From Stanieria sp. NIES-3757 (lineage in GTDB: Bacteria; Cyanobacteriota; Cyanobacteriia; Cyanobacteriales; Xenococcaceae), in NCBI GenBank assembly GCA_002355455.1, contig AP017375.1, positions 3,224,001 through 3,288,000 of the forward strand: 64,000 bases of DNA, given 5' to 3'. This document shows, piece by piece, positions 1 through 64,000 of this stretch. Numbering within the stretch: position 1 is the first letter of the stretch; each line of letters begins with the position of its first letter. A model generated the notes under the pieces. It made no database searches. It saw only the letters and a program-made list of their open reading frames with translations, and was not told the DNA's origin. Made by a program: the position numbers and the translations under genes.

Positions 1-3000
1 ATTTCTGAGAGATGGAGTTAAGTTATCTCGTTCTTGGTTGAGAAAGATTTTACGTAATTCTCGTGCTTCTCAACAGATTATTATTTTAGATTGTCCTGGG
101 GCGAGTTCCATTGCAGAATGGGTAGAGGATTTAAGATTGGAATCGGATCGCGGACAGTGTTTGATTGCTGCTGCTTCTAATCTATCTAATTCGCAACAAT
201 TTACCCAAGCTTTATTAGAAACTCTGGAAAAGGCGGATCGACAATCAGGGTTTCCTGTAGCTGCTTGGATTACTCAATTACAAATTCAATTAGCTGGTAC
301 AGAAGTAATTCCCCAGATTTGGTTATCGGGAACTAGAGGTGTAATTGAGGTTTTACCAGGGAAAACTAATAATGGTAATAAAGATGATTCGGGAGTATAT
401 GACCTGGGTATTTGCCCTTATATGGGCTTAAAAGCTTTTACTGAAGAAAATGCCCAATATTTCTATGGTAGAGATGCCTTAACCCAAAAATTACTGCTTC
501 AAGTTAATCATAGCTCGACCATTACTGTGGTTGGGGCTTCTGGTTCGGGGAAATCTTCGGTAGTTCAAGCAGGATTAATTTCTCAACTGCGTCAAGGAAA
601 ACAAGTACCAGGTAGTGAACAATGGTGGATTGGTTGTTTACGTCCAGGACAAAAACCCATTCAAACTTTAGCACGGACTTTGGTTGATGGTGGTACAGAA
701 AAAGAAAAAGCCCAACAACAATTACAAATCGAAGGTTTACTTTATCAAGGTGTAGAAGGTTTTGTGCAATGGTTACGGATTCGTACCGAACCAGTTGTGA
801 TGCTAGTCATCGATCAATTTGAAGAAATCTTTACCCTGGCAGGAGTTACCGATCGCATTAACTTTTTAAAATTAATTTTAGGAGCGATTAAATTTGCGAG
901 CGATCGCTTTAAATTGATTTTAACAGTTCGGGCGGATTTTGTGGCTACTTGTTTAGAAATTCCCGAATTGGCACAAATGCTTCAGCAATCTAGTGTTTTA
1001 GTTCCTCCCTATTTAACCGAAGATGATTATCGAAGTTCGATAATTAAACCTGCTGAACAGGTAGGGTTAAAAATTGAATCGGGATTAGTAGAATTATTAT
1101 TACAAGATTTAGATCGTTCTGCTGGCGACTTACCTTTATTACAATTCGTTCTTCAACAATTATGGGAAAATCGTCAGGCGGGAAAATTAACCCTATCCGC
1201 CTATCAACAACTGGGTGGCATGAAGGGTGCGTTAGAAAAACAGGCGCAAGAAGTCTACGAAAATCTCGATCCTGAAGCCCAAGCTTGTGCTAGATGGATT
1301 TTCCTTAATTTAACTCAATTAGGAGAAGGAACAGAAGATACTCGCCGTCGCATTAGTAAATCAGATCTAACTGTAGCTAAATATCCTGCACCTTTAGTAG
1401 CTAGAACTTTACAAGCTTTGATGGCTGCTAAATTAATTGTAGTTAATCTCGACCAAGGAATTCACTCAGGATCGGGGCAAAGTCGTAGTGGTGATACTCC
1501 TGCCAATGATGATGAACTCTTGTTAGAAGCTATGAAACAAGAAGCTACTATCGAAGTAGTTCACGAAATTTTGATTCGTCATTGGTCAACTTTACGTTGG
1601 TGGTTAGAGGAAAACCGAGCCAGATTAAGAGCGCAAAGGCAAATCGAACAAGCAGCCCTACTTTGGAGTCAAAAAGGTAAATCTCCTGACTTTTTGCTCA
1701 GAGGAGTTAGATTAGGAGAAGCGGAAGAAATTTATATTAAATACACCGATGAATTAACTGAAGTTGCCAGAGAATTTATTGAAGCAGGTATTGATGCTAG
1801 AGAAGCTGAACAAAGAGAAGCGAAAAGAAGGTTACGACGCGCCCAACTTACCGCAGCTACTTTAGGAGTTTTGGGTTTAGCAGCTACTGCTTTCGGTGGT
1901 TTAGCTTATCGTCAAAAAGTTTTGGCAGAAATTGAAAATATTAATACTCTCACTAGTTCGGCAGAAGCTTTATTATTATCTAATCAACAATTAGAATCAA
2001 TTCTGACTAGCATTAAGGCAGGAAAAGAATTTAATAAAATTGGCAATTGGGGTCAAACTTTTATTGGTAGAGATAATTGGGAAACGACTAAAGTAAAAAC
2101 AGTTAGCACTTTACAACAAGCTTTAGATAATACTCAAGAATTGAATCGTTTACAAGGTCATAGTCAAACAGTTAACACTGTAAGTTATAGCCCTGATGGT
2201 AAACTGATTGCTACTGCTAGTGATGACAAGACTATTAAAATTTGGCATGAAAATGGTGAATTAATTGCAACTTTAACAGGACATCAAGATCGAGTTACTA
2301 ATTTAGCTTTTAGCAACGGAAAGATTAATCTTTCTGATTTAAATCAAGAAGAAACAACTTTTTTAGTTAGTGATGAAAACTTATCACAAAATAATTACGT
2401 CTTGGCTTCAGCTAGTGCAGATGGAACTGTCAGATTATGGCGTATTCACAACAATCAAGTTCAACCTTTAAAAACTTTAACAGGACATCAAGATTGGGTG
2501 ACTGATGTTGCTTTTAGTCCAGATAATCAAATCATAGCTTCTGCTAGTCGCGACAAAACAATTAAATTATGGCAATTAGATGGAATTTTAATTACTACTT
2601 TATCTGGTCATAATGGTTGGGTCAATACAATTGATTTTGCTTCAGATAATTTACTCGCTTCTGGTGGTGAAGATAATCAGATTAAACTATGGGAAATAAA
2701 CAATCAAAACAGTAAAGAAATTCGGACGATTACAGGAAATCAAGACCGAGTTACTCAAGTAAAATTTAGTGCCGACGGTGATGAGGTAATTTCTGCTAGT
2801 GGCGATGGTGAAGTTAAACTTTGGCAAGTCAAAGATGGTCAAGTAATTAATTCTTTTCCTCATCAAGAACAGGTTAATAGTCTTGCTTTTACTCCCGATA
2901 ATCAATTAATTGCTACTGCTACTGCTGATGGCAGAATTAAGATTTGGCATAAAGATGGTCTTCTTCAACAAGTTTTAGTGGGGCATGGAGGAGAAATCAC

Positions 3001-4090
3001 AAATATTAAGTTTAATCCTCAAGAAGTAAATGAAGCAAACAATCAAACTAATTCTTATTTATTAGCATCAGCTAGTGTAGATAAAACAGTCAAAATTTGG
3101 CAAGTGAATAATTTAGGTTCACCAGAAGCAGGAGGAATTTATAGCGTTGCTATTTCTCCTACCTCTCCAGAAATTTATGCTGCTGCCGGTTGGGATGGCA
3201 AAATACAATTGTGGCAAAAATATCCCGATCAAACCAAAGAATTACTTCGGACTTTACCAGGACATCAAACAACAATTTCTGATTTAAAATTTAGTCCTGA
3301 AGGTAAAGTTTTAGCTTCGGCAAGTTGGGATAAAACTATCAAATTGTGGCAAATAGCAGATGGAAGTTTAATGACTACTTTAAAAGCTCATCAAGACGGA
3401 GTAAATAGCATTGCGTTTAGTTCTAATGGTCAATTCTTAGTTTCAGGTAGTGAAGATCGAACGGTTAAAATTTGGCAACTGAATAATAATCAAGCTGAAC
3501 TATTAAAAACCCTCAAAGGACATCAAGATAGTGTTAAAAATGTAGCCATTAGTTCTGATAATAAATTAATTGCTTCTGGTAGTTACGATAAAACTATTAA
3601 AATTTGGAATGTAGAAGGTAAATTATTAAAAACGTTATCAGGGCATAATCTTGCTATCTCATCTTTAAAATTTAGTCCTGAAGGCAAAGTTTTAGCTTCT
3701 GGAAGTTGGGATAATACAATTCGTTTGTGGAACATTCAAGAACAAAATCCATCCTCACAAATTTTAAGCGGACATCAAGATGGTATTACAGGTCTTGACT
3801 TTATTGATCGCGACGATATCCTAGCTTCTAGTAGTGCTGATGGTACAATTAAACTTTGGGATTTAACTAATAATAATTTATTAAAAACTTTACAAGGACA
3901 TTCCTCACAAATTAATAGTTTAGCTATTAGTAATAACGGTCAAACATTGATTAGTGCTGACGAACAACAAGGTTTATTTTGGTGGGATTTAAACTTAGAT
4001 AATTTAGTTACTCAAGGATGCGATCGCGTTAATAATTATTTAGAATATAATCCTAATTTAACCAAGCGCGATCGTTTAATTTGTAATTGA
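1..4090 (+). CDS. Caspase-like / STAND NTPase / WD40-repeat protein, 5' end outside window
   Basis: The reading frame is open back to the first base, so the N-terminus lies upstream of the window. A possible TTG at 38 is used here only for residue numbering. Residues 1-108 end an alpha/beta domain in which an LDCPG motif (residue 18) resembles the Cys strand of caspase-like peptidases; the His would lie outside the window. An NTPase of the nSTAND type follows, with Walker A GASGSGKSS near 166-174 and Walker B VVMLVIDQFEE near 253-263. Around residues 604-625 there is a hydrophobic, probably membrane-spanning helix. From about residue 704 there are fourteen WD40 units, most with a GH...D...IKLW pattern, enough for two seven-bladed propellers. 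Proteins of this build are predicted sensors or effectors in bacterial conflict and cell-death systems. The architecture is certain; the caspase assignment and function are inference. Confidence 0.85.
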   Translation, partial: FLRDGVKLSRSWLRKILRNSRASQQIIILDCPGASSIAEWVEDLRLESDRGQCLIAAASNLSNSQQFTQALLETLEKADRQSGFPVAAWITQLQIQLAGTEVIPQIWLSGTRGVIEVLPGKTNNGNKDDSGVYDLGICPYMGLKAFTEENAQYFYGRDALTQKLLLQVNHSSTITVVGASGSGKSSVVQAGLISQLRQGKQVPGSEQWWIGCLRPGQKPIQTLARTLVDGGTEKEKAQQQLQIEGLLYQGVEGFVQWLRIRTEPVVMLVIDQFEEIFTLAGVTDRINFLKLILGAIKFASDRFKLILTVRADFVATCLEIPELAQMLQQSSVLVPPYLTEDDYRSSIIKPAEQVGLKIESGLVELLLQDLDRSAGDLPLLQFVLQQLWENRQAGKLTLSAYQQLGGMKGALEKQAQEVYENLDPEAQACARWIFLNLTQLGEGTEDTRRRISKSDLTVAKYPAPLVARTLQALMAAKLIVVNLDQGIHSGSGQSRSGDTPANDDELLLEAMKQEATIEVVHEILIRHWSTLRWWLEENRARLRAQRQIEQAALLWSQKGKSPDFLLRGVRLGEAEEIYIKYTDELTEVAREFIEAGIDAREAEQREAKRRLRRAQLTAATLGVLGLAATAFGGLAYRQKVLAEIENINTLTSSAEALLLSNQQLESILTSIKAGKEFNKIGNWGQTFIGRDNWETTKVKTVSTLQQALDNTQELNRLQGHSQTVNTVSYSPDGKLIATASDDKTIKIWHENGELIATLTGHQDRVTNLAFSNGKINLSDLNQEETTFLVSDENLSQNNYVLASASADGTVRLWRIHNNQVQPLKTLTGHQDWVTDVAFSPDNQIIASASRDKTIKLWQLDGILITTLSGHNGWVNTIDFASDNLLASGGEDNQIKLWEINNQNSKEIRTITGNQDRVTQVKFSADGDEVISASGDGEVKLWQVKDGQVINSFPHQEQVNSLAFTPDNQLIATATADGRIKIWHKDGLLQQVLVGHGGEITNIKFNPQEVNEANNQTNSYLLASASVDKTVKIWQVNNLGSPEAGGIYSVAISPTSPEIYAAAGWDGKIQLWQKYPDQTKELLRTLPGHQTTISDLKFSPEGKVLASASWDKTIKLWQIADGSLMTTLKAHQDGVNSIAFSSNGQFLVSGSEDRTVKIWQLNNNQAELLKTLKGHQDSVKNVAISSDNKLIASGSYDKTIKIWNVEGKLLKTLSGHNLAISSLKFSPEGKVLASGSWDNTIRLWNIQEQNPSSQILSGHQDGITGLDFIDRDDILASSSADGTIKLWDLTNNNLLKTLQGHSSQINSLAISNNGQTLISADEQQGLFWWDLNLDNLVTQGCDRVNNYLEYNPNLTKRDRLICN

Positions 4091-4138
4091 ACCTAACCTA
4101 AAATAGTTATTAAAAATATTAATTGAAGCAAAATATTA

Positions 4139-4726
4139 ATGGAGACAATTTCTATTCCCAAAGGATTTCGTGTTACTCCAGAACAGTTTGAGCAATTAGC
4201 ATCCGCCGAACAACTAGCGCGATTGGAGTTAACTAAAACTGGAGAATTAATTATCATGAGTCCCACTGGTGGAGAGGCTGGAGAAAAAAACTTTAATCTT
4301 TATATAGATCTAGGTATCTGGAATCGTCAAACAAAGTTAGGAAAAGCCTTTGATTCTTCTACAGTGTTTGTTTTGCCCAATGGAGCAAGAAGAAGTCCTG
4401 ATGTTAGTTGGATTCAATTAAAACGTTGGGATACTCTAACCCCAACACAAAAAAAAGGATTTCCTCCCATAGCTCCTAATTTTGTGATTGAATTAGTCAG
4501 TCCTAGTGACCTTAAAAATCAGCGATACGAAGACCTACAAGCAAAGATGCAAGAATATTTGGACAATGGAGTCCAGCTTGGTTGGTTAATCGAACCCGAA
4601 GCTAAAACAGTAGAAATATATCGTTCCCCAAGTTCAGTAGAAATTTTGAATCATCCTCAAACCTTATCAGGAGAAAATATTTTACCTGGGTTTAGTTTAG
4701 ATTTGACCGAAATTTTCAGCAATTAA
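4139..4726 (+). CDS. Uma2 family (DUF820) putative endonuclease
   Basis: This 195-residue protein has the typical Uma2/DUF820 layout. An N-terminal helical part (FRVTPEQFEQLA) is followed by the LIIMSPTGGEAG strand and a PD-(D/E)XK-like core. The core shows the Asp in RRSPDVSWI, the Glu in FVIELVSPSD and a final WLIEPEAKTVEIY strand. The family is greatly expanded in cyanobacteria and is structurally a restriction-endonuclease fold, but a cellular role is not established. It follows the WD40 gene by about 50 bases on the same strand. I see no clear Shine-Dalgarno sequence, and the next ATG upstream is out of frame. Family call is firm; substrate is unknown. Confidence 0.88.
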   Translation: METISIPKGFRVTPEQFEQLASAEQLARLELTKTGELIIMSPTGGEAGEKNFNLYIDLGIWNRQTKLGKAFDSSTVFVLPNGARRSPDVSWIQLKRWDTLTPTQKKGFPPIAPNFVIELVSPSDLKNQRYEDLQAKMQEYLDNGVQLGWLIEPEAKTVEIYRSPSSVEILNHPQTLSGENILPGFSLDLTEIFSN

Positions 4727-4738
4727 TTTAATTAAAAC

Positions 4739-4954
4739 TCAAACTTGTTGCAGTCTTCTATCGATCCATTGTTTTGCCTTTTTTATTGCTTCGAGCCGAC
4801 TAACTGCACTCGGCACAGCAACTGCGCAACCCCGATCATAATTTGCCCAGGCAGCATAAATCACCTGTCCGTCTAACTCCGTGCGGTCAATCTCTATTTT
4901 GAAGCCACGATAAGGAAAAGAAAGAATAATTTTAGGATAATGAGGATCGGTCAT
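4739..4954 (-). CDS. Small hypothetical protein, 71 aa
   Basis: I do not recognise a named family. The product is a small soluble alpha/beta protein: a strand-rich N-terminal half (KIILSFPYRGFKIEIDR), a central YAAWANYDRGCAVAV segment and a C-terminal amphipathic helix rich in Lys and Arg (EAIKKAKQWIDRR). There is no signal peptide or membrane segment. It is convergent with the Uma2 gene, with only about a dozen bases between the stops, and upstream of sodB on the same strand as sodB. The protein-like composition and lack of a competing frame support a real gene. Confidence 0.65.
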   Translation of the reverse strand: MTDPHYPKIILSFPYRGFKIEIDRTELDGQVIYAAWANYDRGCAVAVPSAVSRLEAIKKAKQWIDRRLQQV

Positions 4955-5029
4955 GATTTTGATAATTCCATGACTAGAAAGTCAACCAGGGAGGGTAAAA
5001 TTAATACCCCACCCTTAGTTAGTTTGTAT

Positions 5030-5629
5030 CTATGCAGCAGCCAAATTTTGAGCTACAAAATCCCAATTAATTAAATGAGCGACAAACTCATCAATATAAG
5101 ATGGTCGTTTGTTTTGGTAATCCAAATAATAAGCGTGTTCCCAAACATCCATAGTCAGTAGAGGAACTTGTCCACTAGTCAAAGGATTATCAGCATTTAA
5201 AGTTTTGGTAACCTTGAGCTTACCGCCATCTAAGACTAACCAAGCCCAACCACTACCAAACTGAGTTGCACCTGCATCTTTAAAAGCCTTGACAAATTCT
5301 TCAAAACCACCAAAATCAGCTTCAATCTTTTTAGCCAATTCTCCCGTCGGAGTACCTCCACCATTAGATTTCATACATTGCCAATAAAAAGTATGATTCC
5401 AGGCTTGAGCAGCGTTATTGAAAAGTCCTGTTTTACTAGAATCTCCTGCGATCGCTTGAATTACTTCTTCAATAGATTTATTGTCTAGTTCTGTTCCTTT
5501 GACTGCATCATTGTATTTACTAACGTAAGCAGCATGATGTTTATCATGATGGAATTCTAAAGTGTTTTTGGAAATATAAGGTTCTAAAGCTGTGTAGTCA
5601 TAGGGAAGAGATGGTAATTCGTATGCCAT
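5030..5629 (-). CDS. sodB: Fe superoxide dismutase
   Basis: The enzyme dismutes superoxide to hydrogen peroxide and oxygen in the cytoplasm. All four metal ligands are visible: His in LEFHHDKHH, His in AQAWNHTFYW, and Asp and His in MDVWEHAYYLDY. The Gln in NNAAQAWNH is the second-sphere glutamine typical of Fe rather than Mn enzymes. I start it at ATG 5629, giving 199 residues, the usual family length, because GAGAGGA lies nine bases upstream. An in-frame start six codons earlier would overlap that ribosome site. It is monocistronic by spacing. Identity is certain; Fe specificity is by motif. Confidence 0.96.
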   Translation of the reverse strand: MAYELPSLPYDYTALEPYISKNTLEFHHDKHHAAYVSKYNDAVKGTELDNKSIEEVIQAIAGDSSKTGLFNNAAQAWNHTFYWQCMKSNGGGTPTGELAKKIEADFGGFEEFVKAFKDAGATQFGSGWAWLVLDGGKLKVTKTLNADNPLTSGQVPLLTMDVWEHAYYLDYQNKRPSYIDEFVAHLINWDFVAQNLAAA

Positions 5630-5821
5630 GATTGTTCGTCCTCTCAAAATAACTTAGCTAATCGGGAAAGTAAGACTTGGAAATATATCTCTACTTGTAA
5701 GTAACTCCGTAGGGAATATTGACCAAGTTCAAACAAGCTCAATTCTGGCGAGATTTACTGAATTGCCTCGCAGTCAGATAGTATCGCAATCTGGCACAAC
5801 AAAAAATGCCAATCCTGGGGA

Positions 5822-5867
5822 GGGGGATTAGATACTTGTCTTAGTTACTGAATTAGAACTAACCCCC
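5822..5867 (-). terminator. Possible transcription terminator hairpin downstream of dienelactone hydrolase
   Basis: GGGGGATTAG and CTAACCCCC can pair with one bulged base across a 27-base loop, just after the stop of the leftward dienelactone hydrolase gene. The nearest T-run on that strand (TTTTTT) lies some 15 bases beyond the stem, so this is a weak terminator candidate. Confidence 0.3.
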
Positions 5868-5890
5868 AAGAAATTTAAGAGTCAACAATG

Positions 5891-6766
5891 TTATTGTAAA
5901 TTTTCTGCTAAAAAAGTGGTTGTTTCAGACCAAGCCTTCTGGGCAGCTTCTGGGACATAGCGATCGCCTGAAGGATTAGCAAAAGCGTGTCCTGCATTTT
6001 CATATATTTGAATATCTGCTTGCTTCCCTAATTCTTTTAAAGTCTTTTCAAACTCTCGCACTGTAGTCAAAGGAATACTTTCATCTTTTGCCCCAAAAAT
6101 ACCTAAAATAGGCATACTCAAAGTACTTAATTGCTCTCTAGTCGCTTCACCGATTTGACCTCCATAATAAATCACCGTCGCATCTAACTCTTCAGGAAAT
6201 AACAGTGCAGTTTGTAAAGACCAACTACCGCCCAAACACCAACCAATCGAACCTACTTTTGGTGCTTGTAGTTTTTCTGTCAGATAAGTGTAAGCTTGTT
6301 GTAAATTCTCTTGAGCGAGAGCAGGATTTTGACTTACTTTAGTCATCAATTCTTTGGCTTGCTCTGGTGATTGAGCAACTTGCCCGTTATACAAATCTAC
6401 CGCTAAAACCTGATATCCCTCTCCTGCTAATCGTCTAGTTACTGCTTCAATATTGTCGTTCAATCCCCACCATTCATGAATGGCAATCACACCAGGTAAA
6501 CCATCCATTGCATTTTGAGGACGAGCCAGATAACCAGTTACTTTTTGCCCATTAACTGTGGCATATTCAACTTGTTCAGTTATTACAGGAGTAGCTGGTT
6601 CAGTTTGAGCCAAAGCTGTCGGAATAGGACTGTCATTTTGATGCACTGCTGCTAAAGATAGTGCTTGATCACGACTGCTATTATACAGATTGATACCAAC
6701 CAGAAACACAAGCGACAATAATCCTGTAACCAGGAATTTCCAATTAAAAAAGCGAGAATTGATCAT
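5891..6766 (-). CDS. Dienelactone hydrolase family protein, secreted or membrane-anchored
   Basis: This alpha/beta hydrolase has 291 residues. An N-terminal hydrophobic stretch (WKFLVTGLLSLVFLVGIN) acts as a signal or anchor, followed by a low-complexity linker to residue 60. The nucleophile is the Cys in GWCLGG, the acid the Asp in GAKDESIP and the base the His in NAGHAFANP, giving the Cys-Asp-His triad of the family. The EWWGLN motif is the conserved Glu segment near the oxyanion hole. It probably hydrolyses a lactone or ester outside the cytoplasm; the substrate cannot be read. A second, leaderless homologue lies at 44.6-45.4 kb. Confidence 0.87.
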   Translation of the reverse strand: MINSRFFNWKFLVTGLLSLVFLVGINLYNSSRDQALSLAAVHQNDSPIPTALAQTEPATPVITEQVEYATVNGQKVTGYLARPQNAMDGLPGVIAIHEWWGLNDNIEAVTRRLAGEGYQVLAVDLYNGQVAQSPEQAKELMTKVSQNPALAQENLQQAYTYLTEKLQAPKVGSIGWCLGGSWSLQTALLFPEELDATVIYYGGQIGEATREQLSTLSMPILGIFGAKDESIPLTTVREFEKTLKELGKQADIQIYENAGHAFANPSGDRYVPEAAQKAWSETTTFLAENLQ

Positions 6767-6857
6767 AATTGCAAGTATAAATAACTCAAAAAGAATATCT
6801 AAACCGAACTGAGCGATTAGAGTTTTCCCTACTCATTCTAATTATTTTTGTTCGGGA

Positions 6858-6898
6858 GGACACGGGGCGCGAATTTAGTTCGCGCCTTTAAGATGTCC
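6858..6898. repeat. GC-rich imperfect palindrome upstream of hsp20
   Basis: GGCGCGAA and TTCGCGCC form a perfect eight-base stem around TTTAG, and GGACA/TGTCC adds an outer stem across a small internal loop. It is much richer in G+C than its surroundings. It lies between two divergent genes, about 150 bases before the heat-shock gene. No T-run follows, so it looks more like a dispersed palindromic repeat than a terminator. Confidence 0.55.
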
Positions 6899-7042
6899 GT
6901 GCAGAAAACCCTACTAGATAAGGGAAAACAACCACACTTACAAATTCTTTTCTCTCTTAATAACATAAGAATTGAAGTTAAAAATAGTTGACTCAACAAA
7001 TCAATTAATCGAGTAAGTATCAATTTTTAAGGAGAAAGAGTT

Positions 7043-7486
7043 ATGGCAATTATCCGTTACAATCCTTGGCAAGAAATAAATTCTTTACAACGTCAACTAA
7101 ATCGCCTTTTTGATGAAAACTCGATGTTTGAGGTTGCTAATCTAGCTAAATTTCCTGCTGCTGAATTGACGGAAACTGAGGATGCTATCCATCTCAAACT
7201 TGAAGTTCCTGGTATGGAAGCTAAAGATTTAGACATTCAAGTAACAGTAGACCATGTTTCAATCAGTGGCGAACGTAAATCAGAAACTAAATCGGAAGCA
7301 AATGGTAAAACTCATTCTGAATTTCGTTACGGAAAATTCCAAAGAGTGATTCCTTTACCTGTACGAATTAAAAATACCAATGTTACCGCCGAGTACAAAG
7401 ATGGTATTCTCAATTTAACTTTGCCAAAAGCGGAAGAAGAAAAAAACAAAGTAGTCAAAGTAAATCTTGGTGACACTACTGTGTAA
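7043..7486 (+). CDS. hspA: Small heat-shock protein, Hsp20/alpha-crystallin family
   Basis: An ATP-independent holdase chaperone that binds unfolding proteins and, in cyanobacteria, also thylakoid membranes. The alpha-crystallin domain spans about residues 40-140 and begins PAAELTETEDAIHLKLEVPG. It includes the VSISGERK strand and the GILNLTLPKAE motif that ends the domain. The short N-terminal arm IIRYNPWQEINSLQRQLNRL is typical of the class A bacterial and cyanobacterial form. AAGGAG sits at a good distance before the ATG. The 147-residue length fits. The name hspA follows cyanobacterial usage. Confidence 0.93.
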   Translation: MAIIRYNPWQEINSLQRQLNRLFDENSMFEVANLAKFPAAELTETEDAIHLKLEVPGMEAKDLDIQVTVDHVSISGERKSETKSEANGKTHSEFRYGKFQRVIPLPVRIKNTNVTAEYKDGILNLTLPKAEEEKNKVVKVNLGDTTV

Positions 7487-7527
7487 TTTCTCCAAAAGCT
7501 AGTTAAATAATTTAGTTTTTTGAGGTG

Positions 7528-7565
7528 GTAGGGGTGATGTATAAATCGCCTCTACTTATTTTTAT
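7528..7565 (+). terminator. Hairpin terminator after hsp20, member of a GTAG...CTAC palindrome family
   Basis: GTAGGGGTGAT pairs with ATCGCCTCTAC around a six-base loop, with two G-T pairs, and is followed by TTATTTTTATTTTT. Position just after the heat-shock stop and the T-rich tail fit rho-independent termination. The arms resemble palindromes at 20059 and 58829, so it may be a dispersed repeat used as a terminator. Confidence 0.55.
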
Positions 7566-7586
7566 TTTTGCTCTAATATTCAATTA

Positions 7587-7616
7587 AATAAAAAACCGCC
7601 TCTAGATTTGGGCGGT
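7587..7616 (-). terminator. Rho-independent terminator of the DUF362 gene
   Basis: Read leftward, ACCGCC and GGCGGT form a GC-rich six-base stem, followed by TTTTTTATTT. It lies some 90 bases after the stop of the leftward DUF362 gene and is back to back with the hsp20 terminator. Confidence 0.7.
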
Positions 7617-7705
7617 CTGAATAAGCAATCGGAGGGTAATACTAGCTTAGGCTTTAATAAAGAAAGTTTTTGTAGCAAATTTGACTAAAAATCCTCTGGT
7701 ATGAC

Positions 7706-8665
7706 TCATTTTGAGGTATAAGTCTTGATTGGTTCTTTGATAAAGCGAATATAAAAATGTTTAAAAGTGGAACGAAGTACACGAGGTAAACCAAAATCAA
7801 TCGGCATCAGAGCGTCAGGTAACTTCCAATCGGCAATCTGTAAATCTCTGGGATGTTGATGAGGAAATTCTATCTTAGCTAAATCTGAACAACATCCTAA
7901 CTTTGATTGAGCCACAATTGTCGGAACTAATTCAGGATTAACATTAAGAATTTCTGCGATCGCTATATCTAAGGCAAATACATCAGCCGATGCACCTAAA
8001 ACACCTAATTGACGAGGTTCTCCACCACTAGGGCCATTTCCTTCATGACCGATAATCCCATCAACAATGGTTAAATTTGGTGCGATCGCTTTGGCTGTTT
8101 CTACTAGCATCTCACCAAAACGGTGGGCATCTTTTCCTGCTTCCATGTGCCACCATGCTTTCATTTTACCTGGCACACAACCGAATAGGTTTTTTACTCC
8201 CATAGTTAAAGTTAGTTGCAGATGGGATTTGATTTTAGGTAGATTGATCACTACATCTGCATCCATAGCTTCTTTTGATAATCGCAAATGATCGAAATCG
8301 TTACTTTCGATTGGATAACGATGACCGTGAAATTCCACAATCGGCAAATTTAATTCTTCAACAAGAGGTAGATAACCATTCGCTTTAGCAACTCCTTTCG
8401 CACTACCAAAAGCGGGACTATCCCCTAAAAAAGGTTTACCACCAGCTTCTTGTACTAATTGAGCAACACAATAAACTATTTCAGGACGAGTAATACATTC
8501 CTTAGTCGGACGACTACCTGTTAATAAATTGGGCTTTAATAAAACGCGATCGCCTTCCTGAACAAAAGCGTTAATTCCTCCTAAAGGTTCGAGTAGAGAT
8601 TGGAGCTGATTGCGTAATTCTTTTAACTCGTAGGATTGAGCGCGGATCAAACTGACAGTATACAT
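7706..8665 (-). CDS. DUF362 domain protein
   Basis: A 319-residue soluble protein of the DUF362 family. The family core is clear: DRVLLKPNLL near residue 40, then GGKPFLGDSPAFG, VINLPKIKSH, LTMGVKNLFGCVPG and GGEPRQLGVLGAS. Some family members carry a ferredoxin domain; this one has none, and its C-terminus is basic. The biochemical role is not settled, though some relatives are annotated as iron-sulfur or uroporphyrin-III C-methyltransferase-associated proteins. It is transcribed alone, divergent from the sulfate-binding gene. A 20-base direct repeat lies immediately before the ATG. Confidence 0.85.
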   Translation of the reverse strand: MYTVSLIRAQSYELKELRNQLQSLLEPLGGINAFVQEGDRVLLKPNLLTGSRPTKECITRPEIVYCVAQLVQEAGGKPFLGDSPAFGSAKGVAKANGYLPLVEELNLPIVEFHGHRYPIESNDFDHLRLSKEAMDADVVINLPKIKSHLQLTLTMGVKNLFGCVPGKMKAWWHMEAGKDAHRFGEMLVETAKAIAPNLTIVDGIIGHEGNGPSGGEPRQLGVLGASADVFALDIAIAEILNVNPELVPTIVAQSKLGCCSDLAKIEFPHQHPRDLQIADWKLPDALMPIDFGLPRVLRSTFKHFYIRFIKEPIKTYTSK

Positions 8666-8667
8666 TA

Positions 8668-8706
8668 GGACTTATCAATTAATAACGGAACTTATCAATT
8701 AATAAC
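8668..8706. repeat. Tandem ~20-bp direct repeat in the DUF362 leader
   Basis: ACTTATCAATTAATAAC occurs twice in tandem with a 20-base period, differing only at the junction base. The repeat begins three bases upstream of the DUF362 start codon, so it would lie in that gene's untranslated leader. No ribosome site is obvious in either unit. Confidence 0.8.
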
Positions 8707-8852
8707 CCAAGTTGCTAGTTATTGAGATAGAAGTTGTTTTGTAATGAAGTTTAAATCTTTTGTTAATTCAAAAAAAACAAAATAAATTTGAAATTGTGTT
8801 TGAATTTAATTATAATTCATCTCAACAATATATTTAGCAAATAATAAAAGTA

Positions 8853-9893
8853 ATGCAAAAACTGTTCAAGCTCCGAAAATTCTTTTTGATTGGGGTAATT
8901 GTTAGTTTGGTCGTTATTTATTCTGGCTCGGCTATCAAAACAACTAGGGCTACTGCTGACAACGGCGTTGAATTAACGCTGGTGTCTTACGCCGTTACCG
9001 AAAATGCCTACAAAAACATCATTGCCAACTTTACTAAGCAATGGCAGGAAAAAACAGGGCAAACTGTTAACTTCAATCAAAGTTATGGAGGTTCTGGTTC
9101 GCAAACTCGTGCTGTTATTGATGGTTTAGAAGCAGATGTAGTTGCTTTAGCTCTTGCCCTCGATACCAAAAAAATTGAAGAAGGAGGATTAATTCAACCT
9201 GGTTGGGAACAAGAATTCCCAAACGGTTCAATTGTTACCAAGTCTGTTGCTGCATTGGTCAAACGCGATGATACCATTGCTGTTAATGGATGGTCTGATT
9301 TAGCTAATGATGGGATTCAAGTAGTTACTGCTAACCCGAAAACCTCTGGTGGCGCACGTTGGAATTTTCTGGCACTTTGGGGTTCTGTGACTCAAGCAGG
9401 AGGAAGCGAACAACAAGCTACAGATTTTATTAGTAAAGTATTTCAAAATGTACCTTTACTACCTAAAGATGCTCGTGAAGCTAGTGAAGTTTTCTTTAAC
9501 CAGGATCAGGGTAACGTCTTAATTAATTATGAAAATGAAGTACTTTTAGCCAACCAACAGGGTAAAAATTTACCTTATTTAGTACCTACAGACTACAATA
9601 TTTCAATTGACAATCCAGTTGCCATTGTTGATGAAAATGTTGACAGACATGGCAATCGGGAAGTAGTAGAAGCCTTTGTTGAGTATTTATTTACGCCTGA
9701 AGCACAAAGAGAATTTGCTAAAGCTGGATTTCGTTCTGTCGATCCGACAGTAGCTCAAGAGTTTGCCTCTCAATATCCAACCATCAATAATCTGTTTACG
9801 GTAGAAGATTTAGGTGGTTGGGACTCAATTCAAAGCAAATTCTTTGAAGATGGAGCTATTTTCGACCAAATTGTGGCTCAAGCAAGTAAATAG
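8853..9893 (+). CDS. sbpA: Periplasmic sulfate-binding protein of an ABC transporter
   Basis: The product captures sulfate (or thiosulfate) in the periplasm for ABC import. A signal peptide covers about residues 1-36 (KFFLIGVIVSLVVIYSGSA). The mature part shows the family motifs LTLVSYAVTENAYKNI, NQSYGGSGSQTRAV, ADVVALALALD, NPKTSGGARWNFLA and NYENEVLLA. The length of 346 is normal. No cysT or cysW permease gene follows; the ATPase cysA lies 3 kb further on the opposite strand. A rightward LysR regulator follows it. Identity as a sulfate-class binding protein is strong; thiosulfate preference cannot be excluded. Confidence 0.93.
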   Translation: MQKLFKLRKFFLIGVIVSLVVIYSGSAIKTTRATADNGVELTLVSYAVTENAYKNIIANFTKQWQEKTGQTVNFNQSYGGSGSQTRAVIDGLEADVVALALALDTKKIEEGGLIQPGWEQEFPNGSIVTKSVAALVKRDDTIAVNGWSDLANDGIQVVTANPKTSGGARWNFLALWGSVTQAGGSEQQATDFISKVFQNVPLLPKDAREASEVFFNQDQGNVLINYENEVLLANQQGKNLPYLVPTDYNISIDNPVAIVDENVDRHGNREVVEAFVEYLFTPEAQREFAKAGFRSVDPTVAQEFASQYPTINNLFTVEDLGGWDSIQSKFFEDGAIFDQIVAQASK

Positions 9894-10090
9894 TAGCTTT
9901 AATTAGCTAAAAAATTAGTAATATTCAATTTTATTTACGATTATTCCTCATAATCACGACATTTGCTTCTCACACATATTACCGAGTTGATTGTGATTAG
10001 TGATCAGCTCTCAGCTTTAATTTTTTCCCTCTGCTCTTTATTACTTATTACCTTTTATCTTTTACTTACCTTATTTGTCGGAGATGCCTG

Positions 10091-11050
10091 ATGACATTCG
10101 AGCAGTTACGAATTTTTTTGGCTGTAGTAGAACATTTACACTTTACTCGTGCTGCCGATGCTCTTTATATTACTCAACCTGCTGTTAGTGCTGCGATTCA
10201 AAATTTAGAAGCAGAATATGGTGTCAAGTTATTTCATCGCATTGGTCGTCATATTGAAATTACCGAAGCTGGAAAACTCTTACACACAGAAGCACAAAAA
10301 ATTCTCGATCAGGTAACGATAACAGAACGAGCATTAAAAGAGTTAAATGATTTGCAAAGAGGAGAGTTGAGATTGGGAGCAAGTTTTACTGTTGGCAACT
10401 ATTGGCTACCAGAAAAGATTCGCAAGTTTAAACAAATATATCCTCATCTTTCGATTAACTGCACTCTTGCTAATGCAGAAAAAATTGTTAAGGGAACAGT
10501 AACAGGACATTTAGATCTTGGTTTATTAGCTGGAGAAGTTAAACTATCACTACAAAATAATTTAGAACAAAAAATAGTGGGAAGCGATCGCTTGCAAATT
10601 GTGGTTGGTAAATCTCATCCTTGGTTTAAACGAACCACAATTAATGTTAAAGAACTAACAACTACAACTTGGATTATGCGAGAAACTGGTTCAGGAGCTC
10701 AACAAATGTTTGAGCAAGCTTTACAAAAATGGGGAATTACGCCTAACAAACTTAAGGTAATGTTTGTTTTAAATAGTAGCGAAATGATTAAAACATTAGT
10801 AGAAAAAGGTGTTGGAGCAGCAGCAGTTCCTGAGTTAATGGTTCAGAAAGAAATCCAATTCTCGACACTCAATTGTGTCAAGATCGAACATCCAACTCAA
10901 GATATAACTTTTGATATTATTAGACCTGTTTTATTAGTCAAACATCGTCAACGCTTTCAAACTAAAATATCTAAAGCTTTTGAGGCAATCTTGATAGAAC
11001 AAGAAACTAAGAATATTAGAGCTTTATTAGAAGCTAGAGAACACGAATAA
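10091..11050 (+). CDS. LysR-type transcriptional regulator
   Basis: This has the standard LysR form with 319 residues. The winged helix-turn-helix is at residues 1-60 (LHFTRAADALYITQPAVS, then LEAEYGVKLFHR), with a linker helix and a periplasmic-binding-type effector domain from about 90 (GELRLGASFTVGNYWLP). GGAG precedes the ATG by about eight bases. It lies 200 bases downstream of sbpA on the same strand, so it may control sulfur uptake genes, but LysR effectors cannot be read from sequence. RbcR/CbbR-like and CysB-like roles are both possible. Confidence 0.9.
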   Translation: MTFEQLRIFLAVVEHLHFTRAADALYITQPAVSAAIQNLEAEYGVKLFHRIGRHIEITEAGKLLHTEAQKILDQVTITERALKELNDLQRGELRLGASFTVGNYWLPEKIRKFKQIYPHLSINCTLANAEKIVKGTVTGHLDLGLLAGEVKLSLQNNLEQKIVGSDRLQIVVGKSHPWFKRTTINVKELTTTTWIMRETGSGAQQMFEQALQKWGITPNKLKVMFVLNSSEMIKTLVEKGVGAAAVPELMVQKEIQFSTLNCVKIEHPTQDITFDIIRPVLLVKHRQRFQTKISKAFEAILIEQETKNIRALLEAREHE

Positions 11051-11078
11051 TTAATAAAATTAATACATTTTTTTACTT

Positions 11079-11939
11079 TTATTTGTCACGATTTTTCATA
11101 AAATTATCTAATTCTAACTCTAATAATTTGGTATGGTCATTACCCATAATTAAAGGTAGTTTACCATCCCATTTTTCAATCGCTTGTTTTTTCAAAAGTT
11201 CATTATTTAAAGTTGTACGGATTAATCCTTGAGCTTCCGCTTCTCCTCTGGCTAAATTGACTTTGGCTTCGGCTTCTTTTGCTGCTTTAATTGCCATAAA
11301 TCCCGCTCGTTTAGCTTCCTGTTCGGCAATTTGTTTTGCTTCTACTGCTTCGCCAAATCTTTCAGAAAAGTGAACATGAACTAGAGAAATATCATCAACC
11401 GCAAGATGATATGGAGTGAGTCTTTCGGTTAAAAAAGTATCTACTTCGGCTTTTACTGCTCTTCTTTTAGTAATAATTTCTTCCGCTGTATATTCAGCCA
11501 TCACTGCTTTAAGTACTTCTTCAACGGCTGGATTGATAATACGGTCGACAATTGACTTTTTGTTACCAATTTGTTGAAAAATCAAATTACTTTCTTCTGG
11601 ATTAATATGCCAATTAAGTGCTACATCAGTAAAAACATCTTGGAGATCTTTTGAAGAAGCTTCCGCAGAAATTTCTTGTTTTTGAACCCTAACACTTAAT
11701 TTTTCAACAGTATCAACTATTGGAATGATTATATGAATACCTTCGTCTAATACTCGCTCTTGGATTTTACCAAATGTCATTAAAACCCCTCGTTCTCCTG
11801 CATGAACGATTACCAAACAATTAGCAAGAAAAAATGTCAAGGTCAAAACTAAAAATATTCTACTGGCGAGAAAGGTATCTTTATTCGTTTTTTGATTGGA
11901 TTTTAAATTTTTCTTTTGCTCATTCAATTCTATATTCAT
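11079..11939 (-). CDS. Prohibitin-type SPFH/Band 7 membrane protein
   Basis: A 286-residue protein with one N-terminal transmembrane helix (residues 27-46, IFLVLTLTFFLANCLVIVHA). Then comes the prohibitin SPFH domain (GERGVLMTFGKIQERVLDEG, IINPAVEEVLKAVMAEYTAEEI), followed by an Ala/Glu-rich coiled coil (EQEAKRAGFMAIKAAKEAEA). Prohibitins form ring-like membrane scaffolds and often modulate AAA proteases such as FtsH. It is convergent with the LysR gene and sits upstream of nothing obviously related. The 57-base gap to the cysR-like gene, on the same strand and transcribed before it, allows co-transcription. Confidence 0.88.
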   Translation of the reverse strand: MNIELNEQKKNLKSNQKTNKDTFLASRIFLVLTLTFFLANCLVIVHAGERGVLMTFGKIQERVLDEGIHIIIPIVDTVEKLSVRVQKQEISAEASSKDLQDVFTDVALNWHINPEESNLIFQQIGNKKSIVDRIINPAVEEVLKAVMAEYTAEEIITKRRAVKAEVDTFLTERLTPYHLAVDDISLVHVHFSERFGEAVEAKQIAEQEAKRAGFMAIKAAKEAEAKVNLARGEAEAQGLIRTTLNNELLKKQAIEKWDGKLPLIMGNDHTKLLELELDNFMKNRDK

Positions 11940-11996
11940 AAAAAGTTGCTATTTGTTCGGTCAGATTATGTGACTTACATAATTTTAAAATTAGTT

Positions 11997-12584
11997 TTAA
12001 ATCTCGTAGTACCATACTTCTTCTTCTCGTAATAAAATTTGACGCAGCGGAAGACGTTCGATCATTCCTTGTTCTTCCAAATTTTTTAATGCACGAGTAA
12101 TAGTTACTCTAGTTGAACCCAAGATTTCAGCCATGTCTTGATGAGTAAGTTGAAAATCAATTAAATATCCAGTTTCTATTTGACGACCAAATTTTTTAGC
12201 TAACCAAGCCAAAAACTTGATCAATGCTATTTCAATTCTTTTATGACTACGAATAATACTTAATTCTTCTAATTGATTGATATGATTAAATAGATTGACT
12301 GTTAAGTTATCTTCCTGTTGCCAAGAAAAATTAATAGCTTTTACTTCTGTAAGACACTCTATTGTATAAGGCTCTATTTTTGATAAGGACTGCCCAACAA
12401 TATCTCCTTCTCCCCAGATACCTAAAGTTACAATCGAACCATCTTCAAGCCACGTTAAAGTTCTTACTACTCCTGCTTCAATTTTCCAAACATTATATGT
12501 ACCATCGGGAAAAGTGACATGGCGTTTAAAGCGATGATAAATTCCTTTAGCTACAAGGTTAGATAAAGACGAAGAAGAAAACAT
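11997..12584 (-). CDS. cysR: Crp/Fnr family regulator, CysR-like
   Basis: A 195-residue Crp/Fnr protein. The N-terminal half is a cyclic-nucleotide-type beta barrel (FPDGTYNVWKIEAGVVRTL, GIWGEGDIVGQSL). The C-terminal third is a winged helix with recognition motif LTHQDMAEILGSTRVTITRA. Cyanobacterial CysR, which controls sulfate transport, is a short protein of this kind and is encoded in sulfate transport clusters. Its position one gene-gap downstream of cysA and near sbpA supports that name. NtcA is unlikely because its diagnostic HTH differs. The assignment rests on family plus context, not on a binding site. Confidence 0.65.
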   Translation of the reverse strand: MFSSSSLSNLVAKGIYHRFKRHVTFPDGTYNVWKIEAGVVRTLTWLEDGSIVTLGIWGEGDIVGQSLSKIEPYTIECLTEVKAINFSWQQEDNLTVNLFNHINQLEELSIIRSHKRIEIALIKFLAWLAKKFGRQIETGYLIDFQLTHQDMAEILGSTRVTITRALKNLEEQGMIERLPLRQILLREEEVWYYEI

Positions 12585-12870
12585 ATAAAAATAATTGCTT
12601 AATTTTTTATAGTGAATTGAATTCGATATTTGATAATTTTTAACTAATTATTTAGTACACATAGGCGTAAACACAACTATAATTTAGCGTCAATAAAAAG
12701 ACCGTAAAATATTTTTTGATGTTGGTACAGACGTAATATTAAATAGAAAAAAAATCTATAAATGGTTTGATCATAGTTAAGTTTGGTTAGGAACTAAGAG
12801 ATAGAAATAATTCTTACCAAAGTTAACGTTTAAAAATTTCATAGAAAATCTTACGTCTCCACTTTATTAC

Positions 12871-13878
12871 TTAAGAGCGAACAAAAGATTTAGTTTCTTT
12901 CAGTTTAATAAAAACTTTTTGTCCTGTTTGTAGAGCTAACTCACTAAACTTATCACGACTCAATTGAACATTTAAAGGTAAACTATCATCAATCATTAAT
13001 TCGGCTTGAACTTGATAACCTAAATTAATCACTCTTTGTAATTTACCAGTCGCTACTTTTTCATCAGGAGAAGTTAATAGTTCGATATCGTGGGGACGTA
13101 CAAAAACTTTATTGTCATGGGTTGGTAACCCCAGCTTTTGGCAAAAGTCGACATGATCGGGCAATACATTTACTTCTCCAATAAAACTCATCACAAAAGG
13201 ACTAGCTGGGCGGTCATAGATTTCTTCTACTGTTCCTACTTGTTCGATTTGACCTTGATTCATGACCACAATTCGATCCGCTACTTCCATCGCTTCTTCG
13301 CGGTCGTGAGTAACTAAAATCGTAGTAACGCCAACTTGTTCGTGAAATTTACGCAACCAAGCACGAAGTTCTTTGCGAACTTTAGCATCTAAAGCACCAA
13401 AAGGCTCGTCTAATAATAGAACTTGGGGTTCAACAGCTAAAGCACGTGCGAGAGCAACTCTTTGTCTTTGTCCACCAGATAGTTGACTCGGATAGCGATC
13501 GCTGAATCCTTGTAACTGGATTAAGTCTAATAATTCTTCTACTCTTTTTTTTATAGCTGAAGGAGAATACTTGCGAATCGTCAGTCCAAAAGCAATATTT
13601 TTCCAGATTGTTAAGTGTTTGAATAAAGCATAATGCTGAAACACGAAGCCAATATTGCGCTTTCTAATATCAAGATTAGTAGTATCTTGCTTGTTGATAA
13701 ATATCTTGCCTGTATCAGGAGGTTCAAGACCTGCGATCGCTCTTAACAGGGTAGATTTTCCCGATCCCGAAGGACCTAATAACGCTACTAAACTCCCCGA
13801 ATTTACTTTTAAATCGATCTGATTTAAAGCTTGAAAATTGCCAAATTGCTTTGATACTTTTTCAATGACAATACTCAT
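12871..13878 (-). CDS. cysA: Sulfate/thiosulfate ABC transporter ATP-binding subunit
   Basis: The ATPase that powers sulfate import. Walker [10 protein letters not shown], signature [15 protein letters not shown], Walker [12 protein letters not shown] and the switch His in [11 protein letters not shown] are all intact. They are followed by a TOBE-type regulatory domain from about residue 235 ([11 protein letters not shown]). The 335-residue length and the GEVNVLPDH segment match the CysA group. The partner permeases CysT and CysW are not beside it, and the binding protein gene points away 3 kb to the left. It must use permeases encoded elsewhere. Confidence 0.9.
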
Positions 13879-14248
13879 GAAAATTCCTATTTAGTTGACT
13901 AATACTGTTGATTTGCTAAAAAAAACAAGCAAAAATAAGTTACTTAATTTACAGATTAAGCTAGTAAAAAAAATCTTTAGATATCTGACTTGGACTTTTA
14001 AGCTATATTTTTACGCTATCGATAAAAATCATATTATCGTGTAAATCGCTAAAAAAAACACCAAAAAAGCTTTCAATAAATTTTATTTATTAATTTAAAA
14101 AGAAAGAATATTTGATTCTATTAAATAGTTTTTCTAAAGTGAAATAGTCCCTAGAAAGCAAGTCGGCCAGAACTAAAACAGGGTCTAAAAGTTAAATTTT
14201 GGGTCTTTGCATCCCATTGAGAGAACCATGAAGTAGAGAAACTAAATT
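13879..14248. other. Divergent intergenic region upstream of cysA and the APC permease
   Basis: About 370 AT-rich bases between divergent genes, so it holds both promoters. I searched it for a yybP-ykoY manganese riboswitch, which can precede TerC-type genes, and see no matching conserved core. No RNA gene or small coding frame with a ribosome site is visible. Confidence 0.6.
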
Positions 14249-15739
14249 ATGACCACCAAAATCAAACATAGGCAAAACACTCATGGTTTAAAGCCTGATT
14301 GCCTATCCTTTAAAGAAGTTCTAGCTCAATCTTTTGCCGTTATTGCACCTACTACTATACCAGCATCTAACCTCGGTTTAATAGTTGCCCTTTCAGGCAA
14401 TGGTACTTGGCTTAGTTTTTTAATCGGCTTAATCGGTTTAGTCTTGGTCAGTATTAATATTAATCAGTTTGCCAGTCGTTCCGCTTCTCCAGGTTCGCTT
14501 TATTCTTACATCGTACAAGGATTAGGTCCAACAGCAGGAGTTATTTGCGGTTGGAGTTTAGTACTGGCTTATTTATTTACAGGTATGTCAGTTTTATGTG
14601 GATTTGCAAGCTTTAGCGGTGTTTTATGCGGTCATCTGGGCATTCACCCTTCTAGCATAACTTTGCTGTCAATGGGCGCAGGAATTGCTTGGTATGCAGG
14701 TTATAAAGATATTCAACTCTCAGCTATGGCGATGCTGTGGATAGAAGGAGTATCTCTGTTGCTAATCCTGATGTTAGGGTTTGTCATTTGGCAACACCAC
14801 GGTTTTGTCTTAGATATGTCTCAATTAACTCTTGAAGGAGTAACACCAGGTCATTTGGCAACAGGACTAGTTTTGGTTATGTTTGGTTTTTCTGGTTTTG
14901 AAAGTGCTACTTCTTTAGGACATGAAGCTAAAAAACCTTTAAAAACGATCCCCAAAGCAGTTATGGGTAGCGTTATTTTGGCAGGTTTGTTCTTTATTGT
15001 GATGACCTATGTTGAAATTTTAGGTTTTAGTAGTACAGGAATGTCAATTACTGAAGTCGAAGAACCCCTTGGCTTTTTGTCTCGTGAGATGGGAATCGGT
15101 TGGTTAGGAGAATTAATTGGATTTGGAGCTTTATTTAGCTTTTTTGCCTGTGTCTTGGGCAGTATCAATCCCGCAGCCAGAATTTTCTTTTCGATGGCGC
15201 GTCATGGTTTGTTTCCTGCTTCTTTAGGCACAACTCATTTAGCTAACCGCACACCTCACGTTGCTGTCACCATTTGCTCATTTTTAGTCTTTCTGGTTCC
15301 TGCTGTTCTATCTCTATTTGAGATCAAACTGTTTGAAAGTATGGGTTATTTAGGAGCAATGTGCAGTTACGGATTTTTAACCGTCTACATTTTGATTTCT
15401 CTTGCTGCACCTATCTATCTACATAAAATTAGAAAACTTCGTCTTCAAGATGTAGTCTTTTCCATCAGCGCGATCGCTTTTATGATGATTCCTCTTCTGG
15501 GAAGTGTGGGAATTCCTGGTAGCAAACTTTTCCCACCTCCAGAAGCTCCTTACAATCTTTTTCCTTATTTATTTTTAATCTATATGACTCTAACTTCTGG
15601 CTGGTTTATCTTTCAAAAATCTCGTTTCCCAGGGATCACAAGAGCGATGAAGCGAAGTATGGAAGAAATTCAAGAACAGTTGGCTACTCCAGAAACAGTT
15701 CCTTCAATGCCAACCAGAAATTACCCATACGAAGATTAA
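14249..15739 (+). CDS. APC family amino acid/polyamine permease
   Basis: A 496-residue polytopic protein with about twelve hydrophobic segments and the APC signature near the start: SFKEVLAQSFAVIAPTT, then ASNLGLIVALSGNGTW. GFSGFESATSLGHEAKKP is the family's conserved TM6-loop segment. The C-terminus is cytoplasmic and charged (RAMKRSMEEIQEQLA). The substrate cannot be predicted beyond an amino acid or amine. It opens a same-strand run of six genes; the next gene follows by 12 bases, so it is almost certainly co-transcribed with the cadmium-type transporters. Confidence 0.87.
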   Translation: MTTKIKHRQNTHGLKPDCLSFKEVLAQSFAVIAPTTIPASNLGLIVALSGNGTWLSFLIGLIGLVLVSININQFASRSASPGSLYSYIVQGLGPTAGVICGWSLVLAYLFTGMSVLCGFASFSGVLCGHLGIHPSSITLLSMGAGIAWYAGYKDIQLSAMAMLWIEGVSLLLILMLGFVIWQHHGFVLDMSQLTLEGVTPGHLATGLVLVMFGFSGFESATSLGHEAKKPLKTIPKAVMGSVILAGLFFIVMTYVEILGFSSTGMSITEVEEPLGFLSREMGIGWLGELIGFGALFSFFACVLGSINPAARIFFSMARHGLFPASLGTTHLANRTPHVAVTICSFLVFLVPAVLSLFEIKLFESMGYLGAMCSYGFLTVYILISLAAPIYLHKIRKLRLQDVVFSISAIAFMMIPLLGSVGIPGSKLFPPPEAPYNLFPYLFLIYMTLTSGWFIFQKSRFPGITRAMKRSMEEIQEQLATPETVPSMPTRNYPYED

Positions 15740-15751
15740 GGAGCAACAATA

Positions 15752-16483
15752 ATGAGTGAATTAGTTACGGCAATTCCCACAGGTTTAACTGCCTTTTGTG
15801 CCACCAATCTAGATGATATTCTTATTTTGCTACTCTTTTTTTCTCAGGTAAATGGTTCATTTCGTCGCCGACATATTATAGCAGGTCAATATCTTGGTTT
15901 TACTACCTTAGTTTTAGCAAGTCTACCTGGTTTTTTTGGCAGTCTAATTTTACCAAGACCTTGGATTGGATTATTAGGAATTCTTCCTGTTGTCATTGGT
16001 ATTAGTCGTTTATTAGAGCAAAAAACTGATGATTTTGAAGAAGAAGAAGAAATAGAACCAGTTTCAAAAGACTCTTTTTTGAGTTTTCTTTCTCCTCAAA
16101 CCTATGGGGTAGCAGCAGTTACTTTTGCTAATGGAGGTGATAATATCGGCATTTATGTACCATTATTTGCGAATAGTAGTTGGTCGAGTTTACTGGTAAT
16201 TATTGGTGAGTTCTGGTTATTGGTAGGTATTTGGTGCTACGCTGCCTATAAATTGACTAAAACTAAAGCGATCGCGGAGTTATTAACTCGTTATGGCAAC
16301 AATTTAATTCCTTTTGTCCTGATTGCTTTGGGTGTTTTGATTTTGTTGGATAGTCAGACCTTATCCAATCCTACCTTAACGGTAATAGCTCTACTTGCTA
16401 GCAGTTTTGCTTTGATGAGTTTAAATAAAAACAATGAGCAACTTTGTGAAATTACTTCGTCAACAACCCAATTAGACAAGTAA
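15752..16483 (+). CDS. Cadmium resistance transporter family (PF03596-like), copy 1
   Basis: A 243-residue membrane protein with five or six hydrophobic segments. Diagnostic segments are CATNLDDILILLLFFSQVN with its membrane Asp pair, RRRHIIAGQYLGF, and the half-repeat VTFANGGDNIGIYVPLFA. These are the CadD/Cad family hallmarks within the LysE superfamily. An acidic loop (DDFEEEEEIEP) follows TM3. AAGGAG precedes the ATG. A paralogue follows 25 bases later and aligns over its whole length. A metal-cation exporter is the likely role; the ion is unknown. The C-terminal tail is longer than in copy 2. Confidence 0.88.
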   Translation: MSELVTAIPTGLTAFCATNLDDILILLLFFSQVNGSFRRRHIIAGQYLGFTTLVLASLPGFFGSLILPRPWIGLLGILPVVIGISRLLEQKTDDFEEEEEIEPVSKDSFLSFLSPQTYGVAAVTFANGGDNIGIYVPLFANSSWSSLLVIIGEFWLLVGIWCYAAYKLTKTKAIAELLTRYGNNLIPFVLIALGVLILLDSQTLSNPTLTVIALLASSFALMSLNKNNEQLCEITSSTTQLDK

Positions 16484-16508
16484 CTAGGGAGGTAATCACT
16501 ACTACATC

Positions 16509-17186
16509 ATGAGTTGGTGGGTAAGAACTGTGATCGCAGGAAGTACAGCGTTTGTTGCAACTAATATCGATGACATAATTATCTTAATGCTGTTTTTCTC
16601 CCGAACGAATAGCTCTTTTCGTCGCCGACACATTGTAGTAGGTCAGTATTTAGGTTTTGTTGCCTTGATCGTAGCGAGTCTTCCAGGTTTCTTTGGTGGT
16701 TTAATCGTACCGCGAGCTTGGATCGGATTACTCGGGATCGTTCCTATCATCATTGGAATTAGTCATTTAATGAATGGCAAGGAAGATGAGCAGGAAATCA
16801 AAACAGTCTCAGATGCTCACCGCCAAGAAGGAAACAAATCATTTTTTAGTAAGGGGATCGCTAAAAGCTTACTCGTGGTAATTGCACCACAAACTTATCA
16901 AGTTGCAGCAGTCACCTTTGCCAATGGTGGAGATAATATTGGTATTTATGTACCATTGTTTGCTAGTAGTAATCTAGCCGATTTAGGAATTATCCTTTTA
17001 ACTTTTTTTGTTTTAATCGGAGTTTGGTGCTACGTAGCCTATCAATTAGCCCGTCATCCACTGATTGCTCGTGCCTTAACCAAATACGGTAAGCGTGTTG
17101 TTCCCTTTGTCTTGATTGGATTAGGAATTTTCATTTTGGTAGAAAGTGGTACTTACCAACTCTTATCTTCATTTCAATTCAAGTAA
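16509..17186 (+). CDS. Cadmium resistance transporter family (PF03596-like), copy 2
   Basis: A 225-residue paralogue of the preceding gene. It repeats the same motifs: VATNIDDIIILMLFFSRTN, FRRRHIVVGQYLGF, PGFFGGLIVPRAWIGLLG and VTFANGGDNIGIYVPLFA. The middle loop is basic and polar (DAHRQEGNKSFFSKG) where copy 1 is acidic, and copy 1's C-terminal tail is missing. The GGGAGG before the start is about 15 bases from the ATG, longer than usual. The pair is a tandem duplication that has diverged in the loops, which fits a heteromeric or differently regulated pair. Metal specificity is not readable. Confidence 0.87.
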   Translation: MSWWVRTVIAGSTAFVATNIDDIIILMLFFSRTNSSFRRRHIVVGQYLGFVALIVASLPGFFGGLIVPRAWIGLLGIVPIIIGISHLMNGKEDEQEIKTVSDAHRQEGNKSFFSKGIAKSLLVVIAPQTYQVAAVTFANGGDNIGIYVPLFASSNLADLGIILLTFFVLIGVWCYVAYQLARHPLIARALTKYGKRVVPFVLIGLGIFILVESGTYQLLSSFQFK

Positions 17187-17279
17187 GTAAAAGTTTTGCC
17201 CTCGTTCAAATTGTTTTATCTTCGTAACTTAATTACGAAGAACTAATGACACATAAGTAATTAAATAAGGAGAAAATCC

Positions 17280-17903
17280 ATGAAACTCTGGAAAACTATT
17301 TTATTAGGTTTATTACTCTGTTTCAATTTTGCGATCGCTAAACCCGCTTTAGCAGACAGACCAAATTTTAAAGATAATCCCGACTACATTGAGATAACCG
17401 AGAATCTCAACAAGTTATTAGAAGCAAAACAGAAAAATACTTTGCCTGAAGGAGTAAATGCCAGCGAAGTAAACCAAACAATTGCCCAACTGCAATTTGA
17501 GAAATATATTATCGAGAATGGCGAAGAAACTACAGTATGTCGCAACGAAACAGGAAAAAGTTTAGTTGTTTACGGTTCCAAATCTAAAAAAAGTGATTCT
17601 ACTTACGATAATGCCCTTTATCTCTTGCCAGATGGTCAAACCACTGATGATGACTGGAATTGTGAGGGAGTTTACTTACCTAATGATGTTAAGGTAGCCG
17701 GTTTAGATTTGAACAGTGCAGCAGCAGTTAAAACTCTCAACGGAACTAATTTAGTAGTTAAAGCTAACCCCGACACTGGTATTTATCAATTAAATCTTCC
17801 TCCTGCAAAAGTATTTAAAGCTGGAGAAGCTAATTGGGATATTCCCGATTTATCCCAAGCAAGTCTTGATATTCAATACCCCAAAGCACCTATTGACGAC
17901 TAA
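17280..17903 (+). CDS. Secreted protein of unknown function, 207 aa
   Basis: I do not recognise a named domain. A clean signal peptide (residues 1-26, LWKTILLGLLLCFNFAIA then KPALA/DRP) predicts export. The mature protein is acidic and soluble, starts with a helix (EITENLNKLLEAKQ) and then is strand-rich. It has two Cys about 40 residues apart (TVCRNE and WNCEGV) that could form a disulfide. AAGGAG precedes the ATG. It lies inside the transporter array, 93 bases after copy 2 of the cadmium-type transporter, which suggests a periplasmic partner such as a metal or substrate binder; that is inference only. Confidence 0.75.
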   Translation: MKLWKTILLGLLLCFNFAIAKPALADRPNFKDNPDYIEITENLNKLLEAKQKNTLPEGVNASEVNQTIAQLQFEKYIIENGEETTVCRNETGKSLVVYGSKSKKSDSTYDNALYLLPDGQTTDDDWNCEGVYLPNDVKVAGLDLNSAAAVKTLNGTNLVVKANPDTGIYQLNLPPAKVFKAGEANWDIPDLSQASLDIQYPKAPIDD

Positions 17904-18016
17904 TCTAAACAGTTATCAGTTAGCAGGGAATAAAGAAAACAAATAAAAACTTCTTCCTTTTCCCCTGCTACACCAACTTTTTTGCAATTGATATAAAACT
18001 TGAAGAGGTTTAATTA

Positions 18017-18454
18017 ATGCTGTTACTATTCAAACCTATTAAAACTGAAAAAGATCGAGAAAATTTAGAGAAACCAAAACGTCGAAATTCTTCCCGTGTA
18101 AGAGATCACTTGGCAAACGAACGCACTTATCTAGCTTGGATGCGGACGGCGATATCTTTAATGGGTTTTGGTGTTGTTATTGTCCGCCTACGCTTTTTTA
18201 AGCCACCCATAACTACTACTCCTGGTAATGGCTGGAAGTTAGGATTGATCTTTTCTTTGGTGGGTTTAGTAACGGTATTACTTTCAACTCATCATTACTT
18301 TGCCGTGCGCCATGACATAGATGAAGATACTTACGAACCACCAGATCGTTGGGTATTACTGTTTAGTCTAGCTGTCGTGCTTATGGGCGCAGGTATTATT
18401 TATTATGTTTTTACCTTGCCTCTTAGTCCGATTAACACTCTTGTCTTTGAATAA
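18017..18454 (+). CDS. DUF202 (YidH-like) membrane protein
   Basis: A 145-residue protein with a basic cytoplasmic N-terminus and three transmembrane helices. The DUF202 signature RDHLANERTYLAWMRTAISL lies at about residues 29-48, followed by the helix MGFGVVIVRLRFF. YidH-like proteins occur in many bacteria, and the domain is shared with eukaryotic VTC proteins, but their role is undefined. It is the fifth gene of the transporter array, 113 bases after the secreted protein and 36 before terC. Confidence 0.87.
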   Translation: MLLLFKPIKTEKDRENLEKPKRRNSSRVRDHLANERTYLAWMRTAISLMGFGVVIVRLRFFKPPITTTPGNGWKLGLIFSLVGLVTVLLSTHHYFAVRHDIDEDTYEPPDRWVLLFSLAVVLMGAGIIYYVFTLPLSPINTLVFE

Positions 18455-18490
18455 TAAAAATTTCTAGGAATTATGTAATAGGAAGAAAAG

Positions 18491-19231
18491 ATGTGGTATG
18501 AGTTAATTAAATCGATGGGTGCAATTTTATCTTTTAGCACTCTAGGAATTTTGATATCTTTAATTGCTTTAGAAATAGTTCTTTCTGCTGACAATGCTAT
18601 GGCTTTAGCTGCTCTAGTTCAGCATCTGGAAAACTCTAACGAACGCGATCTTGCTTTAAATTGTGGTTTAGGATTAGCTTTTATTTTGCGCATCACGTTA
18701 ATCTTAACTTCTACTTGGGTAATTCAGTTTTGGCAGTTTGAACTGTTAGGCTCTTTTTATTTATTATGGCTATCAGGCAAGTATTTTTGGCAACGTTTTT
18801 GGGTAAGAGAATTAAATTTTGACGCTATTGAATCAAATAATTATCAATCTAATTGGTTGTGGCAAATTATTCCCGCTATTGCTCTGACAGATCTAGCCTT
18901 TTCTTTAGACAGTGTAACCACAGCAGTTGCTCTTTCTAGTAAAGTGTTTTTGATTTTAGCAGGTGGTATTATTGGAGTTATTGCGCTGCGTTTTTTAGCT
19001 GAATTGTTTGTCCAATGGCTGACAGAATTTACTTATCTGGAAGATGCTGCTTACTTGACAATATTTTTTGTCGGAATGCGATTGTTTGCTAAAGTCTTAG
19101 TTCCAGTTTACGTAATACCAGAATGGTTAATGATTATCTCGATCATAACTCTTTTCTCCTGGGGATTTTCCAAGCGTGTTTTTCCTCAAGTAGCTACCAT
19201 CACTTCTAGTTATCATTTTGAAAAAAAATAA
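18491..19231 (+). CDS. TerC family integral membrane protein
   Basis: A 246-residue protein with about seven transmembrane helices. Both TerC membrane-Asp motifs are present: ALEIVLSADNAMALAALV early on and ALTDLAFSLDSVTTAVAL in the middle. TerC proteins belong to the LysE superfamily, and characterised members export manganese or metallate exoprotein cargo. This makes three LysE-superfamily transporters in one array. The 3' end of the gene and its downstream flank are duplicated at 19974-20170. In context it is likely a metal efflux pump; the ion is not readable. Confidence 0.9.
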   Translation: MWYELIKSMGAILSFSTLGILISLIALEIVLSADNAMALAALVQHLENSNERDLALNCGLGLAFILRITLILTSTWVIQFWQFELLGSFYLLWLSGKYFWQRFWVRELNFDAIESNNYQSNWLWQIIPAIALTDLAFSLDSVTTAVALSSKVFLILAGGIIGVIALRFLAELFVQWLTEFTYLEDAAYLTIFFVGMRLFAKVLVPVYVIPEWLMIISIITLFSWGFSKRVFPQVATITSSYHFEKK

Positions 19232-19291
19232 TATTTGTTTTGAATTAGTGGTCATTTTTAACTAACATTTTCACGGACAAGCGATCGCTGT

Positions 19292-19559
19292 TTAATAAAC
19301 TTCGTCATGAGTACCAACATCTAACAAAGCTATAAGTGTTTCACCGCTTTCTTCTTCCGTTTCAACAGCAAAGACAATTCGACAGTCATACCCACAAGAG
19401 CAAGATAATAAACCCGATAATTTTCCTTCCAGCTTATGAGTACCTAAACTCAGACAATTCAGCAATTGCTTTTTCAATCTGTGCTTGCAACTGTGTATTA
19501 CGGCGGGCAAATTTGCGAAATGCTCTCTTGAATTTATTGGAGACGACTATTTTGCTCAT
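19292..19559 (-). pseudogene. RelE/YafQ-type toxin gene disrupted by a frameshift
   Basis: Two overlapping leftward frames together spell one RelE/ParE-superfamily toxin. From ATG 19559 one frame gives MSKIVVSNKFKRAFRKFA then QAQIEKAIAEL, and stops after 41 codons. A second frame continues with SLGTHKLEGKLSG, then SCGYDCRIVFAVE and LLDVGTHDEVY, the usual C-terminal half with its central GYD.RI strand. Relatives have about ten extra residues between the halves, so a small deletion plus frame change broke the gene. The start overlaps the antitoxin stop as TAATG. A pseudogene is the best reading; a sequencing error would not explain the missing residues. Confidence 0.7.
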
Positions 19560-19780
19560 TATTCATGCTGGAGGAATTCTCGAAGAGATGCGATCGCTTC
19601 TTCAGCACTTTGCGCTTTTAATTTGCCTGCTTTAAATTCAGCTAGAGAAGTTTTAGCATCAGTAGCAATTTCATCTCTGCGTCGCTCTATCATACGACGT
19701 TGTAGGATTTGTATCAACATTTCCTGTTGTTCAAGTGGCAAATCCATTGCCTCATCTAAAACTTTATCTAGGCTTGTCAT
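19559..19780 (-). CDS. Antitoxin component of a type II toxin-antitoxin pair
   Basis: A 73-residue, highly charged, all-helical protein (LPLEQQEMLIQILQRRMIERR, then EIATDAKTSLAEFKAGKLK and EEAIASLREFLQ). It has the size and order expected for the antitoxin that precedes a YafQ/RelE-like toxin. Its TAA stop overlaps the toxin ATG as TAATG, implying translational coupling. The toxin reading frame is now broken, so this gene may be an orphan on the way to loss. The DNA-binding fold is not obvious. Confidence 0.7.
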   Translation of the reverse strand: MTSLDKVLDEAMDLPLEQQEMLIQILQRRMIERRRDEIATDAKTSLAEFKAGKLKAQSAEEAIASLREFLQHE

Positions 19781-19914
19781 TACATTGACCCGACACTCTA
19801 TCTGCTATTGATGATAACAGCATGAAGATCAAAGAACTGCTCAAAAAAAAATGAATCAACTTCAAAATAACTTTCTCTTGATTTTATTCTATAGTAATAT
19901 CTAGACAATTAAGA

Positions 19915-19973
19915 GCGATCGCGAATGCGCCAGCGAAGCTGTCCGCTCCGCGCCTCGCCAAGGGCGAGATCGC
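19915..19973. repeat. HIP1-bounded small dispersed repeat, 59 bp
   Basis: A GC-rich block begins with GCGATCGCG and ends with GGCGAGATCGC. The same two ends bound a 35-bp element inside the aldo/keto reductase gene at 31644. The shared termini and different middles fit the small HIP1-associated dispersed repeats described in cyanobacteria. It abuts the duplicated terC tail. Confidence 0.65.
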
Positions 19974-20170
19974 AACTCTTTTCTCGTGGGGATTTTCCAA
20001 GCGTATTTTTCCCCAAGCAGCTATAGCAGTACAAGTAAAGATTAGGACGTTATTAATCGTAGGGGCGAATGGCCATTCGCCCTTACAAAATTTTTCTGTC
20101 TTAATCTTTTTACGTAACGCTATACCATCACTTCTAGTTATCATTTTGAAAAAAAATAATATTTGTTTTG
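19974..20170 (+). pseudogene. Duplicated terC 3' end and flank, split by a MITE-like insertion
   Basis: Bases 19974-20023 match 19147-19196 (the end of terC) with about four substitutions. Bases 20125-20170 match 19197-19243, including the terC stop and flank. The two halves are contiguous in terC but separated here by the 99-bp element described next plus a duplicated TA. The copy has no promoter or start, so it is a relic. The degenerate toxin-antitoxin pair lies between this copy and the true terC tail. Confidence 0.8.
20024..20122. mobile_element. 99-bp MITE-like element flanked by TA duplication
   Basis: Comparison with the intact terC tail shows exactly what was inserted. The element starts TAGCAGTAC...AAAGATTA, and its far end read in reverse starts TAGCGTTAC...AAAGATTAAGAC, giving imperfect terminal inverted repeats of about 25 bases. 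TA is present on both sides and only once in terC. TA target duplication is typical of IS630/Tc1-mariner-type elements. The centre holds a palindrome, GTAGGGGCGAAT...ATTCGCCCTTAC (20059-20086). There is no coding capacity, so it is non-autonomous. Confidence 0.75.
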
Positions 20171-20319
20171 ATTAAGTAGAAACCATAATATTAAGTTCAG
20201 CAACTATTGAAGATATCTGACCATAGCCATCACTTCCAATCAGCTTCAACAATAAAGAATTATCTCAAAAATTTGTCAGCATATCTAAAAATCTAAGCCC
20301 TAATCTTAGGAGAAATCTA

Positions 20320-20991
20320 ATGAACACAAAATTTTCCCAAAAACTAACTCAGGTTTGTTCAACTATATTTTGTCTAGTACTTCTAATCACATTATTCTTG
20401 TTTAACCAGCCTAATGCTAACGCTGTGACAAAATTGAAGCAAACTTTCTCTGAGCCATCTTATCAAAGTCCAATTTCTTCAAAGAGAGAGATCCCATCTC
20501 CTGAACCTACAGTTACTGAGTCTACACCAATTTCAACTCCAGAGCCAATTATATCTCCAACAATAGTACCTAGAGAATCTGTCTCCAGTAACGTGACTCG
20601 TTTATTACAAACCAATGAATGTGTTGGTTGTAATCTTGCTGGCGCATCTTTAAAAGATACTAATCTACAAGCAGCCAATTTAGAAGGAGCTAATTTACAA
20701 GGTGCAGACTTAGAAAGAGCCAACTTACAAAAAACCAACTTGATAGGTGCAAACCTACAGGGAGCAGACTTAGGTAAAACCAATATCGCAGGAGCAAATT
20801 TAGAAAGAGCAAATCTCTTTGATGCAGATTTAGAAAAAGCAAATTTAGAAGGAACAAATTTGGCAGGCGCAAATTTACAAGAAGCAGATTTAGAAAAAAC
20901 TAACTTAGCATCCGCCAACCTGCAAGGAGCAAACTTGAAAGGAGCAGATCTAGAAGATGCAATTTTACCTACTGCAATGGTAATTCGTTAA
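20320..20991 (+). CDS. Secreted pentapeptide-repeat protein
   Basis: A signal peptide or anchor (residues 15-36, FCLVLLITLFLFNQPNANA) is followed by a Pro/Ser/Thr-rich linker to about residue 95. Then comes an uninterrupted pentapeptide-repeat domain with consensus A(N/D)LxG/x of about 22 repeats (ANLEGANLQGADLERANLQ), which folds as a right-handed quadrilateral beta helix. Two Cys (NECVGCN) sit just before the repeats. AGGAG precedes the ATG. Such exported pentapeptide proteins are common in cyanobacteria; their partners are mostly unknown. The repeat generates long but meaningless antisense frames. Confidence 0.9.
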   Translation: MNTKFSQKLTQVCSTIFCLVLLITLFLFNQPNANAVTKLKQTFSEPSYQSPISSKREIPSPEPTVTESTPISTPEPIISPTIVPRESVSSNVTRLLQTNECVGCNLAGASLKDTNLQAANLEGANLQGADLERANLQKTNLIGANLQGADLGKTNIAGANLERANLFDADLEKANLEGTNLAGANLQEADLEKTNLASANLQGANLKGADLEDAILPTAMVIR

Positions 20992-21018
20992 AGAAAAACA
21001 TAAAACAATTTCATGTCT

Positions 21019-21053
21019 GAGAGATGAATAATTTTCTTCTCTCCTTTTTTTTT
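21019..21053 (+). terminator. Rho-independent terminator of the pentapeptide-repeat gene
   Basis: GAGAGATGAA pairs with TTCTTCTCTC (one mismatch) around a five-base loop and is followed by a run of nine T. It lies about 30 bases after the stop codon. Confidence 0.75.
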
Positions 21054-21059
21054 GATTGT

Positions 21060-21722
21060 TTAAGATTTTTCGATGATTAATCCAGTTAAAAATAACTTGA
21101 CCGTCAATACTACTGCTATTGTCCAAGCTAGTGCAATCATCCAACCTGCCACAATATCGCTAGGATAATGAACTCCCAGATAAAGTCGCGTCCAAGCAAT
21201 ACTGACCACAAATAAGCTACTAAAAATTACAACTAACCAACGCCAGGAGCTATTCCAAGTCAAAATTATTAAAATAAGAGCAAAAGACATACTAGAGATA
21301 GCATGACCGCTAGGAAACGAATAATCGGTTCCCACCTGATAAAATAATTCCCATAGACGAGGTCTGGCTCTATGGATAATGATTTTCCCTGTATAGCTAA
21401 TGCTAATAGCACCTAAGAAAGTAATGACTGTATAAATCAAGAAATTCCAGCGTTTAGCAATTAAAAAACTTAAAGCCATTCCGATCACTAAAGGAGTAGT
21501 CGTCCAAAAACTACCTAAATTAGTTAAAGTTGCTGCTAATAAATTCAATTTTTCTCCCGTTTGATCATGAATTGTCAATAGGATGGGTAATTCCCAACTC
21601 AAAGCACCTTCATGATTATGTACTGCAAGTAACAGTATGATAAAAATTTGTAATGGGAAATAAACGCCCAACAACAGTAATATTAAAGCTTGATTTTGGT
21701 TCTGTTTCAGCAAAGTATTCAA
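21060..21722 (-). CDS. PAP2 superfamily membrane phosphatase
   Basis: A 220-residue integral membrane phosphatase, probably acting on a lipid phosphate or undecaprenyl pyrophosphate. All three PAP2 motifs are intact: KIIIHRARPRLWE, SFPSGHAISS with the catalytic His, and TRLYLGVHYPSD with the nucleophile His and Asp. Five to six transmembrane helices surround them. The first coding base is close to a hypothetical membrane-protein gene but 195 bases apart. Substrate is not readable. Confidence 0.92.
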   Translation of the reverse strand: MNTLLKQNQNQALILLLLGVYFPLQIFIILLLAVHNHEGALSWELPILLTIHDQTGEKLNLLAATLTNLGSFWTTTPLVIGMALSFLIAKRWNFLIYTVITFLGAISISYTGKIIIHRARPRLWELFYQVGTDYSFPSGHAISSMSFALILIILTWNSSWRWLVVIFSSLFVVSIAWTRLYLGVHYPSDIVAGWMIALAWTIAVVLTVKLFLTGLIIEKS

Positions 21723-21917
21723 ATCTAGATTTCGATTAAATGTTTTTATTTCAAACTGGAGCGACTAACTTCCAGCTTACTAGCTCTGAAATTACATAAG
21801 TAGCAAATCTGAGTAACCTTTGAGGTGCTATCTGACAAACTTTTGTACCTACTAATACTCCTGGGATTGATCCCATCTAAATTGGTATGACTAAATTTCA
21901 GTCAAATGTTGAAAAAG

Positions 21918-22343
21918 TTAGTCGATTGGCAAAAATAATTTGATATTGAAAGATTGTCCTTCCGCAAATAAATCTGGAGTGTTGAGGATATTGAATTGTA
22001 GTAAAAGCAAAATAATTATCGTATAAATAGTAGAAGACGCTAATCCCATCAATAATTCTTTTTTGAAATTGCGTTCTTGAGATTGTTCTTGAACGACATC
22101 TAACACGCCTATTTGCATTAACAAAATTCCCAACACGTTAGAAAGCCAATATCCCGCGATCGCACAGGGTAAAAACAAATTGGCAGAAAATTTACTACAG
22201 ATATATCCAAAAAAATAAGCAAGGGGCAAATTGAAAAACAGATCGTTCCACCAAGAAAGGGGCGACAATAAAAATCCTAATCCTACTAGTATCAAGCCTT
22301 TTAGTTTTCTCAAAGAATTTATTGTATTAAAGTTTTGAAGCAT
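21918..22343 (-). CDS. Hypothetical membrane protein, 141 aa
   Basis: Not recognised. It has three or four hydrophobic segments: LKGLILVGLGFLLSPLSWW, LPLAYFFGYICSKF, LFLPCAIAGYWLSNVLGIL and LASSTIYTIIILLLLQFN. They are joined by a short charged loop (VQEQSQERNFKKELL). The PLSWWNDLFFNLPLAY region is distinctive and Trp-rich. It is on the same strand as the PAP2 gene, upstream of it. The organisation looks protein-like and no other frame competes. Confidence 0.7.
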   Translation of the reverse strand: MLQNFNTINSLRKLKGLILVGLGFLLSPLSWWNDLFFNLPLAYFFGYICSKFSANLFLPCAIAGYWLSNVLGILLMQIGVLDVVQEQSQERNFKKELLMGLASSTIYTIIILLLLQFNILNTPDLFAEGQSFNIKLFLPID

Positions 22344-22448
22344 TTATGCAACTAAAATATTATCTATTTGTATAATGATTGTATTTTAAATCGATTAAAA
22401 TACAATGTCAATTCAAAGATAAGGTTTGATTTAGATTGTATAGAGCTA

Positions 22449-22646
22449 TAGCAGTACCAAGAAAGATTAAGACATTTCCTGTTCCCTATTCCCAAGGGTC
22501 TGTCACCTGAATTCGATTCAGGCGGGGAATCCGTCGCCAGGTTCACGTGAGGTGACCTCACGTGAACCTGGCGATGCTTGTAAGCCCCGTTGTTCGCTGT
22601 TACGTTGGTTTAAGATTACGATGTTCTAACTATAGTTCGCTTGCTA
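22449..22646. mobile_element. 198-bp MITE-like element with TA flanks
   Basis: The left end, TAGCAGTACC...AAAGATTAAGACAT, is nearly the same as the left end of the element at 20024. The right end read in reverse starts TAGCAAGCG and carries GTTAGAACAT, giving an imperfect inverted repeat. TA flanks both ends (22447-22448 and 22647-22648). The interior holds a hairpin of CCTGAAT and ATTCAGG and a large palindrome, and it encodes nothing. The likely origin is an IS630-like transposon family; no parent transposase is in the window. Confidence 0.6.
22534..22574. repeat. 41-bp near-perfect palindrome inside the MITE
   Basis: A 20-base arm beginning TCGCCAGGTTCACGTGAGGT is followed by one G and then its exact reverse complement. 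It is far richer in G+C than its surroundings. It would extrude as a cruciform or fold as a 20-bp hairpin with almost no loop. Confidence 0.9.
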
Positions 22647-22655
22647 TAACAGTTT

Positions 22656-22700
22656 GTAAAAATAAAAATAAACTTCCTACCCTGTAACAGATAGGAAGTT
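22656..22700 (-). terminator. Rho-independent terminator of metK
   Basis: AACTTCCTA pairs exactly with TAGGAAGTT around a 12-base loop, and the leftward transcript continues with TATTTTTATTTTT. It lies 30 bases after the metK stop. Confidence 0.82.
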
Positions 22701-22729
22701 CTCAAAAGCAAAATTTAATCAGTAACAGC

Positions 22730-23983
22730 TTAAGCAAACGTACCAGACAAAGACTGTTCTTTAAGCAAAGTTGCCTTGTCAGTTTTTTCCCAAGGTAAAT
22801 CTAAATCAGTTCTACCAAAATGACCATAAGCGGCCACATCTTGATAGAAACGACCACCTCTTTCGGAAGGTAAATGACGCATATTTAAAGTCTGAATAAT
22901 CCCAGCAGGACGAAATTCAAAATATTCTTTAACTAGCGTCAAAAGTTTCTCTTCTGAGACTTTACCCGTTCCAAAAGTCTCTATAAAAATACTTACAGGT
23001 CTAGCTACACCGATGGCATAACTGACTTGTACTTCGCACTTATCAGCTAAACCAGCAGCTACAATATTTTTTGCTGCATAACGACAAGCATAAGAAGCAC
23101 TGCGGTCTACTTTAGTGGGATCTTTACCAGAAAAAGCACCACCACCATGACGAGAATAACCACCGTAGGTATCAACAATAATTTTTCTGCCTGTTAAACC
23201 AGAATCTCCTTGAGGTCCACCAATCACAAATTTACCCGTAGGATTAACTAAAAAACGAGTATTTTGGTCTGGTTTGACACTCAAATCTCCAAAAACAGGC
23301 TGAACTACTGTTTCCCAAAGGTCTGCTTTGATTTTTTGCTGAACTCCACTACCTTCAGTAATTTCGCCAATAGTTTCGGTATGCTGAGTAGAAATTAGAA
23401 TGGTATCAATGCCGACGGGTTGTCCATCTTCATAGATTACAGAAACTTGAGTTTTGCCATCAGGACGCAAATAAGCCAATTCGCCAGTTTTACGTACGGC
23501 TGCTAAACGACGAGACATCCGATGAGCCAAACTAATCGGCATCGGCATTAATTCAGGAGTTTCATTGCAGGCAAAACCAAACATAATGCCTTGATCTCCT
23601 GCACCAATTTGGTCTAACTCATCATCACTGAGTTGTTCGCGTTGTTCGTGAGCAGAGGTTACACCTTGAGCAATATCTGGAGATTGTTCGTCTAAGGCAA
23701 CTAAAACAGAACAGCTATTAGCTGCAAATCCATTTTCTGCATTGACATAGCCAATTTCAGCAATTTTTTGGCGAGCTAAATCGACATAATTAACATGAGC
23801 TTGAGTACTAATTTCTCCAGTAATTAGCACTAAACCTGTGTTGACAACTACTTCTGCTGCAATGCGACTATAGTGATCTTCTGATAATAAAGCATCGACA
23901 ATAGTATCAGAAATTTGATCGCAAATTTTATCGGGATGACCTTCGGTGACAGACTCCGAGGTAAATAAATAACGACGAGACAA
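22730..23983 (-). CDS. metK: S-adenosylmethionine synthetase
   Basis: Makes S-adenosylmethionine from methionine and ATP. Signature segments are complete: [20 protein letters not shown] at the N-terminus, [32 protein letters not shown] and [12 protein letters not shown] (ATP/phosphate and metal-binding loops). Length is 417, normal for cyanobacteria. It is the last gene of the leftward housekeeping block. I see no SAM riboswitch in the 76-base gap before it. Confidence 0.97.
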
Positions 23984-24059
23984 CTATATTACCTCACTTA
24001 AATACAAAAAGAACATAATCTTTAATTAGGTTAACCTTATATAATAATGGTTAAATTGA

Positions 24060-24821
24060 TTAATGCAAAACTTGAATTTGTTTCCAACTTGTGATAAGAA
24101 CATCAGCTTCTGCTAAATAACTCGGATCAAAGCCATTCCAAGCAATTCCAATCGTACCGACTGCACCTGCTGTTTGAGCCATAGTTATATCTCCTTGAGA
24201 GTCTCCAATCATAACCGTGCAATTAGGTTCAACTTCTAATCTGTGACAAGCTTGAATAAATAATTGGGGATCGGGTTTAGTTAATCCGCGATCTGTACCC
24301 ATTGCTAGTTGAATATAATCAGAGAGTTGATGAATTTTCACAAATTCTTCTACCTTAGCTGTAGAATCAGCAGAAAGGATTCCCAATTTTAACCCGACTT
24401 GCGATAATAATTTAATTATTTCTAAACTGCCTGTAAACATAGGCGCATTAACCGCGGTTTTCTGACAATATCGATCTGCTTCAACAAAAGCATTAGCTGC
24501 AATTTGTTTTGACTTAAACCAACTACATCCAGTTTCCGCAATATAAGCAGCAGCAGCAATTTCGTTTTCCTGACGACTGCCAACTGCCATTAATCCTGTT
24601 GGATCAAGCACATTGCGATCAATTCCAAAAGCCATCAACAAAGGTTCACCAATCCCAGGAATTTGGGCATCAATGATCCGCGCTCTGGTAATACCTAACT
24701 CTCTTAAAAAATTATGAGAATCTTCTAAAGTACCATCTTTATCAAAAATAATTGCTTGAATATTGTGCCAGGCGCGATCGCCACATTTAATGGTCACCAA
24801 AAATTGCTTTCTCCTCTTCAA
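24060..24821 (-). CDS. HAD-superfamily phosphatase
   Basis: A 253-residue HAD hydrolase of the phosphoglycolate phosphatase/beta-phosphoglucomutase-like type. The nucleophile motif IIFDKDGTLEDS, the second motif GILSADST, the Lys in LTKPDPQLF and the acidic motif VMIGDSQGDITMA are all there, with a helical cap between them. The exact start is uncertain because the first 15 residues precede the conserved core. It lies between rpsA and metK; a terminator separates it from rpsA. Substrate unknown. Confidence 0.85.
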   Translation of the reverse strand: MKRRKQFLVTIKCGDRAWHNIQAIIFDKDGTLEDSHNFLRELGITRARIIDAQIPGIGEPLLMAFGIDRNVLDPTGLMAVGSRQENEIAAAAYIAETGCSWFKSKQIAANAFVEADRYCQKTAVNAPMFTGSLEIIKLLSQVGLKLGILSADSTAKVEEFVKIHQLSDYIQLAMGTDRGLTKPDPQLFIQACHRLEVEPNCTVMIGDSQGDITMAQTAGAVGTIGIAWNGFDPSYLAEADVLITSWKQIQVLH

Positions 24822-24829
24822 AAAGTTTT

Positions 24830-24855
24830 AATAAAAAAAGAGGGATCGATCCCTC
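24830..24855 (-). terminator. Terminator downstream of rpsA
   Basis: GAGGGATCGATCCCTC is a perfect 16-base palindrome, followed leftward by TTTTTTTAT. It lies just after the S1 stop and directly before the HAD gene. Confidence 0.75.
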
Positions 24856-24893
24856 AATAATTTTTACAATAACTTTAATTTAAAATTAATCTT

Positions 24894-25892
24894 TTATTCT
24901 TCTACCGCAGCAACCATTTCTTCTTCAGAAAGTTCTTCAGTTGCCTCTACCGCTGCGATCGCTTCCTCCCCTTCTAAGGTTAACCCTTGGGCTTCAGCTA
25001 GTAGTTTTTGACGGTATTTTTCAGCCATTTCTTCTGCTTTTTCAAAGACTAAATCTCGATTCTTCAACATATCTCCTGCTTCAGGTTCGAGTTGCTTCGT
25101 AGATAAAGAAATACGACCTCTTTCCGCGTCTAAGTCGATAATCATCACTTTCAGTTCATCATTGACATTGAAAACGCTATGAGGAGTATCAATATGGTCG
25201 TGAGAAATTTCTGAAATGTGTAGCAAACCACTCACGCCACCAATATCAATAAATGCACCATAAGGCTTGATTCCACGAACTGAGCCTCTAACAACTTGAC
25301 CGACTTCTAAACCATTCATCTTGCGTTCGACTAATGCTCGACGATGACTTAACACAAGACGATTACGCTCTTCATCTACTTCTAAAAACTTCAGTGGTAA
25401 ATCTTGCCCTACTAAATCTTCTTTAGCTTCTTTAGCACTAATATGAGAACCTGGAATAAAACCTCGCAATCCTTCGATTCTCACTAATGCACCACCTCGA
25501 TTAGTTGCAAAAACATTCGAGCGTACGGTAGCATCTTCTTGTTGAAGTTGTCTTACTCTTTCCCAAGCACGCATATATTCAATACGGCGAATCGAAAGAG
25601 TTAACTGTCCATCTTCATTTTCATCAGTGAGAATAAAAAATTCTCTAGTTTCATTAGGCTGGAGTACTTCAGCAGGATCGTCGACTCTATTGATCGACAT
25701 TTCTTGAATGGGAATATAGGCAGCTGTTTTAGCACCAATGTCAATCAGAGCGCCTTTAGGTTCTACGCTAAACACTGTTCCTGGTACAACATCTCCAGGG
25801 CTAAAATGATAATCATACCGATCTAAGAGGGCAGCAAAATCCTCGTGTGTAAAACCAATATCCTTCGTGACGTTTTCTTTCTGATTGATCAT
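24894..25892 (-). CDS. rpsA: 30S ribosomal protein S1 (cyanobacterial three-domain form)
   Basis: Binds mRNA and aids initiation on the small subunit. There are three S1 RNA-binding domains at about residues 30-102, 115-183 and 197-267 (for example GTVFSVEPKGALIDIG and GSVRGIKPYGAFIDIGG), then an acidic helical tail. The 332-residue length is normal for cyanobacteria and chloroplasts and shorter than the six-domain E. coli S1. A shorter paralogue is present at 45.4 kb. It follows nrdR on the same strand. Confidence 0.95.
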   Translation of the reverse strand: MINQKENVTKDIGFTHEDFAALLDRYDYHFSPGDVVPGTVFSVEPKGALIDIGAKTAAYIPIQEMSINRVDDPAEVLQPNETREFFILTDENEDGQLTLSIRRIEYMRAWERVRQLQQEDATVRSNVFATNRGGALVRIEGLRGFIPGSHISAKEAKEDLVGQDLPLKFLEVDEERNRLVLSHRRALVERKMNGLEVGQVVRGSVRGIKPYGAFIDIGGVSGLLHISEISHDHIDTPHSVFNVNDELKVMIIDLDAERGRISLSTKQLEPEAGDMLKNRDLVFEKAEEMAEKYRQKLLAEAQGLTLEGEEAIAAVEATEELSEEEMVAAVEE

Positions 25893-26318
25893 GTGTGTTT
25901 ATTGTCCTTGTGATTATTATCTCCTTGGTTAGCGTGCCTCCTGCGGATGTACACTCACTTTATACTGTGCAGCCTACACCTACATTGAGTTTTTTACCAA
26001 CTTCTCTATCCCAACAACATTGGAGAACGATATATAAATTAATAGTTTGTACTCAATGAGAAGAATTGTAGCAAAACTCTATTTTTAATCTTACCTTGTT
26101 CTGATATTCATAACAGTTTTGATAAGCATTTTAAAAGTTAGCAGGATATGTGCTGGCATTGGCTAATTAGCCTCGATGTCAGATAGTTCTACTAACCTAA
26201 CTGGTAAAGTAGAAGCACAGAATTACTATCATATCCTAAAAATAACAGTTTTTAATCTTTATTTTTGTCAACCATCTAACCTAAGACTACAATTTGCTTC
26301 AACTAAGCTGGAGATTAC
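25893..26318. other. Intergenic region between nrdR and rpsA
   Basis: About 425 bases hold the rpsA leader and promoter. Leftward, AAGGAG occurs within the leader about 45 bases before the rpsA start, with a nearer AAGGA. A TATAAAGTG box is a possible minus-10. No other gene is visible; one rightward frame starting near 26176 runs into the 3' end of nrdR and lacks a ribosome site. Confidence 0.5.
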
Positions 26319-26855
26319 TCAAGAAATGCAATCTAATAAAGGAGTTGAAGTATTTTGCTGTTCTAAATTTTGCCAAATGTTATCGTCTTCTGAATTTTCT
26401 AAATCTTCTTTTTGTAAATGATTGAGAGTTTCAACAAAATCTTTAATGCCTTTAAACTTACGATAAACTGAAGCAAAGCGAATATAAGCTACTTCGTTTT
26501 CCTGACGCAAATACTTTAACACTAACTCACCAATTTCATTGGTACTAAACTCTCTTTCAAAACTTTGTTGTAATTGAGCTTCTATTTCATCTACTATTGA
26601 TTCAATTCTTTTATAAGTTATTTCAGTTTTTTCACAGGCTCGAATCATTCCACGGACTAATTTAGAACGATCAAATGATTCTCTACTACCATCTCTTTTG
26701 ATTACCGTAATTGGTACAAATTCAATCCTTTCATAAGTTGTAAAACGATGTTTACAGCGTAAACATTCTCTTCTTCTGCGAATACTTTGCCCACCTTCTG
26801 TAGAACGAGATTCTAAAACTCGACTTTCGGTACTTTGGCAATAGGGACATTGCAT
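26319..26855 (-). CDS. nrdR: Transcriptional repressor NrdR
   Basis: Represses ribonucleotide reductase genes according to ATP/dATP level. It starts with the zinc ribbon MQCPYC, then [12 protein letters not shown], and continues as an ATP-cone ([20 protein letters not shown]) to about residue 145. A short acidic tail ([17 protein letters not shown]) is extra. I chose ATG 26855, where the family begins, over a TTG four codons upstream. It lies between psbT and rpsA. Confidence 0.94.
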
Positions 26856-26929
26856 GATAGCTACCAATCTAAACTACCGTCAGACTCCGATTTAGTTTTT
26901 TATTTAGATTGCCTAAGCAATTAATAATT

Positions 26930-27001
26930 TATTAAAACAAAATCTGAGCCGTAATTATATCTTACTTCTACCTAGAAGATAAAAAGTAAAAAACGGCTCA
27001 G
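26930..27001 (-). terminator. Long hairpin terminator of psbB-psbT
   Basis: CTGAGCCGT (26944-26952) and ACGGCTCAG (26993-27001) pair perfectly. An inner hairpin of CTTCT/AGAAG sits in the loop. The leftward strand continues ATTTTGTTTTAATAA. It lies 43 bases past psbT and 75 bases before the nrdR start, so it should separate the photosystem transcript from nrdR, perhaps with attenuation. Confidence 0.65.
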
Positions 27002-27044
27002 GCTATTTAAGCAAATTAAAACTGTTTAGTTTTGATTAAGTTGT

Positions 27045-27140
27045 TTATTTTTCAATGCGAGGAGGTTCGCGAAATGCTATGGCAAAAAAGAGAACAGCTA
27101 ATGCCATAGTTAAAATTAAAATATATGCAACGCTTTCCAT
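27045..27140 (-). CDS. psbT: Photosystem II reaction centre protein T
   Basis: A 31-residue single-span photosystem II subunit at the dimer interface. The sequence starts [10 protein letters not shown], has one membrane helix, and ends [10 protein letters not shown], the diagnostic PsbT form. It lies 185 bases after psbB on the same strand, the usual arrangement in cyanobacteria and plastids. Too short for routine gene calling, but identity is secure. Confidence 0.96.
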
Positions 27141-27325
27141 GGTAAAAATTTCCTAATTGCGTCAATTAATAGTCTATCAAGAAAACAATCAAGTAGTTGG
27201 CGAGCTACTAAGTTTAGTCATTACTTTTTCTAAAATTGAGAGAGAAGTAAGCTAAACAATCAAGCTTATTACTTACTACTCTCCCCCATATTAGTAGGTA
27301 TTAATCTGACAACAGAAAACCCATT

Positions 27326-28858
27326 TTAAATAGGTTGTCCGCGACGAGTACTTTTATCTCCAACTTTTTGGTAAAAGCCCCATTCTACTTGTTCTGCTTC
27401 TAATTCTGGGTCAACACCAGCAAAAACATCTCGATAAAGAGTACGAGAACCATGCCAAATATGACCAAAGAAGAATAATAAAGCAAAGCAGGCATGACCA
27501 AAGGTAAACCAACCTCTGGGACTAGTGCGGAATACACCATCAGAATTTAAGGTTTCAGTATCAAATGCAAAAGCTTCTCCTAACTGAGCTTTACGGGCAT
27601 ATTTTTTAACAACAAAAGGATCGTCAAAGGTTTGTCCGTCTAAAGCACCACCATAGAAAGTAGCAGTAATACCAGCTTGTTCAACACTTAGTTTAGATTC
27701 AGCACGACGGAAAGGAATATCTGCTCGAACTACACCATCAGAATCAGCTAAAACGACAGGGAAAGTTTCAAAAAAGTTAGGCATCCGTCGGACGCTTAAC
27801 TCTCTTCCTTCGCTATCTTTAAAGACTGCGTGTCCTAACCATTCTTGAGCAATTCCATCACCACTATTCATTGCTCCAGTACGGAATAATCCACCTTTAG
27901 CAGGACTATTACCTACATAGTCATAGAAAGCTAGTTTCTCAGGAATTTTTGACCAAGCTTCAGAAAGTGTATCGCCCGCAGCTAGGTTGTCTTCTACACG
28001 GCGTTGAATTTCGGTTTGGAAATAGCTTTGATCCCATTGATAGCGAGTAGGCCCAAATAACTCGATGGGAGTTGTAGCATTACCGTACCACATAGTTCCT
28101 GCTACTACAAAAGCAGCAAAGAACACAGCAGCAATACTACTGGAAAGTACAGTCTCAATGTTACCCATTCTCAATGCTCGATAAAGCCTTTCTGGAGGAC
28201 GAACACTGAGGTGGAATAAACCAGCGATAATTCCAACAACTCCAGCAGCAATGTGGTGAGCTACTACACCCCCTGGATTAAAAGGATTAAATCCAGCTGG
28301 TCCCCATTCAGGTGCTACTGGTTGAATGTGACCAGTTAGTCCATAAGCATCAGATACCCACATACCAGGTCCCCAAAGACCGGTTAAATGGAAAGCTCCA
28401 AAACCAAAGCAAAGTAGACCAGATAGGAACAAGTGAATCCCAAACATTTTGGGTAAATCGAGAGCAGGTTGACCTGTACGAGCATCTTGGAATAGTTCTA
28501 AATCCCAATAAACCCAGTGCCAAACTGCTGCTAGGAACAATAAACCAGATAAGACGATGTGCGCAGCAGCAACGCCTTCAAAAGACCAAAAACCTGGATT
28601 GACTCCAGTTTCTCCAGTAACGCTCCAGCCACCCCAAGAGCCGGTAACGCCTAGACGGGCCATGAATGGTAGTACAAACATACCTTGACGCCACATGGGG
28701 TTGAGTACGGGATCGCTAGGATCAAAAAGAGCTAGCTCATAAAGAGCCATAGAACCTGCCCATCCTGCTACAAGAGCAGTATGCATCAGGTGTACGGATA
28801 TTAAACGTCCTGGATCATTAAGAACGACTGTATGGACTCGATACCAAGGTAGTCCCAT
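27326..28858 (-). CDS. psbB: Photosystem II core antenna CP47
   Basis: Chlorophyll-binding inner antenna of photosystem II. It has 510 residues, six transmembrane helices and the large lumenal loop between helices five and six. The N-terminus [18 protein letters not shown] and the His-rich helices ([43 protein letters not shown]) are diagnostic. It heads psbB-psbT. The 286-base upstream region holds its promoter; a TTGACA is present near 28970, but its partner minus-10 is not at standard spacing. Confidence 0.98.
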
Positions 28859-29144
28859 TGACTACGCTCCTCCTGTTGAGTGTTTTTGTCTACTTAGACT
28901 TTTTTTATCTGTAAGTTGGTTTATACACTAATCTCTTACCTGAAAACAGGATTTTGATTGTCAAATTCACCTGGTGTAAATTAAGACTAGTTGTTTTTGA
29001 CTCGATCAAAATGCAAGAGTTTAGACTTATCAAGGATGCCTTGAAATTTCTGTTTATTTAAAGAAGTGTAACTATTGTTAGAACCTAATGCAAGAGTTAT
29101 GAATTCTGATCGCGCAAAGGTCAAGAATTATTACAAATATAAAA

Positions 29145-29471
29145 TTAAAGTTTATTTTGATTTGAGGCTGAGTTAACGAGAATTTCTGATTGAGATAGAA
29201 TTTCAATCGCCTGCTCGGCGGTGATGAGACGTTTTAATACTACTTGTCCAATCGTTGGTGAAGCTCCATTAAGATTTTGATGAGGTTTAACTTCGACCAT
29301 AATGACTGCATCTTCTACTTGATAAAGCCATAAAGTTTCTTGTTGTTGAACAATTCCACAATTAAGACGTTTAATTTGTGGCTTACGTCTCCAACTGTTT
29401 TCATCCCAAAGTCCGCCAAATTCCCAGACTCTGGTATAAGTCCATCCATCTGATAAAAAAAAGTATTTCAC
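29145..29471 (-). CDS. Hypothetical protein, 108 aa
   Basis: Not recognised. A soluble, Trp-rich N-terminal half (FLSDGWTYTRVWEFGGLWDE) is followed by a beta-rich core (LWLYQVEDAVIMVEVKP) and a helix (ITAEQAIEILSQSEIL). There is no signal peptide. It lies upstream of psbB on the same strand but 286 bases away. The composition fits a conserved cyanobacterial protein of unknown function. Confidence 0.7.
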   Translation of the reverse strand: MKYFFLSDGWTYTRVWEFGGLWDENSWRRKPQIKRLNCGIVQQQETLWLYQVEDAVIMVEVKPHQNLNGASPTIGQVVLKRLITAEQAIEILSQSEILVNSASNQNKL

Positions 29472-29683
29472 TTTAAATATTTACTGAGTGAGACTATGAT
29501 TTAAGAAAAAGTTTGAAATTTAACTTATCTGAATATAAGCATAAAAGATAGTTATTAAAAAGATAATTATAAGCATTAATCAAAGTAAGTAATGCTGATC
29601 AAGTTGTAAATATATTAATTTTTTAGTATTTTACTGTTCTTAGAATTACAAATAAAACTTTTTTATTTTTAACTAGTTTATTT

Positions 29684-31384
29684 TTAACTAGCGGTTTCTT
29701 CAAGCTGACGATAATAGGAAGATAAAAAACTAGTTAAGTTATAAGCCGAAAGAGGTTTACTAAAGTAGTACCCTTGAACTTCGTGACATCCTTGTGCTTT
29801 TAAATATTCAAGTTGAGCCGAATTTTCAACTCCCTCAGCAGTAATATGTAGGTTTAAACTTTGAGCTAAAGCAATAATTCCTTTGGTCACAGAAGTATTA
29901 TCGGTGTTAGAAGGTATATCAAATAAGAAAGAACGATCTATTTTAAGAGTATCAATAGGAAACTGTTGTAAATAACTTAGTGATGAATAACCAGTTCCAA
30001 AATCATCTAGTGAAAGATTAATACCTCGATGTTTTAATTGTTTTAATAGTCTAATTGTTTGTTCAAAGTTTTCTACAAATAAACTTTCAGTAACTTCTAA
30101 TTCTAAATAATTAGGATTAAAATTAGTTTCTGCCAAAATTTCATCAATTCTTTTGATTAAATTACTTTGTTTAAATTGGTTAACTGATAAATTAACTGAT
30201 ATTCGCAAGGCTGGTAAGCCTTCTTGTTGCCAAATTTGTTGTTGAATACAAGCACTTCTAAGAACCCATTCTCCTATAGATACAATTAATTTACTTTGTT
30301 CAGCAATAGGAATAAACTCTGTGGGAGGAACAAGCCCTAATTGAGGATTTTGCCAGCGTAATAGGGCTTCTACTCCAACAGGATAATTGTTGGTCAGATC
30401 GAGCCGAGGTTGATAGTGTAGAAATAATTCTCCTCTTCTGAGAGCGTATCTAAGTTGGTCTTTGATTGCTAATCTTCTTTGGAGTTTGGTATTATTTTTA
30501 ATTGAATAAAATTGGCAGTTTTGATGTTCTTCTTGGCGAATTTGATAAAGGGCAGTGTTAGCATTTTGTAAAAGTTGTTCGGCTGTAATGCCATCAAAAG
30601 GATAGACAGTAATACCAAGTTTTGGATTAGTATTAATTTCTTTCCCAAACAAAGAAAAAGGCTTATTTAATAATTCTATTACTTCTTGAGTGAAAAAATT
30701 CAATTCATCAAAGCTCTTAAAATTCTTTTTAATAATTCCAAATTCGTCTTCGGATAGATGAGCAAGTATATCAATTTTTTTAATTCGATTTGCTAGTCGT
30801 AAAGCAATTTTTTTTTGTAATAAGTTGCTTATTTTCCGACCTAAAATACTATTAATATCTTTAATACTACTTAAATGTACAATAATTACACCAATTTGTT
30901 GATTATTGTTAGCTTGAGCTAAGGTTTGTTGGAGAAGATTTTGAAATAAATCTTGATTTGGTAATCCAGTTAAATTATTGTAATTGGTTGTGTAACGGAT
31001 TAATCGATCTAACTGTTTAATAGTTCGATTAGTATCTGCCATTAAAGTACCTACCTCATCATTAAAATGGGTTGGTAAGTTAGGTAATTTTTGTTGTTCT
31101 AAATAATGCTGTAATGCTTGTGAAGTTAGCTTGACTGGTGCAAGCAGATAATGTAAGGCAAAAAGAGTTGCGATGGTACCAAGTAAAGTAGCAATTAAAG
31201 CGATCGCCAGAAGATTAATAGTTGTAGCTAAAGTTAACGAATGAGAGAAAACTACATAAACCAACATCGATAAAAGTGGTATATGAGTGCCGATAAAGGC
31301 AATCAACATAATTTTACTTTTATAAGTTTTGACACTTTTAAAGCCAGAAATTAAAGCATAGAGGCGTAGACTTCTGTCATTCAT
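29684..31384 (-). CDS. Membrane GGDEF-EAL protein with degenerate GGDEF, likely c-di-GMP phosphodiesterase
   Basis: Two or three transmembrane helices (residues 24-80) and a HAMP-like segment lead into a GGDEF domain. Its active-site motif reads SEDEF (211-215) rather than GGDEF, so cyclase activity is unlikely. The EAL domain looks active: EALLRW (339-344), LEVTESLF, LSLDDFGTGYSSLSYL, LKIDRSF and ITAEGVEN retain the metal and catalytic residues. The most probable role is membrane-linked c-di-GMP hydrolysis, with the GGDEF part possibly binding GTP. It has no obvious operon partner. A second composite protein lies at 52.8 kb. Confidence 0.88.
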   Translation of the reverse strand: MNDRSLRLYALISGFKSVKTYKSKIMLIAFIGTHIPLLSMLVYVVFSHSLTLATTINLLAIALIATLLGTIATLFALHYLLAPVKLTSQALQHYLEQQKLPNLPTHFNDEVGTLMADTNRTIKQLDRLIRYTTNYNNLTGLPNQDLFQNLLQQTLAQANNNQQIGVIIVHLSSIKDINSILGRKISNLLQKKIALRLANRIKKIDILAHLSEDEFGIIKKNFKSFDELNFFTQEVIELLNKPFSLFGKEINTNPKLGITVYPFDGITAEQLLQNANTALYQIRQEEHQNCQFYSIKNNTKLQRRLAIKDQLRYALRRGELFLHYQPRLDLTNNYPVGVEALLRWQNPQLGLVPPTEFIPIAEQSKLIVSIGEWVLRSACIQQQIWQQEGLPALRISVNLSVNQFKQSNLIKRIDEILAETNFNPNYLELEVTESLFVENFEQTIRLLKQLKHRGINLSLDDFGTGYSSLSYLQQFPIDTLKIDRSFLFDIPSNTDNTSVTKGIIALAQSLNLHITAEGVENSAQLEYLKAQGCHEVQGYYFSKPLSAYNLTSFLSSYYRQLEETAS

Positions 31385-31498
31385 GTTTTAAATTAAGCAA
31401 AAAAACTGGAATACAGTGATATTTTTTCTATAAAATAGCTTTGACGAGCCATTAAGGAGCTAATTATTAATTAATTGTTTAGGATATTGGCTTTTTTC

Positions 31499-32485
31499 TT
31501 ACCAATTCCACATTACTGGATTACTGTCAAGATTGTCTGTAACCTGCCTTCCAATTGCATCGATGGTTTGAATTTCTGCTTGAGATAGTTTAATTTCGGT
31601 GGCTTTAGCATTAGCTGTTGCTTGAGTGGCATTTCGTGCGCCTGCGATCGCGCAGACGCCTCGCGAAGGCGAGATCGCATTGGTTTGTGGTTGAGCAATT
31701 AACCAAGCTAGAGATAATTGAGCTAAAGTACAATGATGGGCTTCAGCAAGAGGACGTATTTGATCTAAGGCTTGTTGAGCGCGTTGATAGTTTTCTCCTT
31801 GGAAAAGTTTATTTTTGGCGCGGTGATCTCCTTCGGCAAATTGATGATTACGGTTGAATTTACCTGTGAGTAATCCTTGAGCTAATGAAGAATAAGCTAA
31901 GATAGAAATATTATTTTCGATACAGTAGGGCATGGCATCAGTTTCTACTTGTCGCCAAAATAAGGAGTATGGTGGTTGTAAACTATCGATTCTGCCGTAT
32001 TGCGAGGCTTCTTCTATTTGACTACGAGAAAAATTAGAAACACCGATCGCACGGATTTTTCCCTGTTCTTTGAGATAATTTAAGGCACTCATGGTTTCTT
32101 CAATGGGGACTAATTCTGTCTTAAAAGAACCAGAAGGCCAATGAATTTGATATAAATCAAGATAATCAGTTTTAAGGTTGGTTAAAGAGTGATCGCAAGC
32201 CTTGATTACTTCTTCGTATTTGAGGTGGTTGGCAAATACTTTAGAAGCGTATACTACTCGATCACGGACATCGGATAAAGCCTGTGCTAAGATTTGTTCT
32301 GAATGTCCTTCCCCATAAACTTCTGCTGTATCGATAGTAGTAATTCCTGCTTCAAAAGCTGCACGGATCGCTTTGATACTTTCATCATCTTCTATTCCTA
32401 CCCACATTTTTTGACCGGCTTGCCAAGTTCCCATCAGAATGGGGGTAATGTAGACATCTGATTGTCCAAGTTGTCTTTTTTCCAT
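31499..32485 (-). CDS. Aldo/keto reductase
   Basis: A 328-residue NADPH-dependent oxidoreductase with a TIM-barrel fold. Active-site residues are Asp in TIDTAEVYGEG, Tyr of EVYG, Lys in VYASKVF and His in YQIHWPSG. The NADPH-binding C-terminal part normally reads TNAIAGARNATQ. Here it reads TNAISPSRGVCAIAGARN because nine codons of a HIP1-bounded repeat have been inserted in frame. The insert sits in the cofactor loop, so an effect on activity is possible. Substrate unknown. Confidence 0.9.
   Translation of the reverse strand: MEKRQLGQSDVYITPILMGTWQAGQKMWVGIEDDESIKAIRAAFEAGITTIDTAEVYGEGHSEQILAQALSDVRDRVVYASKVFANHLKYEEVIKACDHSLTNLKTDYLDLYQIHWPSGSFKTELVPIEETMSALNYLKEQGKIRAIGVSNFSRSQIEEASQYGRIDSLQPPYSLFWRQVETDAMPYCIENNISILAYSSLAQGLLTGKFNRNHQFAEGDHRAKNKLFQGENYQRAQQALDQIRPLAEAHHCTLAQLSLAWLIAQPQTNAISPSRGVCAIAGARNATQATANAKATEIKLSQAEIQTIDAIGRQVTDNLDSNPVMWNW
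31644..31678. repeat. HIP1-bounded small repeat inside a coding region
   Basis: GCGATCGCGC opens and GGCGAGATCGC closes a 35-bp GC-rich block with a CGCCT/AGGCG stem inside. The ends are the same as those of the 59-bp repeat at 19915. Compared with the family sequence of the host gene, 27 bases were added, keeping the frame. Confidence 0.7.
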
Positions 32486-32639
32486 GATTTTATTTTTACT
32501 TGAAATGTATATATGCTAGTAAATAATTCGTGGAAGATGTTATTTTCGAGTTGGTATAATTTTGCTGAATTTGATTGATGTTTAAATAATTAAAACAAGA
32601 GGAAGTCTCACTTTAAACAATTAAGAATAGTCAGTTATT

Positions 32640-32930
32640 TCAAAGGGGAATTGTTTTTTTTGCGAAGTAAACGAATTGTAAAGATACTTCCTCCTTGATG
32701 AGCTTGCACAATTGTTAATGCGATCGCTAGCCCTAAATCTGAACCATCTTTCTGTCGAGAGCGATCGCTATTAACTCGATAAAAACGGTCAAAAATCAGT
32801 TTTTGTTTTGAGATGTTGCCATTGTTTTTGATTAATAATTAAAGCTAAAATTTCTGTTTCTCTGCTGGCTAAAGGATTGTTTTCGCTAGTTTCGTTGGCA
32901 ACAACAAACACTAAGATTGGAATTTATACA
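32640..32930 (-). pseudogene. Decayed histidine kinase C-terminus
   Basis: Read leftward, one frame gives [20 protein letters not shown] then [19 protein letters not shown] and SIFTIRLLR, ending at a stop at 32640. This is the end of a HATPase domain: the N-G1 box, the F box, the GxGLGL G2 box (here GSDLGL) and the final strand. The stretch between VQAHQGG and SIFTIRL is shortened. Upstream, another frame (IPILVFVVANETS) seems to continue it, so at least one frameshift and a deletion occurred. Nothing upstream survives. Confidence 0.5.
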
Positions 32931-33092
32931 AATATCATGATAAAATACATAGTTTTCTAAATCGTTCAAAACCTAGGTCTGACAATAAACGAGCAAAATT
33001 TTTTAAAATCGTTGTTTGCATGACGAAGTTGAGAAACTGGTAAGAACAATCTCCAGTGAGAAACTTAAAAAGTACTTACAAAAAAAGGTTTT

Positions 33093-34505
33093 ATGTCTTC
33101 AAAAACACTCTTCGATAAAGTTTGGGACTTACATACAGTTGGCACACTCCCTTCAGGTCAAACTCAACTATTGATTGGCTTACATTTAATTCATGAGGTT
33201 ACGAGTCCTCAAGCCTTTGCCATGCTTCGAGAAAGAGGCTTAAAAGTCTTATTTCCAGAACGTACTGTGGCAACAGTAGATCATATTGTACCGACTGAAA
33301 ATCAAGCACGTCCTTTTGCTGACGATTTAGCAGAAGAAATGATGCAAGCGCTAGAACACAATACCAAGGATTTTGGGATCAGATTTTATAATGTCGGTTC
33401 TGGTAATCAAGGCATCGTTCATGTCATTGCACCCGAACAAGGTTTAACTCAACCAGGGATGACAGTTGCTTGTGGCGACTCCCATACTTCTACTCATGGT
33501 GCGTTTGGCGCGATCGCTTTTGGGATTGGTACGTCCCAAGTGAGGGATGTTTTGGCTTCGCAAACCCTAGCTTTATCCAAACTCAAAGTCCGTAAAATTG
33601 AGGTTAACGGCGAATTACCTCTCGGAGTTTATGCCAAAGATGTCATTCTTCATATCATTCGTAAACTAGGAGTTAACGGCGGTGTCGGTTACGCCTATGA
33701 ATATGCAGGAAGTACCTTTACTGCTATGAATATGGAAGAAAGGATGACTGTCTGTAATATGTCCATTGAAGGGGGTGCGCGCTGCGGTTATATCAACCCC
33801 GATCAAGTTACGTTTGATTATCTTAAAGGTAGAGATTTTGCCCCAAAAGGCAAAGACTGGGACAAAGCGGTGGCATGGTGGCAAAGTATTTGTAGCGACG
33901 AAGATGCTGTTTATGATGATGTCGTTACTTTTGATGCTGCTGAGATCGAACCTACTGTAACTTGGGGAATTACTCCAGGACAAGGTATTGGTATTAGTGA
34001 AACTGTTCCAACTGCCGAGAGTTTAGCCGATAGTGAAAAAGCGATCGCATCAGAGGCGTATCAATATATGCAACTGACTCCAGGCAACCCAATTAAAGGC
34101 ACAAAAATCGATGTCTGTTTTATCGGTAGCTGCACCAATGGGAGAATCAGCGATCTTAGAGAAGCTGCCAAATTTGCTAAAGGACATCATGTCGCAGCAG
34201 GAGTCAAAGCTTTTGTTGTTCCTGGTTCAGAAAGAGTCAAACAACAAGCAGAAGCAGAAGGATTAGATCAAATCTTTACCGAAGCTGGTTTTGAATGGCG
34301 CGAACCTGGTTGTTCGATGTGTTTGGCAATGAATCCCGATAAACTTCAAGGCGATCAAATTAGTGCTTCTTCTTCCAATCGTAACTTTAAAGGTCGTCAA
34401 GGTTCAGCTACTGGTAGAACTTTATTGATGAGTCCAGCAATGGTAGTTGCTGCTGCTGTCAAAGGAGAGGTAACAGATGTCAGGGAATTAGAACAAGTTA
34501 GCTAA
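33093..34505 (+). CDS. leuC: 3-isopropylmalate dehydratase, large subunit
   Basis: Isomerises 2- to 3-isopropylmalate in leucine synthesis, with LeuD. The 470-residue aconitase-type subunit has the three cluster Cys in [12 protein letters not shown] and [11 protein letters not shown]. It also has the substrate motifs [11 protein letters not shown] and [10 protein letters not shown]. leuD is not next to it. The region before the start, 600 bases, holds only the decayed kinase relic. A promoter is not obvious. Confidence 0.97.
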
Positions 34506-34714
34506 TCAAAGAGAAATAAAGTTTTAGAGCAATTTAAACGGGGTAAATTGACCATTGGGCTAACTATAACAGTTCTAACCTCTCGTTTTCTAAATCTTAG
34601 TTGCTCTTACCTGAGAAACAGGATATTATTTTTACAAAATTTTTCGATCTCAATCGCGCTAAAATCCTATCCTAGCCTTATAAATAAATCTAGCGTAAAA
34701 AATTACTGCAATAA

Positions 34715-35065
<351 letters not shown>

Positions 35066-35421
35066 TTATTAATTATTAATAAACTACGTCATATTCAATC
35101 CCAGTTTATCAATGACAGGCAACTGCATCAAGATAAGCTGACAGGCGTAGTTCATCAAAGTGTTACATAATCAGCGGGGATGAGAAACTATATTTAATTC
35201 TCATCTCCAATCCTCACGGTTAGACTTATTAGAGCATAATTCTCGAATCAATCAGAAAGCTCTTAGTTAATCGACCAATAAGACACTTGGTATAGAAAAC
35301 CTCTCTTGAAATTTCTAAGTTGACACGCATTTAAATTGGGATTTTTGAAGGCTAGACCTTTTCCATTAAAGCTTTCGGGCAATCAAAATAAATGAATAAA
35401 AGCTTATAAATAGTTTTTGTT
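35066..35421. other. Intergenic region after glnB with a hairpin
   Basis: A stem of GGGGATGAGAA and TTCTCATCTCC (one mismatch) spans 35176-35208 with an 11-base loop. It is 110 bases past glnB and lacks a T-run, so it is a weak terminator or processed RNA structure. The rest shows no coding potential. Confidence 0.5.
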
Positions 35422-35688
35422 CTACTCGACTACAATTTTCCATTCATGAAGTTCATATTTGACGCAATTATTTTTTATTAGAGGATCCTTCGCTACTATT
35501 TCCTTAGCCTCTTCTAAAGATGAAGCTTCAAAAATTAGCATCCCTCCCCCAAATTCGGCCCAATATCCAGTACGAGCTTTATGCCCTTTAATAATTAAAT
35601 TGCGAACGTATTCTTTATGAGCAGGGACGTATTGATCAAAAGTTTTTTTATCAACAATTCCTTTTTCAATTTTGACAAATATAGGCAT
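35422..35688 (-). CDS. YciI family protein
   Basis: An 88-residue ferredoxin-like alpha/beta protein of the YCII-related family. It has the N-terminal strand, PAHKEYVRNLI with the conserved His, AEFGGGMLIFEASS, EEAKEIVAKDPL with the conserved Asp, and the closing strand YELHEWKIV. His and Asp are the putative catalytic pair. The reaction of stand-alone members is unknown. A run of heptamer repeats lies directly before its start. Confidence 0.88.
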   Translation of the reverse strand: MPIFVKIEKGIVDKKTFDQYVPAHKEYVRNLIIKGHKARTGYWAEFGGGMLIFEASSLEEAKEIVAKDPLIKNNCVKYELHEWKIVVE

Positions 35689-35691
35689 TTT

Positions 35692-35726
35692 CAGTTATCA
35701 GTCAGCAGTTATCAGTTATCAGTTAA
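35692..35726. repeat. Heptamer tandem repeat
   Basis: Five consecutive seven-base units with consensus CAGTTAT (one reads CAGTCAG, the last CAGTTAA). Similar units appear singly near 17911 and 46301. This is a short tandemly repeated repetitive sequence of the kind known in cyanobacteria. It begins three bases before the YciI start, in its leader. Confidence 0.75.
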
Positions 35727-35824
35727 TTAATTCCAGTTACTGTTAAAATAAATTAGCTAATATTTTTCAAAAAAAGTATTTTTAGCCAAGAAAATAATGA
35801 AGGTTTAAGTAAGCAAAATTAACA

Positions 35825-37000
35825 TTAAGCGTTAACAATTTTGACGGTTTTAGCTGCTTCCTCTGCTTTTGTTCTCGCGTCTTCTAAAGTTTTTCCTTTG
35901 GCTAAAGATACTCCCATGCGACGATAGGGACGAGAATCTGGTTTACCAAATAATCTAATTTCTACATCTGGAGTTGCTAAAGCTTCGGCAACATTAACAA
36001 AACTAATTTGCTCTGAATATTCACTAGCTAAAATTACTGCACTAGCAGCAGGAGAAAATACTTCAATCTTGGGAATTGGTAAGCCTAAAATTGCTCGCAA
36101 ATGTAACTCAAATTCATTCAAATTTTGAGAAATTAAAGTTACCATTCCTGTATCATGAGGACGAGGAGAAAGTTCAGAAAAAATTACTTCATCTTTAGTA
36201 ATAAAAAACTCTACTCCAAAAATTCCTGCACCACCTAAAGCATCCGTAACTTTAGTCGCAATTTCTTCTGCTTGTTTAATTTTTTCTTCAGATATTTCCG
36301 CAGTTTGCCAAGATTCTTGATAATCTCCTCTTTCTTGACGATGACCAATTGGTGGACAAAAAATTGTTGGTGCATCCCATTGTTTAATGGTGAGTAAAGT
36401 AATTTCAATTTCAAAATCAATAAATTCTTCAATAATTATTTTTTGGGTATCGCCTCTAGCACCCTCGATCGCATAATTCCAAGCTTTCTCGACTTCATCG
36501 GCAGAAGATACCACAGATTGACCTTTTCCTGAAGAAGACATCACTGGTTTAACAACATTAGGAAAGCCAATTTCTGCTGCAACTTTTACCAATTCTTCTA
36601 AAGAAGAAGCATAGGCGTATTTAGCTGTTCTAATTCCTAATTGATGATGAGCCAAGTCACGAATGCGATCGCGATTCATGGTATAATTGGTTGCTGCTGC
36701 TGTGGGGATTACAGTCAAGCCTCTTTGTTCAAATTCAAGTAATTTTTCTGTCCGAATCGCTTCAATTTCGGGAACGATAAAATCTGGTTGATATTGTTGC
36801 ACTACTCTTTCTAGATCGTCACCATTTAACATCGAAATTACTTCAGAGCGATCGGCAACTTGCATTGCAGGTGCATTAGCATAACGATCTACTGCTACCA
36901 CAAAATTACCTAATCTTTGGGCTGCAATTACAAATTCTTTACCTAGTTCTCCTGAACCAAGTAACATGATTTTTTGTGGTAATTTAAGATTTTTTTTCAT
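35825..37000 (-). CDS. purT: Formate-dependent phosphoribosylglycinamide formyltransferase
   Basis: Uses formate and ATP to formylate GAR in purine synthesis. It is an ATP-grasp protein with PurT-specific segments: [70 protein letters not shown] and [10 protein letters not shown] start at ATG 37000 (391 residues). An in-frame GTG five codons upstream is the alternative; neither start has ideal ribosome spacing. The Glu pair in the metal site ([15 protein letters not shown]) distinguishes the ATP-grasp core. Confidence 0.94.
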
Positions 37001-37015
37001 TTCCCTTCGATGCAC

Positions 37016-37644
37016 CTACAACAATCTGAGAGTGATATTGTAAGGCAAATTCAGAAGTAGAAAAATAAAAATATTTATTAAAGCTTGCTCTTGCTGTCAA
37101 TTCTCAGTTGAGGAGAACTCCTGGTGAAAAACTTTAGACTTTAAATAAATGTCTACCCAATTGAAAACTGTGATAAATAGCGACTACCGAAGGTAGCAGC
37201 GAAGCGATCGCTTTAGAATTAATATTCTCGATCTGATCGATGTTTCTCAATAGTATGAAGTACAGCAAAAATATTATTTCGAGTTGATAAGCGATCATAG
37301 CGTCTTATCTATAAGCTATGAGTTATGAACTATGATTGGGTGTACGTCACTCATTGAGAAATGCTTGATTTGACTGCTACTTTTGTTTAGCGCGATCGCT
37401 CGACATTCTAGAAGTATACACTCGCTCAACCTTCTTAACAAAATTGAGCTTATCTAATCAAATTAATGATGCTTTCAGATTCTTTTCTTAAGCTTTTTAA
37501 TCGTTTTGGATTGCCACTCAGTTTTAAACTGTCACGCCTTTAAGTTACTAATTTAAAAAAGGCAGACGCTTTAAAAAAATATGCAGTTTTAATGCACATC
37601 AGCTTAATTAAAGTGTTACTCTCGATTCTACGTTAAATTGGAAG
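37016..37644. other. Long intergenic region with a HIP1-associated repeat
   Basis: About 630 bases show no coding frame with a ribosome site. A small repeat, CTACC-GAA-GGTAG followed by CAGCGAAGCGATCGC, lies at 37183-37211 and resembles HIP1-associated dispersed repeats. The remainder is AT-rich and featureless to me. Confidence 0.5.
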
Positions 37645-37776
37645 TTAATGGGATTTCGCTAGCTTCCGTTGTTCACAGCGAGTCATTTGAGAAAGCATTT
37701 GCTTAATCCGAGAGTCTTCTTGTCCTAATCGATAGACCATGCAAATTACTTGACGTTGGCATTTTGTACAAAGCAT
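37645..37776 (-). CDS. Small Cys-motif protein, 43 aa
   Basis: I do not recognise a family. The 43-residue frame starts MLCTKCQRQVICMVYRL and ends basic (TRCEQRKLAKSH). The CxxC and two later Cys could bind a metal. AAGGA lies six bases before the ATG, good spacing in a region otherwise without genes. It lies between purT and the SRP RNA. Length is below routine gene-calling limits, so it may be unannotated. Moderately sure it is translated. Confidence 0.55.
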   Translation of the reverse strand: MLCTKCQRQVICMVYRLGQEDSRIKQMLSQMTRCEQRKLAKSH

Positions 37777-38053
37777 AATTCATTCGTCCTTGCTCACTAT
37801 AGCTCTAATTTATACTTGGCACAAAACTAAATTTGTTACTGATAATCTTTTTGATTATTTAAGATTGATTACAATTAACTCTGTTACATTAAGAGTTAAC
37901 CAGCGACTAAATTTGGTTTGAGTTTAATCGAGAAGCTATTGTCTATTAGGTTTTGGCTTTCAGCTATTGATGTCTTTTGCTCTTGTTCCTTGAACAATTT
38001 AATTTTGGCCGAATCCAATCTTGATCGCACTTAAATATGTTATCTTAGTAATT

Positions 38054-38147
38054 GACCCGGACTCATGCGGTTGTAACGCCTAAACCTTGTCAGAACCGGA
38101 AGGTAGCAGCAATACAGGATGCTTACAACAGGCTTGAACTTCGGGTC
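38054..38147 (+). ncRNA. ffs: Signal recognition particle RNA (4.5S-like)
   Basis: A bacterial small-type SRP RNA that pairs with Ffh to target membrane proteins. The conserved loop is unmistakable: TTGTCAGAACCGGAAGG then TAGCAGCAATACAGG. The ends, GACCCGGA and TTCGGGTC, pair to close a rod of about 94 nucleotides, and TTT follows. The exact ends are taken from pairing. Confidence 0.9.
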
Positions 38148-38353
38148 TTTGAGTATGTATACAGTAACACCGCATCAAGATTTTAGATAGCTACAAAAAA
38201 TCTCTACTTTTTCCAAACTTATTCTCAATTTTCTCACCCAATTCTTATCAATTTTTCAGCTATTCATCATTACTACCTCAGTTAAGTCAACGATTCTAGT
38301 AATTACAAAGAAATAACAGACTTTAAGACTTAATTAATCGAGGAGAAAATATC

Positions 38354-38695
38354 ATGAAACGCTTACTAGTTGGTATTTTATCGGCAATTACACTCTCTTC
38401 AATAATTACTCCAGTATTAGCAGGAGAAGTAGCAGCAGTTAAAAATACTTCTATGCGTAACGTAGTAGAAGTTACCCCTTTCAATTTAGTTACTCACGGT
38501 TATCAAGGATATTTTGCTAATCAAGGAATTCCCAGTAATGCCGTATTTTTATCTGGTATTAAAACGGGAAAAATCAATGCTCAAACTTTAGTTAAAGCAG
38601 GAATTGCTAGAGGAAGATTAGCACCTGAAAAAATTGATGATCAAACCTATCTTAATCATGTTGAATGGGAGTTATCCAATTTCGATAACAACTAA
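38354..38695 (+). CDS. Small secreted protein, 113 aa
   Basis: Not recognised by name. A signal peptide (MKRLLVGILSAITLSS, then TPVLA/GEV) yields a mature protein of about 90 residues. It contains VVEVTPFNLVTHGYQGYFANQGI and a helical C-terminal part that includes NAQTLVKAGIARGRLAPE. GAGGAG lies about eight bases before the ATG, and a strong terminator follows. It is likely a conserved, exported cyanobacterial protein of unknown role. Confidence 0.78.
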   Translation: MKRLLVGILSAITLSSIITPVLAGEVAAVKNTSMRNVVEVTPFNLVTHGYQGYFANQGIPSNAVFLSGIKTGKINAQTLVKAGIARGRLAPEKIDDQTYLNHVEWELSNFDNN

Positions 38696-38743
38696 AATTT
38701 AACTAGATTTTTATGGTTTAAATTTTGATGATTAAGACCTAAC

Positions 38744-38771
38744 AGGAGCAGTTATTAGCTGCTCCTTTTTT
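38744..38771 (+). terminator. Rho-independent terminator of the small secreted protein gene
   Basis: GGAGCAG and CTGCTCC form a perfect seven-base stem around TTATTAG and are followed by six T. It also lies close to the stop of the convergent FKBP gene. Confidence 0.88.
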
Positions 38772-38774
38772 AAT

Positions 38775-39332
38775 TTAGCCAATTTTGAGCAATTCTACGT
38801 CAAAAATGAGGGTAGCATTAGGAGGAATTACTCCACCAGCACCTCGCGCACCATAACCTAAGTCAGGGGGAATGATTAAAGTACGTTGTTCACCAACTTT
38901 CATGTTACCAACTCCTTCATCCCAACCTTGAATGACTTGCCCTACACCAATTTTAAAAGAAAAAGGACGATTGCGATCGCGAGAACTATCAAATTTAGTT
39001 CCGTCTTCTAAGGTTCCTGTATAATGAACTGTTACTGTTTGACCTGGTTGTGGTGTTGCACCATTGCCTTCTTTAACAACAACGTATTGTAGTCCAGAAG
39101 GAGTGGTAACAGCATTAGACAAATCCATAGTTTTATTTCCCTGTTCCGATTTGATGTTTTCAGCAATTAATTGAGATGAAGTGGTAGTCTGTTGGTTTAA
39201 TTCTGATGCAATTGCGTTTGATTGATTGCCACTGCCAACCAGAGAAGAAACAATTAACACTAAAGCACAGATGAATATTACCCCAACACTAACGATAATT
39301 TGATTATTCAATTTTTTGACCACCTTTGTCAT
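38775..39332 (-). CDS. FKBP-type peptidyl-prolyl cis-trans isomerase, membrane-anchored
   Basis: An N-terminal hydrophobic helix (residues 12-34, [21 protein letters not shown]) directs it to the lumen or periplasm. A linker follows, then one FKBP domain from about residue 77. [57 protein letters not shown] contain the active-site Tyr, Asp, Trp, Ile and Phe. It probably assists folding of exported or lumenal proteins. Length 185 is normal. Confidence 0.93.
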
Positions 39333-39454
39333 CGCCTAAATTTTATCCAGGGATATTGTACACAGTTCTTAGTAACCAATAACAAATTGTTGATTAACTG
39401 TTAATTTAATTAATCTTTACTTGGGGTGATCTAAAGTTTTTTGTTTGTAATTAT

Positions 39455-40795
39455 TTAAACATTGTTGTTGGTTCTTTGCAGGATTATAATTTGCTTTCCT
39501 ACTACTGGAGTACGAGCGATTAATTTACCGCTAGTATCTTGAATAGCTAATTTTTTAAAGTCTAACTGTTGAGATTTTTGCAAGATTTCGTTAGCGAATT
39601 TATCCTGTTCTGATTGATTGAGATTGTACCAGTGATCGCTTACTTTAACAAGTAAATTACTTTGTAAAAAATTAGCTTCGACAGATAAAACTAGATCATC
39701 AAAATATTGATTGCTAATGTCTGACAATTTGGTAGAAATAGCTGCAACTAAATTTTGTTCTGGGGTTAATGGTAATGGTTTAGGTTGAATAAAATTTTCT
39801 GGTGGTAATTGAGGTTTTGTTTCAGATATTTGGGGTGTTTCTAATTGTTCTGTTGGCGAAGTTTCAATTGCGGGAAGAGTTTCTGTTTCAACTGGAACTT
39901 CAGGTAAAGTAACAATTGCTGGAGGAATTTTAGTGCTAGGTTTAGTTAGATTTTCTTGAGATGATTTTTCTTCTTCAGGAATAATTACTTCTGGTTTTTC
40001 TTCTGCTTCAGGTTTGGGTGAATTAATTTTTTCTGGAGAAGTTGTTGTAACTGTAATTGGTTGAGATGGAATGGTAACTTCAGGAATAACAACAGTTGAT
40101 TTTTCTTCTGTTTCTGATGAATTAATTTTTTCTGGAGAAGTTGTAGTAATTGTGATTGGTTGAGATGGAATGGTAACTTCAGGAATAACGACAGTTGATT
40201 TTTCTTCTGTTTCCGATGAATCAATATCTTTTGGAGGAGTTTCGCTAGAGGGGGGTGTTACCAATTCTTCAAAATTAGCAGAATTTTCTTCTGGGATTGG
40301 GGTTGGTTGAACTGCCAGTTTTGTCTCAGTTGGTTGATGAGATAACCAAAATATTGACGTAGAAATAACTAAAATTATTCCAGTAGCAACAATTCCTGTT
40401 AAAACTAAATTAGAACGAATTTTGTTCAACCAATTATTCGATGATTGATTAACATTTTTAGACCGCTTAACTGCTCTTTGGGAAGTTGATTTTACTTCGG
40501 AAGATAGGGGTTTAACTACTGAAGAAGTAGGGTCAGGAATAGCAATTGTTTTTATCTCTTCAATCTTATCTAAATTGTTGACTGTAGTTGCTAATACTTT
40601 AGTTATTTCTGCCAATTTGTTAACAGAAGCTGAGGGTAAATTTTTAGTTGATCTCACCTTTAAATGTTCGACTACTCTTTCTAGCTGACGAATACTTTCT
40701 GTTAATAATTCAATTGTCTCTGGTTGAGAAAGACCGGTTTCTGAGGAGGTTTGATTACTATCGATTGATTTATCTGAATAATCTTCTGTGGTCAT
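39455..40795 (-). CDS. Membrane protein with Pro/Thr/Glu-rich repeat linker, unknown function
   Basis: A 446-residue protein. Residues 1-120 form a cytoplasmic part with a helical segment (TIELLTESIRQLERVVEHL). A membrane helix lies near 131-151 (LVLTGIVATGIILVISTSIF). Next is a disordered Pro/Glu/Thr-rich linker containing a duplicated 33-residue unit (SSETEEKSTVVIPEV and so on). A folded C-terminal domain of about 100 residues follows (VAAISTKLSDISNQYFDDLV). No known catalytic motif is seen. It may link the membrane to a periplasmic structure. Confidence 0.75.
   Translation of the reverse strand: MTTEDYSDKSIDSNQTSSETGLSQPETIELLTESIRQLERVVEHLKVRSTKNLPSASVNKLAEITKVLATTVNNLDKIEEIKTIAIPDPTSSVVKPLSSEVKSTSQRAVKRSKNVNQSSNNWLNKIRSNLVLTGIVATGIILVISTSIFWLSHQPTETKLAVQPTPIPEENSANFEELVTPPSSETPPKDIDSSETEEKSTVVIPEVTIPSQPITITTTSPEKINSSETEEKSTVVIPEVTIPSQPITVTTTSPEKINSPKPEAEEKPEVIIPEEEKSSQENLTKPSTKIPPAIVTLPEVPVETETLPAIETSPTEQLETPQISETKPQLPPENFIQPKPLPLTPEQNLVAAISTKLSDISNQYFDDLVLSVEANFLQSNLLVKVSDHWYNLNQSEQDKFANEILQKSQQLDFKKLAIQDTSGKLIARTPVVGKQIIILQRTNNNV
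40020..40217. repeat. 99-bp tandem repeat, two near-identical copies
   Basis: Two adjacent 99-base units differ at only a few bases and encode the duplicated 33-residue linker segment of the host gene. A degraded third start follows. The near identity implies recent duplication or ongoing conversion. Confidence 0.85.
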
Positions 40796-40908
40796 GGCAC
40801 TTAAGTCCTACTGTAAACAAGATTTTTAACATATAGTTTTCTATTTACAATTTTGCGATCGCCTATATTAATAAATTGTTACTTTGTTTTCGGGTCTAGA
40901 TACAATTT

Positions 40909-43900
40909 TTATTCTTCATCAATAATGCTATCGCGGTCTAATAATAATAAATTACGCAATTGATTAGTATCTAATTCAGTTAACCAATTTTCCCCTGCAT
41001 CTACTGTTTGTTCAGCAAGTTCTTTTTTACTTTCAATAATGTCATTAATTTTCTCTTCTAATGTTCCAGTAGAAATAAATTTGTGTACTTGAACATTTCG
41101 TTTTTGACCAATCCGAAAAGCGCGATCTGTAGCTTGATTTTCTACCGCAGGATTCCACCATCTATCAACATGAAAAACGTGATTTGCTCTGGTTAAATTT
41201 AATCCTGTGCCTCCAGCTTTAAGAGATAAAATAAAAATTTGTGGGCCATTAGGATCGTTTTGAAAACGGTCAATCATTTCCTGTCTTTGTTGACGACGAG
41301 TTGCACCATAAAGAAACAAAACTTCACCTTTTAATTTGCTTTCTAAATAAGGTTGTAATAATTTACCCCACTCAGAAAATTGAGTAAAAATTAAAGCGCG
41401 ATCGCCTTCAGTAATTAATTCTTCTAGCATTTCTTCTAGACGTAATAATTTACCAGAACGATTACCAAATTGATTAATATTTTTAGTGGGATTAATTGAA
41501 GTGTTTTTAGCATTTAATAATTCTGGGTGATTACACAATTGCTTTAATCTCAATAGTAAAGTTAAAATTAGTCCTCGGCGTTTAATCCCTTCGGAAGATT
41601 CAATTTGGGCTAAAGATTCTTCTGCTATCTGTTGATAAAGTTGTGCCTGTACACTAGATAAGCCACAGAAAACATTCATTTCTTGTTTCTCTGGTAAATC
41701 TTGAATAATTTCTTTGTCAGTTTTAAGGCGACGTAAGATAAAAGGTTGAACTAAAGAACGGAGAATTTTTAAAGAATCTCTGTCACCATATTTTTCAATT
41801 GAAATAGCAAATCTTTTTTGAAAAAATGTTTTTGTTCCTAAAAAGTCTGGATTGAGAAAATCCAAAATTGACCATAATTCTAACAAGCGATTTTCTACAG
41901 GAGTTCCAGTTAAAGCAATTCTAAACTTAGCTGGTAATTGTCTTACTGCTTGAGATTGTTTAGCTGAAGAATTCTTGATATTTTGGGCTTCGTCTAAAAC
42001 GATTCCTTCCCAATCTATATTTTTCAGAGTTTCTAAGTCTCGATAAACTAAAGAATAGCTAGTAATTACTAACTGTTTATTTTTGACTTCTTTAGCAAAT
42101 GTTTTGCCTTTACTACGATTGTCTCCATGATGAATTAAAGTAGATAAATCAGGCGCAAATTTTTTAACTTCTCTTTCCCAATTATTTAAAACTGACGTAG
42201 GACAGATCACTAAAATAGGCTGTTTTAAATCATAATTTTCTTTTAAATGAAGAACAAATCCAATTAGTTGCGGTGTTTTTCCTAATCCCATATCATCTGC
42301 GAGACAAGCACCCAAACCCCATTTTTCCAAAAATGCTAACCACCCAATTCCTCTAGCTTGATAAGGACGTAATTCACCAACAAATCCTGGAATATTAGTA
42401 ATCGGTTCAACTGATTTATTATCAGTTAAATTATTAATCAACTCTTCTAAAACACCTGTCGCTTTAAAACTCACTACTGGTAATTTAGCTAAAGTTTTAG
42501 TGTCTCCCGTCGATAAACGTAGTGCATCTTCTACAGATAAATTCATTGCTTCATTAGCCTGATTTAAGACAGCTTGTGCTGCTTTTACATCAGCAGGTTG
42601 TAAAGCTAACCACTGTCCATTAATTTCTACTACAGGAGATTTTTGGGCTAATAATTTTTCAAAGTCTTGTTTAGAAACTGTTTGATTGCCAACAGAAATT
42701 TCTAATTTATATTTAAGTAAACTCTGTAAATTTAAACGTTCACCTTTTTTCTGAGCAACTTCAGCAGTAATTTGAACACCTAATCTTTGTTCATTTTCGC
42801 CAGGAGTTAAGCCAGGAGGTAAAATTACTCCTAAACCATTGTCTTGCAATTGCCAAGCAATTGAGCGCAAAAATTCGTAAACTTGAATTGGATTCAAGTC
42901 ACATTGTTGAGGAGTACTTGTTTGTAAACTATCAGCAATTGGTTGATAGATTCTGCTAGCTAATCCTAATCCCTTAAGAAAAATTTCTTGGGCTCTGGGA
43001 ATAGTTCTTCCTTGATCAGATAAAATTTCATTATCATGTTGCCAAATTGTTTCAGCATTTATAATAAAGTCTGGATCATCTAATGCTTGAAGATAGTATT
43101 TTAATTGCCAATCATTTTGTTCCCCATTTTGACTATTTTGGCTAGGTGGTTGAAGAGAAAAACAAGCGTGATATTGATTTTGTCCTAAATTTTTATTTTC
43201 TGGAGTTAGTAAATATTCTTGAATTGGTAATGTCCAATTATATAAGGCATTTTCGAGACGATTAATATTTTTAAGCTCGGTATCTAAGGTAGAGTCCGAT
43301 TCCGCAAGTGAAAGTAAATAAGGTTGGATAGTTAAAGTTTTAGTTGAACTAAAATTATAATCAATCCAATTACGTAACTTAGCATCAAGGATACTAGTTA
43401 AAAAGTTTAATAATAGTTCTTGAGAGGTTAGATTTTCTTGTTCTACTTGATAATTAAGACAAGCACGAGGCATTAATTGACTAAATTTAGCAAACCTTGC
43501 TTGGTCAACAATACTATCTAATAATGGTTGCCAATTGCCATGAAATTTATCCTTGCTTTTGGCATTAATACTTGGTAAAAACTTGCGTCTAACAATCAGA
43601 TCGAGAATCCAACGATATACTTGTGACCAAAATTTTAATTCTCCTCCTAAAAAATTATTATCTTGATTAAGAGGTAAGGCTTGTAAAAAATCAATAGTTT
43701 CTGTTGCAGTTAAATACAATCCTTCAACTTGCCAAGAAGATAATTCTAAAACTGTTGTTTCATTACCAATATTTTCCGAAAATATTGGTTGAATAGTGTT
43801 ATTTTTAGAATTAACAATACTGGGAATATTTATTATTTTACTAAGCCATCTATTATTTAGCTTAGTTTCTTTGCCTAAAATTTTATTTAAATCTAAATTA

Positions 43901-44070
43901 TTATTCTTTAATAAAATTGCTATTTGTTCAAATGATAGACCAAAAGGATTAATTATATTTTGATCCTGGGTAGTGAATTCTACATTAACTAAAGAACGCC
44001 AAGCTTCTCCCCAAACAAAAAAATAATTTTGTTCTGACTGTAAAATCCAACTACCATGAAAAATTGACAT
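40909..44070 (-). CDS. SNF2-family DEAD/DEAH helicase (HepA-like)
   Basis: A 1053-residue SNF2 ATPase. A large N-terminal region is followed by the SNF2-associated DUF3670-type segment (NEAMNLSVEDALRLSTG). The motor then begins at about residue 560: ELRPYQARGIGWLAFLEKWG, motif I LADDMGLGKTPQ, motif II VLDEAQNIKN, motif III LTGTPVENR, and motif VI ATDRAFRIGQKRNVQVHKF. The usual GKTIQ reads GKTPQ here. It probably remodels protein-DNA or RNA-polymerase complexes. It stands alone on its strand with no methylase or nuclease partner, so a defence role is not indicated. Confidence 0.9.
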   Translation of the reverse strand: MSIFHGSWILQSEQNYFFVWGEAWRSLVNVEFTTQDQNIINPFGLSFEQIAILLKNNNLDLNKILGKETKLNNRWLSKIINIPSIVNSKNNTIQPIFSENIGNETTVLELSSWQVEGLYLTATETIDFLQALPLNQDNNFLGGELKFWSQVYRWILDLIVRRKFLPSINAKSKDKFHGNWQPLLDSIVDQARFAKFSQLMPRACLNYQVEQENLTSQELLLNFLTSILDAKLRNWIDYNFSSTKTLTIQPYLLSLAESDSTLDTELKNINRLENALYNWTLPIQEYLLTPENKNLGQNQYHACFSLQPPSQNSQNGEQNDWQLKYYLQALDDPDFIINAETIWQHDNEILSDQGRTIPRAQEIFLKGLGLASRIYQPIADSLQTSTPQQCDLNPIQVYEFLRSIAWQLQDNGLGVILPPGLTPGENEQRLGVQITAEVAQKKGERLNLQSLLKYKLEISVGNQTVSKQDFEKLLAQKSPVVEINGQWLALQPADVKAAQAVLNQANEAMNLSVEDALRLSTGDTKTLAKLPVVSFKATGVLEELINNLTDNKSVEPITNIPGFVGELRPYQARGIGWLAFLEKWGLGACLADDMGLGKTPQLIGFVLHLKENYDLKQPILVICPTSVLNNWEREVKKFAPDLSTLIHHGDNRSKGKTFAKEVKNKQLVITSYSLVYRDLETLKNIDWEGIVLDEAQNIKNSSAKQSQAVRQLPAKFRIALTGTPVENRLLELWSILDFLNPDFLGTKTFFQKRFAISIEKYGDRDSLKILRSLVQPFILRRLKTDKEIIQDLPEKQEMNVFCGLSSVQAQLYQQIAEESLAQIESSEGIKRRGLILTLLLRLKQLCNHPELLNAKNTSINPTKNINQFGNRSGKLLRLEEMLEELITEGDRALIFTQFSEWGKLLQPYLESKLKGEVLFLYGATRRQQRQEMIDRFQNDPNGPQIFILSLKAGGTGLNLTRANHVFHVDRWWNPAVENQATDRAFRIGQKRNVQVHKFISTGTLEEKINDIIESKKELAEQTVDAGENWLTELDTNQLRNLLLLDRDSIIDEE

Positions 44071-44607
44071 TAGCTATAACCTAAATATTACGAACAAAAA
44101 TAAGTTAAATTTTAATTCTTAAACACACAAAACAAGCTCACAACTTAATTAATAAAAAAGATTATTCATTGGGACTTGAAATGATTAAGTAAGTACACAT
44201 CAATCAACTAAACGTTAAATAAAATCCAGAATGATCTTTTTTGAGTTCAATTAAGCAAAAGCAAAATTAGATGTTTCCTTACTCAACAGTTCTCAAATAG
44301 CAAGGAATACACATGCCTAATCAACATTCTATAACTAATTATCTTCTCTATCCTAGAGAAGCTTCGTTAATGAAAATCCTAAATTGGAATTACTGGGATT
44401 TAACACGGTGGCTAACTTAATTTAAAATTTTTAAATGTTTGGTAGAAATAACTGAGCGCAGGAAGATTAGCAACTCCCTCCTACATAAAGATATGTTGCG
44501 CTCAAACCACAACTTAATAGTACCTCTGAAGCAATAAATTTTTCAGGTTTAAACAGACCCGATCGCCTTAGAATTACACAAGAGAAACAAAAATTTAGTA
44601 AAAATAA
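44071..44607. other. Divergent intergenic region
   Basis: About 540 bases separate the helicase and the dienelactone hydrolase. Apart from the small candidate frame at 44313, I see only AT-rich sequence with the two promoters. Confidence 0.5.
44313..44420 (+). CDS. Candidate 35-aa small protein
   Basis: An ATG-initiated frame with AAGGAA five bases upstream encodes MPNQHSITNYLLYPREA and ends WNYWDLTRWLT, unusually Trp/Tyr-rich. There is no family match I know of. The good ribosome site is the main support; a chance frame remains possible. Confidence 0.3.
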   Translation: MPNQHSITNYLLYPREASLMKILNWNYWDLTRWLT

Positions 44608-45354
44608 ATGACAGCATTAAAAATTGCTACCGCCAAAGTACAAATTGTCAATGGCGACTTGAAAATTGATGCTTATTTAGCTACTCCCACAGAAACAGCA
44701 ACAAAGTATCCAGGGATTGTGGTGATTCAAGAAATTTTTGGCGTTAACTCCCATATTCGAGACATTACTGAAAGATTAGCCCAATCAGGTTATGTTGCGA
44801 TCGCACCTGCTATTTATCAGCGTCAAGCACCTGGTTTTGAAACAGGTTATAGCGATGAAGATATGCAGCTAGGTAGAAAATATAAAGAACAAACCAAAGC
44901 GAAAGAATTAATCAGTGATATTCAAGCAACTATTAATTATCTTTATACTTTGCCCGAAGTTAAACCAGAAGGAGTAGGAACTATTGGTTTTTGTTTTGGC
45001 GGACACGTAGCTTATTTAGTTGCTACCCTAGAAGATATTAAAGCAACAGCATCTTTTTATGGCGCAGGAATTACAAACTCTTGCCCTGGCGGTGGCGAAC
45101 CAACTATTACTCGAACCAAAGATATTAAAGGAACAATCTATACTTTCTTTGGCACTGAAGATCCGTTAATTCCTAACGAACAAGTAGATAAAATAGAAGC
45201 GGAATTGAACAAAAACCAAATTCCTCATCAAGTTTTTCGTTACGAAGGCGCAACTCACGGTTTTTTATGCGATCAGCGTAGTAGTTATAATCCTGAAGCT
45301 GCCCAATCTGCGTGGCAGAAAGTGCTAGACTTGTTTAGCCAAATTCTCAAATAA
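44608..45354 (+). CDS. Dienelactone hydrolase family protein, cytoplasmic
   Basis: A 248-residue carboxymethylenebutenolidase-like alpha/beta hydrolase. The triad is Cys in GTIGFCFGGH, Asp in FGTEDPLIP and His in GATHGFLCD, with the early Glu in VIQEIFGVN. There is no signal peptide, unlike the homologue at 5.9 kb. The rps1-like gene begins 34 bases after it on the same strand, so co-transcription is possible. The physiological substrate in cyanobacteria is unknown. Confidence 0.92.
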   Translation: MTALKIATAKVQIVNGDLKIDAYLATPTETATKYPGIVVIQEIFGVNSHIRDITERLAQSGYVAIAPAIYQRQAPGFETGYSDEDMQLGRKYKEQTKAKELISDIQATINYLYTLPEVKPEGVGTIGFCFGGHVAYLVATLEDIKATASFYGAGITNSCPGGGEPTITRTKDIKGTIYTFFGTEDPLIPNEQVDKIEAELNKNQIPHQVFRYEGATHGFLCDQRSSYNPEAAQSAWQKVLDLFSQILK

Positions 45355-45388
45355 AAAATAAATTATCACATCAGACAAAAATATTGCC

Positions 45389-46279
45389 ATGAGCGATTCA
45401 ATCTCCACTAAACAATCCTTTTCAATGGATGATTTTGCTAAAGCTTTAGAACAATTCGATTATGAATTTAGCAAAGGAAAAGTCATTAAAGGAACAGTCG
45501 TTCAATATGAGTCGGAAGGGGCTTATGTAGATATCGGCGGGAAATCTCCAGCTTTTGTTCCTGCCAGAGAAGCTGCCTTGGGGACAATTGAAAATTTAGC
45601 CGAAGTGTTACCTCTCAATCAAGAATTAGAATTTTTGATTATTAGAGAACAAAATGACGAAGGGCAAGTTACTCTATCTCGCCGTCAACTGCAACTTCAA
45701 GCTGCTTGGGATAATGTAGCGGAAATTGCTGAAAGCGGTAAATCAGTCCAAATTAGGATTACTGGAGTTAATAAAGGAGGAGTAACAGGAGAAATTGAAG
45801 GATTAAGAGGATTTATTCCGCGATCGCACCTAGAACAAAGAGATAATCTTGATAGTTTAGTCGGGCAACTGCTTACCGCTACTTTTTTAGAAGTAAATCC
45901 CGATGATAAAAAACTAGTACTTTCTCAACGTGGTGCAATTCAAGCCAAAGCCATGGCTAAAGTTGAACAAGGAACTTTGATGGAAGGCAAAATCGTCAGC
46001 ATCAAACCCTATGGTGTTTTTGTCGATCTTGATGGTGCAACTGGTTTACTTCATATCAAAGAAGTAAGTAACACTCATATCGATTCTTTAAATACAGTCT
46101 TCAAAATCGGTCAAATCATCAAAGTTGTCATCGCTGAAGTAGACGAATACAAAAACCGTTTATCTCTCTCAATTAAAGTTTTAGAAGAGTATCCAGGCGA
46201 AATCGTCGAACATTTAGACCAAGTTATGGCAACTGCTGAGGAACGCTGGCAGAAAGCTAAAGAACAATCTCAGGAATAG
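45389..46279 (+). CDS. rps1B: S1 RNA-binding-domain protein, Rps1B type
   Basis: A 296-residue paralogue of the S1 protein at 24.9 kb, with three S1 domains near residues 32-104, 118-184 and 199-267 (GTVVQYESEGAYVDIGGKSP, GKIVSIKPYGVFVDLDGATG). It lacks the long acidic tail. Cyanobacteria typically encode two such proteins; the shorter is called Rps1b or Nbp1 and binds RNA. Whether it sits on ribosomes here is not readable. Confidence 0.88.
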   Translation: MSDSISTKQSFSMDDFAKALEQFDYEFSKGKVIKGTVVQYESEGAYVDIGGKSPAFVPAREAALGTIENLAEVLPLNQELEFLIIREQNDEGQVTLSRRQLQLQAAWDNVAEIAESGKSVQIRITGVNKGGVTGEIEGLRGFIPRSHLEQRDNLDSLVGQLLTATFLEVNPDDKKLVLSQRGAIQAKAMAKVEQGTLMEGKIVSIKPYGVFVDLDGATGLLHIKEVSNTHIDSLNTVFKIGQIIKVVIAEVDEYKNRLSLSIKVLEEYPGEIVEHLDQVMATAEERWQKAKEQSQE

Positions 46280-46379
46280 GAGAGGAAATCACTTATCAGT
46301 TACCAGTTATTAGTTCAAATTTTCAACCAATGATACTGTTGACTGTTGACTGATTAGTCTGCCTCTCTGTATTCAGCTT

Positions 46380-46736
46380 TTAACGGTATTTCCCTTCTGT
46401 CTCAGGACTATCTAATTTGGGTAAGCCCATACTATAATTACGTACGCGACTGCCCAAATTATAGGTAATCTCGCCTTTTTGCAACAAAGAACGAATAAAA
46501 TGCTCTAAATCAGAACCAATCAGGCGCAGATTATATTCACTCAACTCTTGACCGCTATTTGCTTCAACTAAATCATCAAACTTGCGATAAACCTTCTGTA
46601 AAGCATCATCCTCCCAGTTAAATTCATTATCAGGATCGATATCGAGAGTAAGAACTTTATCACTAGGAACTAATTCGTTATTTTTTACTTCGGCAGTGTA
46701 AATCCGAACGTGGCGGGTAGTAGATTTAACGAGCAT
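46380..46736 (-). CDS. ndhM: NAD(P)H-quinone oxidoreductase subunit M
   Basis: A hydrophilic subunit of the cyanobacterial/plastid NDH-1 complex, which drives cyclic and respiratory electron flow. The 118-residue form beginning MLVKSTTRHVRIYTAEV matches the family. LTLDIDPDNEFNW and LIGSDLEHFIRSLL are diagnostic. I reject an in-frame ATG 19 codons upstream because the extension would be encoded by the hairpin between ppa and this gene. Confidence 0.94.
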   Translation of the reverse strand: MLVKSTTRHVRIYTAEVKNNELVPSDKVLTLDIDPDNEFNWEDDALQKVYRKFDDLVEANSGQELSEYNLRLIGSDLEHFIRSLLQKGEITYNLGSRVRNYSMGLPKLDSPETEGKYR

Positions 46737-46770
46737 AGTTATTTTAAAAGAAAGAAAATTAAACCAACTA

Positions 46771-46790
46771 GGCTGGGTAATTACCCAACC
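46771..46790 (-). terminator. Hairpin between ppa and ndhM
   Basis: GGTTGGGTAATTACCCAGCC is a 20-base palindrome with one mismatched pair, followed leftward by TAG and TTGGTTTAATTTT. It lies 20 bases past the ppa stop and 35 bases before ndhM, and is best read as the ppa terminator. Confidence 0.6.
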
Positions 46791-46809
46791 CATATTTTGT
46801 CACTTTAAA

Positions 46810-47319
46810 CTATTTGTAAGCCTTAATGCACTTTTCTACCAAGGGTTTAACTTGGTCTACATCCTGCCAACCAAGAATTTGGGTGACTTTTTTCTCTAAA
46901 TTTTTATAAGTTTTGAAAAATTCGGCAATTTCATCCAAACGATGAGGTGCAACATCTTTGAGGGAATTAACGTTATGATAACGAGGATCTGCATCAGGAA
47001 CACAGAGAATCTTTTCATCGCGATCGCCACCATCAATCATTTCTAACATACCAATGGGTCGAGCAGCAATAACACATCCAGGGAAAGTTGCTTGATCCAT
47101 CAATACCATTCCATCTAAAGGATCGCCATCATCTGCTAAGGTATTAGGAACAAAACCATAATCATAAGGATATTGTACAGAGGAAAACAGAACGCGGTCT
47201 AAAGCAAAAGCGTTCATATCCTTATCAAATTCATATTTATTTTTACTACCGGCTGGAATTTCAATTAAAACATTAATTAAACCAGGCTTAGGTTGAGCAG
47301 GAATAAGAGCTAAATCCAC
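46810..47319 (-). CDS. ppa: Inorganic pyrophosphatase, family I
   Basis: Hydrolyses pyrophosphate to two phosphates. The 169-residue sequence has the active-site metal motif [11 protein letters not shown] with three Asp. It also has [32 protein letters not shown] and [15 protein letters not shown], all typical. Cytoplasmic, hexameric in relatives. Confidence 0.97.
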
Positions 47320-47488
47320 GCAGTCTCTCCGAATGCTAACTACTGATTGATAATAGGAATAATTTCCAAGGGATGATGACCGAGTAATTAATCATCATGA
47401 AGCATTCTACCTGAAGAGATGATTATTAACCAAACTTTACCTTTAGTAAATTAGTTTTCTTAAATTAAATTTTAATTAGATTGTCGAG

Positions 47489-47528
47489 GCTGAGATGTTG
47501 AATTAATCTCTTTAAAATCCATCTCAGC
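47489..47528 (-). terminator. Hairpin downstream of the DUF1995 gene
   Basis: GCTGAGATG and CATCTCAGC pair perfectly across a 22-base loop, 34 bases past the stop. The leftward strand continues CTCGACAATCTAATT, without a strong T-run, so terminator is likely but not certain. Confidence 0.5.
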
Positions 47529-47561
47529 TTGGCTATTATTTTCCCTTTCCTAACTTAATTT

Positions 47562-48305
47562 TTACTGACTTAAAGTTCTAAGAAACTTTTGCAGATTACC
47601 TAAAAAGCTAGGTTTTTGGCGTGAAGCAACCTCATTCTTACTTTCTTGATTAGGATTAGTTAATTTTATCAACAGACGCTCTAAATCTTCCCCCATCGGT
47701 TGATTAGCTAACTCCATCGCTAGTTGATATTCTTCCTCTTGTTCTAACCAAATCTGCCATTGAGAAGGATGACAACGTAAAATCGCAGCTTGTTCCAAAG
47801 GACGAAGATAATAGCAAGAGTAAAGACTTTTAATAAAACGTTCTCTCAATTGACGAGCAGTATAACCAATCCCTACAAAGGCAATATCTTCTAATTGGGG
47901 AATCAACAAAACTACTGGGCGATCCTCGGCAGCATGACACAATTTTTCTACTTTTTCCACTTCGATCGCAGCAGGAGCAACTACAATGAAGATCTGGTCT
48001 TGTTCGCTTACTTGTGTCTCTACAGCCGTAAAACGGCTACCCAAATCAGTCACCTGAAAAGGAACTTCTCCCCAATCTCTTTTGGCTAGGGCTGCTGCTC
48101 CCGAATCAGGAAACATTACTTTTAACCCCGAACCATATTCAGCGAAAATTGTCGCAAATTCTAGAGCTAATGCCTGAGCTTGAAGAGTAATTTCAGGAAT
48201 AATTAATTCTACTTGAACACGATTGTAACCATCAGCTAGAGCAGCTAAAGTGGCTTCTTTCGCTTGACTAACAGCTTCTTCTAAAGAGGTGGGAAACTTA
48301 TTCAT
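47562..48305 (-). CDS. DUF1995 family protein
   Basis: A 247-residue soluble protein of the DUF1995 family found in cyanobacteria and plastids, where plant members (LPA3-like) affect photosystem II assembly. Recognisable parts are FPTSLEEAVSQAKEATLAAL, NRVQVELIIPE, FPDSGAAALAKRDW, ERFIKSLYSCYYLRPLEQAA and LRCHPSQWQIW. The role here is inferred by homology only. Confidence 0.86.
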   Translation of the reverse strand: MNKFPTSLEEAVSQAKEATLAALADGYNRVQVELIIPEITLQAQALALEFATIFAEYGSGLKVMFPDSGAAALAKRDWGEVPFQVTDLGSRFTAVETQVSEQDQIFIVVAPAAIEVEKVEKLCHAAEDRPVVLLIPQLEDIAFVGIGYTARQLRERFIKSLYSCYYLRPLEQAAILRCHPSQWQIWLEQEEEYQLAMELANQPMGEDLERLLIKLTNPNQESKNEVASRQKPSFLGNLQKFLRTLSQ

Positions 48306-48587
48306 AGTTAAAAAGTTTGTTGATCTAAGTCATTTTTACTTTACTTGGTTATTAGTTATTAATTATTGGTCATTTGTTATTAGAAATTTTTAAACCATTT
48401 GTAAATTTAGAGCTTGGCTAGACTAATTGCTTTTGCTCCTCTGCTTTCGTCTTTCCTTTTAGCCCAAATATCCAGACTACATAACGAAATGATTTCAATT
48501 TTTGGTAAAATCTACTATAATAGTTTTGGTAAAATTAACTATAATTGAAAACTAAACTTAAATTTAAAGAAAGGATTTTTAACTACT

Positions 48588-49559
48588 GTGTTCGCAACTG
48601 CGTTATCCAAACCCGACTCTACCTTACATAATATTCCCAACGATTTATTTGCAGCGATTAATGAACTAAAACAAGAATTAAATGCTGTTATCTTAGCTCA
48701 CTACTATCAAGACCCAGATATTCAGGATATTGCAGATTATATCGGTGATTCCCTTGGTTTATCGCAACAAGCAGCTAATACTGATGCCGAAGTAATTGTA
48801 TTTGCTGGGGTACATTTTATGGCAGAGACAGCTAAAATTTTAAATCCCAATAAATTAGTTTTACTACCAGATTTAAATGCTGGTTGTTCCCTAGCAGATA
48901 GTTGTCCACCAAAAGAATTTAAAGCTTTTAAAGAAGCTCATCCAGGTCATCTAGTAGTTTCTTACATTAACTGTACTGCCGAAATTAAGGCAATGAGCGA
49001 TATCATCTGCACTAGTTCTAACGCAGTTAAAATAATCAAACAAATTCCCCAAGAACAACCAATTATCTTTGCTCCAGACCGAAATTTAGGTCGCTACGTC
49101 ATGGAACAAACAGGCAGAGATTTAGTTTTATGGCAAGGTAGCTGTATCGTTCACGAAACTTTTTCTGAAAAGAAAATTATTCAACTTAAACTAGAACATC
49201 CCCAAGCAGAAATAATTGCTCATCCTGAATGCGAACCACCAGTACTGCGTCATGCTAATTATATTGGTTCGACTACAGCTTTATTAAAATATTGTCAACT
49301 CAGTGAAAATCAAGAATTTATTGTTGCCACTGAACCAGGCATTATTCATCAAATGGAAAAAGCAGCCCCCCAGAAACGCTTTATTCCTGCACCAGCAATC
49401 AAGAACAATTGTGCTTGTAACGAATGTCCTCATATGCGCCTCAATACTCTAGAAAAGTTATATTTGGCAATGAAGAATAAAACGCCAGAAATTATTATTC
49501 CAGAGGATATTAGGCTAGCTGCGTTAAAACCAATTCAAACAATGCTGGAAATGTCTTAA
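48588..49559 (+). CDS. nadA: Quinolinate synthase A
   Basis: Condenses iminoaspartate with dihydroxyacetone phosphate to quinolinate for NAD. It carries a [4Fe-4S] cluster with Cys in [27 protein letters not shown] and [13 protein letters not shown] regions. [20 protein letters not shown] is the family N-terminus. It starts with GTG at 48588; AAAGGA lies about 13 bases upstream. Length 323 fits. Confidence 0.95.
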
Positions 49560-49713
49560 CAATTCGCCAAAATATTAATTTTTTCTATATTTAGTTGAGT
49601 TTTTGCTGTTCGATCTACGTAAATAGAATTTCAAGAGAAATTATTTAATTGTTGCTCCCTCTCTCAAATGCGAGGCACTTTACAACGTCTAAAATTGTAA
49701 AATAGTGTGAACA

Positions 49714-49929
49714 ATGAGCCAAACTCAAGAACTAAGATATAGGTTTTATCACGAATTAGAAACAATTTATCATCGCTTTTTTGATGAAATTGCTCGGGCA
49801 AACTTAGGAGATGGAGAGGCAGGAAGACTAACTCAAGCCGTGCTTCTCTCTCGCCAGGAAGGGTTAAAACAGCTTGTTTCTCCTGACGAAATGGCTGATT
49901 ATTTGGCAATTTATCCTGAAGATGCCTAA
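49714..49929 (+). CDS. Small hypothetical protein, 71 aa
   Basis: Not recognised. A compact helical protein (ELRYRFYHELETIYHRFFDE, then GRLTQAVLLSRQEGLKQLV and PDEMADYLAIYP). It ends three bases before the convergent rbsK stop. The amphipathic, charged composition supports a real gene. An overlapping frame on the other strand is less protein-like. Confidence 0.6.
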   Translation: MSQTQELRYRFYHELETIYHRFFDEIARANLGDGEAGRLTQAVLLSRQEGLKQLVSPDEMADYLAIYPEDA

Positions 49930-49931
49930 AA

Positions 49932-50864
49932 TTAATCGAAATAGGGAGATTGTTCGGCAAGCATTTTCATAAAAATATCTCGACTAGGAAGCGAAGGCTG
50001 CGCCCCTGGTTTAGTCACTGCTAAAGCACCTGCAATATTCCCCCACTGTACAGCTTCTTTTAAGGATTTACCCGAAGCTAAAGCAGCAGCTAATGCCCCA
50101 TTAAAAGCATCTCCAGCAGCAACGGTATCAACTACCCTAACAGGAACTGGTTTCACCCAATAATTTTCGTCTCCCGTACTGCAAAAAGCTCCTTGATTAC
50201 CAAGGGTAATTACTACATTTTTAGCTCCCATTTGATGTAAAAAAGTAGCTGCTTGTCTAGCGGTAGTTACGCCATCAACGGTAAACCCTACTAACTGACT
50301 AGCCTCTATTTCGTTGGGAGTAATTAAATCGACCAGAGAATACAATTCATTGGGTAAATTAGGCTGGGCTGGTGCAGGATCTAAAATTACCCAACAATCA
50401 CTCTTTTTAGCTGTTTGGGCTGCTGCTATGACAGTCGAGAGAGGAATTCCCAATTCTAATAAAGCTACTTTTGCTTGGGGTAGTAAAGCTTGAAATTGCC
50501 GTAATTCTGCTTCTCCGACTAGATTATTTGCCCCAGCAGCACAAGCGATGATATTATCACCTCTTTCTTCTACTACAATTGAAGCTACACCCGAATGAGT
50601 ATGGGGATTAATTACAACTCCTTCGGTGCCTACTCCCAGATTATGGAGGTTTTTGAGCAAAATTTGTCCGAATTCATCGTCACCGATTTGACCGATTAAA
50701 TGAGCCGGAATACCTAATTTGGCTACTGCCACTGCTTGATTAGCTGCCTTGCCTCCTCCCGCAGTGAAAAAACGATGCCCAATCACGGTTTCGCCCCTAC
50801 TTGGTAGTCGAGGAACTTCTACAACTAAATCAATATTAATACTGCCAAAGACAACAACTGTCAT
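49932..50864 (-). CDS. rbsK: Ribokinase
   Basis: A PfkB-family sugar kinase that phosphorylates ribose at O5. Both signatures are intact: GGGKAANQAVAVAKLG near residue 36 and VDTVAAGDAFNGALAAAL near 246 with the catalytic Asp. The FGSINIDLVVEVPRLPSRGE N-terminus is specific to ribokinases. It is monocistronic. Length 310 is normal. Confidence 0.94.
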   Translation of the reverse strand: MTVVVFGSINIDLVVEVPRLPSRGETVIGHRFFTAGGGKAANQAVAVAKLGIPAHLIGQIGDDEFGQILLKNLHNLGVGTEGVVINPHTHSGVASIVVEERGDNIIACAAGANNLVGEAELRQFQALLPQAKVALLELGIPLSTVIAAAQTAKKSDCWVILDPAPAQPNLPNELYSLVDLITPNEIEASQLVGFTVDGVTTARQAATFLHQMGAKNVVITLGNQGAFCSTGDENYWVKPVPVRVVDTVAAGDAFNGALAAALASGKSLKEAVQWGNIAGALAVTKPGAQPSLPSRDIFMKMLAEQSPYFD

Positions 50865-51192
50865 TCTGTTTTGAAATTTGAATTTTTAATGCAATTAACA
50901 GAGGTAAATGTTTTAGATTGACTATTCTTCTCGACAAGAAGTATGGTGAAATTTTACCCTGCTGTCAAGAGAATATTGTTTGATTAAGAAATCTTTTTTA
51001 ATTTGATAAATCATCTTTAAGAATGAGGTAAGAACATCTTGAAAAGTTGCATTTAAACATATTAGTTTGCTTGGATGAACTCTAATACTAATTAGCATTT
51101 CATTGGTTAAAAAAAAGTACTATATAAAATCAGAGGCACTCCTTAAGAATTAGGATGACTAGGAAGTCATCGCTGATGGGGTTGTATTATTT
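50865..51192. other. Divergent intergenic region with a leader hairpin
   Basis: GATGACT and AGTCATC (51154-51171) form a perfect stem around AGGA, 22 bases before the ATP-grasp gene. The start has no clear Shine-Dalgarno, so the exposed AGGA loop is curious but too far for a ribosome site. The rest is AT-rich promoter sequence. Confidence 0.4.
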
Positions 51193-52785
51193 ATGCAGAC
51201 TGTAAGCTATTTTACCTCCGAAAACCAACATAGATTCAGAGAACTACAAGCTCAATTGCGCGATCGCTATTTAAGCATCGATATCTTCGATCAAGATGAT
51301 TATGATATTTTAGTCGTTCCTTCTTATAGCATCGATCAGCAAGTTGGGCAAAAAGTCCCTGGTTTTCTACATTACGAAGAAAGATTATTATTTTCTTTAA
51401 TTCGGTTACGCAACCCTCATACCAGGGTAATTTATGTTACGGCAATGCCTTTGTATCCGATTATCATTGATTATTATCTTCAGTTATTACCAGGAATTCC
51501 ATTTTCTCATGCACGCGATCGCTTGTTACTCGCTAGTACTTATGACGCTTCACTGAAACCTTTAACTCAAAAAATTTTAGAACGACCTCGTTTAGTTGAA
51601 AGAATTCGTCGGGCTTTAAGACCAGATAAGTCTTATATGGTCTGTTTTAATTCTACCTATTTAGAACAAGAATTATCACTTCAACTGGGAATTCCTTTAC
51701 TAGCTGCTTCCCCAGAGTTACTTTATTGGGGTTCAAAAAGCGGTAGCAGAGAAATTTTTGCTGAGTGTAATATTCCGCATCCCGATGGCAGTCAGCAAGT
51801 AAATAATACTAAAGAATTATTAATTGCAGTAACAAAACTCTGGCAAAGACAGCCCCATCTACAACGAATGGTAATAAAACTTAATGAAGGCTTTTCTGGT
51901 GAAGGAAATGCTTTATTAAATTTACAGCCAATCAAAAATTATGCTCCTCATCTAGTCAGTGAATCTGAAACGATGGCAGTTGTAGAAAAGCATTTAGAAA
52001 ATTTAAGTTTTCAATCAGAGGGAGAAACCTGGGCAAATTTTTCGCGTCGAATTCCCGAATTAGGTGCAATTGTCGAAGCTTTTATAGAAGGAGAAGAAAA
52101 ACGTTCTCCCAGTGTACAAGGCTATATTAAACCATCAGGAGAAGTGGAGATTCTTTCCACCCACGATCAAATTTTAGGTGGTCCCGACGGTCAAATTTAC
52201 TTAGGTTGTTATTTTCCTGCCGACGAAGCTTATCGACTCGAATTACAAGAGTTAGGGCTATCAATTGGCAAAGCTTTAGCTGCTAAAGGTGCGATGGAAA
52301 GATATGGCGTAGATTTTATTGCTGTACATCATCAAGATACTAAAAAATGGGAGCTGCAAGCAATTGAAATTAATCTTCGTAAAGGTGGGACTACTCATCC
52401 TTTTATGACTTTAAAATTGCTTACTAATGGTTATTATGATTATTCAACAGGATTATTTTTAACGCAACAAAATCAACCCAAATATTATTTGGCTACTGAT
52501 AATTTACAAAAGCCTCAATATCGTGGATTATTACCTAACGATTTAATGGATATTATTGCCCAACATCGACTTCATTTTGATAGTAGTAATCGTACAGGTA
52601 GTGTGTTTCATTTGATGGGAGCTTTATCAGAATTTGGGAAATTAGGCTTAACTAGTATTGGTAATTCTTTAGCAGAAGCAGAAATGATTTATCGTCACGT
52701 TGAAGAAGTTTTAGACCAAGAAACTCAATCAATGCTTAATTCAGAAATTCAATTTCAACCTTCTACTTTGCCGATTAATTGGTAA
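51193..52785 (+). CDS. ATP-grasp protein, PGM1-like peptide ligase family
   Basis: A 530-residue protein similar to the ATP-grasp family related to the pheganomycin peptide ligase PGM1. After an alpha/beta N-terminal domain (residues 1-170), an ATP-grasp fold spans about 185-430. It includes MVIKLNEGFSGEGNALL (ATP Lys and Gly-rich loop), VEAFIEGEEKRSPSVQG, GVDFIAVHH and LQAIEINLRKGGTTHPFMTL with the metal Glu/Asn. It could join an amine to a carboxylate; the substrate is unknown and no partner biosynthetic genes are next to it. Confidence 0.82.
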   Translation: MQTVSYFTSENQHRFRELQAQLRDRYLSIDIFDQDDYDILVVPSYSIDQQVGQKVPGFLHYEERLLFSLIRLRNPHTRVIYVTAMPLYPIIIDYYLQLLPGIPFSHARDRLLLASTYDASLKPLTQKILERPRLVERIRRALRPDKSYMVCFNSTYLEQELSLQLGIPLLAASPELLYWGSKSGSREIFAECNIPHPDGSQQVNNTKELLIAVTKLWQRQPHLQRMVIKLNEGFSGEGNALLNLQPIKNYAPHLVSESETMAVVEKHLENLSFQSEGETWANFSRRIPELGAIVEAFIEGEEKRSPSVQGYIKPSGEVEILSTHDQILGGPDGQIYLGCYFPADEAYRLELQELGLSIGKALAAKGAMERYGVDFIAVHHQDTKKWELQAIEINLRKGGTTHPFMTLKLLTNGYYDYSTGLFLTQQNQPKYYLATDNLQKPQYRGLLPNDLMDIIAQHRLHFDSSNRTGSVFHLMGALSEFGKLGLTSIGNSLAEAEMIYRHVEEVLDQETQSMLNSEIQFQPSTLPINW

Positions 52786-52826
52786 TAGGGTTGAATATAA
52801 TCCATTGACAATTACAATTGTGGAGA

Positions 52827-54884
52827 TTATTGGGGATATTTTTGAGGACTGGCAAATAAATATCCTTGTCCATAATGACATTGTAGTTGTTGTAGTATAT
52901 TTACATGCTCTTCTGTTTCTATACCTTGGGCAATAACTTCTAGTTTAAGATTTTTGCAGAAAGCTAAAAGAGCACTTACAATTTCTAAGCTTTTAGAATC
53001 TCGATTCAGTTTCCCAATAAAAGAGCGATCAATTTTAATAAAATTGACTGGAAAATTATGCAAATAACTTAAAGAAGAATAACCAGTACCAAAGTCATCT
53101 AGATATATATTAATCCCTAAACTTTGTAATTTTGTTAGGACAGATATAGCCGATTCAGGATTTTGTTTAATTGCATTTTCGGTAATTTCTAATCCTAAGT
53201 TATGAGGTTTTAACCCAGTTTCTTCAAGAAAATTAATAATGTCTTCAATTAAATTGACCCGTAAAAATTGTTTACCAGAAAAGTTAACATTGATACTGAT
53301 AGATGAATTAAATTTACCTTGTTCTTGCCAAATTTTCATTTGATTACAGGCTTTTTGTAACACCCACCAATTGAGTGCCATAATTAATTGACTTTTCTCA
53401 GCTAAAGCAATAAATTCCGTAGGTAAAATTAACCCTCTTTGAGGATGTTCCCAGCGTAATAATGCTTCAAAACCAACAATTTGGCGTGTTGCTAAAGAGA
53501 CAATTGGCTGATAATAAACCAATAATTCATCTCGTTCAATAGCTCGTTGTAAATCGTTTTCAATTTGAGAAATAGTGATTATTTCTTCTCGGAGACTAGG
53601 CGCAAAAATTTCGTAACAGCCTCTACCTTTGGCTTTAGCACGATACATAGCAATGTCAGCATCGCGAATTAGTTCTTCAATGTTGTCATAACTAGTTGAA
53701 CTTAAAACAATTCCGATACTAGCACTAGTAGATATTTCGTGTTCTTTTAATTTCAATGGTTGATTTAATTCTTGTTGAATCCGTTGGGCAATTTTGATAA
53801 CTTCATTAGGATTAGATAAACTTTCTAGTAGAATAGCAAACTCATCTCCTCCTAAACGAGCAACTGTATCAAGAGGGCGTGTAGATTGTAAAAGTTTAGA
53901 GGCAACACCTATTAAAAGACGATCGCCTACCAAATGTCCTAGAGTATCGTTAATTACTTTAAAGTGATCGAGGTCTAAATATAAGACAGCAAATAAATAA
54001 TCAGGATTTTTTTTAACTCTTTCTACTGCATCGGTGATTCGTTCTCTAAACCAAGCGCGATTTGCCAAATTAGTTAGGTCGTCATAAAATGCTTGGCGAC
54101 GTAATTGTTGTACTGCTATTTTTTGCTGGGTAATATCTCGGAAAATACAGACTACACCAGTAATTTTTTCTTCGTATCGATCTTGCCTAATAGGCGCGAT
54201 CGCATCTTTAATTGGTATTTCTTGCCCATCTTTTCTAATTAAAATAGTTTCTTCTGGCAAGTAAACAGTATCACCAAGATTTAACACTTGTTCGATTAAA
54301 TTATTAATTTTACTGGAACTAGATTCATTAACAAGCTGAAATACTTCTGTGAATTGTTTACCAATTGCTTCATTAGATAACCAACCTGTTAATGTTTCCG
54401 CAGCAGGATTTATAAAGGTAATACAACCTTTATTGTCAGTGGTAATGACTCCATCTCCAATACTTTCCAGAACAGTTGATAGCCATTGCTGATGTTCTTT
54501 GAGTCGCTTTTCCGTTTGATGTTTGTATAAAGCAACTTCAATAGTGGTATTTAATTCTTTTTCTTGAAAAGGTTTGAGAATATAACCAAAAGGACAAGTT
54601 AATTTAGCTCTGGCTAAAGTTTTGGCATCTGCATGAGCAGTTAGATAAATCACAGGAATATCAAATTTTTCTACAATAGTTGCTGCTGCTGAAATGCCAT
54701 CCATCTCCCCAATGAGTCTAATATCCATTAAAATTAGATTGGGATTTAGTTCTGCTGCTTTTTGAATAGCTAGTTCGCCACAATCAGTAATTTCTGGTAC
54801 ATCATAACCTAGAGACTCAAGAATCATTTGTAAATCTTGAGCGACAATACTTTCGTCTTCGACTATCAAAATCGTGGTTGTCAT
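52827..54884 (-). CDS. Response regulator with REC-PAS-GGDEF-EAL domains
   Basis: A 685-residue c-di-GMP enzyme. The receiver (residues 1-120) has the phospho-acceptor Asp54 in LILMDIR and Lys104 in ILKPF. A PAS domain (about 135-255) is followed by GGDEF (345-349, intact RLGGDEFAILLES) with no inhibitory-site RxxD obvious. EAL is at 473 with FEALLRWEH, LEITENAI, LDDFGTGYSS and VIAQGIETE. Both domains may be active, so net output is undetermined. It lies 365 bases downstream of the ethylene-receptor-like kinase on the same strand, and is its most likely partner. Confidence 0.92.
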   Translation of the reverse strand: MTTTILIVEDESIVAQDLQMILESLGYDVPEITDCGELAIQKAAELNPNLILMDIRLIGEMDGISAAATIVEKFDIPVIYLTAHADAKTLARAKLTCPFGYILKPFQEKELNTTIEVALYKHQTEKRLKEHQQWLSTVLESIGDGVITTDNKGCITFINPAAETLTGWLSNEAIGKQFTEVFQLVNESSSSKINNLIEQVLNLGDTVYLPEETILIRKDGQEIPIKDAIAPIRQDRYEEKITGVVCIFRDITQQKIAVQQLRRQAFYDDLTNLANRAWFRERITDAVERVKKNPDYLFAVLYLDLDHFKVINDTLGHLVGDRLLIGVASKLLQSTRPLDTVARLGGDEFAILLESLSNPNEVIKIAQRIQQELNQPLKLKEHEISTSASIGIVLSSTSYDNIEELIRDADIAMYRAKAKGRGCYEIFAPSLREEIITISQIENDLQRAIERDELLVYYQPIVSLATRQIVGFEALLRWEHPQRGLILPTEFIALAEKSQLIMALNWWVLQKACNQMKIWQEQGKFNSSISINVNFSGKQFLRVNLIEDIINFLEETGLKPHNLGLEITENAIKQNPESAISVLTKLQSLGINIYLDDFGTGYSSLSYLHNFPVNFIKIDRSFIGKLNRDSKSLEIVSALLAFCKNLKLEVIAQGIETEEHVNILQQLQCHYGQGYLFASPQKYPQ

Positions 54885-55249
54885 TTTAATAAATAATGTT
54901 TTCCAGTTTTGAGTGAGATTAGATCTAAAAATGTTGAAAACAAATAGATTCGCCTAAGAACAAACGACTGTTCTAGTCAAACAAGTTACCTCAATCGCTC
55001 AAGTTTTCACAGACTTGAATTTAATTCATTGTCTCTGGTAAACCATTTACGCCAGTCGCCGACTGTATAGGATATATATTGTATTTTTTTTTAAAGCTTA
55101 TATTAGATTATAATTGTTCTTAATTAAATCAAATACAGCAGATATTCTGATTTTTTTATAAATTTTAAATTTTAGCTTCCCTCGAAAATCAAATTTTTGT
55201 ATAAGTTTAAAATATTAATTATTTACAATTTTTAACCTGTTGATGAGGT
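54885..55249. other. Spacer between kinase and response regulator genes
   Basis: About 365 AT-rich bases. No terminator hairpin with a T-run is evident on the leftward strand, so read-through from the kinase gene is possible. No small gene is seen. Confidence 0.4.
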
Positions 55250-57121
55250 TTACATTACTTGTTCCCAAGCTGCGCTATTATTTTTTATTCTAGTTAAAAT
55301 CATTGTAAATCTAGTTCCTATATCAGTATTTATTTCCATTTGACCTCGGAGTTGGTTAATTAAATTTTTCACCAATTTTAATCCTAAAGTTTTGCTTTTT
55401 TCTATTTTTAAATCATTAGGCAATCCTTTACCATTATCCTGAATACTTAAGATTAAGTTTCCTGCTCCATCTGCTGTAACTTTAATTAAAATTTCTCCTT
55501 TGTCTCCAGTATCAAACGCATATTTAAGAGCATTAGAAATTAATTCATTAATAATTAGTCCACAAGGAATTACTGTATCCAAATCTAAAAGAAAATTTTG
55601 TTTGATATCAATAATTAAATTGACTTTTTGACTTTCTAGTATATAACAACGAAATAAATTATTAGCAAGCGCGGGAATATATTCTGCTAAATTTATTTGA
55701 GAAATGTTTTCAGACTGATAAAGTTGCTCATGAACTAAAGAAATAGTCAGAATTCGATTTTGAATTTCTTTAAATTTATCAATAATGGTTGGTTCTTGTA
55801 CTAATCTAGATTGAAGATTAAGTAAACTACAAATTATTTGTAAATTATTTTTAACTCGATGATGAAGTTCTTTAATCAAAATTTCTTTTTGTTGAATCGC
55901 TCTTGTTTGTTTTCGTTCAGTAATATCTTCAGCTATATAAGAAAACCATAAATCCTCAAGGGATAATTCCTGAATCAAAGAAATAGTTACTGATAAATAA
56001 ATGAAATTTGTATCAGTTTGGTGAACGTATTCAAAACAATAAGAATTACCTGTTAATTCATTTTTTTGATAGGATTTAATCCACTCTCCCATAACTTGGG
56101 AAAAAATGACTATTTGGCTGGTTGATTGCTCATTGCCTGTTTCTGGAAGCAATTCAAAAAAATTGGCTGCGGTATTATTATAAGAAATGGGAACAATTTG
56201 CTCATCAACCAGTTTGACAATTCCCATCATCATCGAAGCATTATGATAAAAACTACGCAGAATTGATTCTCGTCTTTGTAAAGCTTCTGCGATTTTTTTT
56301 CGTTCATGAAGTACAGCTTGCTGCTCGGTAATATCTCGTCCGACAGATTGAAACTCAAGAAAATTACCTTGCTCGTCAAAAATCATTCGATTGATCCACT
56401 GTGTCCAACGTATTTCTCCATTAACTATCACCCGATTTTCAACTTTTCCAACAGGATTATCGTAGGTTAAGGAATTAAGAAGTTCGTCGATTTTGGGCTG
56501 ATCTTCAGGAAAAACAACTGGTTGATAACTTTTAGCAATCACATCTTCTTTTTTTTGTCCAAAATAACGACAATAAGCATCATTAACAAAGGTTAAAGTT
56601 CCATTGGATTTAAATCTAGATATTAATTCTGTTTGATCTTCAACAATCCTTCGATAGCGTTCTTCACTTTCTTGCAATGCTTTCTCTGTCTGTTGATGTT
56701 TAATTATTTCTTGTTCTAGCTGTTGATTGACAACTTCTAATTGAGCAGGACTAGGAAGAGCAAGAGCTTGAGGAATTAAAGGTATAATTTCGCAAGCAGT
56801 ATCAATAGAAACTATAGCAGTTATGGCTTTAATCAAACCCGATACCCAATAATTGGGATGCCAAAGCGTCCAAATTCCCATTACATGGGTAGTGCCACAG
56901 CAGATAATAAAAGCTGCGAATAGAACAAATATCCGAGGATAAGGTAAATCAGATCTTTTAAAAACAAAATATAAAAGAGCGATGGGAATCGAATAATATG
57001 CGATCGCAATTAATAAATCAGAGGTTATATGAAGCCCAACAAGATTAGATTTCCACAGATAACAATGTCCATGAGGAATAAACCTTGTCATTGCTAAAAT
57101 ATTTATGTAATTTTGTAGCAT
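55250..57121 (-). CDS. Ethylene-receptor-like histidine kinase
   Basis: A 623-residue sensor. Three transmembrane helices at the N-terminus match the plant ETR1/cyanobacterial SynEtr1 ethylene-binding domain. TSDLLIAIAYYSIP carries Asp35 and Tyr42, and FIICCGTTHVMGIWT carries Cys75 and His79, which align with the copper ligands Cys65 and His69 of ETR1. Two PAS domains follow (about 150-275 and 285-400; RDITEQQAVL, AEDITERKQ). Then a HisKA_2 kinase, KELHHRVKNNLQIICSLLNL with the phospho-His, and a HATPase (NELISNALKYAFD, IQDNGKGLP, LGLKLVKNL). There is no GAF domain. Ethylene binding is inferred from the conserved ligands. Confidence 0.93.
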   Translation of the reverse strand: MLQNYINILAMTRFIPHGHCYLWKSNLVGLHITSDLLIAIAYYSIPIALLYFVFKRSDLPYPRIFVLFAAFIICCGTTHVMGIWTLWHPNYWVSGLIKAITAIVSIDTACEIIPLIPQALALPSPAQLEVVNQQLEQEIIKHQQTEKALQESEERYRRIVEDQTELISRFKSNGTLTFVNDAYCRYFGQKKEDVIAKSYQPVVFPEDQPKIDELLNSLTYDNPVGKVENRVIVNGEIRWTQWINRMIFDEQGNFLEFQSVGRDITEQQAVLHERKKIAEALQRRESILRSFYHNASMMMGIVKLVDEQIVPISYNNTAANFFELLPETGNEQSTSQIVIFSQVMGEWIKSYQKNELTGNSYCFEYVHQTDTNFIYLSVTISLIQELSLEDLWFSYIAEDITERKQTRAIQQKEILIKELHHRVKNNLQIICSLLNLQSRLVQEPTIIDKFKEIQNRILTISLVHEQLYQSENISQINLAEYIPALANNLFRCYILESQKVNLIIDIKQNFLLDLDTVIPCGLIINELISNALKYAFDTGDKGEILIKVTADGAGNLILSIQDNGKGLPNDLKIEKSKTLGLKLVKNLINQLRGQMEINTDIGTRFTMILTRIKNNSAAWEQVM

Positions 57122-57339
57122 ACAATTGTGCCATTATAAATTAGCAAATTATTGAGGTTGCCTCAAAACAATTTTCTACCTTTTTTGGGAAATATATATC
57201 AAGCATTCATTTCTCCCAGTTAACAAACACAATGATTAACTTGCCAACTAAGCTGACAAAATCTTCAAACAATACAAGTTTTGTTGTAGCCTAATTTTTT
57301 AATTGATTCACAAAAAATTACAATAATCTAAAATTATTT

Positions 57340-57879
57340 ATGTCCAAACCATATTTCAATTTTTACAGTTTGCCCAATAAAATTTTAAAAAAACACAAAA
57401 TTTTTGTGAAAAAAATATTTTTAATTTTAATTTCACTTCTATTCTTTACAATCAGTATTATTCTAGGAAATAAACTTGCCCAAGCTAAAAACTCGCTCTT
57501 AGCTCAAAATAACAATTCTCAAATCGCGCAAGAAGTATATCTTAAAAATTGCGCTAGCTGCCATACTCCAATTCCTGCTGAAGTTTTACCAACAGAAACT
57601 TGGCAAAAAATCCTGCAAACACCACAGCAACATTATGGGGAAACTTTACCCTCAATCGACCGTATTTCTGTTCGGCTCATGTGGAATTATTTAAAGACAT
57701 TTTCTCGTCCTTTATTACCAGGTGAAGCTCAACCAGAGTATGTCACTAATTCTCGTTATTTTAAAGCTCTCCATCCCCAAGTAAATTTACCCCAACCTGT
57801 TACTCATAAAAGTTGTCTAATTTGTCATCCAGGTGCAAGACAATTAGATTATCGTAGTCTTAATCCAGAATGGCAATAA
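57340..57879 (+). CDS. Diheme cytochrome c (DHC family)
   Basis: A 179-residue exported c-type cytochrome. A basic N-terminus and hydrophobic helix (residues 25-48) act as signal or anchor. Two heme sites follow: CASCH at 71-75 and CLICH at 159-163. Between them is the family segment LPSIDRISVRLMWNYLKTFSRPLLPGE. It is divergent from the kinase gene (218-base spacer), so shared control is possible. Electron partners are unknown. Confidence 0.87.
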   Translation: MSKPYFNFYSLPNKILKKHKIFVKKIFLILISLLFFTISIILGNKLAQAKNSLLAQNNNSQIAQEVYLKNCASCHTPIPAEVLPTETWQKILQTPQQHYGETLPSIDRISVRLMWNYLKTFSRPLLPGEAQPEYVTNSRYFKALHPQVNLPQPVTHKSCLICHPGARQLDYRSLNPEWQ

Positions 57880-58013
57880 TTCAGTTATTAGTAAAGTTTA
57901 TTACTATAATTCTTTAAACATTTAATAAAAAATAAATATTTATTTTTTTAATCAAGCAGATTAGCTAGCCTGAGTAAGAGAATATGCTCAGAAAAAATGC
58001 TACATCTTAACTT

Positions 58014-58814
58014 ATGTTAATTAATCTAATTGCCGACTATGGGATTGGCGATCCGGCCTTTGCTGAAGTAACCCAACGCTTAAATCAAAAACTGCCCTCA
58101 GCACAAATTCACTGTTTAAGCGTTCCTCCTTTTAGTACTTTAGCAACAGGATTTTGGAATGCTCAACTTGGTCTTAACCCTGGTGCGCCAGAACGTCTAA
58201 TTTATCACAACTGCGCTCCTCGACAAGACAATCCTGAAGCCAGATTAAATAATGAAGGAGAAGGACTGACTTACGTTAAACTCAAAAATGAGGTTCAAGT
58301 AGTAGGCGTTTTAGCTGGTTATACCCTTTCTTTCCTCAAAGAGGAAGCTTCACAAATTAATACTGTTCGAGTGTCGCGAGGCGGTTCTCAGTTTCGTTCC
58401 CGAGATGTCTTCCCTCAAGCAGCAGCGGCGATCGCTATTGGTGATTATAGTTTATTGGGAGAAACCATTTCACCAACCGAAATTTCAGAGCCACCTTCAG
58501 ACCGTGTAGTTTGGATTGATGGTTATGGAAATATTAAAACTACTATACCAGCAAGTAGGGTTGACCTTCCTCTCTCAGCTAAAGTGATAGTCCGAGTTGG
58601 GGATGTAGTTAGTGATGCTATTTATTCTGATGGTAGTTTTAGAGTACCAGAAGGAACTTTAGCTTTTGCACCTGGTAGTTCTGGTTGGCAAACGAGTGAC
58701 GGCAAAAAAGTTACTTGGATGGAATTATTTTTACGTGGTGGTAACGCTTGGGAACGTTTTGGTAAACCAAAGGTTAATCAAATGGTTACCTATACCATGT
58801 CGGCATCTTTGTAG
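58014..58814 (+). CDS. SAM hydroxide adenosyltransferase family protein (DUF62)
   Basis: A 266-residue relative of SAM-dependent halogenases and SAM hydrolases, which split SAM to adenosine and methionine. NLIADYGIGDPAFAEVTQRL is the N-terminal substrate motif, although the usual short Asp-Phe-Gly reads Asp-Tyr-Gly. VWIDGYGNIKTTIP is the C-domain signature. Halogenase-specific loops cannot be assigned, so hydroxide adenosyltransferase is the default. Metabolic role unknown. Confidence 0.83.
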   Translation: MLINLIADYGIGDPAFAEVTQRLNQKLPSAQIHCLSVPPFSTLATGFWNAQLGLNPGAPERLIYHNCAPRQDNPEARLNNEGEGLTYVKLKNEVQVVGVLAGYTLSFLKEEASQINTVRVSRGGSQFRSRDVFPQAAAAIAIGDYSLLGETISPTEISEPPSDRVVWIDGYGNIKTTIPASRVDLPLSAKVIVRVGDVVSDAIYSDGSFRVPEGTLAFAPGSSGWQTSDGKKVTWMELFLRGGNAWERFGKPKVNQMVTYTMSASL

Positions 58815-58828
58815 AGAAGTCAGAAGTC

Positions 58829-58851
58829 GTAGAGACGTGTTACGTCTGTAC
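58829..58851. repeat. GTAG...TAC palindrome
   Basis: GTAGAGACGT and ACGTCTGTAC form an inverted repeat with one mismatch and a three-base loop, 15 bases after the stop of the preceding gene. It resembles palindromes at 7528 and 20059. Confidence 0.5.
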
Positions 58852-58865
58852 AAAAGGCAAAAGGC

Positions 58866-58907
58866 AAAAGTAAAAATTAAAATTCACCGTCGTCAAACGG
58901 CGGTGAA
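58866..58907 (-). terminator. Rho-independent terminator of pgi
   Basis: TTCACCGCCGT and ACGACGGTGAA pair almost perfectly around a three-base loop, and the leftward strand continues TTTTAATTTTTACTTTT. It lies 31 bases past the pgi stop. Confidence 0.8.
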
Positions 58908-58938
58908 AATAGCAAAATGTTTGGGCAATCAATTCAGT

Positions 58939-60531
58939 TTAGTGGCTTTGCCAAGCAATTTTTAAACTATTTGGTTGACCAATATTACCCGTTAAGGTAA
59001 TTCCTCGCTTATTAGCATGAAGATGACGAACAATTTTGTAAACCGTTTCAACTTGTTCTGGTGCTTCAGCTTGAGTTGCTAATTCTGATAAAGAGAGTGC
59101 GCGTTGAGATTTTTGAAGTACTTCGACCACACATTCTTGTAATGATAAGATTGACGCTGCTGCTTTTTTGCCTGCTTCTACACCAGGTTGATGATAAGCA
59201 TTGATATTAATTAAAGAAGCATATAAACTAACTGCCCGTTCGTAGAGTGCAATTAAAGCACCAACAGTAGTTTCGTTGACCTCTGGAATCGTGATTGTAA
59301 TCGAATCTCGTTGTTTTTCGTATAATGCCTGACGAGTTCCCAGTAAAAAACCAATTAAATAGTCGCCTGAAGTAATTCCTGGTTCTATTTCTACTGAGGT
59401 TGCATTTCTGTCTTTTAAGACTTCGATAAAAGTCAAGAAGAAATTGTTAACTCCTTCTCTCAGTTGTTGAACATAAGCGTGTTGATCCGTTGAACCTTTG
59501 TTGCCATAAACGGCAATACCTTGATTAACGATGTTGTCATTCAAATCTTTTTCTTTTCCTAACGATTCCATAATTAGCTGCTGTAAATAACGGCTAAATA
59601 GCAATAAACTATCTTTGTAGGGAAGAATTACCATGTCTTTTTCTCCTCTGCCATTACCAGCAAAGTACCAGGACAAGGCAAGTAAAGCTGCTGGGTTATT
59701 TTTGAGGTCAGGTTTCCTAGTCAAAGCATCCATTGCTTGAGCACCGTCTAGCATTGCCTGAATATTAATTCCTTGCAGTGCAGCAGCAACTAAACCAACA
59801 GCAGATAATTCGGAAGTGCGTCCTCCTACCCAGTCTCGCATCGGAAAAGTAGCTAACCAACCTTCTGACTTGGCTTGATTTTCTAATTGAGAACCTTTAC
59901 CTGTGATAGCAAAAGCGTGAGCAGCAAAATTCAAATTATGGTCTTCATAAACTTTTTTGACTTCCAACATTCCGTTACGGGTTTCTGGAGTTCCTCCCGA
60001 TTTAGAAATAATAGAAACTAAAGTACTATCTAAGCGATCGCCAATAACTGCTAAAACCCGATCTATTCCTTCGGGGTCTGTATTATCAATAAAATAAATT
60101 TTGAGGGGTGCGTCTAGAGGTGCTAAAGCTTGAGCAACAAACTGAGGTCCTAAAGCCGAACCACCAATTCCAATCGACAAAATCTGAGTAAATTTACCGC
60201 CACTAGGAGGAGCAATTTCGCCATTGTGTATCTTGTGAGCGAAATCAATAATGCTTTTTTTAGTATCAATAATATCTTGTTTTAATTCATTAGTAGGAGC
60301 TAAATTGGGATCGCGTAACCAATAGTGACCGACCATTCTTTCTTCATCGGGATTTGCGATCGCTCCTGCTTCAATGGCGGTAATATCTTTAAATGCTTTG
60401 TCAAACTTTGGCTTCATGGTTTCAACAAAAGCATCATCAAAGCTCATTCGGCTGACATCAAGATAAAAACCTAATTTCTCGTCATAGTAAAGCCAGTCTT
60501 GATAGCGTTGCCAAAGTTCAGCAGTATTCAT
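58939..60531 (-). CDS. pgi: Glucose-6-phosphate isomerase
   Basis: Interconverts glucose-6-P and fructose-6-P in glycolysis and the pentose phosphate cycle. The 530-residue protein has both PGI signatures: [15 protein letters not shown] near 115-130, and [20 protein letters not shown] containing the catalytic Glu. [11 protein letters not shown] holds the catalytic His, and [13 protein letters not shown] binds phosphate. Monocistronic. Confidence 0.97.
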
Positions 60532-61326
60532 AATCTATTAATTTAAGCGCGAGGTTTACGAAGTGGAAGAAGCTTGTGCCAGAAAAACCGAAGTTTCTTC
60601 CTCCTGTAAGTTTAATTTACGCTATCTCCAGACCTTGTTAGCTTTTAGTTTTTTTCTAATTTCTTGGAAAAAGTCTTGTAAAATTTTCTGCTTATGACGA
60701 ACAAAAAGGCAAAAAAGTTCAGTAACTAATTAAAGCTACTGTTATTGTTTGGAAACTACAGTTTATTTATATTTATAATAGTCTTAACGATGGAAGATTA
60801 TCGATTCTACAATACCAACTTAGATGTTCATTTTTTACACCCTCAGCAGTAGAAAAAGATTTTGCGATTGATGATTTACTTCAATATCGTCAGGAAGTAA
60901 TTGGTGACGTTGCTTTTTCTGCTTACGAATATGTTCCTAATTCTTTTATTTAGTGGCTTAGTAACAATAGCCAGGCAGAAATAAACTTAAGACAGATTAT
61001 TTAAGATTTATCTATGCTTCAAATTAGAGTTTTTTCTAGCTAATTTTGACTAATTTAATTTCGATTGAGGCGCGACACTGATATATTTGGTTATTATATG
61101 TTAACACTGTCTTATGCCAAATCCTATTGTTAAACCCCATCTATAATCAGAAAAACTATAAGCTAAACCAATCTATTAAAAAAAATTGGGTACTAGGAAC
61201 AGGATTTGGTATTCAATAATTGTTTCTCTCACCATGATCTCTAAATAGAAAGCTCGTCGTGAGACAGAACTCGGTAAAATCAACAGAGGGAAATTAATTC
61301 ATCGCTCGTAAAAAGGTAAATTTAAT
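60532..61326. other. Long intergenic region between pgi and a small membrane protein
   Basis: About 800 AT-rich bases. The only coding trace is the frame-disrupted stretch at 60790-60953. No tRNA, riboswitch or transposase fragment is visible. Confidence 0.5.
60790..60953 (+). pseudogene. Frame-disrupted small coding remnant
   Basis: An ATG frame gives MEDYRFYNTNLDVHF and stops at a TAG. The next frame continues as TPSAVEKDFAIDDLLQYRQE then VIGDVAFSAYEYVPN and stops at 60953. The switch falls at a run of six T, so a one-base slip would restore a 54-residue protein. No family is recognised. It could be a pseudogene, a sequence error or chance. Confidence 0.35.
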
Positions 61327-61548
61327 ATGCTTGCGTTGTCTCTAATTAGTTTAGGAATTGCTACTGGAGCAATTTTTATCAGTTATAAAATTCAAGATGA
61401 TGTCTTTAAAGTAGCTATGAATTCTACGGCACTCTTGTTTTTTGTAATTACCTTAATTTGCGCTCCTTGGCTTCTGAAAATGATTGTAGCAACTATTCCT
61501 TTCATTTTTACTCGTTTAAATCCGTGGTTTATGGAAAAAATGAATTAG
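61327..61548 (+). CDS. Small membrane protein, 73 aa
   Basis: Two transmembrane helices: ALSLISLGIATGAIFISY and ALLFFVITLICAPWLLKMIV. They are joined by a short loop (KIQDDVFKVAMNS). The C-terminus is RLNPWFMEKMN. The function is unknown. An AAAGG lies about ten bases before the ATG. Composition and ribosome site support translation. Confidence 0.65.
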   Translation: MLALSLISLGIATGAIFISYKIQDDVFKVAMNSTALLFFVITLICAPWLLKMIVATIPFIFTRLNPWFMEKMN

Positions 61549-61679
61549 CGCAATTGACTAGATTGAAGCAAAATTGACTATGATGGTTTTTTGCACAAGA
61601 TTTTAAGATTTTCGGCAAATTCCTAGCAAAATACGGTAAAGTTACGATTAAAAATATATTGCGATCGCGTTATTAAGTT

Positions 61680-62540
61680 GTGAAAATAGGATTATTAGGA
61701 ACAGGTTTAATGGGTCAGCCGATGGCTTTACGTTTGTTAAAGGCTAACCTTTCTGTCATAGCTTATAATCGTACTCCTTCTAAACTAGAATCGCTCAAAC
61801 AAGCTGGTGCAACTATTGTTAACTCTCCAGAAGCAGTTATTGCAGCTTGTGATTGTGTTATTTTAATGCTGAGTGATGTTGCAGCTATCAAACAAGTTTT
61901 ATTATCAGAATTATCTCTTCCTCATTTGGCTAATCGTACGGTCATTCAAATGGGAACTATTGCTCCTGATGAGAGTAAATCACTTCAAGAGGCGGTAATT
62001 GCTGCTGGTGGAGAATATATAGAAGCACCAGTTTTAGGTAGTATTCCTCAAGTACAAACTGGTGAGTTAATTGTGATGGTAGGAAGTACGAAAGCACAAT
62101 TTCAGCAATGGTCACCATTATTAAAAAATTTTAGTCCAGAACCGATTTATCTTGGTTTAGTGGGGACGGCAGCAGCAACTAAATTAGCTTTAAATCAATT
62201 AATTGCCAGTTTAACCAGTGCTTTTGCTTTGAGTTTAGGGTTAATAGAACGTCAAGGCGTAGATATAGAGCAATTTATGGCAATTTTACGTCAAAGTGCG
62301 CTTTATGCTCCTACTTTCGATAAAAAGTTGTCTCGCATGAGCGGTCGCAATTATAATAATCCTAATTTTCCTACCAAACATTTATTGAAAGATACTAATT
62401 TGTTTTTAACTCAGGCGCACAATTTGGGTTTAAATACGGATGGTTTGGAAGGAATCAGAAAAGTTATTCAAAAAGCAATGGAATTGGGTTTAGCTGAAGC
62501 TGATTATTCGGCTATTTATTCAGCAATTAATCCAGAATGA
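61680..62540 (+). CDS. NAD(P)-dependent beta-hydroxyacid dehydrogenase (3-hydroxyisobutyrate type)
   Basis: A 286-residue oxidoreductase with Rossmann motif GLLGTGLMGQPMALRLL at the N-terminus. EAPVLGSIPQVQTGELIVMV is the substrate loop, and KLALNQLIASL carries the catalytic Lys. The C-terminal all-helical domain follows. It starts with GTG at 61680. Substrates of this group include 3-hydroxyisobutyrate, tartronate semialdehyde and glyoxylate; which one applies cannot be told from sequence. Confidence 0.9.
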   Translation: MKIGLLGTGLMGQPMALRLLKANLSVIAYNRTPSKLESLKQAGATIVNSPEAVIAACDCVILMLSDVAAIKQVLLSELSLPHLANRTVIQMGTIAPDESKSLQEAVIAAGGEYIEAPVLGSIPQVQTGELIVMVGSTKAQFQQWSPLLKNFSPEPIYLGLVGTAAATKLALNQLIASLTSAFALSLGLIERQGVDIEQFMAILRQSALYAPTFDKKLSRMSGRNYNNPNFPTKHLLKDTNLFLTQAHNLGLNTDGLEGIRKVIQKAMELGLAEADYSAIYSAINPE

Positions 62541-62611
62541 TGATTGAGAACACCAAAAGATCACTTTCTGATTAAAATAAAAAACTATTGTCCTCTTGTT
62601 CACACAACTAC

Positions 62612-63067
62612 ATGGAAGTACAGTTTCGTGAATTTAATCCCTTCGATTTGTGGATTTGGTTGGAATTTGAAACTGCTCCCTCAATGATGGAGCAACAGTA
62701 TATTGAAGAATTGTTTAACTCTTGGTTTTATTTAGGAAAATTGGGCGGTTTTAATGCGGAAAATCTTCAAGTACAAGATACTGGCGTAGAAATCAGTTAT
62801 ATGGAATACAACAATGAAGAAGCAGAAAATATGCTGATGTCGCCGATGCACAATATGAGTGAATTTGAATATCTAGGTACTTGGGGACGTTGTTGGTTTG
62901 ATTTAGGTACGAGTGATTTAATTGCGATCGATATTTTAATCAATGCTCTTTATCAGCTTAGTAAAGAATACGTCAAAATCAATAAATTAGTTATTGGTGG
63001 CGAAAATGAAGATTGGCAAATAAACAGAAAAACTCAAACCATTTTTTCCGATAATTCTGATATTTAG
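62612..63067 (+). CDS. DUF3531 family protein
   Basis: A 151-residue soluble protein of a cyanobacterial and plant family of unknown function. Family hallmarks are MEVQFREFNPFDLWIW, EELFNSWFYLGKLGGFNAE, EFEYLGTWGRCWFDLGTSD and VIGGENEDW. I begin it at ATG 62612, where the family starts, rather than a TTG eight codons upstream. It ends with a short polar tail. Confidence 0.88.
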   Translation: MEVQFREFNPFDLWIWLEFETAPSMMEQQYIEELFNSWFYLGKLGGFNAENLQVQDTGVEISYMEYNNEEAENMLMSPMHNMSEFEYLGTWGRCWFDLGTSDLIAIDILINALYQLSKEYVKINKLVIGGENEDWQINRKTQTIFSDNSDI

Positions 63068-63100
63068 AATTATTGTTGATTAAATTAGTGAAATTATTTG

Positions 63101-63186
63101 ACTAACCCTGTCACGGACTAAATTGATTGGCTAATGCTAAAACGTTTATTTTTCGTTTTCAATCTTCCTCAGTGAACAGGGCTAGT
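63101..63186. other. Long structured inverted repeat, possible terminator or small RNA
   Basis: ACTAACCCTGT and ACAGGGCTAGT pair with one mismatch. Inside, GATTG/CAATC and AAAACG/CGTTTT form nested stems. The whole makes an 86-base irregular rod between two convergent genes. It may be a bidirectional terminator or an unrecognised RNA. Confidence 0.4.
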
Positions 63187-63230
63187 TTATTTAACAGACT
63201 TTAACGGTTTTTCAAGAGAAAATTGGCTAA

Positions 63231-63410
63231 TTAGGGCTTATTTTCAGGAAAAATCTCTCTAAATTCAAAAATTAACTCATCTAGCTCCTCTAAGGCTTGA
63301 TTAACGTCAACTCTAATTGTTCCTAAATTCGGTTGTTCTAATAGCTTGAGTAATACTTCGCGTTTGCTTTCGATTTGAATGATTCGTGCTTTTAAAGTAG
63401 ATTGATCCAT
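63231..63410 (-). CDS. Small helical protein, 59 aa
   Basis: An ATG frame encodes MDQSTLKARIIQIESKREVL, then VNQALEELDELIFEFREI and a short tail. It is predicted entirely helical, possibly a coiled-coil hairpin. No named family is known to me. It is convergent with the DUF3531 gene and divergent from the DUF2854 gene. The heptad-like pattern and position argue for a real, easily missed gene. Confidence 0.6.
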   Translation of the reverse strand: MDQSTLKARIIQIESKREVLLKLLEQPNLGTIRVDVNQALEELDELIFEFREIFPENKP

Positions 63411-63486
63411 AGGTTTGCTGATAAAGCTTTTTCTAGCTCTAGAATAAACAATATTGACTAAAATATGTAATCAAGTATTAATTCTA

Positions 63487-64000
63487 ATGTTCCGTAAGAT
63501 ATCTTTGAGTTCTCTTGGTTTAACTGTGGGCAGTATTTTAACTGTAATTGGTTTTATTGCTTATGCCACTGGAAATGCTACTTTAAATTTAGCTGGTTTG
63601 TTTTATGGTGTTCCTATTTTACTAGGCGGTCTTGCGCTAAAAGCTGCTGAATTAAAACCAATACCCTATAGTGTTCCTACTTCTCCAGAAATCATCGCAT
63701 TAAGAGAGCAACAGGCAACCCCTACTCAAAATCAGTTGCGTCAAGATGTAACTCGTTTTCGCTATGGACAAGAAGCTCATTTGGATGAATCTTTAGAAAA
63801 AATTGGTTTGAGTCCAACTGATGAAGAAAGACCAGAATTAATCGGGTTACGAGAAACAGCTACTGATGGAGTTTATACTTTAATTTTAGAATTTGCTTCG
63901 CCGTTTATTTCTTTAGAACAATGGCAAAATAAACAAGAAAAAATTGAAAAGTTTTTTGGCCCTAATATTAAAGCAAACATTACTCAGCCTGAAGAGCGAA
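63487..64000 (+). CDS. DUF2854 family membrane protein, 3' end outside window
   Basis: The frame is open to the right edge (171 codons visible). Two transmembrane helices (LGLTVGSILTVIGFIAYATG and LFYGVPILLGGLALKA) are followed by a soluble domain with ELKPIPYSVPTSPE, LIGLRETATDGVYTLILEF and ASPFISLEQW. This matches the DUF2854 family of cyanobacteria and plastids, whose function is unknown. ATG 63487 lies before the first helix. Confidence 0.85.
   Translation, partial: MFRKISLSSLGLTVGSILTVIGFIAYATGNATLNLAGLFYGVPILLGGLALKAAELKPIPYSVPTSPEIIALREQQATPTQNQLRQDVTRFRYGQEAHLDESLEKIGLSPTDEERPELIGLRETATDGVYTLILEFASPFISLEQWQNKQEKIEKFFGPNIKANITQPEER

Follow-up and report, generated by a model that had tools for sequence, protein, structure and literature searches.

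A transporter gene module conserved in cyanobacteria and its possible role in sulfur homeostasis

Positions 14249-19231 of the 64-kb stretch of the Stanieria sp. NIES-3757 genome analysed here (the window) encode an APC-family permease, two Cad-type transporters, an exported protein without family (SecX), a DUF202 membrane protein and a TerC-family protein, which raises the question of what such a set of genes serves in common. The original prediction described six same-strand genes with gaps of 12 to 113 bases and an exported two-cysteine protein; all six ORFs were confirmed at their positions on the + strand, with intergenic gaps of 12, 25, 93, 113 and 36 bases in the order from APC to TerC, and Pfam bore out the proposed families, with none for SecX. 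The N terminus of SecX has a stretch that resembles a signal peptide by eye, and its mature part contains two cysteines only, Cys87 and Cys128. No description of such a module was found by literature searches, and a supposed connection with slr0967 and sll0939, two acid-stress genes of Synechocystis, was dropped after look-up. The array may well be a LysR-controlled transport module for sulfur homeostasis, found in many cyanobacteria. The conserved unit reaches beyond the six genes, to a LysR gene, an upstream element, and a second element with a pentapeptide-repeat gene (together 20139-20991); the features of the region are as follows.

8853..9893, +, Sbp, sulfate-binding protein gene of a sulfate ABC transporter (TIGR00971, 235.6 bits, above the cut-off of 155.5)
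10091..11050, +, LysR-type regulator (Pfam LysR), orthologue of the LysR gene that is divergent from the operon elsewhere, displaced here by about 3 kb
11079..11939, -, SPFH/Band 7 protein (Pfam Band_7, 1.5e-34), a recurrent neighbour (35 of 81 loci)
11997..12584, -, Crp-family regulator (Pfam HTH_Crp_2), CysR-like by position only and under the cut-offs of the five NCBIfam models listed
12871..13878, -, CysA, sulfate ABC transporter ATPase (TIGR00968, 423.6 bits, above the cut-off of 342.75)
14088..14139, -, conserved element of 52 bp in front of the APC gene
14249..15739, +, APC-family amino acid permease (Pfam AA_permease, 8.2e-26)
15752..16483, +, Cad1 (PF03596, 114.5 bits, 7.9e-33, above the gathering score of 26.2)
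16509..17186, +, Cad2 (PF03596, 138.8 bits, 2.6e-40, above the same gathering score)
17280..17903, +, SecX, an exported protein assigned to no family, with a helical hairpin and a beta domain predicted
18017..18454, +, DUF202 membrane protein (PF02656, 72.3 bits, 4.4e-20, above the gathering score of 23.4)
18491..19231, +, TerC/YkoY-family protein (Pfam TerC, 8.5e-43; TIGR03716, 172.4 bits, above the cut-off of 138.5)
19977..20177, +, disrupted duplicate of the TerC 3' end, before the pentapeptide gene
20139..20190, -, further copy of the element, with a lower score
20320..20991, +, pentapeptide-repeat protein that follows the second element and begins with a signal-peptide-like stretch (Pfam Pentapeptide, 9e-41)
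21060..21722, -, PAP2-family protein (Pfam, on the member in the sister locus L033), a recurrent neighbour (17 of 81 loci)
21918..22343, -, m155, small hydrophobic protein without family (L033 member without Pfam match), recurrent in 42 of 81 loci

The six genes are part of a transporter module that is kept together in many cyanobacteria, usually beside a regulator gene. Among the 148 genomes of the order, 35 have SecX matches. A Cad gene is found no more than 5 kb away from 46 of the 50 SecX copies, and SecX and Cad are neighbours at this distance in 33 of the 34 genomes having SecX. A same-strand Cad gene directly precedes 69 of 90 SecX genes, and DUF202 is the same-strand downstream neighbour of 44 of the 90. 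Clustering of the neighbour proteins placed DUF202 in 56 and APC in 35 of 81 loci, and SecX relatives were also found in three records of a plasmid collection. The wider unit consists of a LysR gene divergent from APC-Cad-(Cad)-SecX-(DUF202); frequent companions are TauE/SafE exporters, genes of the sulfate ABC transporter or cysteine synthase. This recurrence upholds the suggestion that the genes form a coherent module, and the possibility that their order is kept in no related genome was examined and found wrong, the order being kept in many. A role in metal or osmolyte homeostasis, as originally proposed, is unsupported in that form, the recurrent neighbours being sulfur genes (sulfate ABC transporter, cysteine synthase, TauE/SafE).

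In 12 of 34 genomes SecX has a sulfate-binding-protein gene within 20 kb (about 0.6 expected), and in 17 of 44 genomes Cad has one at that distance (about 1.3 expected); the expected numbers and the Fisher tests ignore the kinship of the genomes. The remaining 22 SecX genomes have no such gene within 20 kb, with some hidden by short contigs; five of the 17 Cad genomes are outside the SecX list, three without SecX and two with SecX elsewhere. For the control family, TerC, the same distance is kept in 4 of 88 genomes, with 0.9 expected; the control is imperfect, as the operon itself includes TerC in the window and in one other genome (G007). Among the 54 loci of at least 18 kb, Sbp, CysT/W or CysK genes are present in 22, and these or TauE/SafE genes in 37, compared with none of 32 control stretches; 17 of the 54 have none of these genes. 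Across all 81 loci, two TauE/SafE clusters recur, with members in 41 and 17 loci respectively, cysteine synthase is present in 15, and an Rrf2-family regulator in 13; the one Rrf2 protein scanned matches CymR with 92.6 bits, below the cut-off of 195. In the window, Sbp, CysA and the Crp-family gene flank the operon, and CysT and CysW are located elsewhere in the genome. TauE is missing from the cluster in the window and present in that of the sister genome; five TauE-family genes above cut-off are encoded elsewhere in the genome of the window. In an excerpt from a study of Chlorogloeopsis fritschii in co-culture, sulfate transporter and 'cadmium resistance transporter' genes are reported to have risen together (PMC11423583).

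Orthologues of the window's LysR are present in 35 of 148 genomes, of which 33 also have Cad and 30 also SecX, and 33 of the 36 genes lie within 8 kb of a Cad gene; two of the three that are away from any Cad gene are beside a TauE/SafE gene, one of these being of half length. The nearest solved relative of this LysR is 8sbf (125.5 bits; next, 101.8), for which the best NCBIfam model is YeiE (299.8 bits, under a strict cut-off of 480). The window's LysR itself reaches 177.4 bits with the YeiE model NF040889, again under 480, and its best NCBIfam model is NF040786 (214.6 bits, below the cut-off of 250). Glu145 of YeiE is given, in a passage of PMC12423496, as the residue that separates sulfite from sulfate. 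Alignment with 8sbf, with Glu145 located by count along the 8sbf chain, places Ala147 of the window's LysR at this position, which weakens a sulfite-sensor version of the sulfur reading, since the specificity residue of YeiE is replaced. Among 63 members of the LysR family the position is occupied by Glu (27), Thr (32) or Ala (4).

The 52-bp element, detected by counting shared 8-mers, is common to the LysR-operon intergenic regions of other species. With a matrix built without the window, the APC-upstream copy scores 38.4 bits and the best of 32 control 20-kb stretches 16.8 bits; the second copy scores 23.5 bits, its counterpart in the sister locus 22.1 bits, and two LysR loci with TauE alone, which lack the element, 5.4 and 6.4 bits. 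A palindromic motif sampler returned A+T-rich patterns of no clear value. Genome-wide, a 20-base pattern with up to two mismatches gave eight sites and the reversed control pattern nine; exact sites are two, the APC-upstream one and G000:C1:430258, where no ORF in a 3-kb stretch was recognised as a sulfur gene, and the short pattern alone therefore defines no regulon. Scans for sigma-70 sites (18, and 17.1 in shuffles) and terminators (2, and 4.2 in shuffles) were at chance level, and an Rfam scan of 13000-20500 gave a single match, under its gathering score.

For the proposed sulfur module, the YeiE-branch LysR would respond to sulfite, sulfate or a related anion as its sulfur signal and, by presumed binding to the element upstream of APC, switch on a putatively co-transcribed operon of APC permease, one or two Cad-type exporters, SecX, DUF202 and, in this lineage, TerC; the secreted pentapeptide protein, a candidate member, would be switched together with it. 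When sulfur flux changes, the membrane proteins may then carry a sulfur compound, an amino-acid form of it or a counter-ion through the inner membrane, in a direction that we infer; SecX would work in the periplasm, and TauE/SafE exporters might take part in other species. Of the six genes TerC shows the lowest conservation, being absent from all of a set of 20 mapped loci, and in a tree with long branches it is distinct from the other TerC of the genome. A recent insertion, considered from its absence in the 20 loci, was dropped; the sister genome retains a 29-codon TerC stump at the place corresponding to 19977..20177, and TerC is therefore probably an old member of the cluster.

Against a sulfur module, the Cad proteins have retained acidic residues like those of cation carriers, and a cation is for this reason still a candidate Cad substrate. 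In an alignment of 136 Cad proteins, D21, D22, N127, G128 and N131 (Cad1 numbering) are at least 95% conserved. Cad1, Cad2 and TerC might export divalent cations, with the sulfur-gene link reflecting thiol supply for metal detoxification, as this conservation, the family names (Cad is named a cadmium-resistance family) and the TerC/YkoY membership would also suggest. However, both Cad proteins are below the cut-off of the CadD subfamily TIGR00779 (143.2 and 162.1 bits; cut-off, 181.65), the regulators in the annotated recurrent clusters, for which part of the unlabelled ORFs was annotated, are LysR, Rrf2 and Crp rather than ArsR, MerR or Fur, and two of the three solo LysR orthologues adjoin TauE/SafE. 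We regard metal homeostasis as unlikely; the module is most likely devoted to sulfur compounds and not a metal pump standing on its own.

A cysteine/cystine shuttle, in which a sulfur amino acid enters through APC and leaves through the Cad proteins while SecX takes part in periplasmic thiol-disulfide exchange, would suit the APC family membership, the recurrence of cysteine synthase and of Rrf2 with its sub-threshold CymR match, and the two cysteines of SecX, which do not vary in any of the 63 aligned sequences, the window's included. SecX itself gave no usable match in sequence searches; its structure models (pLDDT 90.0 and 93.3) gave no PDB match with E up to 0.001 by Foldseek, and no clear match in fold comparison (best VIA Z scores, 6.6 over 56 residues of the helical hairpin and 3.7 for the beta domain). 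The shuttle appears quite unlikely: the APC protein is far under the cut-offs of all 13 NCBIfam models listed, four of its six solved relatives carry the name cationic amino acid transporter, and the known cysteine exporters belong, to our knowledge, to families other than Cad. That the genes are neighbours without common function, carried together in a transporter-rich region, would fit the variable membership of APC and DUF202 and the rarity of TerC, but is highly improbable given the repeatedly conserved order, the co-occurrence of the genes in genomes and the shared upstream element.

The proposed sulfur module resembles the YeiE-YeiH sulfite-stress system of enteric bacteria (PMC12880088) in having a YeiE-branch LysR divergent from a membrane transporter gene, and differs from it in having APC, Cad, SecX and DUF202 in place of YeiH, in the Ala at the Glu145 position and the sub-threshold YeiE score of the window's LysR, and in a control of the operon by LysR that is presumed. 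TauE/SafE sulfite exporters are shared with many of the loci and adjoin two solo LysR orthologues, and are missing from the window's own cluster. The cyanobacterial sulfate permease genes sbpA and cysTWA come with a Crp-family regulator, CysR; the window's operon is similarly flanked by Sbp, CysA and a Crp-family gene, whereas its CysT and CysW are elsewhere, and we know of no described sbpA/cysTWA cluster that includes an APC-Cad-SecX-DUF202 operon. CysR is named in the reference list of PMC8049743. CadD cadmium-resistance transporters share the Pfam family with both Cad proteins, which score under the subfamily cut-off, are linked with LysR and frequently have sulfur genes close by. We tentatively suggest, as a possibility, that cyanobacteria have put CadD-type carriers of the LysE superfamily to use in a sulfur-stress export machine switched by LysR, where their partners are DUF202, TerC and SecX, a two-cysteine periplasmic protein whose fold has no match. 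If so, the 'cadmium resistance' family in cyanobacteria would mainly serve sulfur homeostasis, and the Glu/Thr/Ala split in the LysR ligand site would distinguish lineages with sensors for different sulfur anions. 'Cadmium resistance transporter' annotations in cyanobacteria may mislead. The locus offers a testable context for three poorly understood families together (cyanobacterial Cad, DUF202 and SecX), all linked with a single regulator and a single upstream element, and is a candidate system for the handling of excess or toxic sulfur intermediates by oxygenic phototrophs.

All six genes of the array described in the original prediction were confirmed, as open reading frames and, for all but the exported protein, by family matches, in the window (positions 3,224,001 to 3,288,000 of a 5.32-Mb contig; whole genome, 5.46 Mb). 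The features are as follows.

10091-11050, + strand: LysR-type regulator, displaced from the array by about 3 kb
14088-14139, - strand: 52-bp element
14249-15739, + strand: APC permease
15752-16483, + strand: first Cad-type exporter
16509-17186, + strand: second Cad-type exporter
17280-17903, + strand: SecX, an exported two-cysteine protein without a family
18017-18454, + strand: DUF202 protein
18491-19231, + strand: TerC-family protein
20139-20190, - strand: weaker copy of the 52-bp element
20320-20991, + strand: pentapeptide-repeat gene

The gaps between the six genes are 12, 25, 93, 113 and 36 bases. The array is a real and conserved transport module, linked to sulfur genes and accompanied by a LysR regulator that matches it; no title or abstract describing it was found by its families or by its regulator (open-licence papers, among the matches listed).

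Gene neighborhoods were compared across 81 loci, i.e. the best 80 from 105 SecX relatives in named genomes and the window stretch 7001-28000, with gene families defined as clusters of open reading frames (E up to 1e-10, 60% coverage) and named on the basis of one to three scanned members per cluster. The clusters found, with the number of loci out of 81, were Cad (74), LysR (57), DUF202 (56), m155, a small hydrophobic protein without a family (42), TauE (41), APC (35), SPFH (35), Sbp (18), TauE2 (17), PAP2 (17), DUF1634 (16), CysK (15), Rrf2 (13), NIL (12), CysT/W (12), and Crp (10); the cluster labelled CysA comprises mixed ABC ATPases and was excluded from sulfate-specific counts. A same-strand Cad gene immediately precedes 69 of 90 SecX genes (median gap, 104 bases), and a same-strand DUF202 gene immediately follows 44 of the 90 (median gap, 235 bases). 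Of 57 LysR genes, 25 diverge from a Cad gene and 23 from APC.

In 12 of 34 genomes, SecX has a sulfate-binding-protein gene (TIGR00971) no more than 20 kb away (0.6 expected, taking genomes of 6 Mb); the corresponding counts are 17 of 44 for Cad (1.3 expected) and 4 of 88 for TerC (0.9 expected). Neither these expectations nor the Fisher tests take the kinship of the genomes into account. The 17 genomes counted for Cad include five that are absent from the SecX list: G007 (a genome from another family), G095 and G112 lack SecX, and G083 and G140 carry it elsewhere. Sbp, CysT/W or CysK is present in 22 of the 54 loci that are 18 kb or longer, and the count rises to 37 when TauE/SafE is included; the reference-set families were found in none of 32 control 20-kb stretches from seven genomes (E up to 1e-20, half subject length; spread positions, chosen by hand). 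The Cad or TerC proteins may be cation transporters; for the metal or osmolyte homeostasis module originally proposed, the genomic context gives no support. In a co-culture of Chlorogloeopsis fritschii, genes for sulfate transporters and 'cadmium resistance transporter' genes, possibly orthologues of those treated here, were co-induced; sulfate was measured, and the authors judged starvation unlikely (PMC11423583).

At locus L040 (by cluster also L048 and L049), an extra SecX-Cad-DUF202 set adjoins genes for a phosphate ABC transporter, a PPK2 polyphosphate kinase and a sulfate-binding protein, and some copies of this set may therefore be linked to phosphate as well. At L033, the locus of the sister genome, a TauE/SafE gene is located between PAP2 and m155 where the window has 195 bases (21723-21917), so that TauE was probably lost from the window cluster.

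Of the 148 genomes of the order, 35 contain SecX, among them the genome of the window; phylum-wide, SecX occurs in 37 of 386 genomes, all of the window's class. One weak match within the order was left out of later counts. No match was obtained in Pfam (E up to 0.1), NCBIfam, or PDB sequences (E up to 10). The AlphaFold model has a pLDDT of 90.0 for the whole protein and 93.3 for the beta domain; the predicted models gave no Foldseek match in the PDB (E up to 0.001), which is no proof of a new fold, and weak matches only against VIA.

TerC-family genes are present in 124 of 148 genomes. The operon TerC clusters with that of G007, which ends a series LysR, APC, Cad, Cad, DUF202, TerC, and the same group includes TerC genes of G095 and G112; in the tree it does not group with the second TerC in the window's genome, a placement with long branches and uncertain. 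L033 lacks TerC but retains 29 codons of its end before the pentapeptide gene (tblastn E 1.8e-12), and a faint trace only was found at L034 (E 0.085). Because of the L033 stump, TerC is most likely an old operon member in this lineage that was lost in the sister. The 3' end of the window TerC is duplicated near-identically (19195-19249/20123-20177 and 19150-19196/19977-20023, about 0.8-0.9 kb apart), and between the copies lies a small toxin-antitoxin-like pair (19292-19780), in which a gene weakly matching a YafQ-like toxin is accompanied by another small gene.

Of 48 intergenic regions of LysR operons, 25 contain the 8-mer AATCAAAT. In the non-redundant set of 33 it is present in 16, against 8 for the top 8-mer of three shuffles; two A-rich 8-mers equal or exceed it among the unshuffled regions (21 and 16). 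A 52-column matrix, built from 9 non-redundant of 23 instances with the window excluded, gave 38.4 bits for the site upstream of APC (14088-14139) and 23.5 bits for the one in front of the pentapeptide gene (20139-20190). The same pair is present at L033 (41.5 and 22.1 bits), and at L034 the first element is strong (40.0 bits) and the second weak (9.6). Sites of at least 24.2 bits were found in 9 of 11 further loci scanned; the other two, with only TauE beside LysR, scored 5.4 and 6.4 bits. The highest score in the 32 control stretches was 16.8 bits. We infer that the LysR regulator binds this element; a core promoter is another possible role for it. At G000:C1:430258 the window's genome has one more exact match to the short pattern of the element, with no recognized sulfur gene in the 3-kb stretch examined.

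A search with profile A3 (E up to 1e-90) gave LysR orthologues in 35 of 148 genomes, 33 of which carry Cad and 30 SecX; five of the 36 LysR genes contain one stop codon, the operon copy of G007 included. Cad lies within 8 kb of 33 of the 36 genes. Of the others, that of G065 has TauE on one side (with a transposase between) and a DUF1634-TauE pair on the other, the second copy of G007 is divergent from a half-length TauE gene, and that of G002 has no recognized partner on its contig.

The solved structure closest to the window LysR is 8sbf (125.5 bits; next, 101.8), annotated merely as a LysR-family regulator; CysB was also matched. For the printed part of 8sbf, the top model was YeiE, the LysR-type sulfite sensor of enteric bacteria (299.8 bits, under the cut-off of 480), and PRK10837 narrowly passed (282.1 vs 281). 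YeiE is a sulfite-binding protein that governs resistance to sulfite (PMC12880088), and its Glu145 is described as discriminating sulfite from sulfate (PMC12423496). By alignment with 8sbf, the equivalent in the window LysR is Ala147; this position varies between lineages of the LysR, with Thr in 32 of 63 family members, Glu in 27 and Ala in the other 4, and Ser98, Thr100 and Ser201 are invariant (63/63). Glu is found in the regulators of L219, L220 and L222 (TauE, no SecX), and Thr in that of L223 (Cad; no TauE or SecX in the stretch); among the 57 members from the named loci and window, the 24 that bear Glu form one group. On this comparison with YeiE, the LysR family looks, from its sequences, like a sulfur-anion sensor, but the ligand of the window LysR need not be sulfite.
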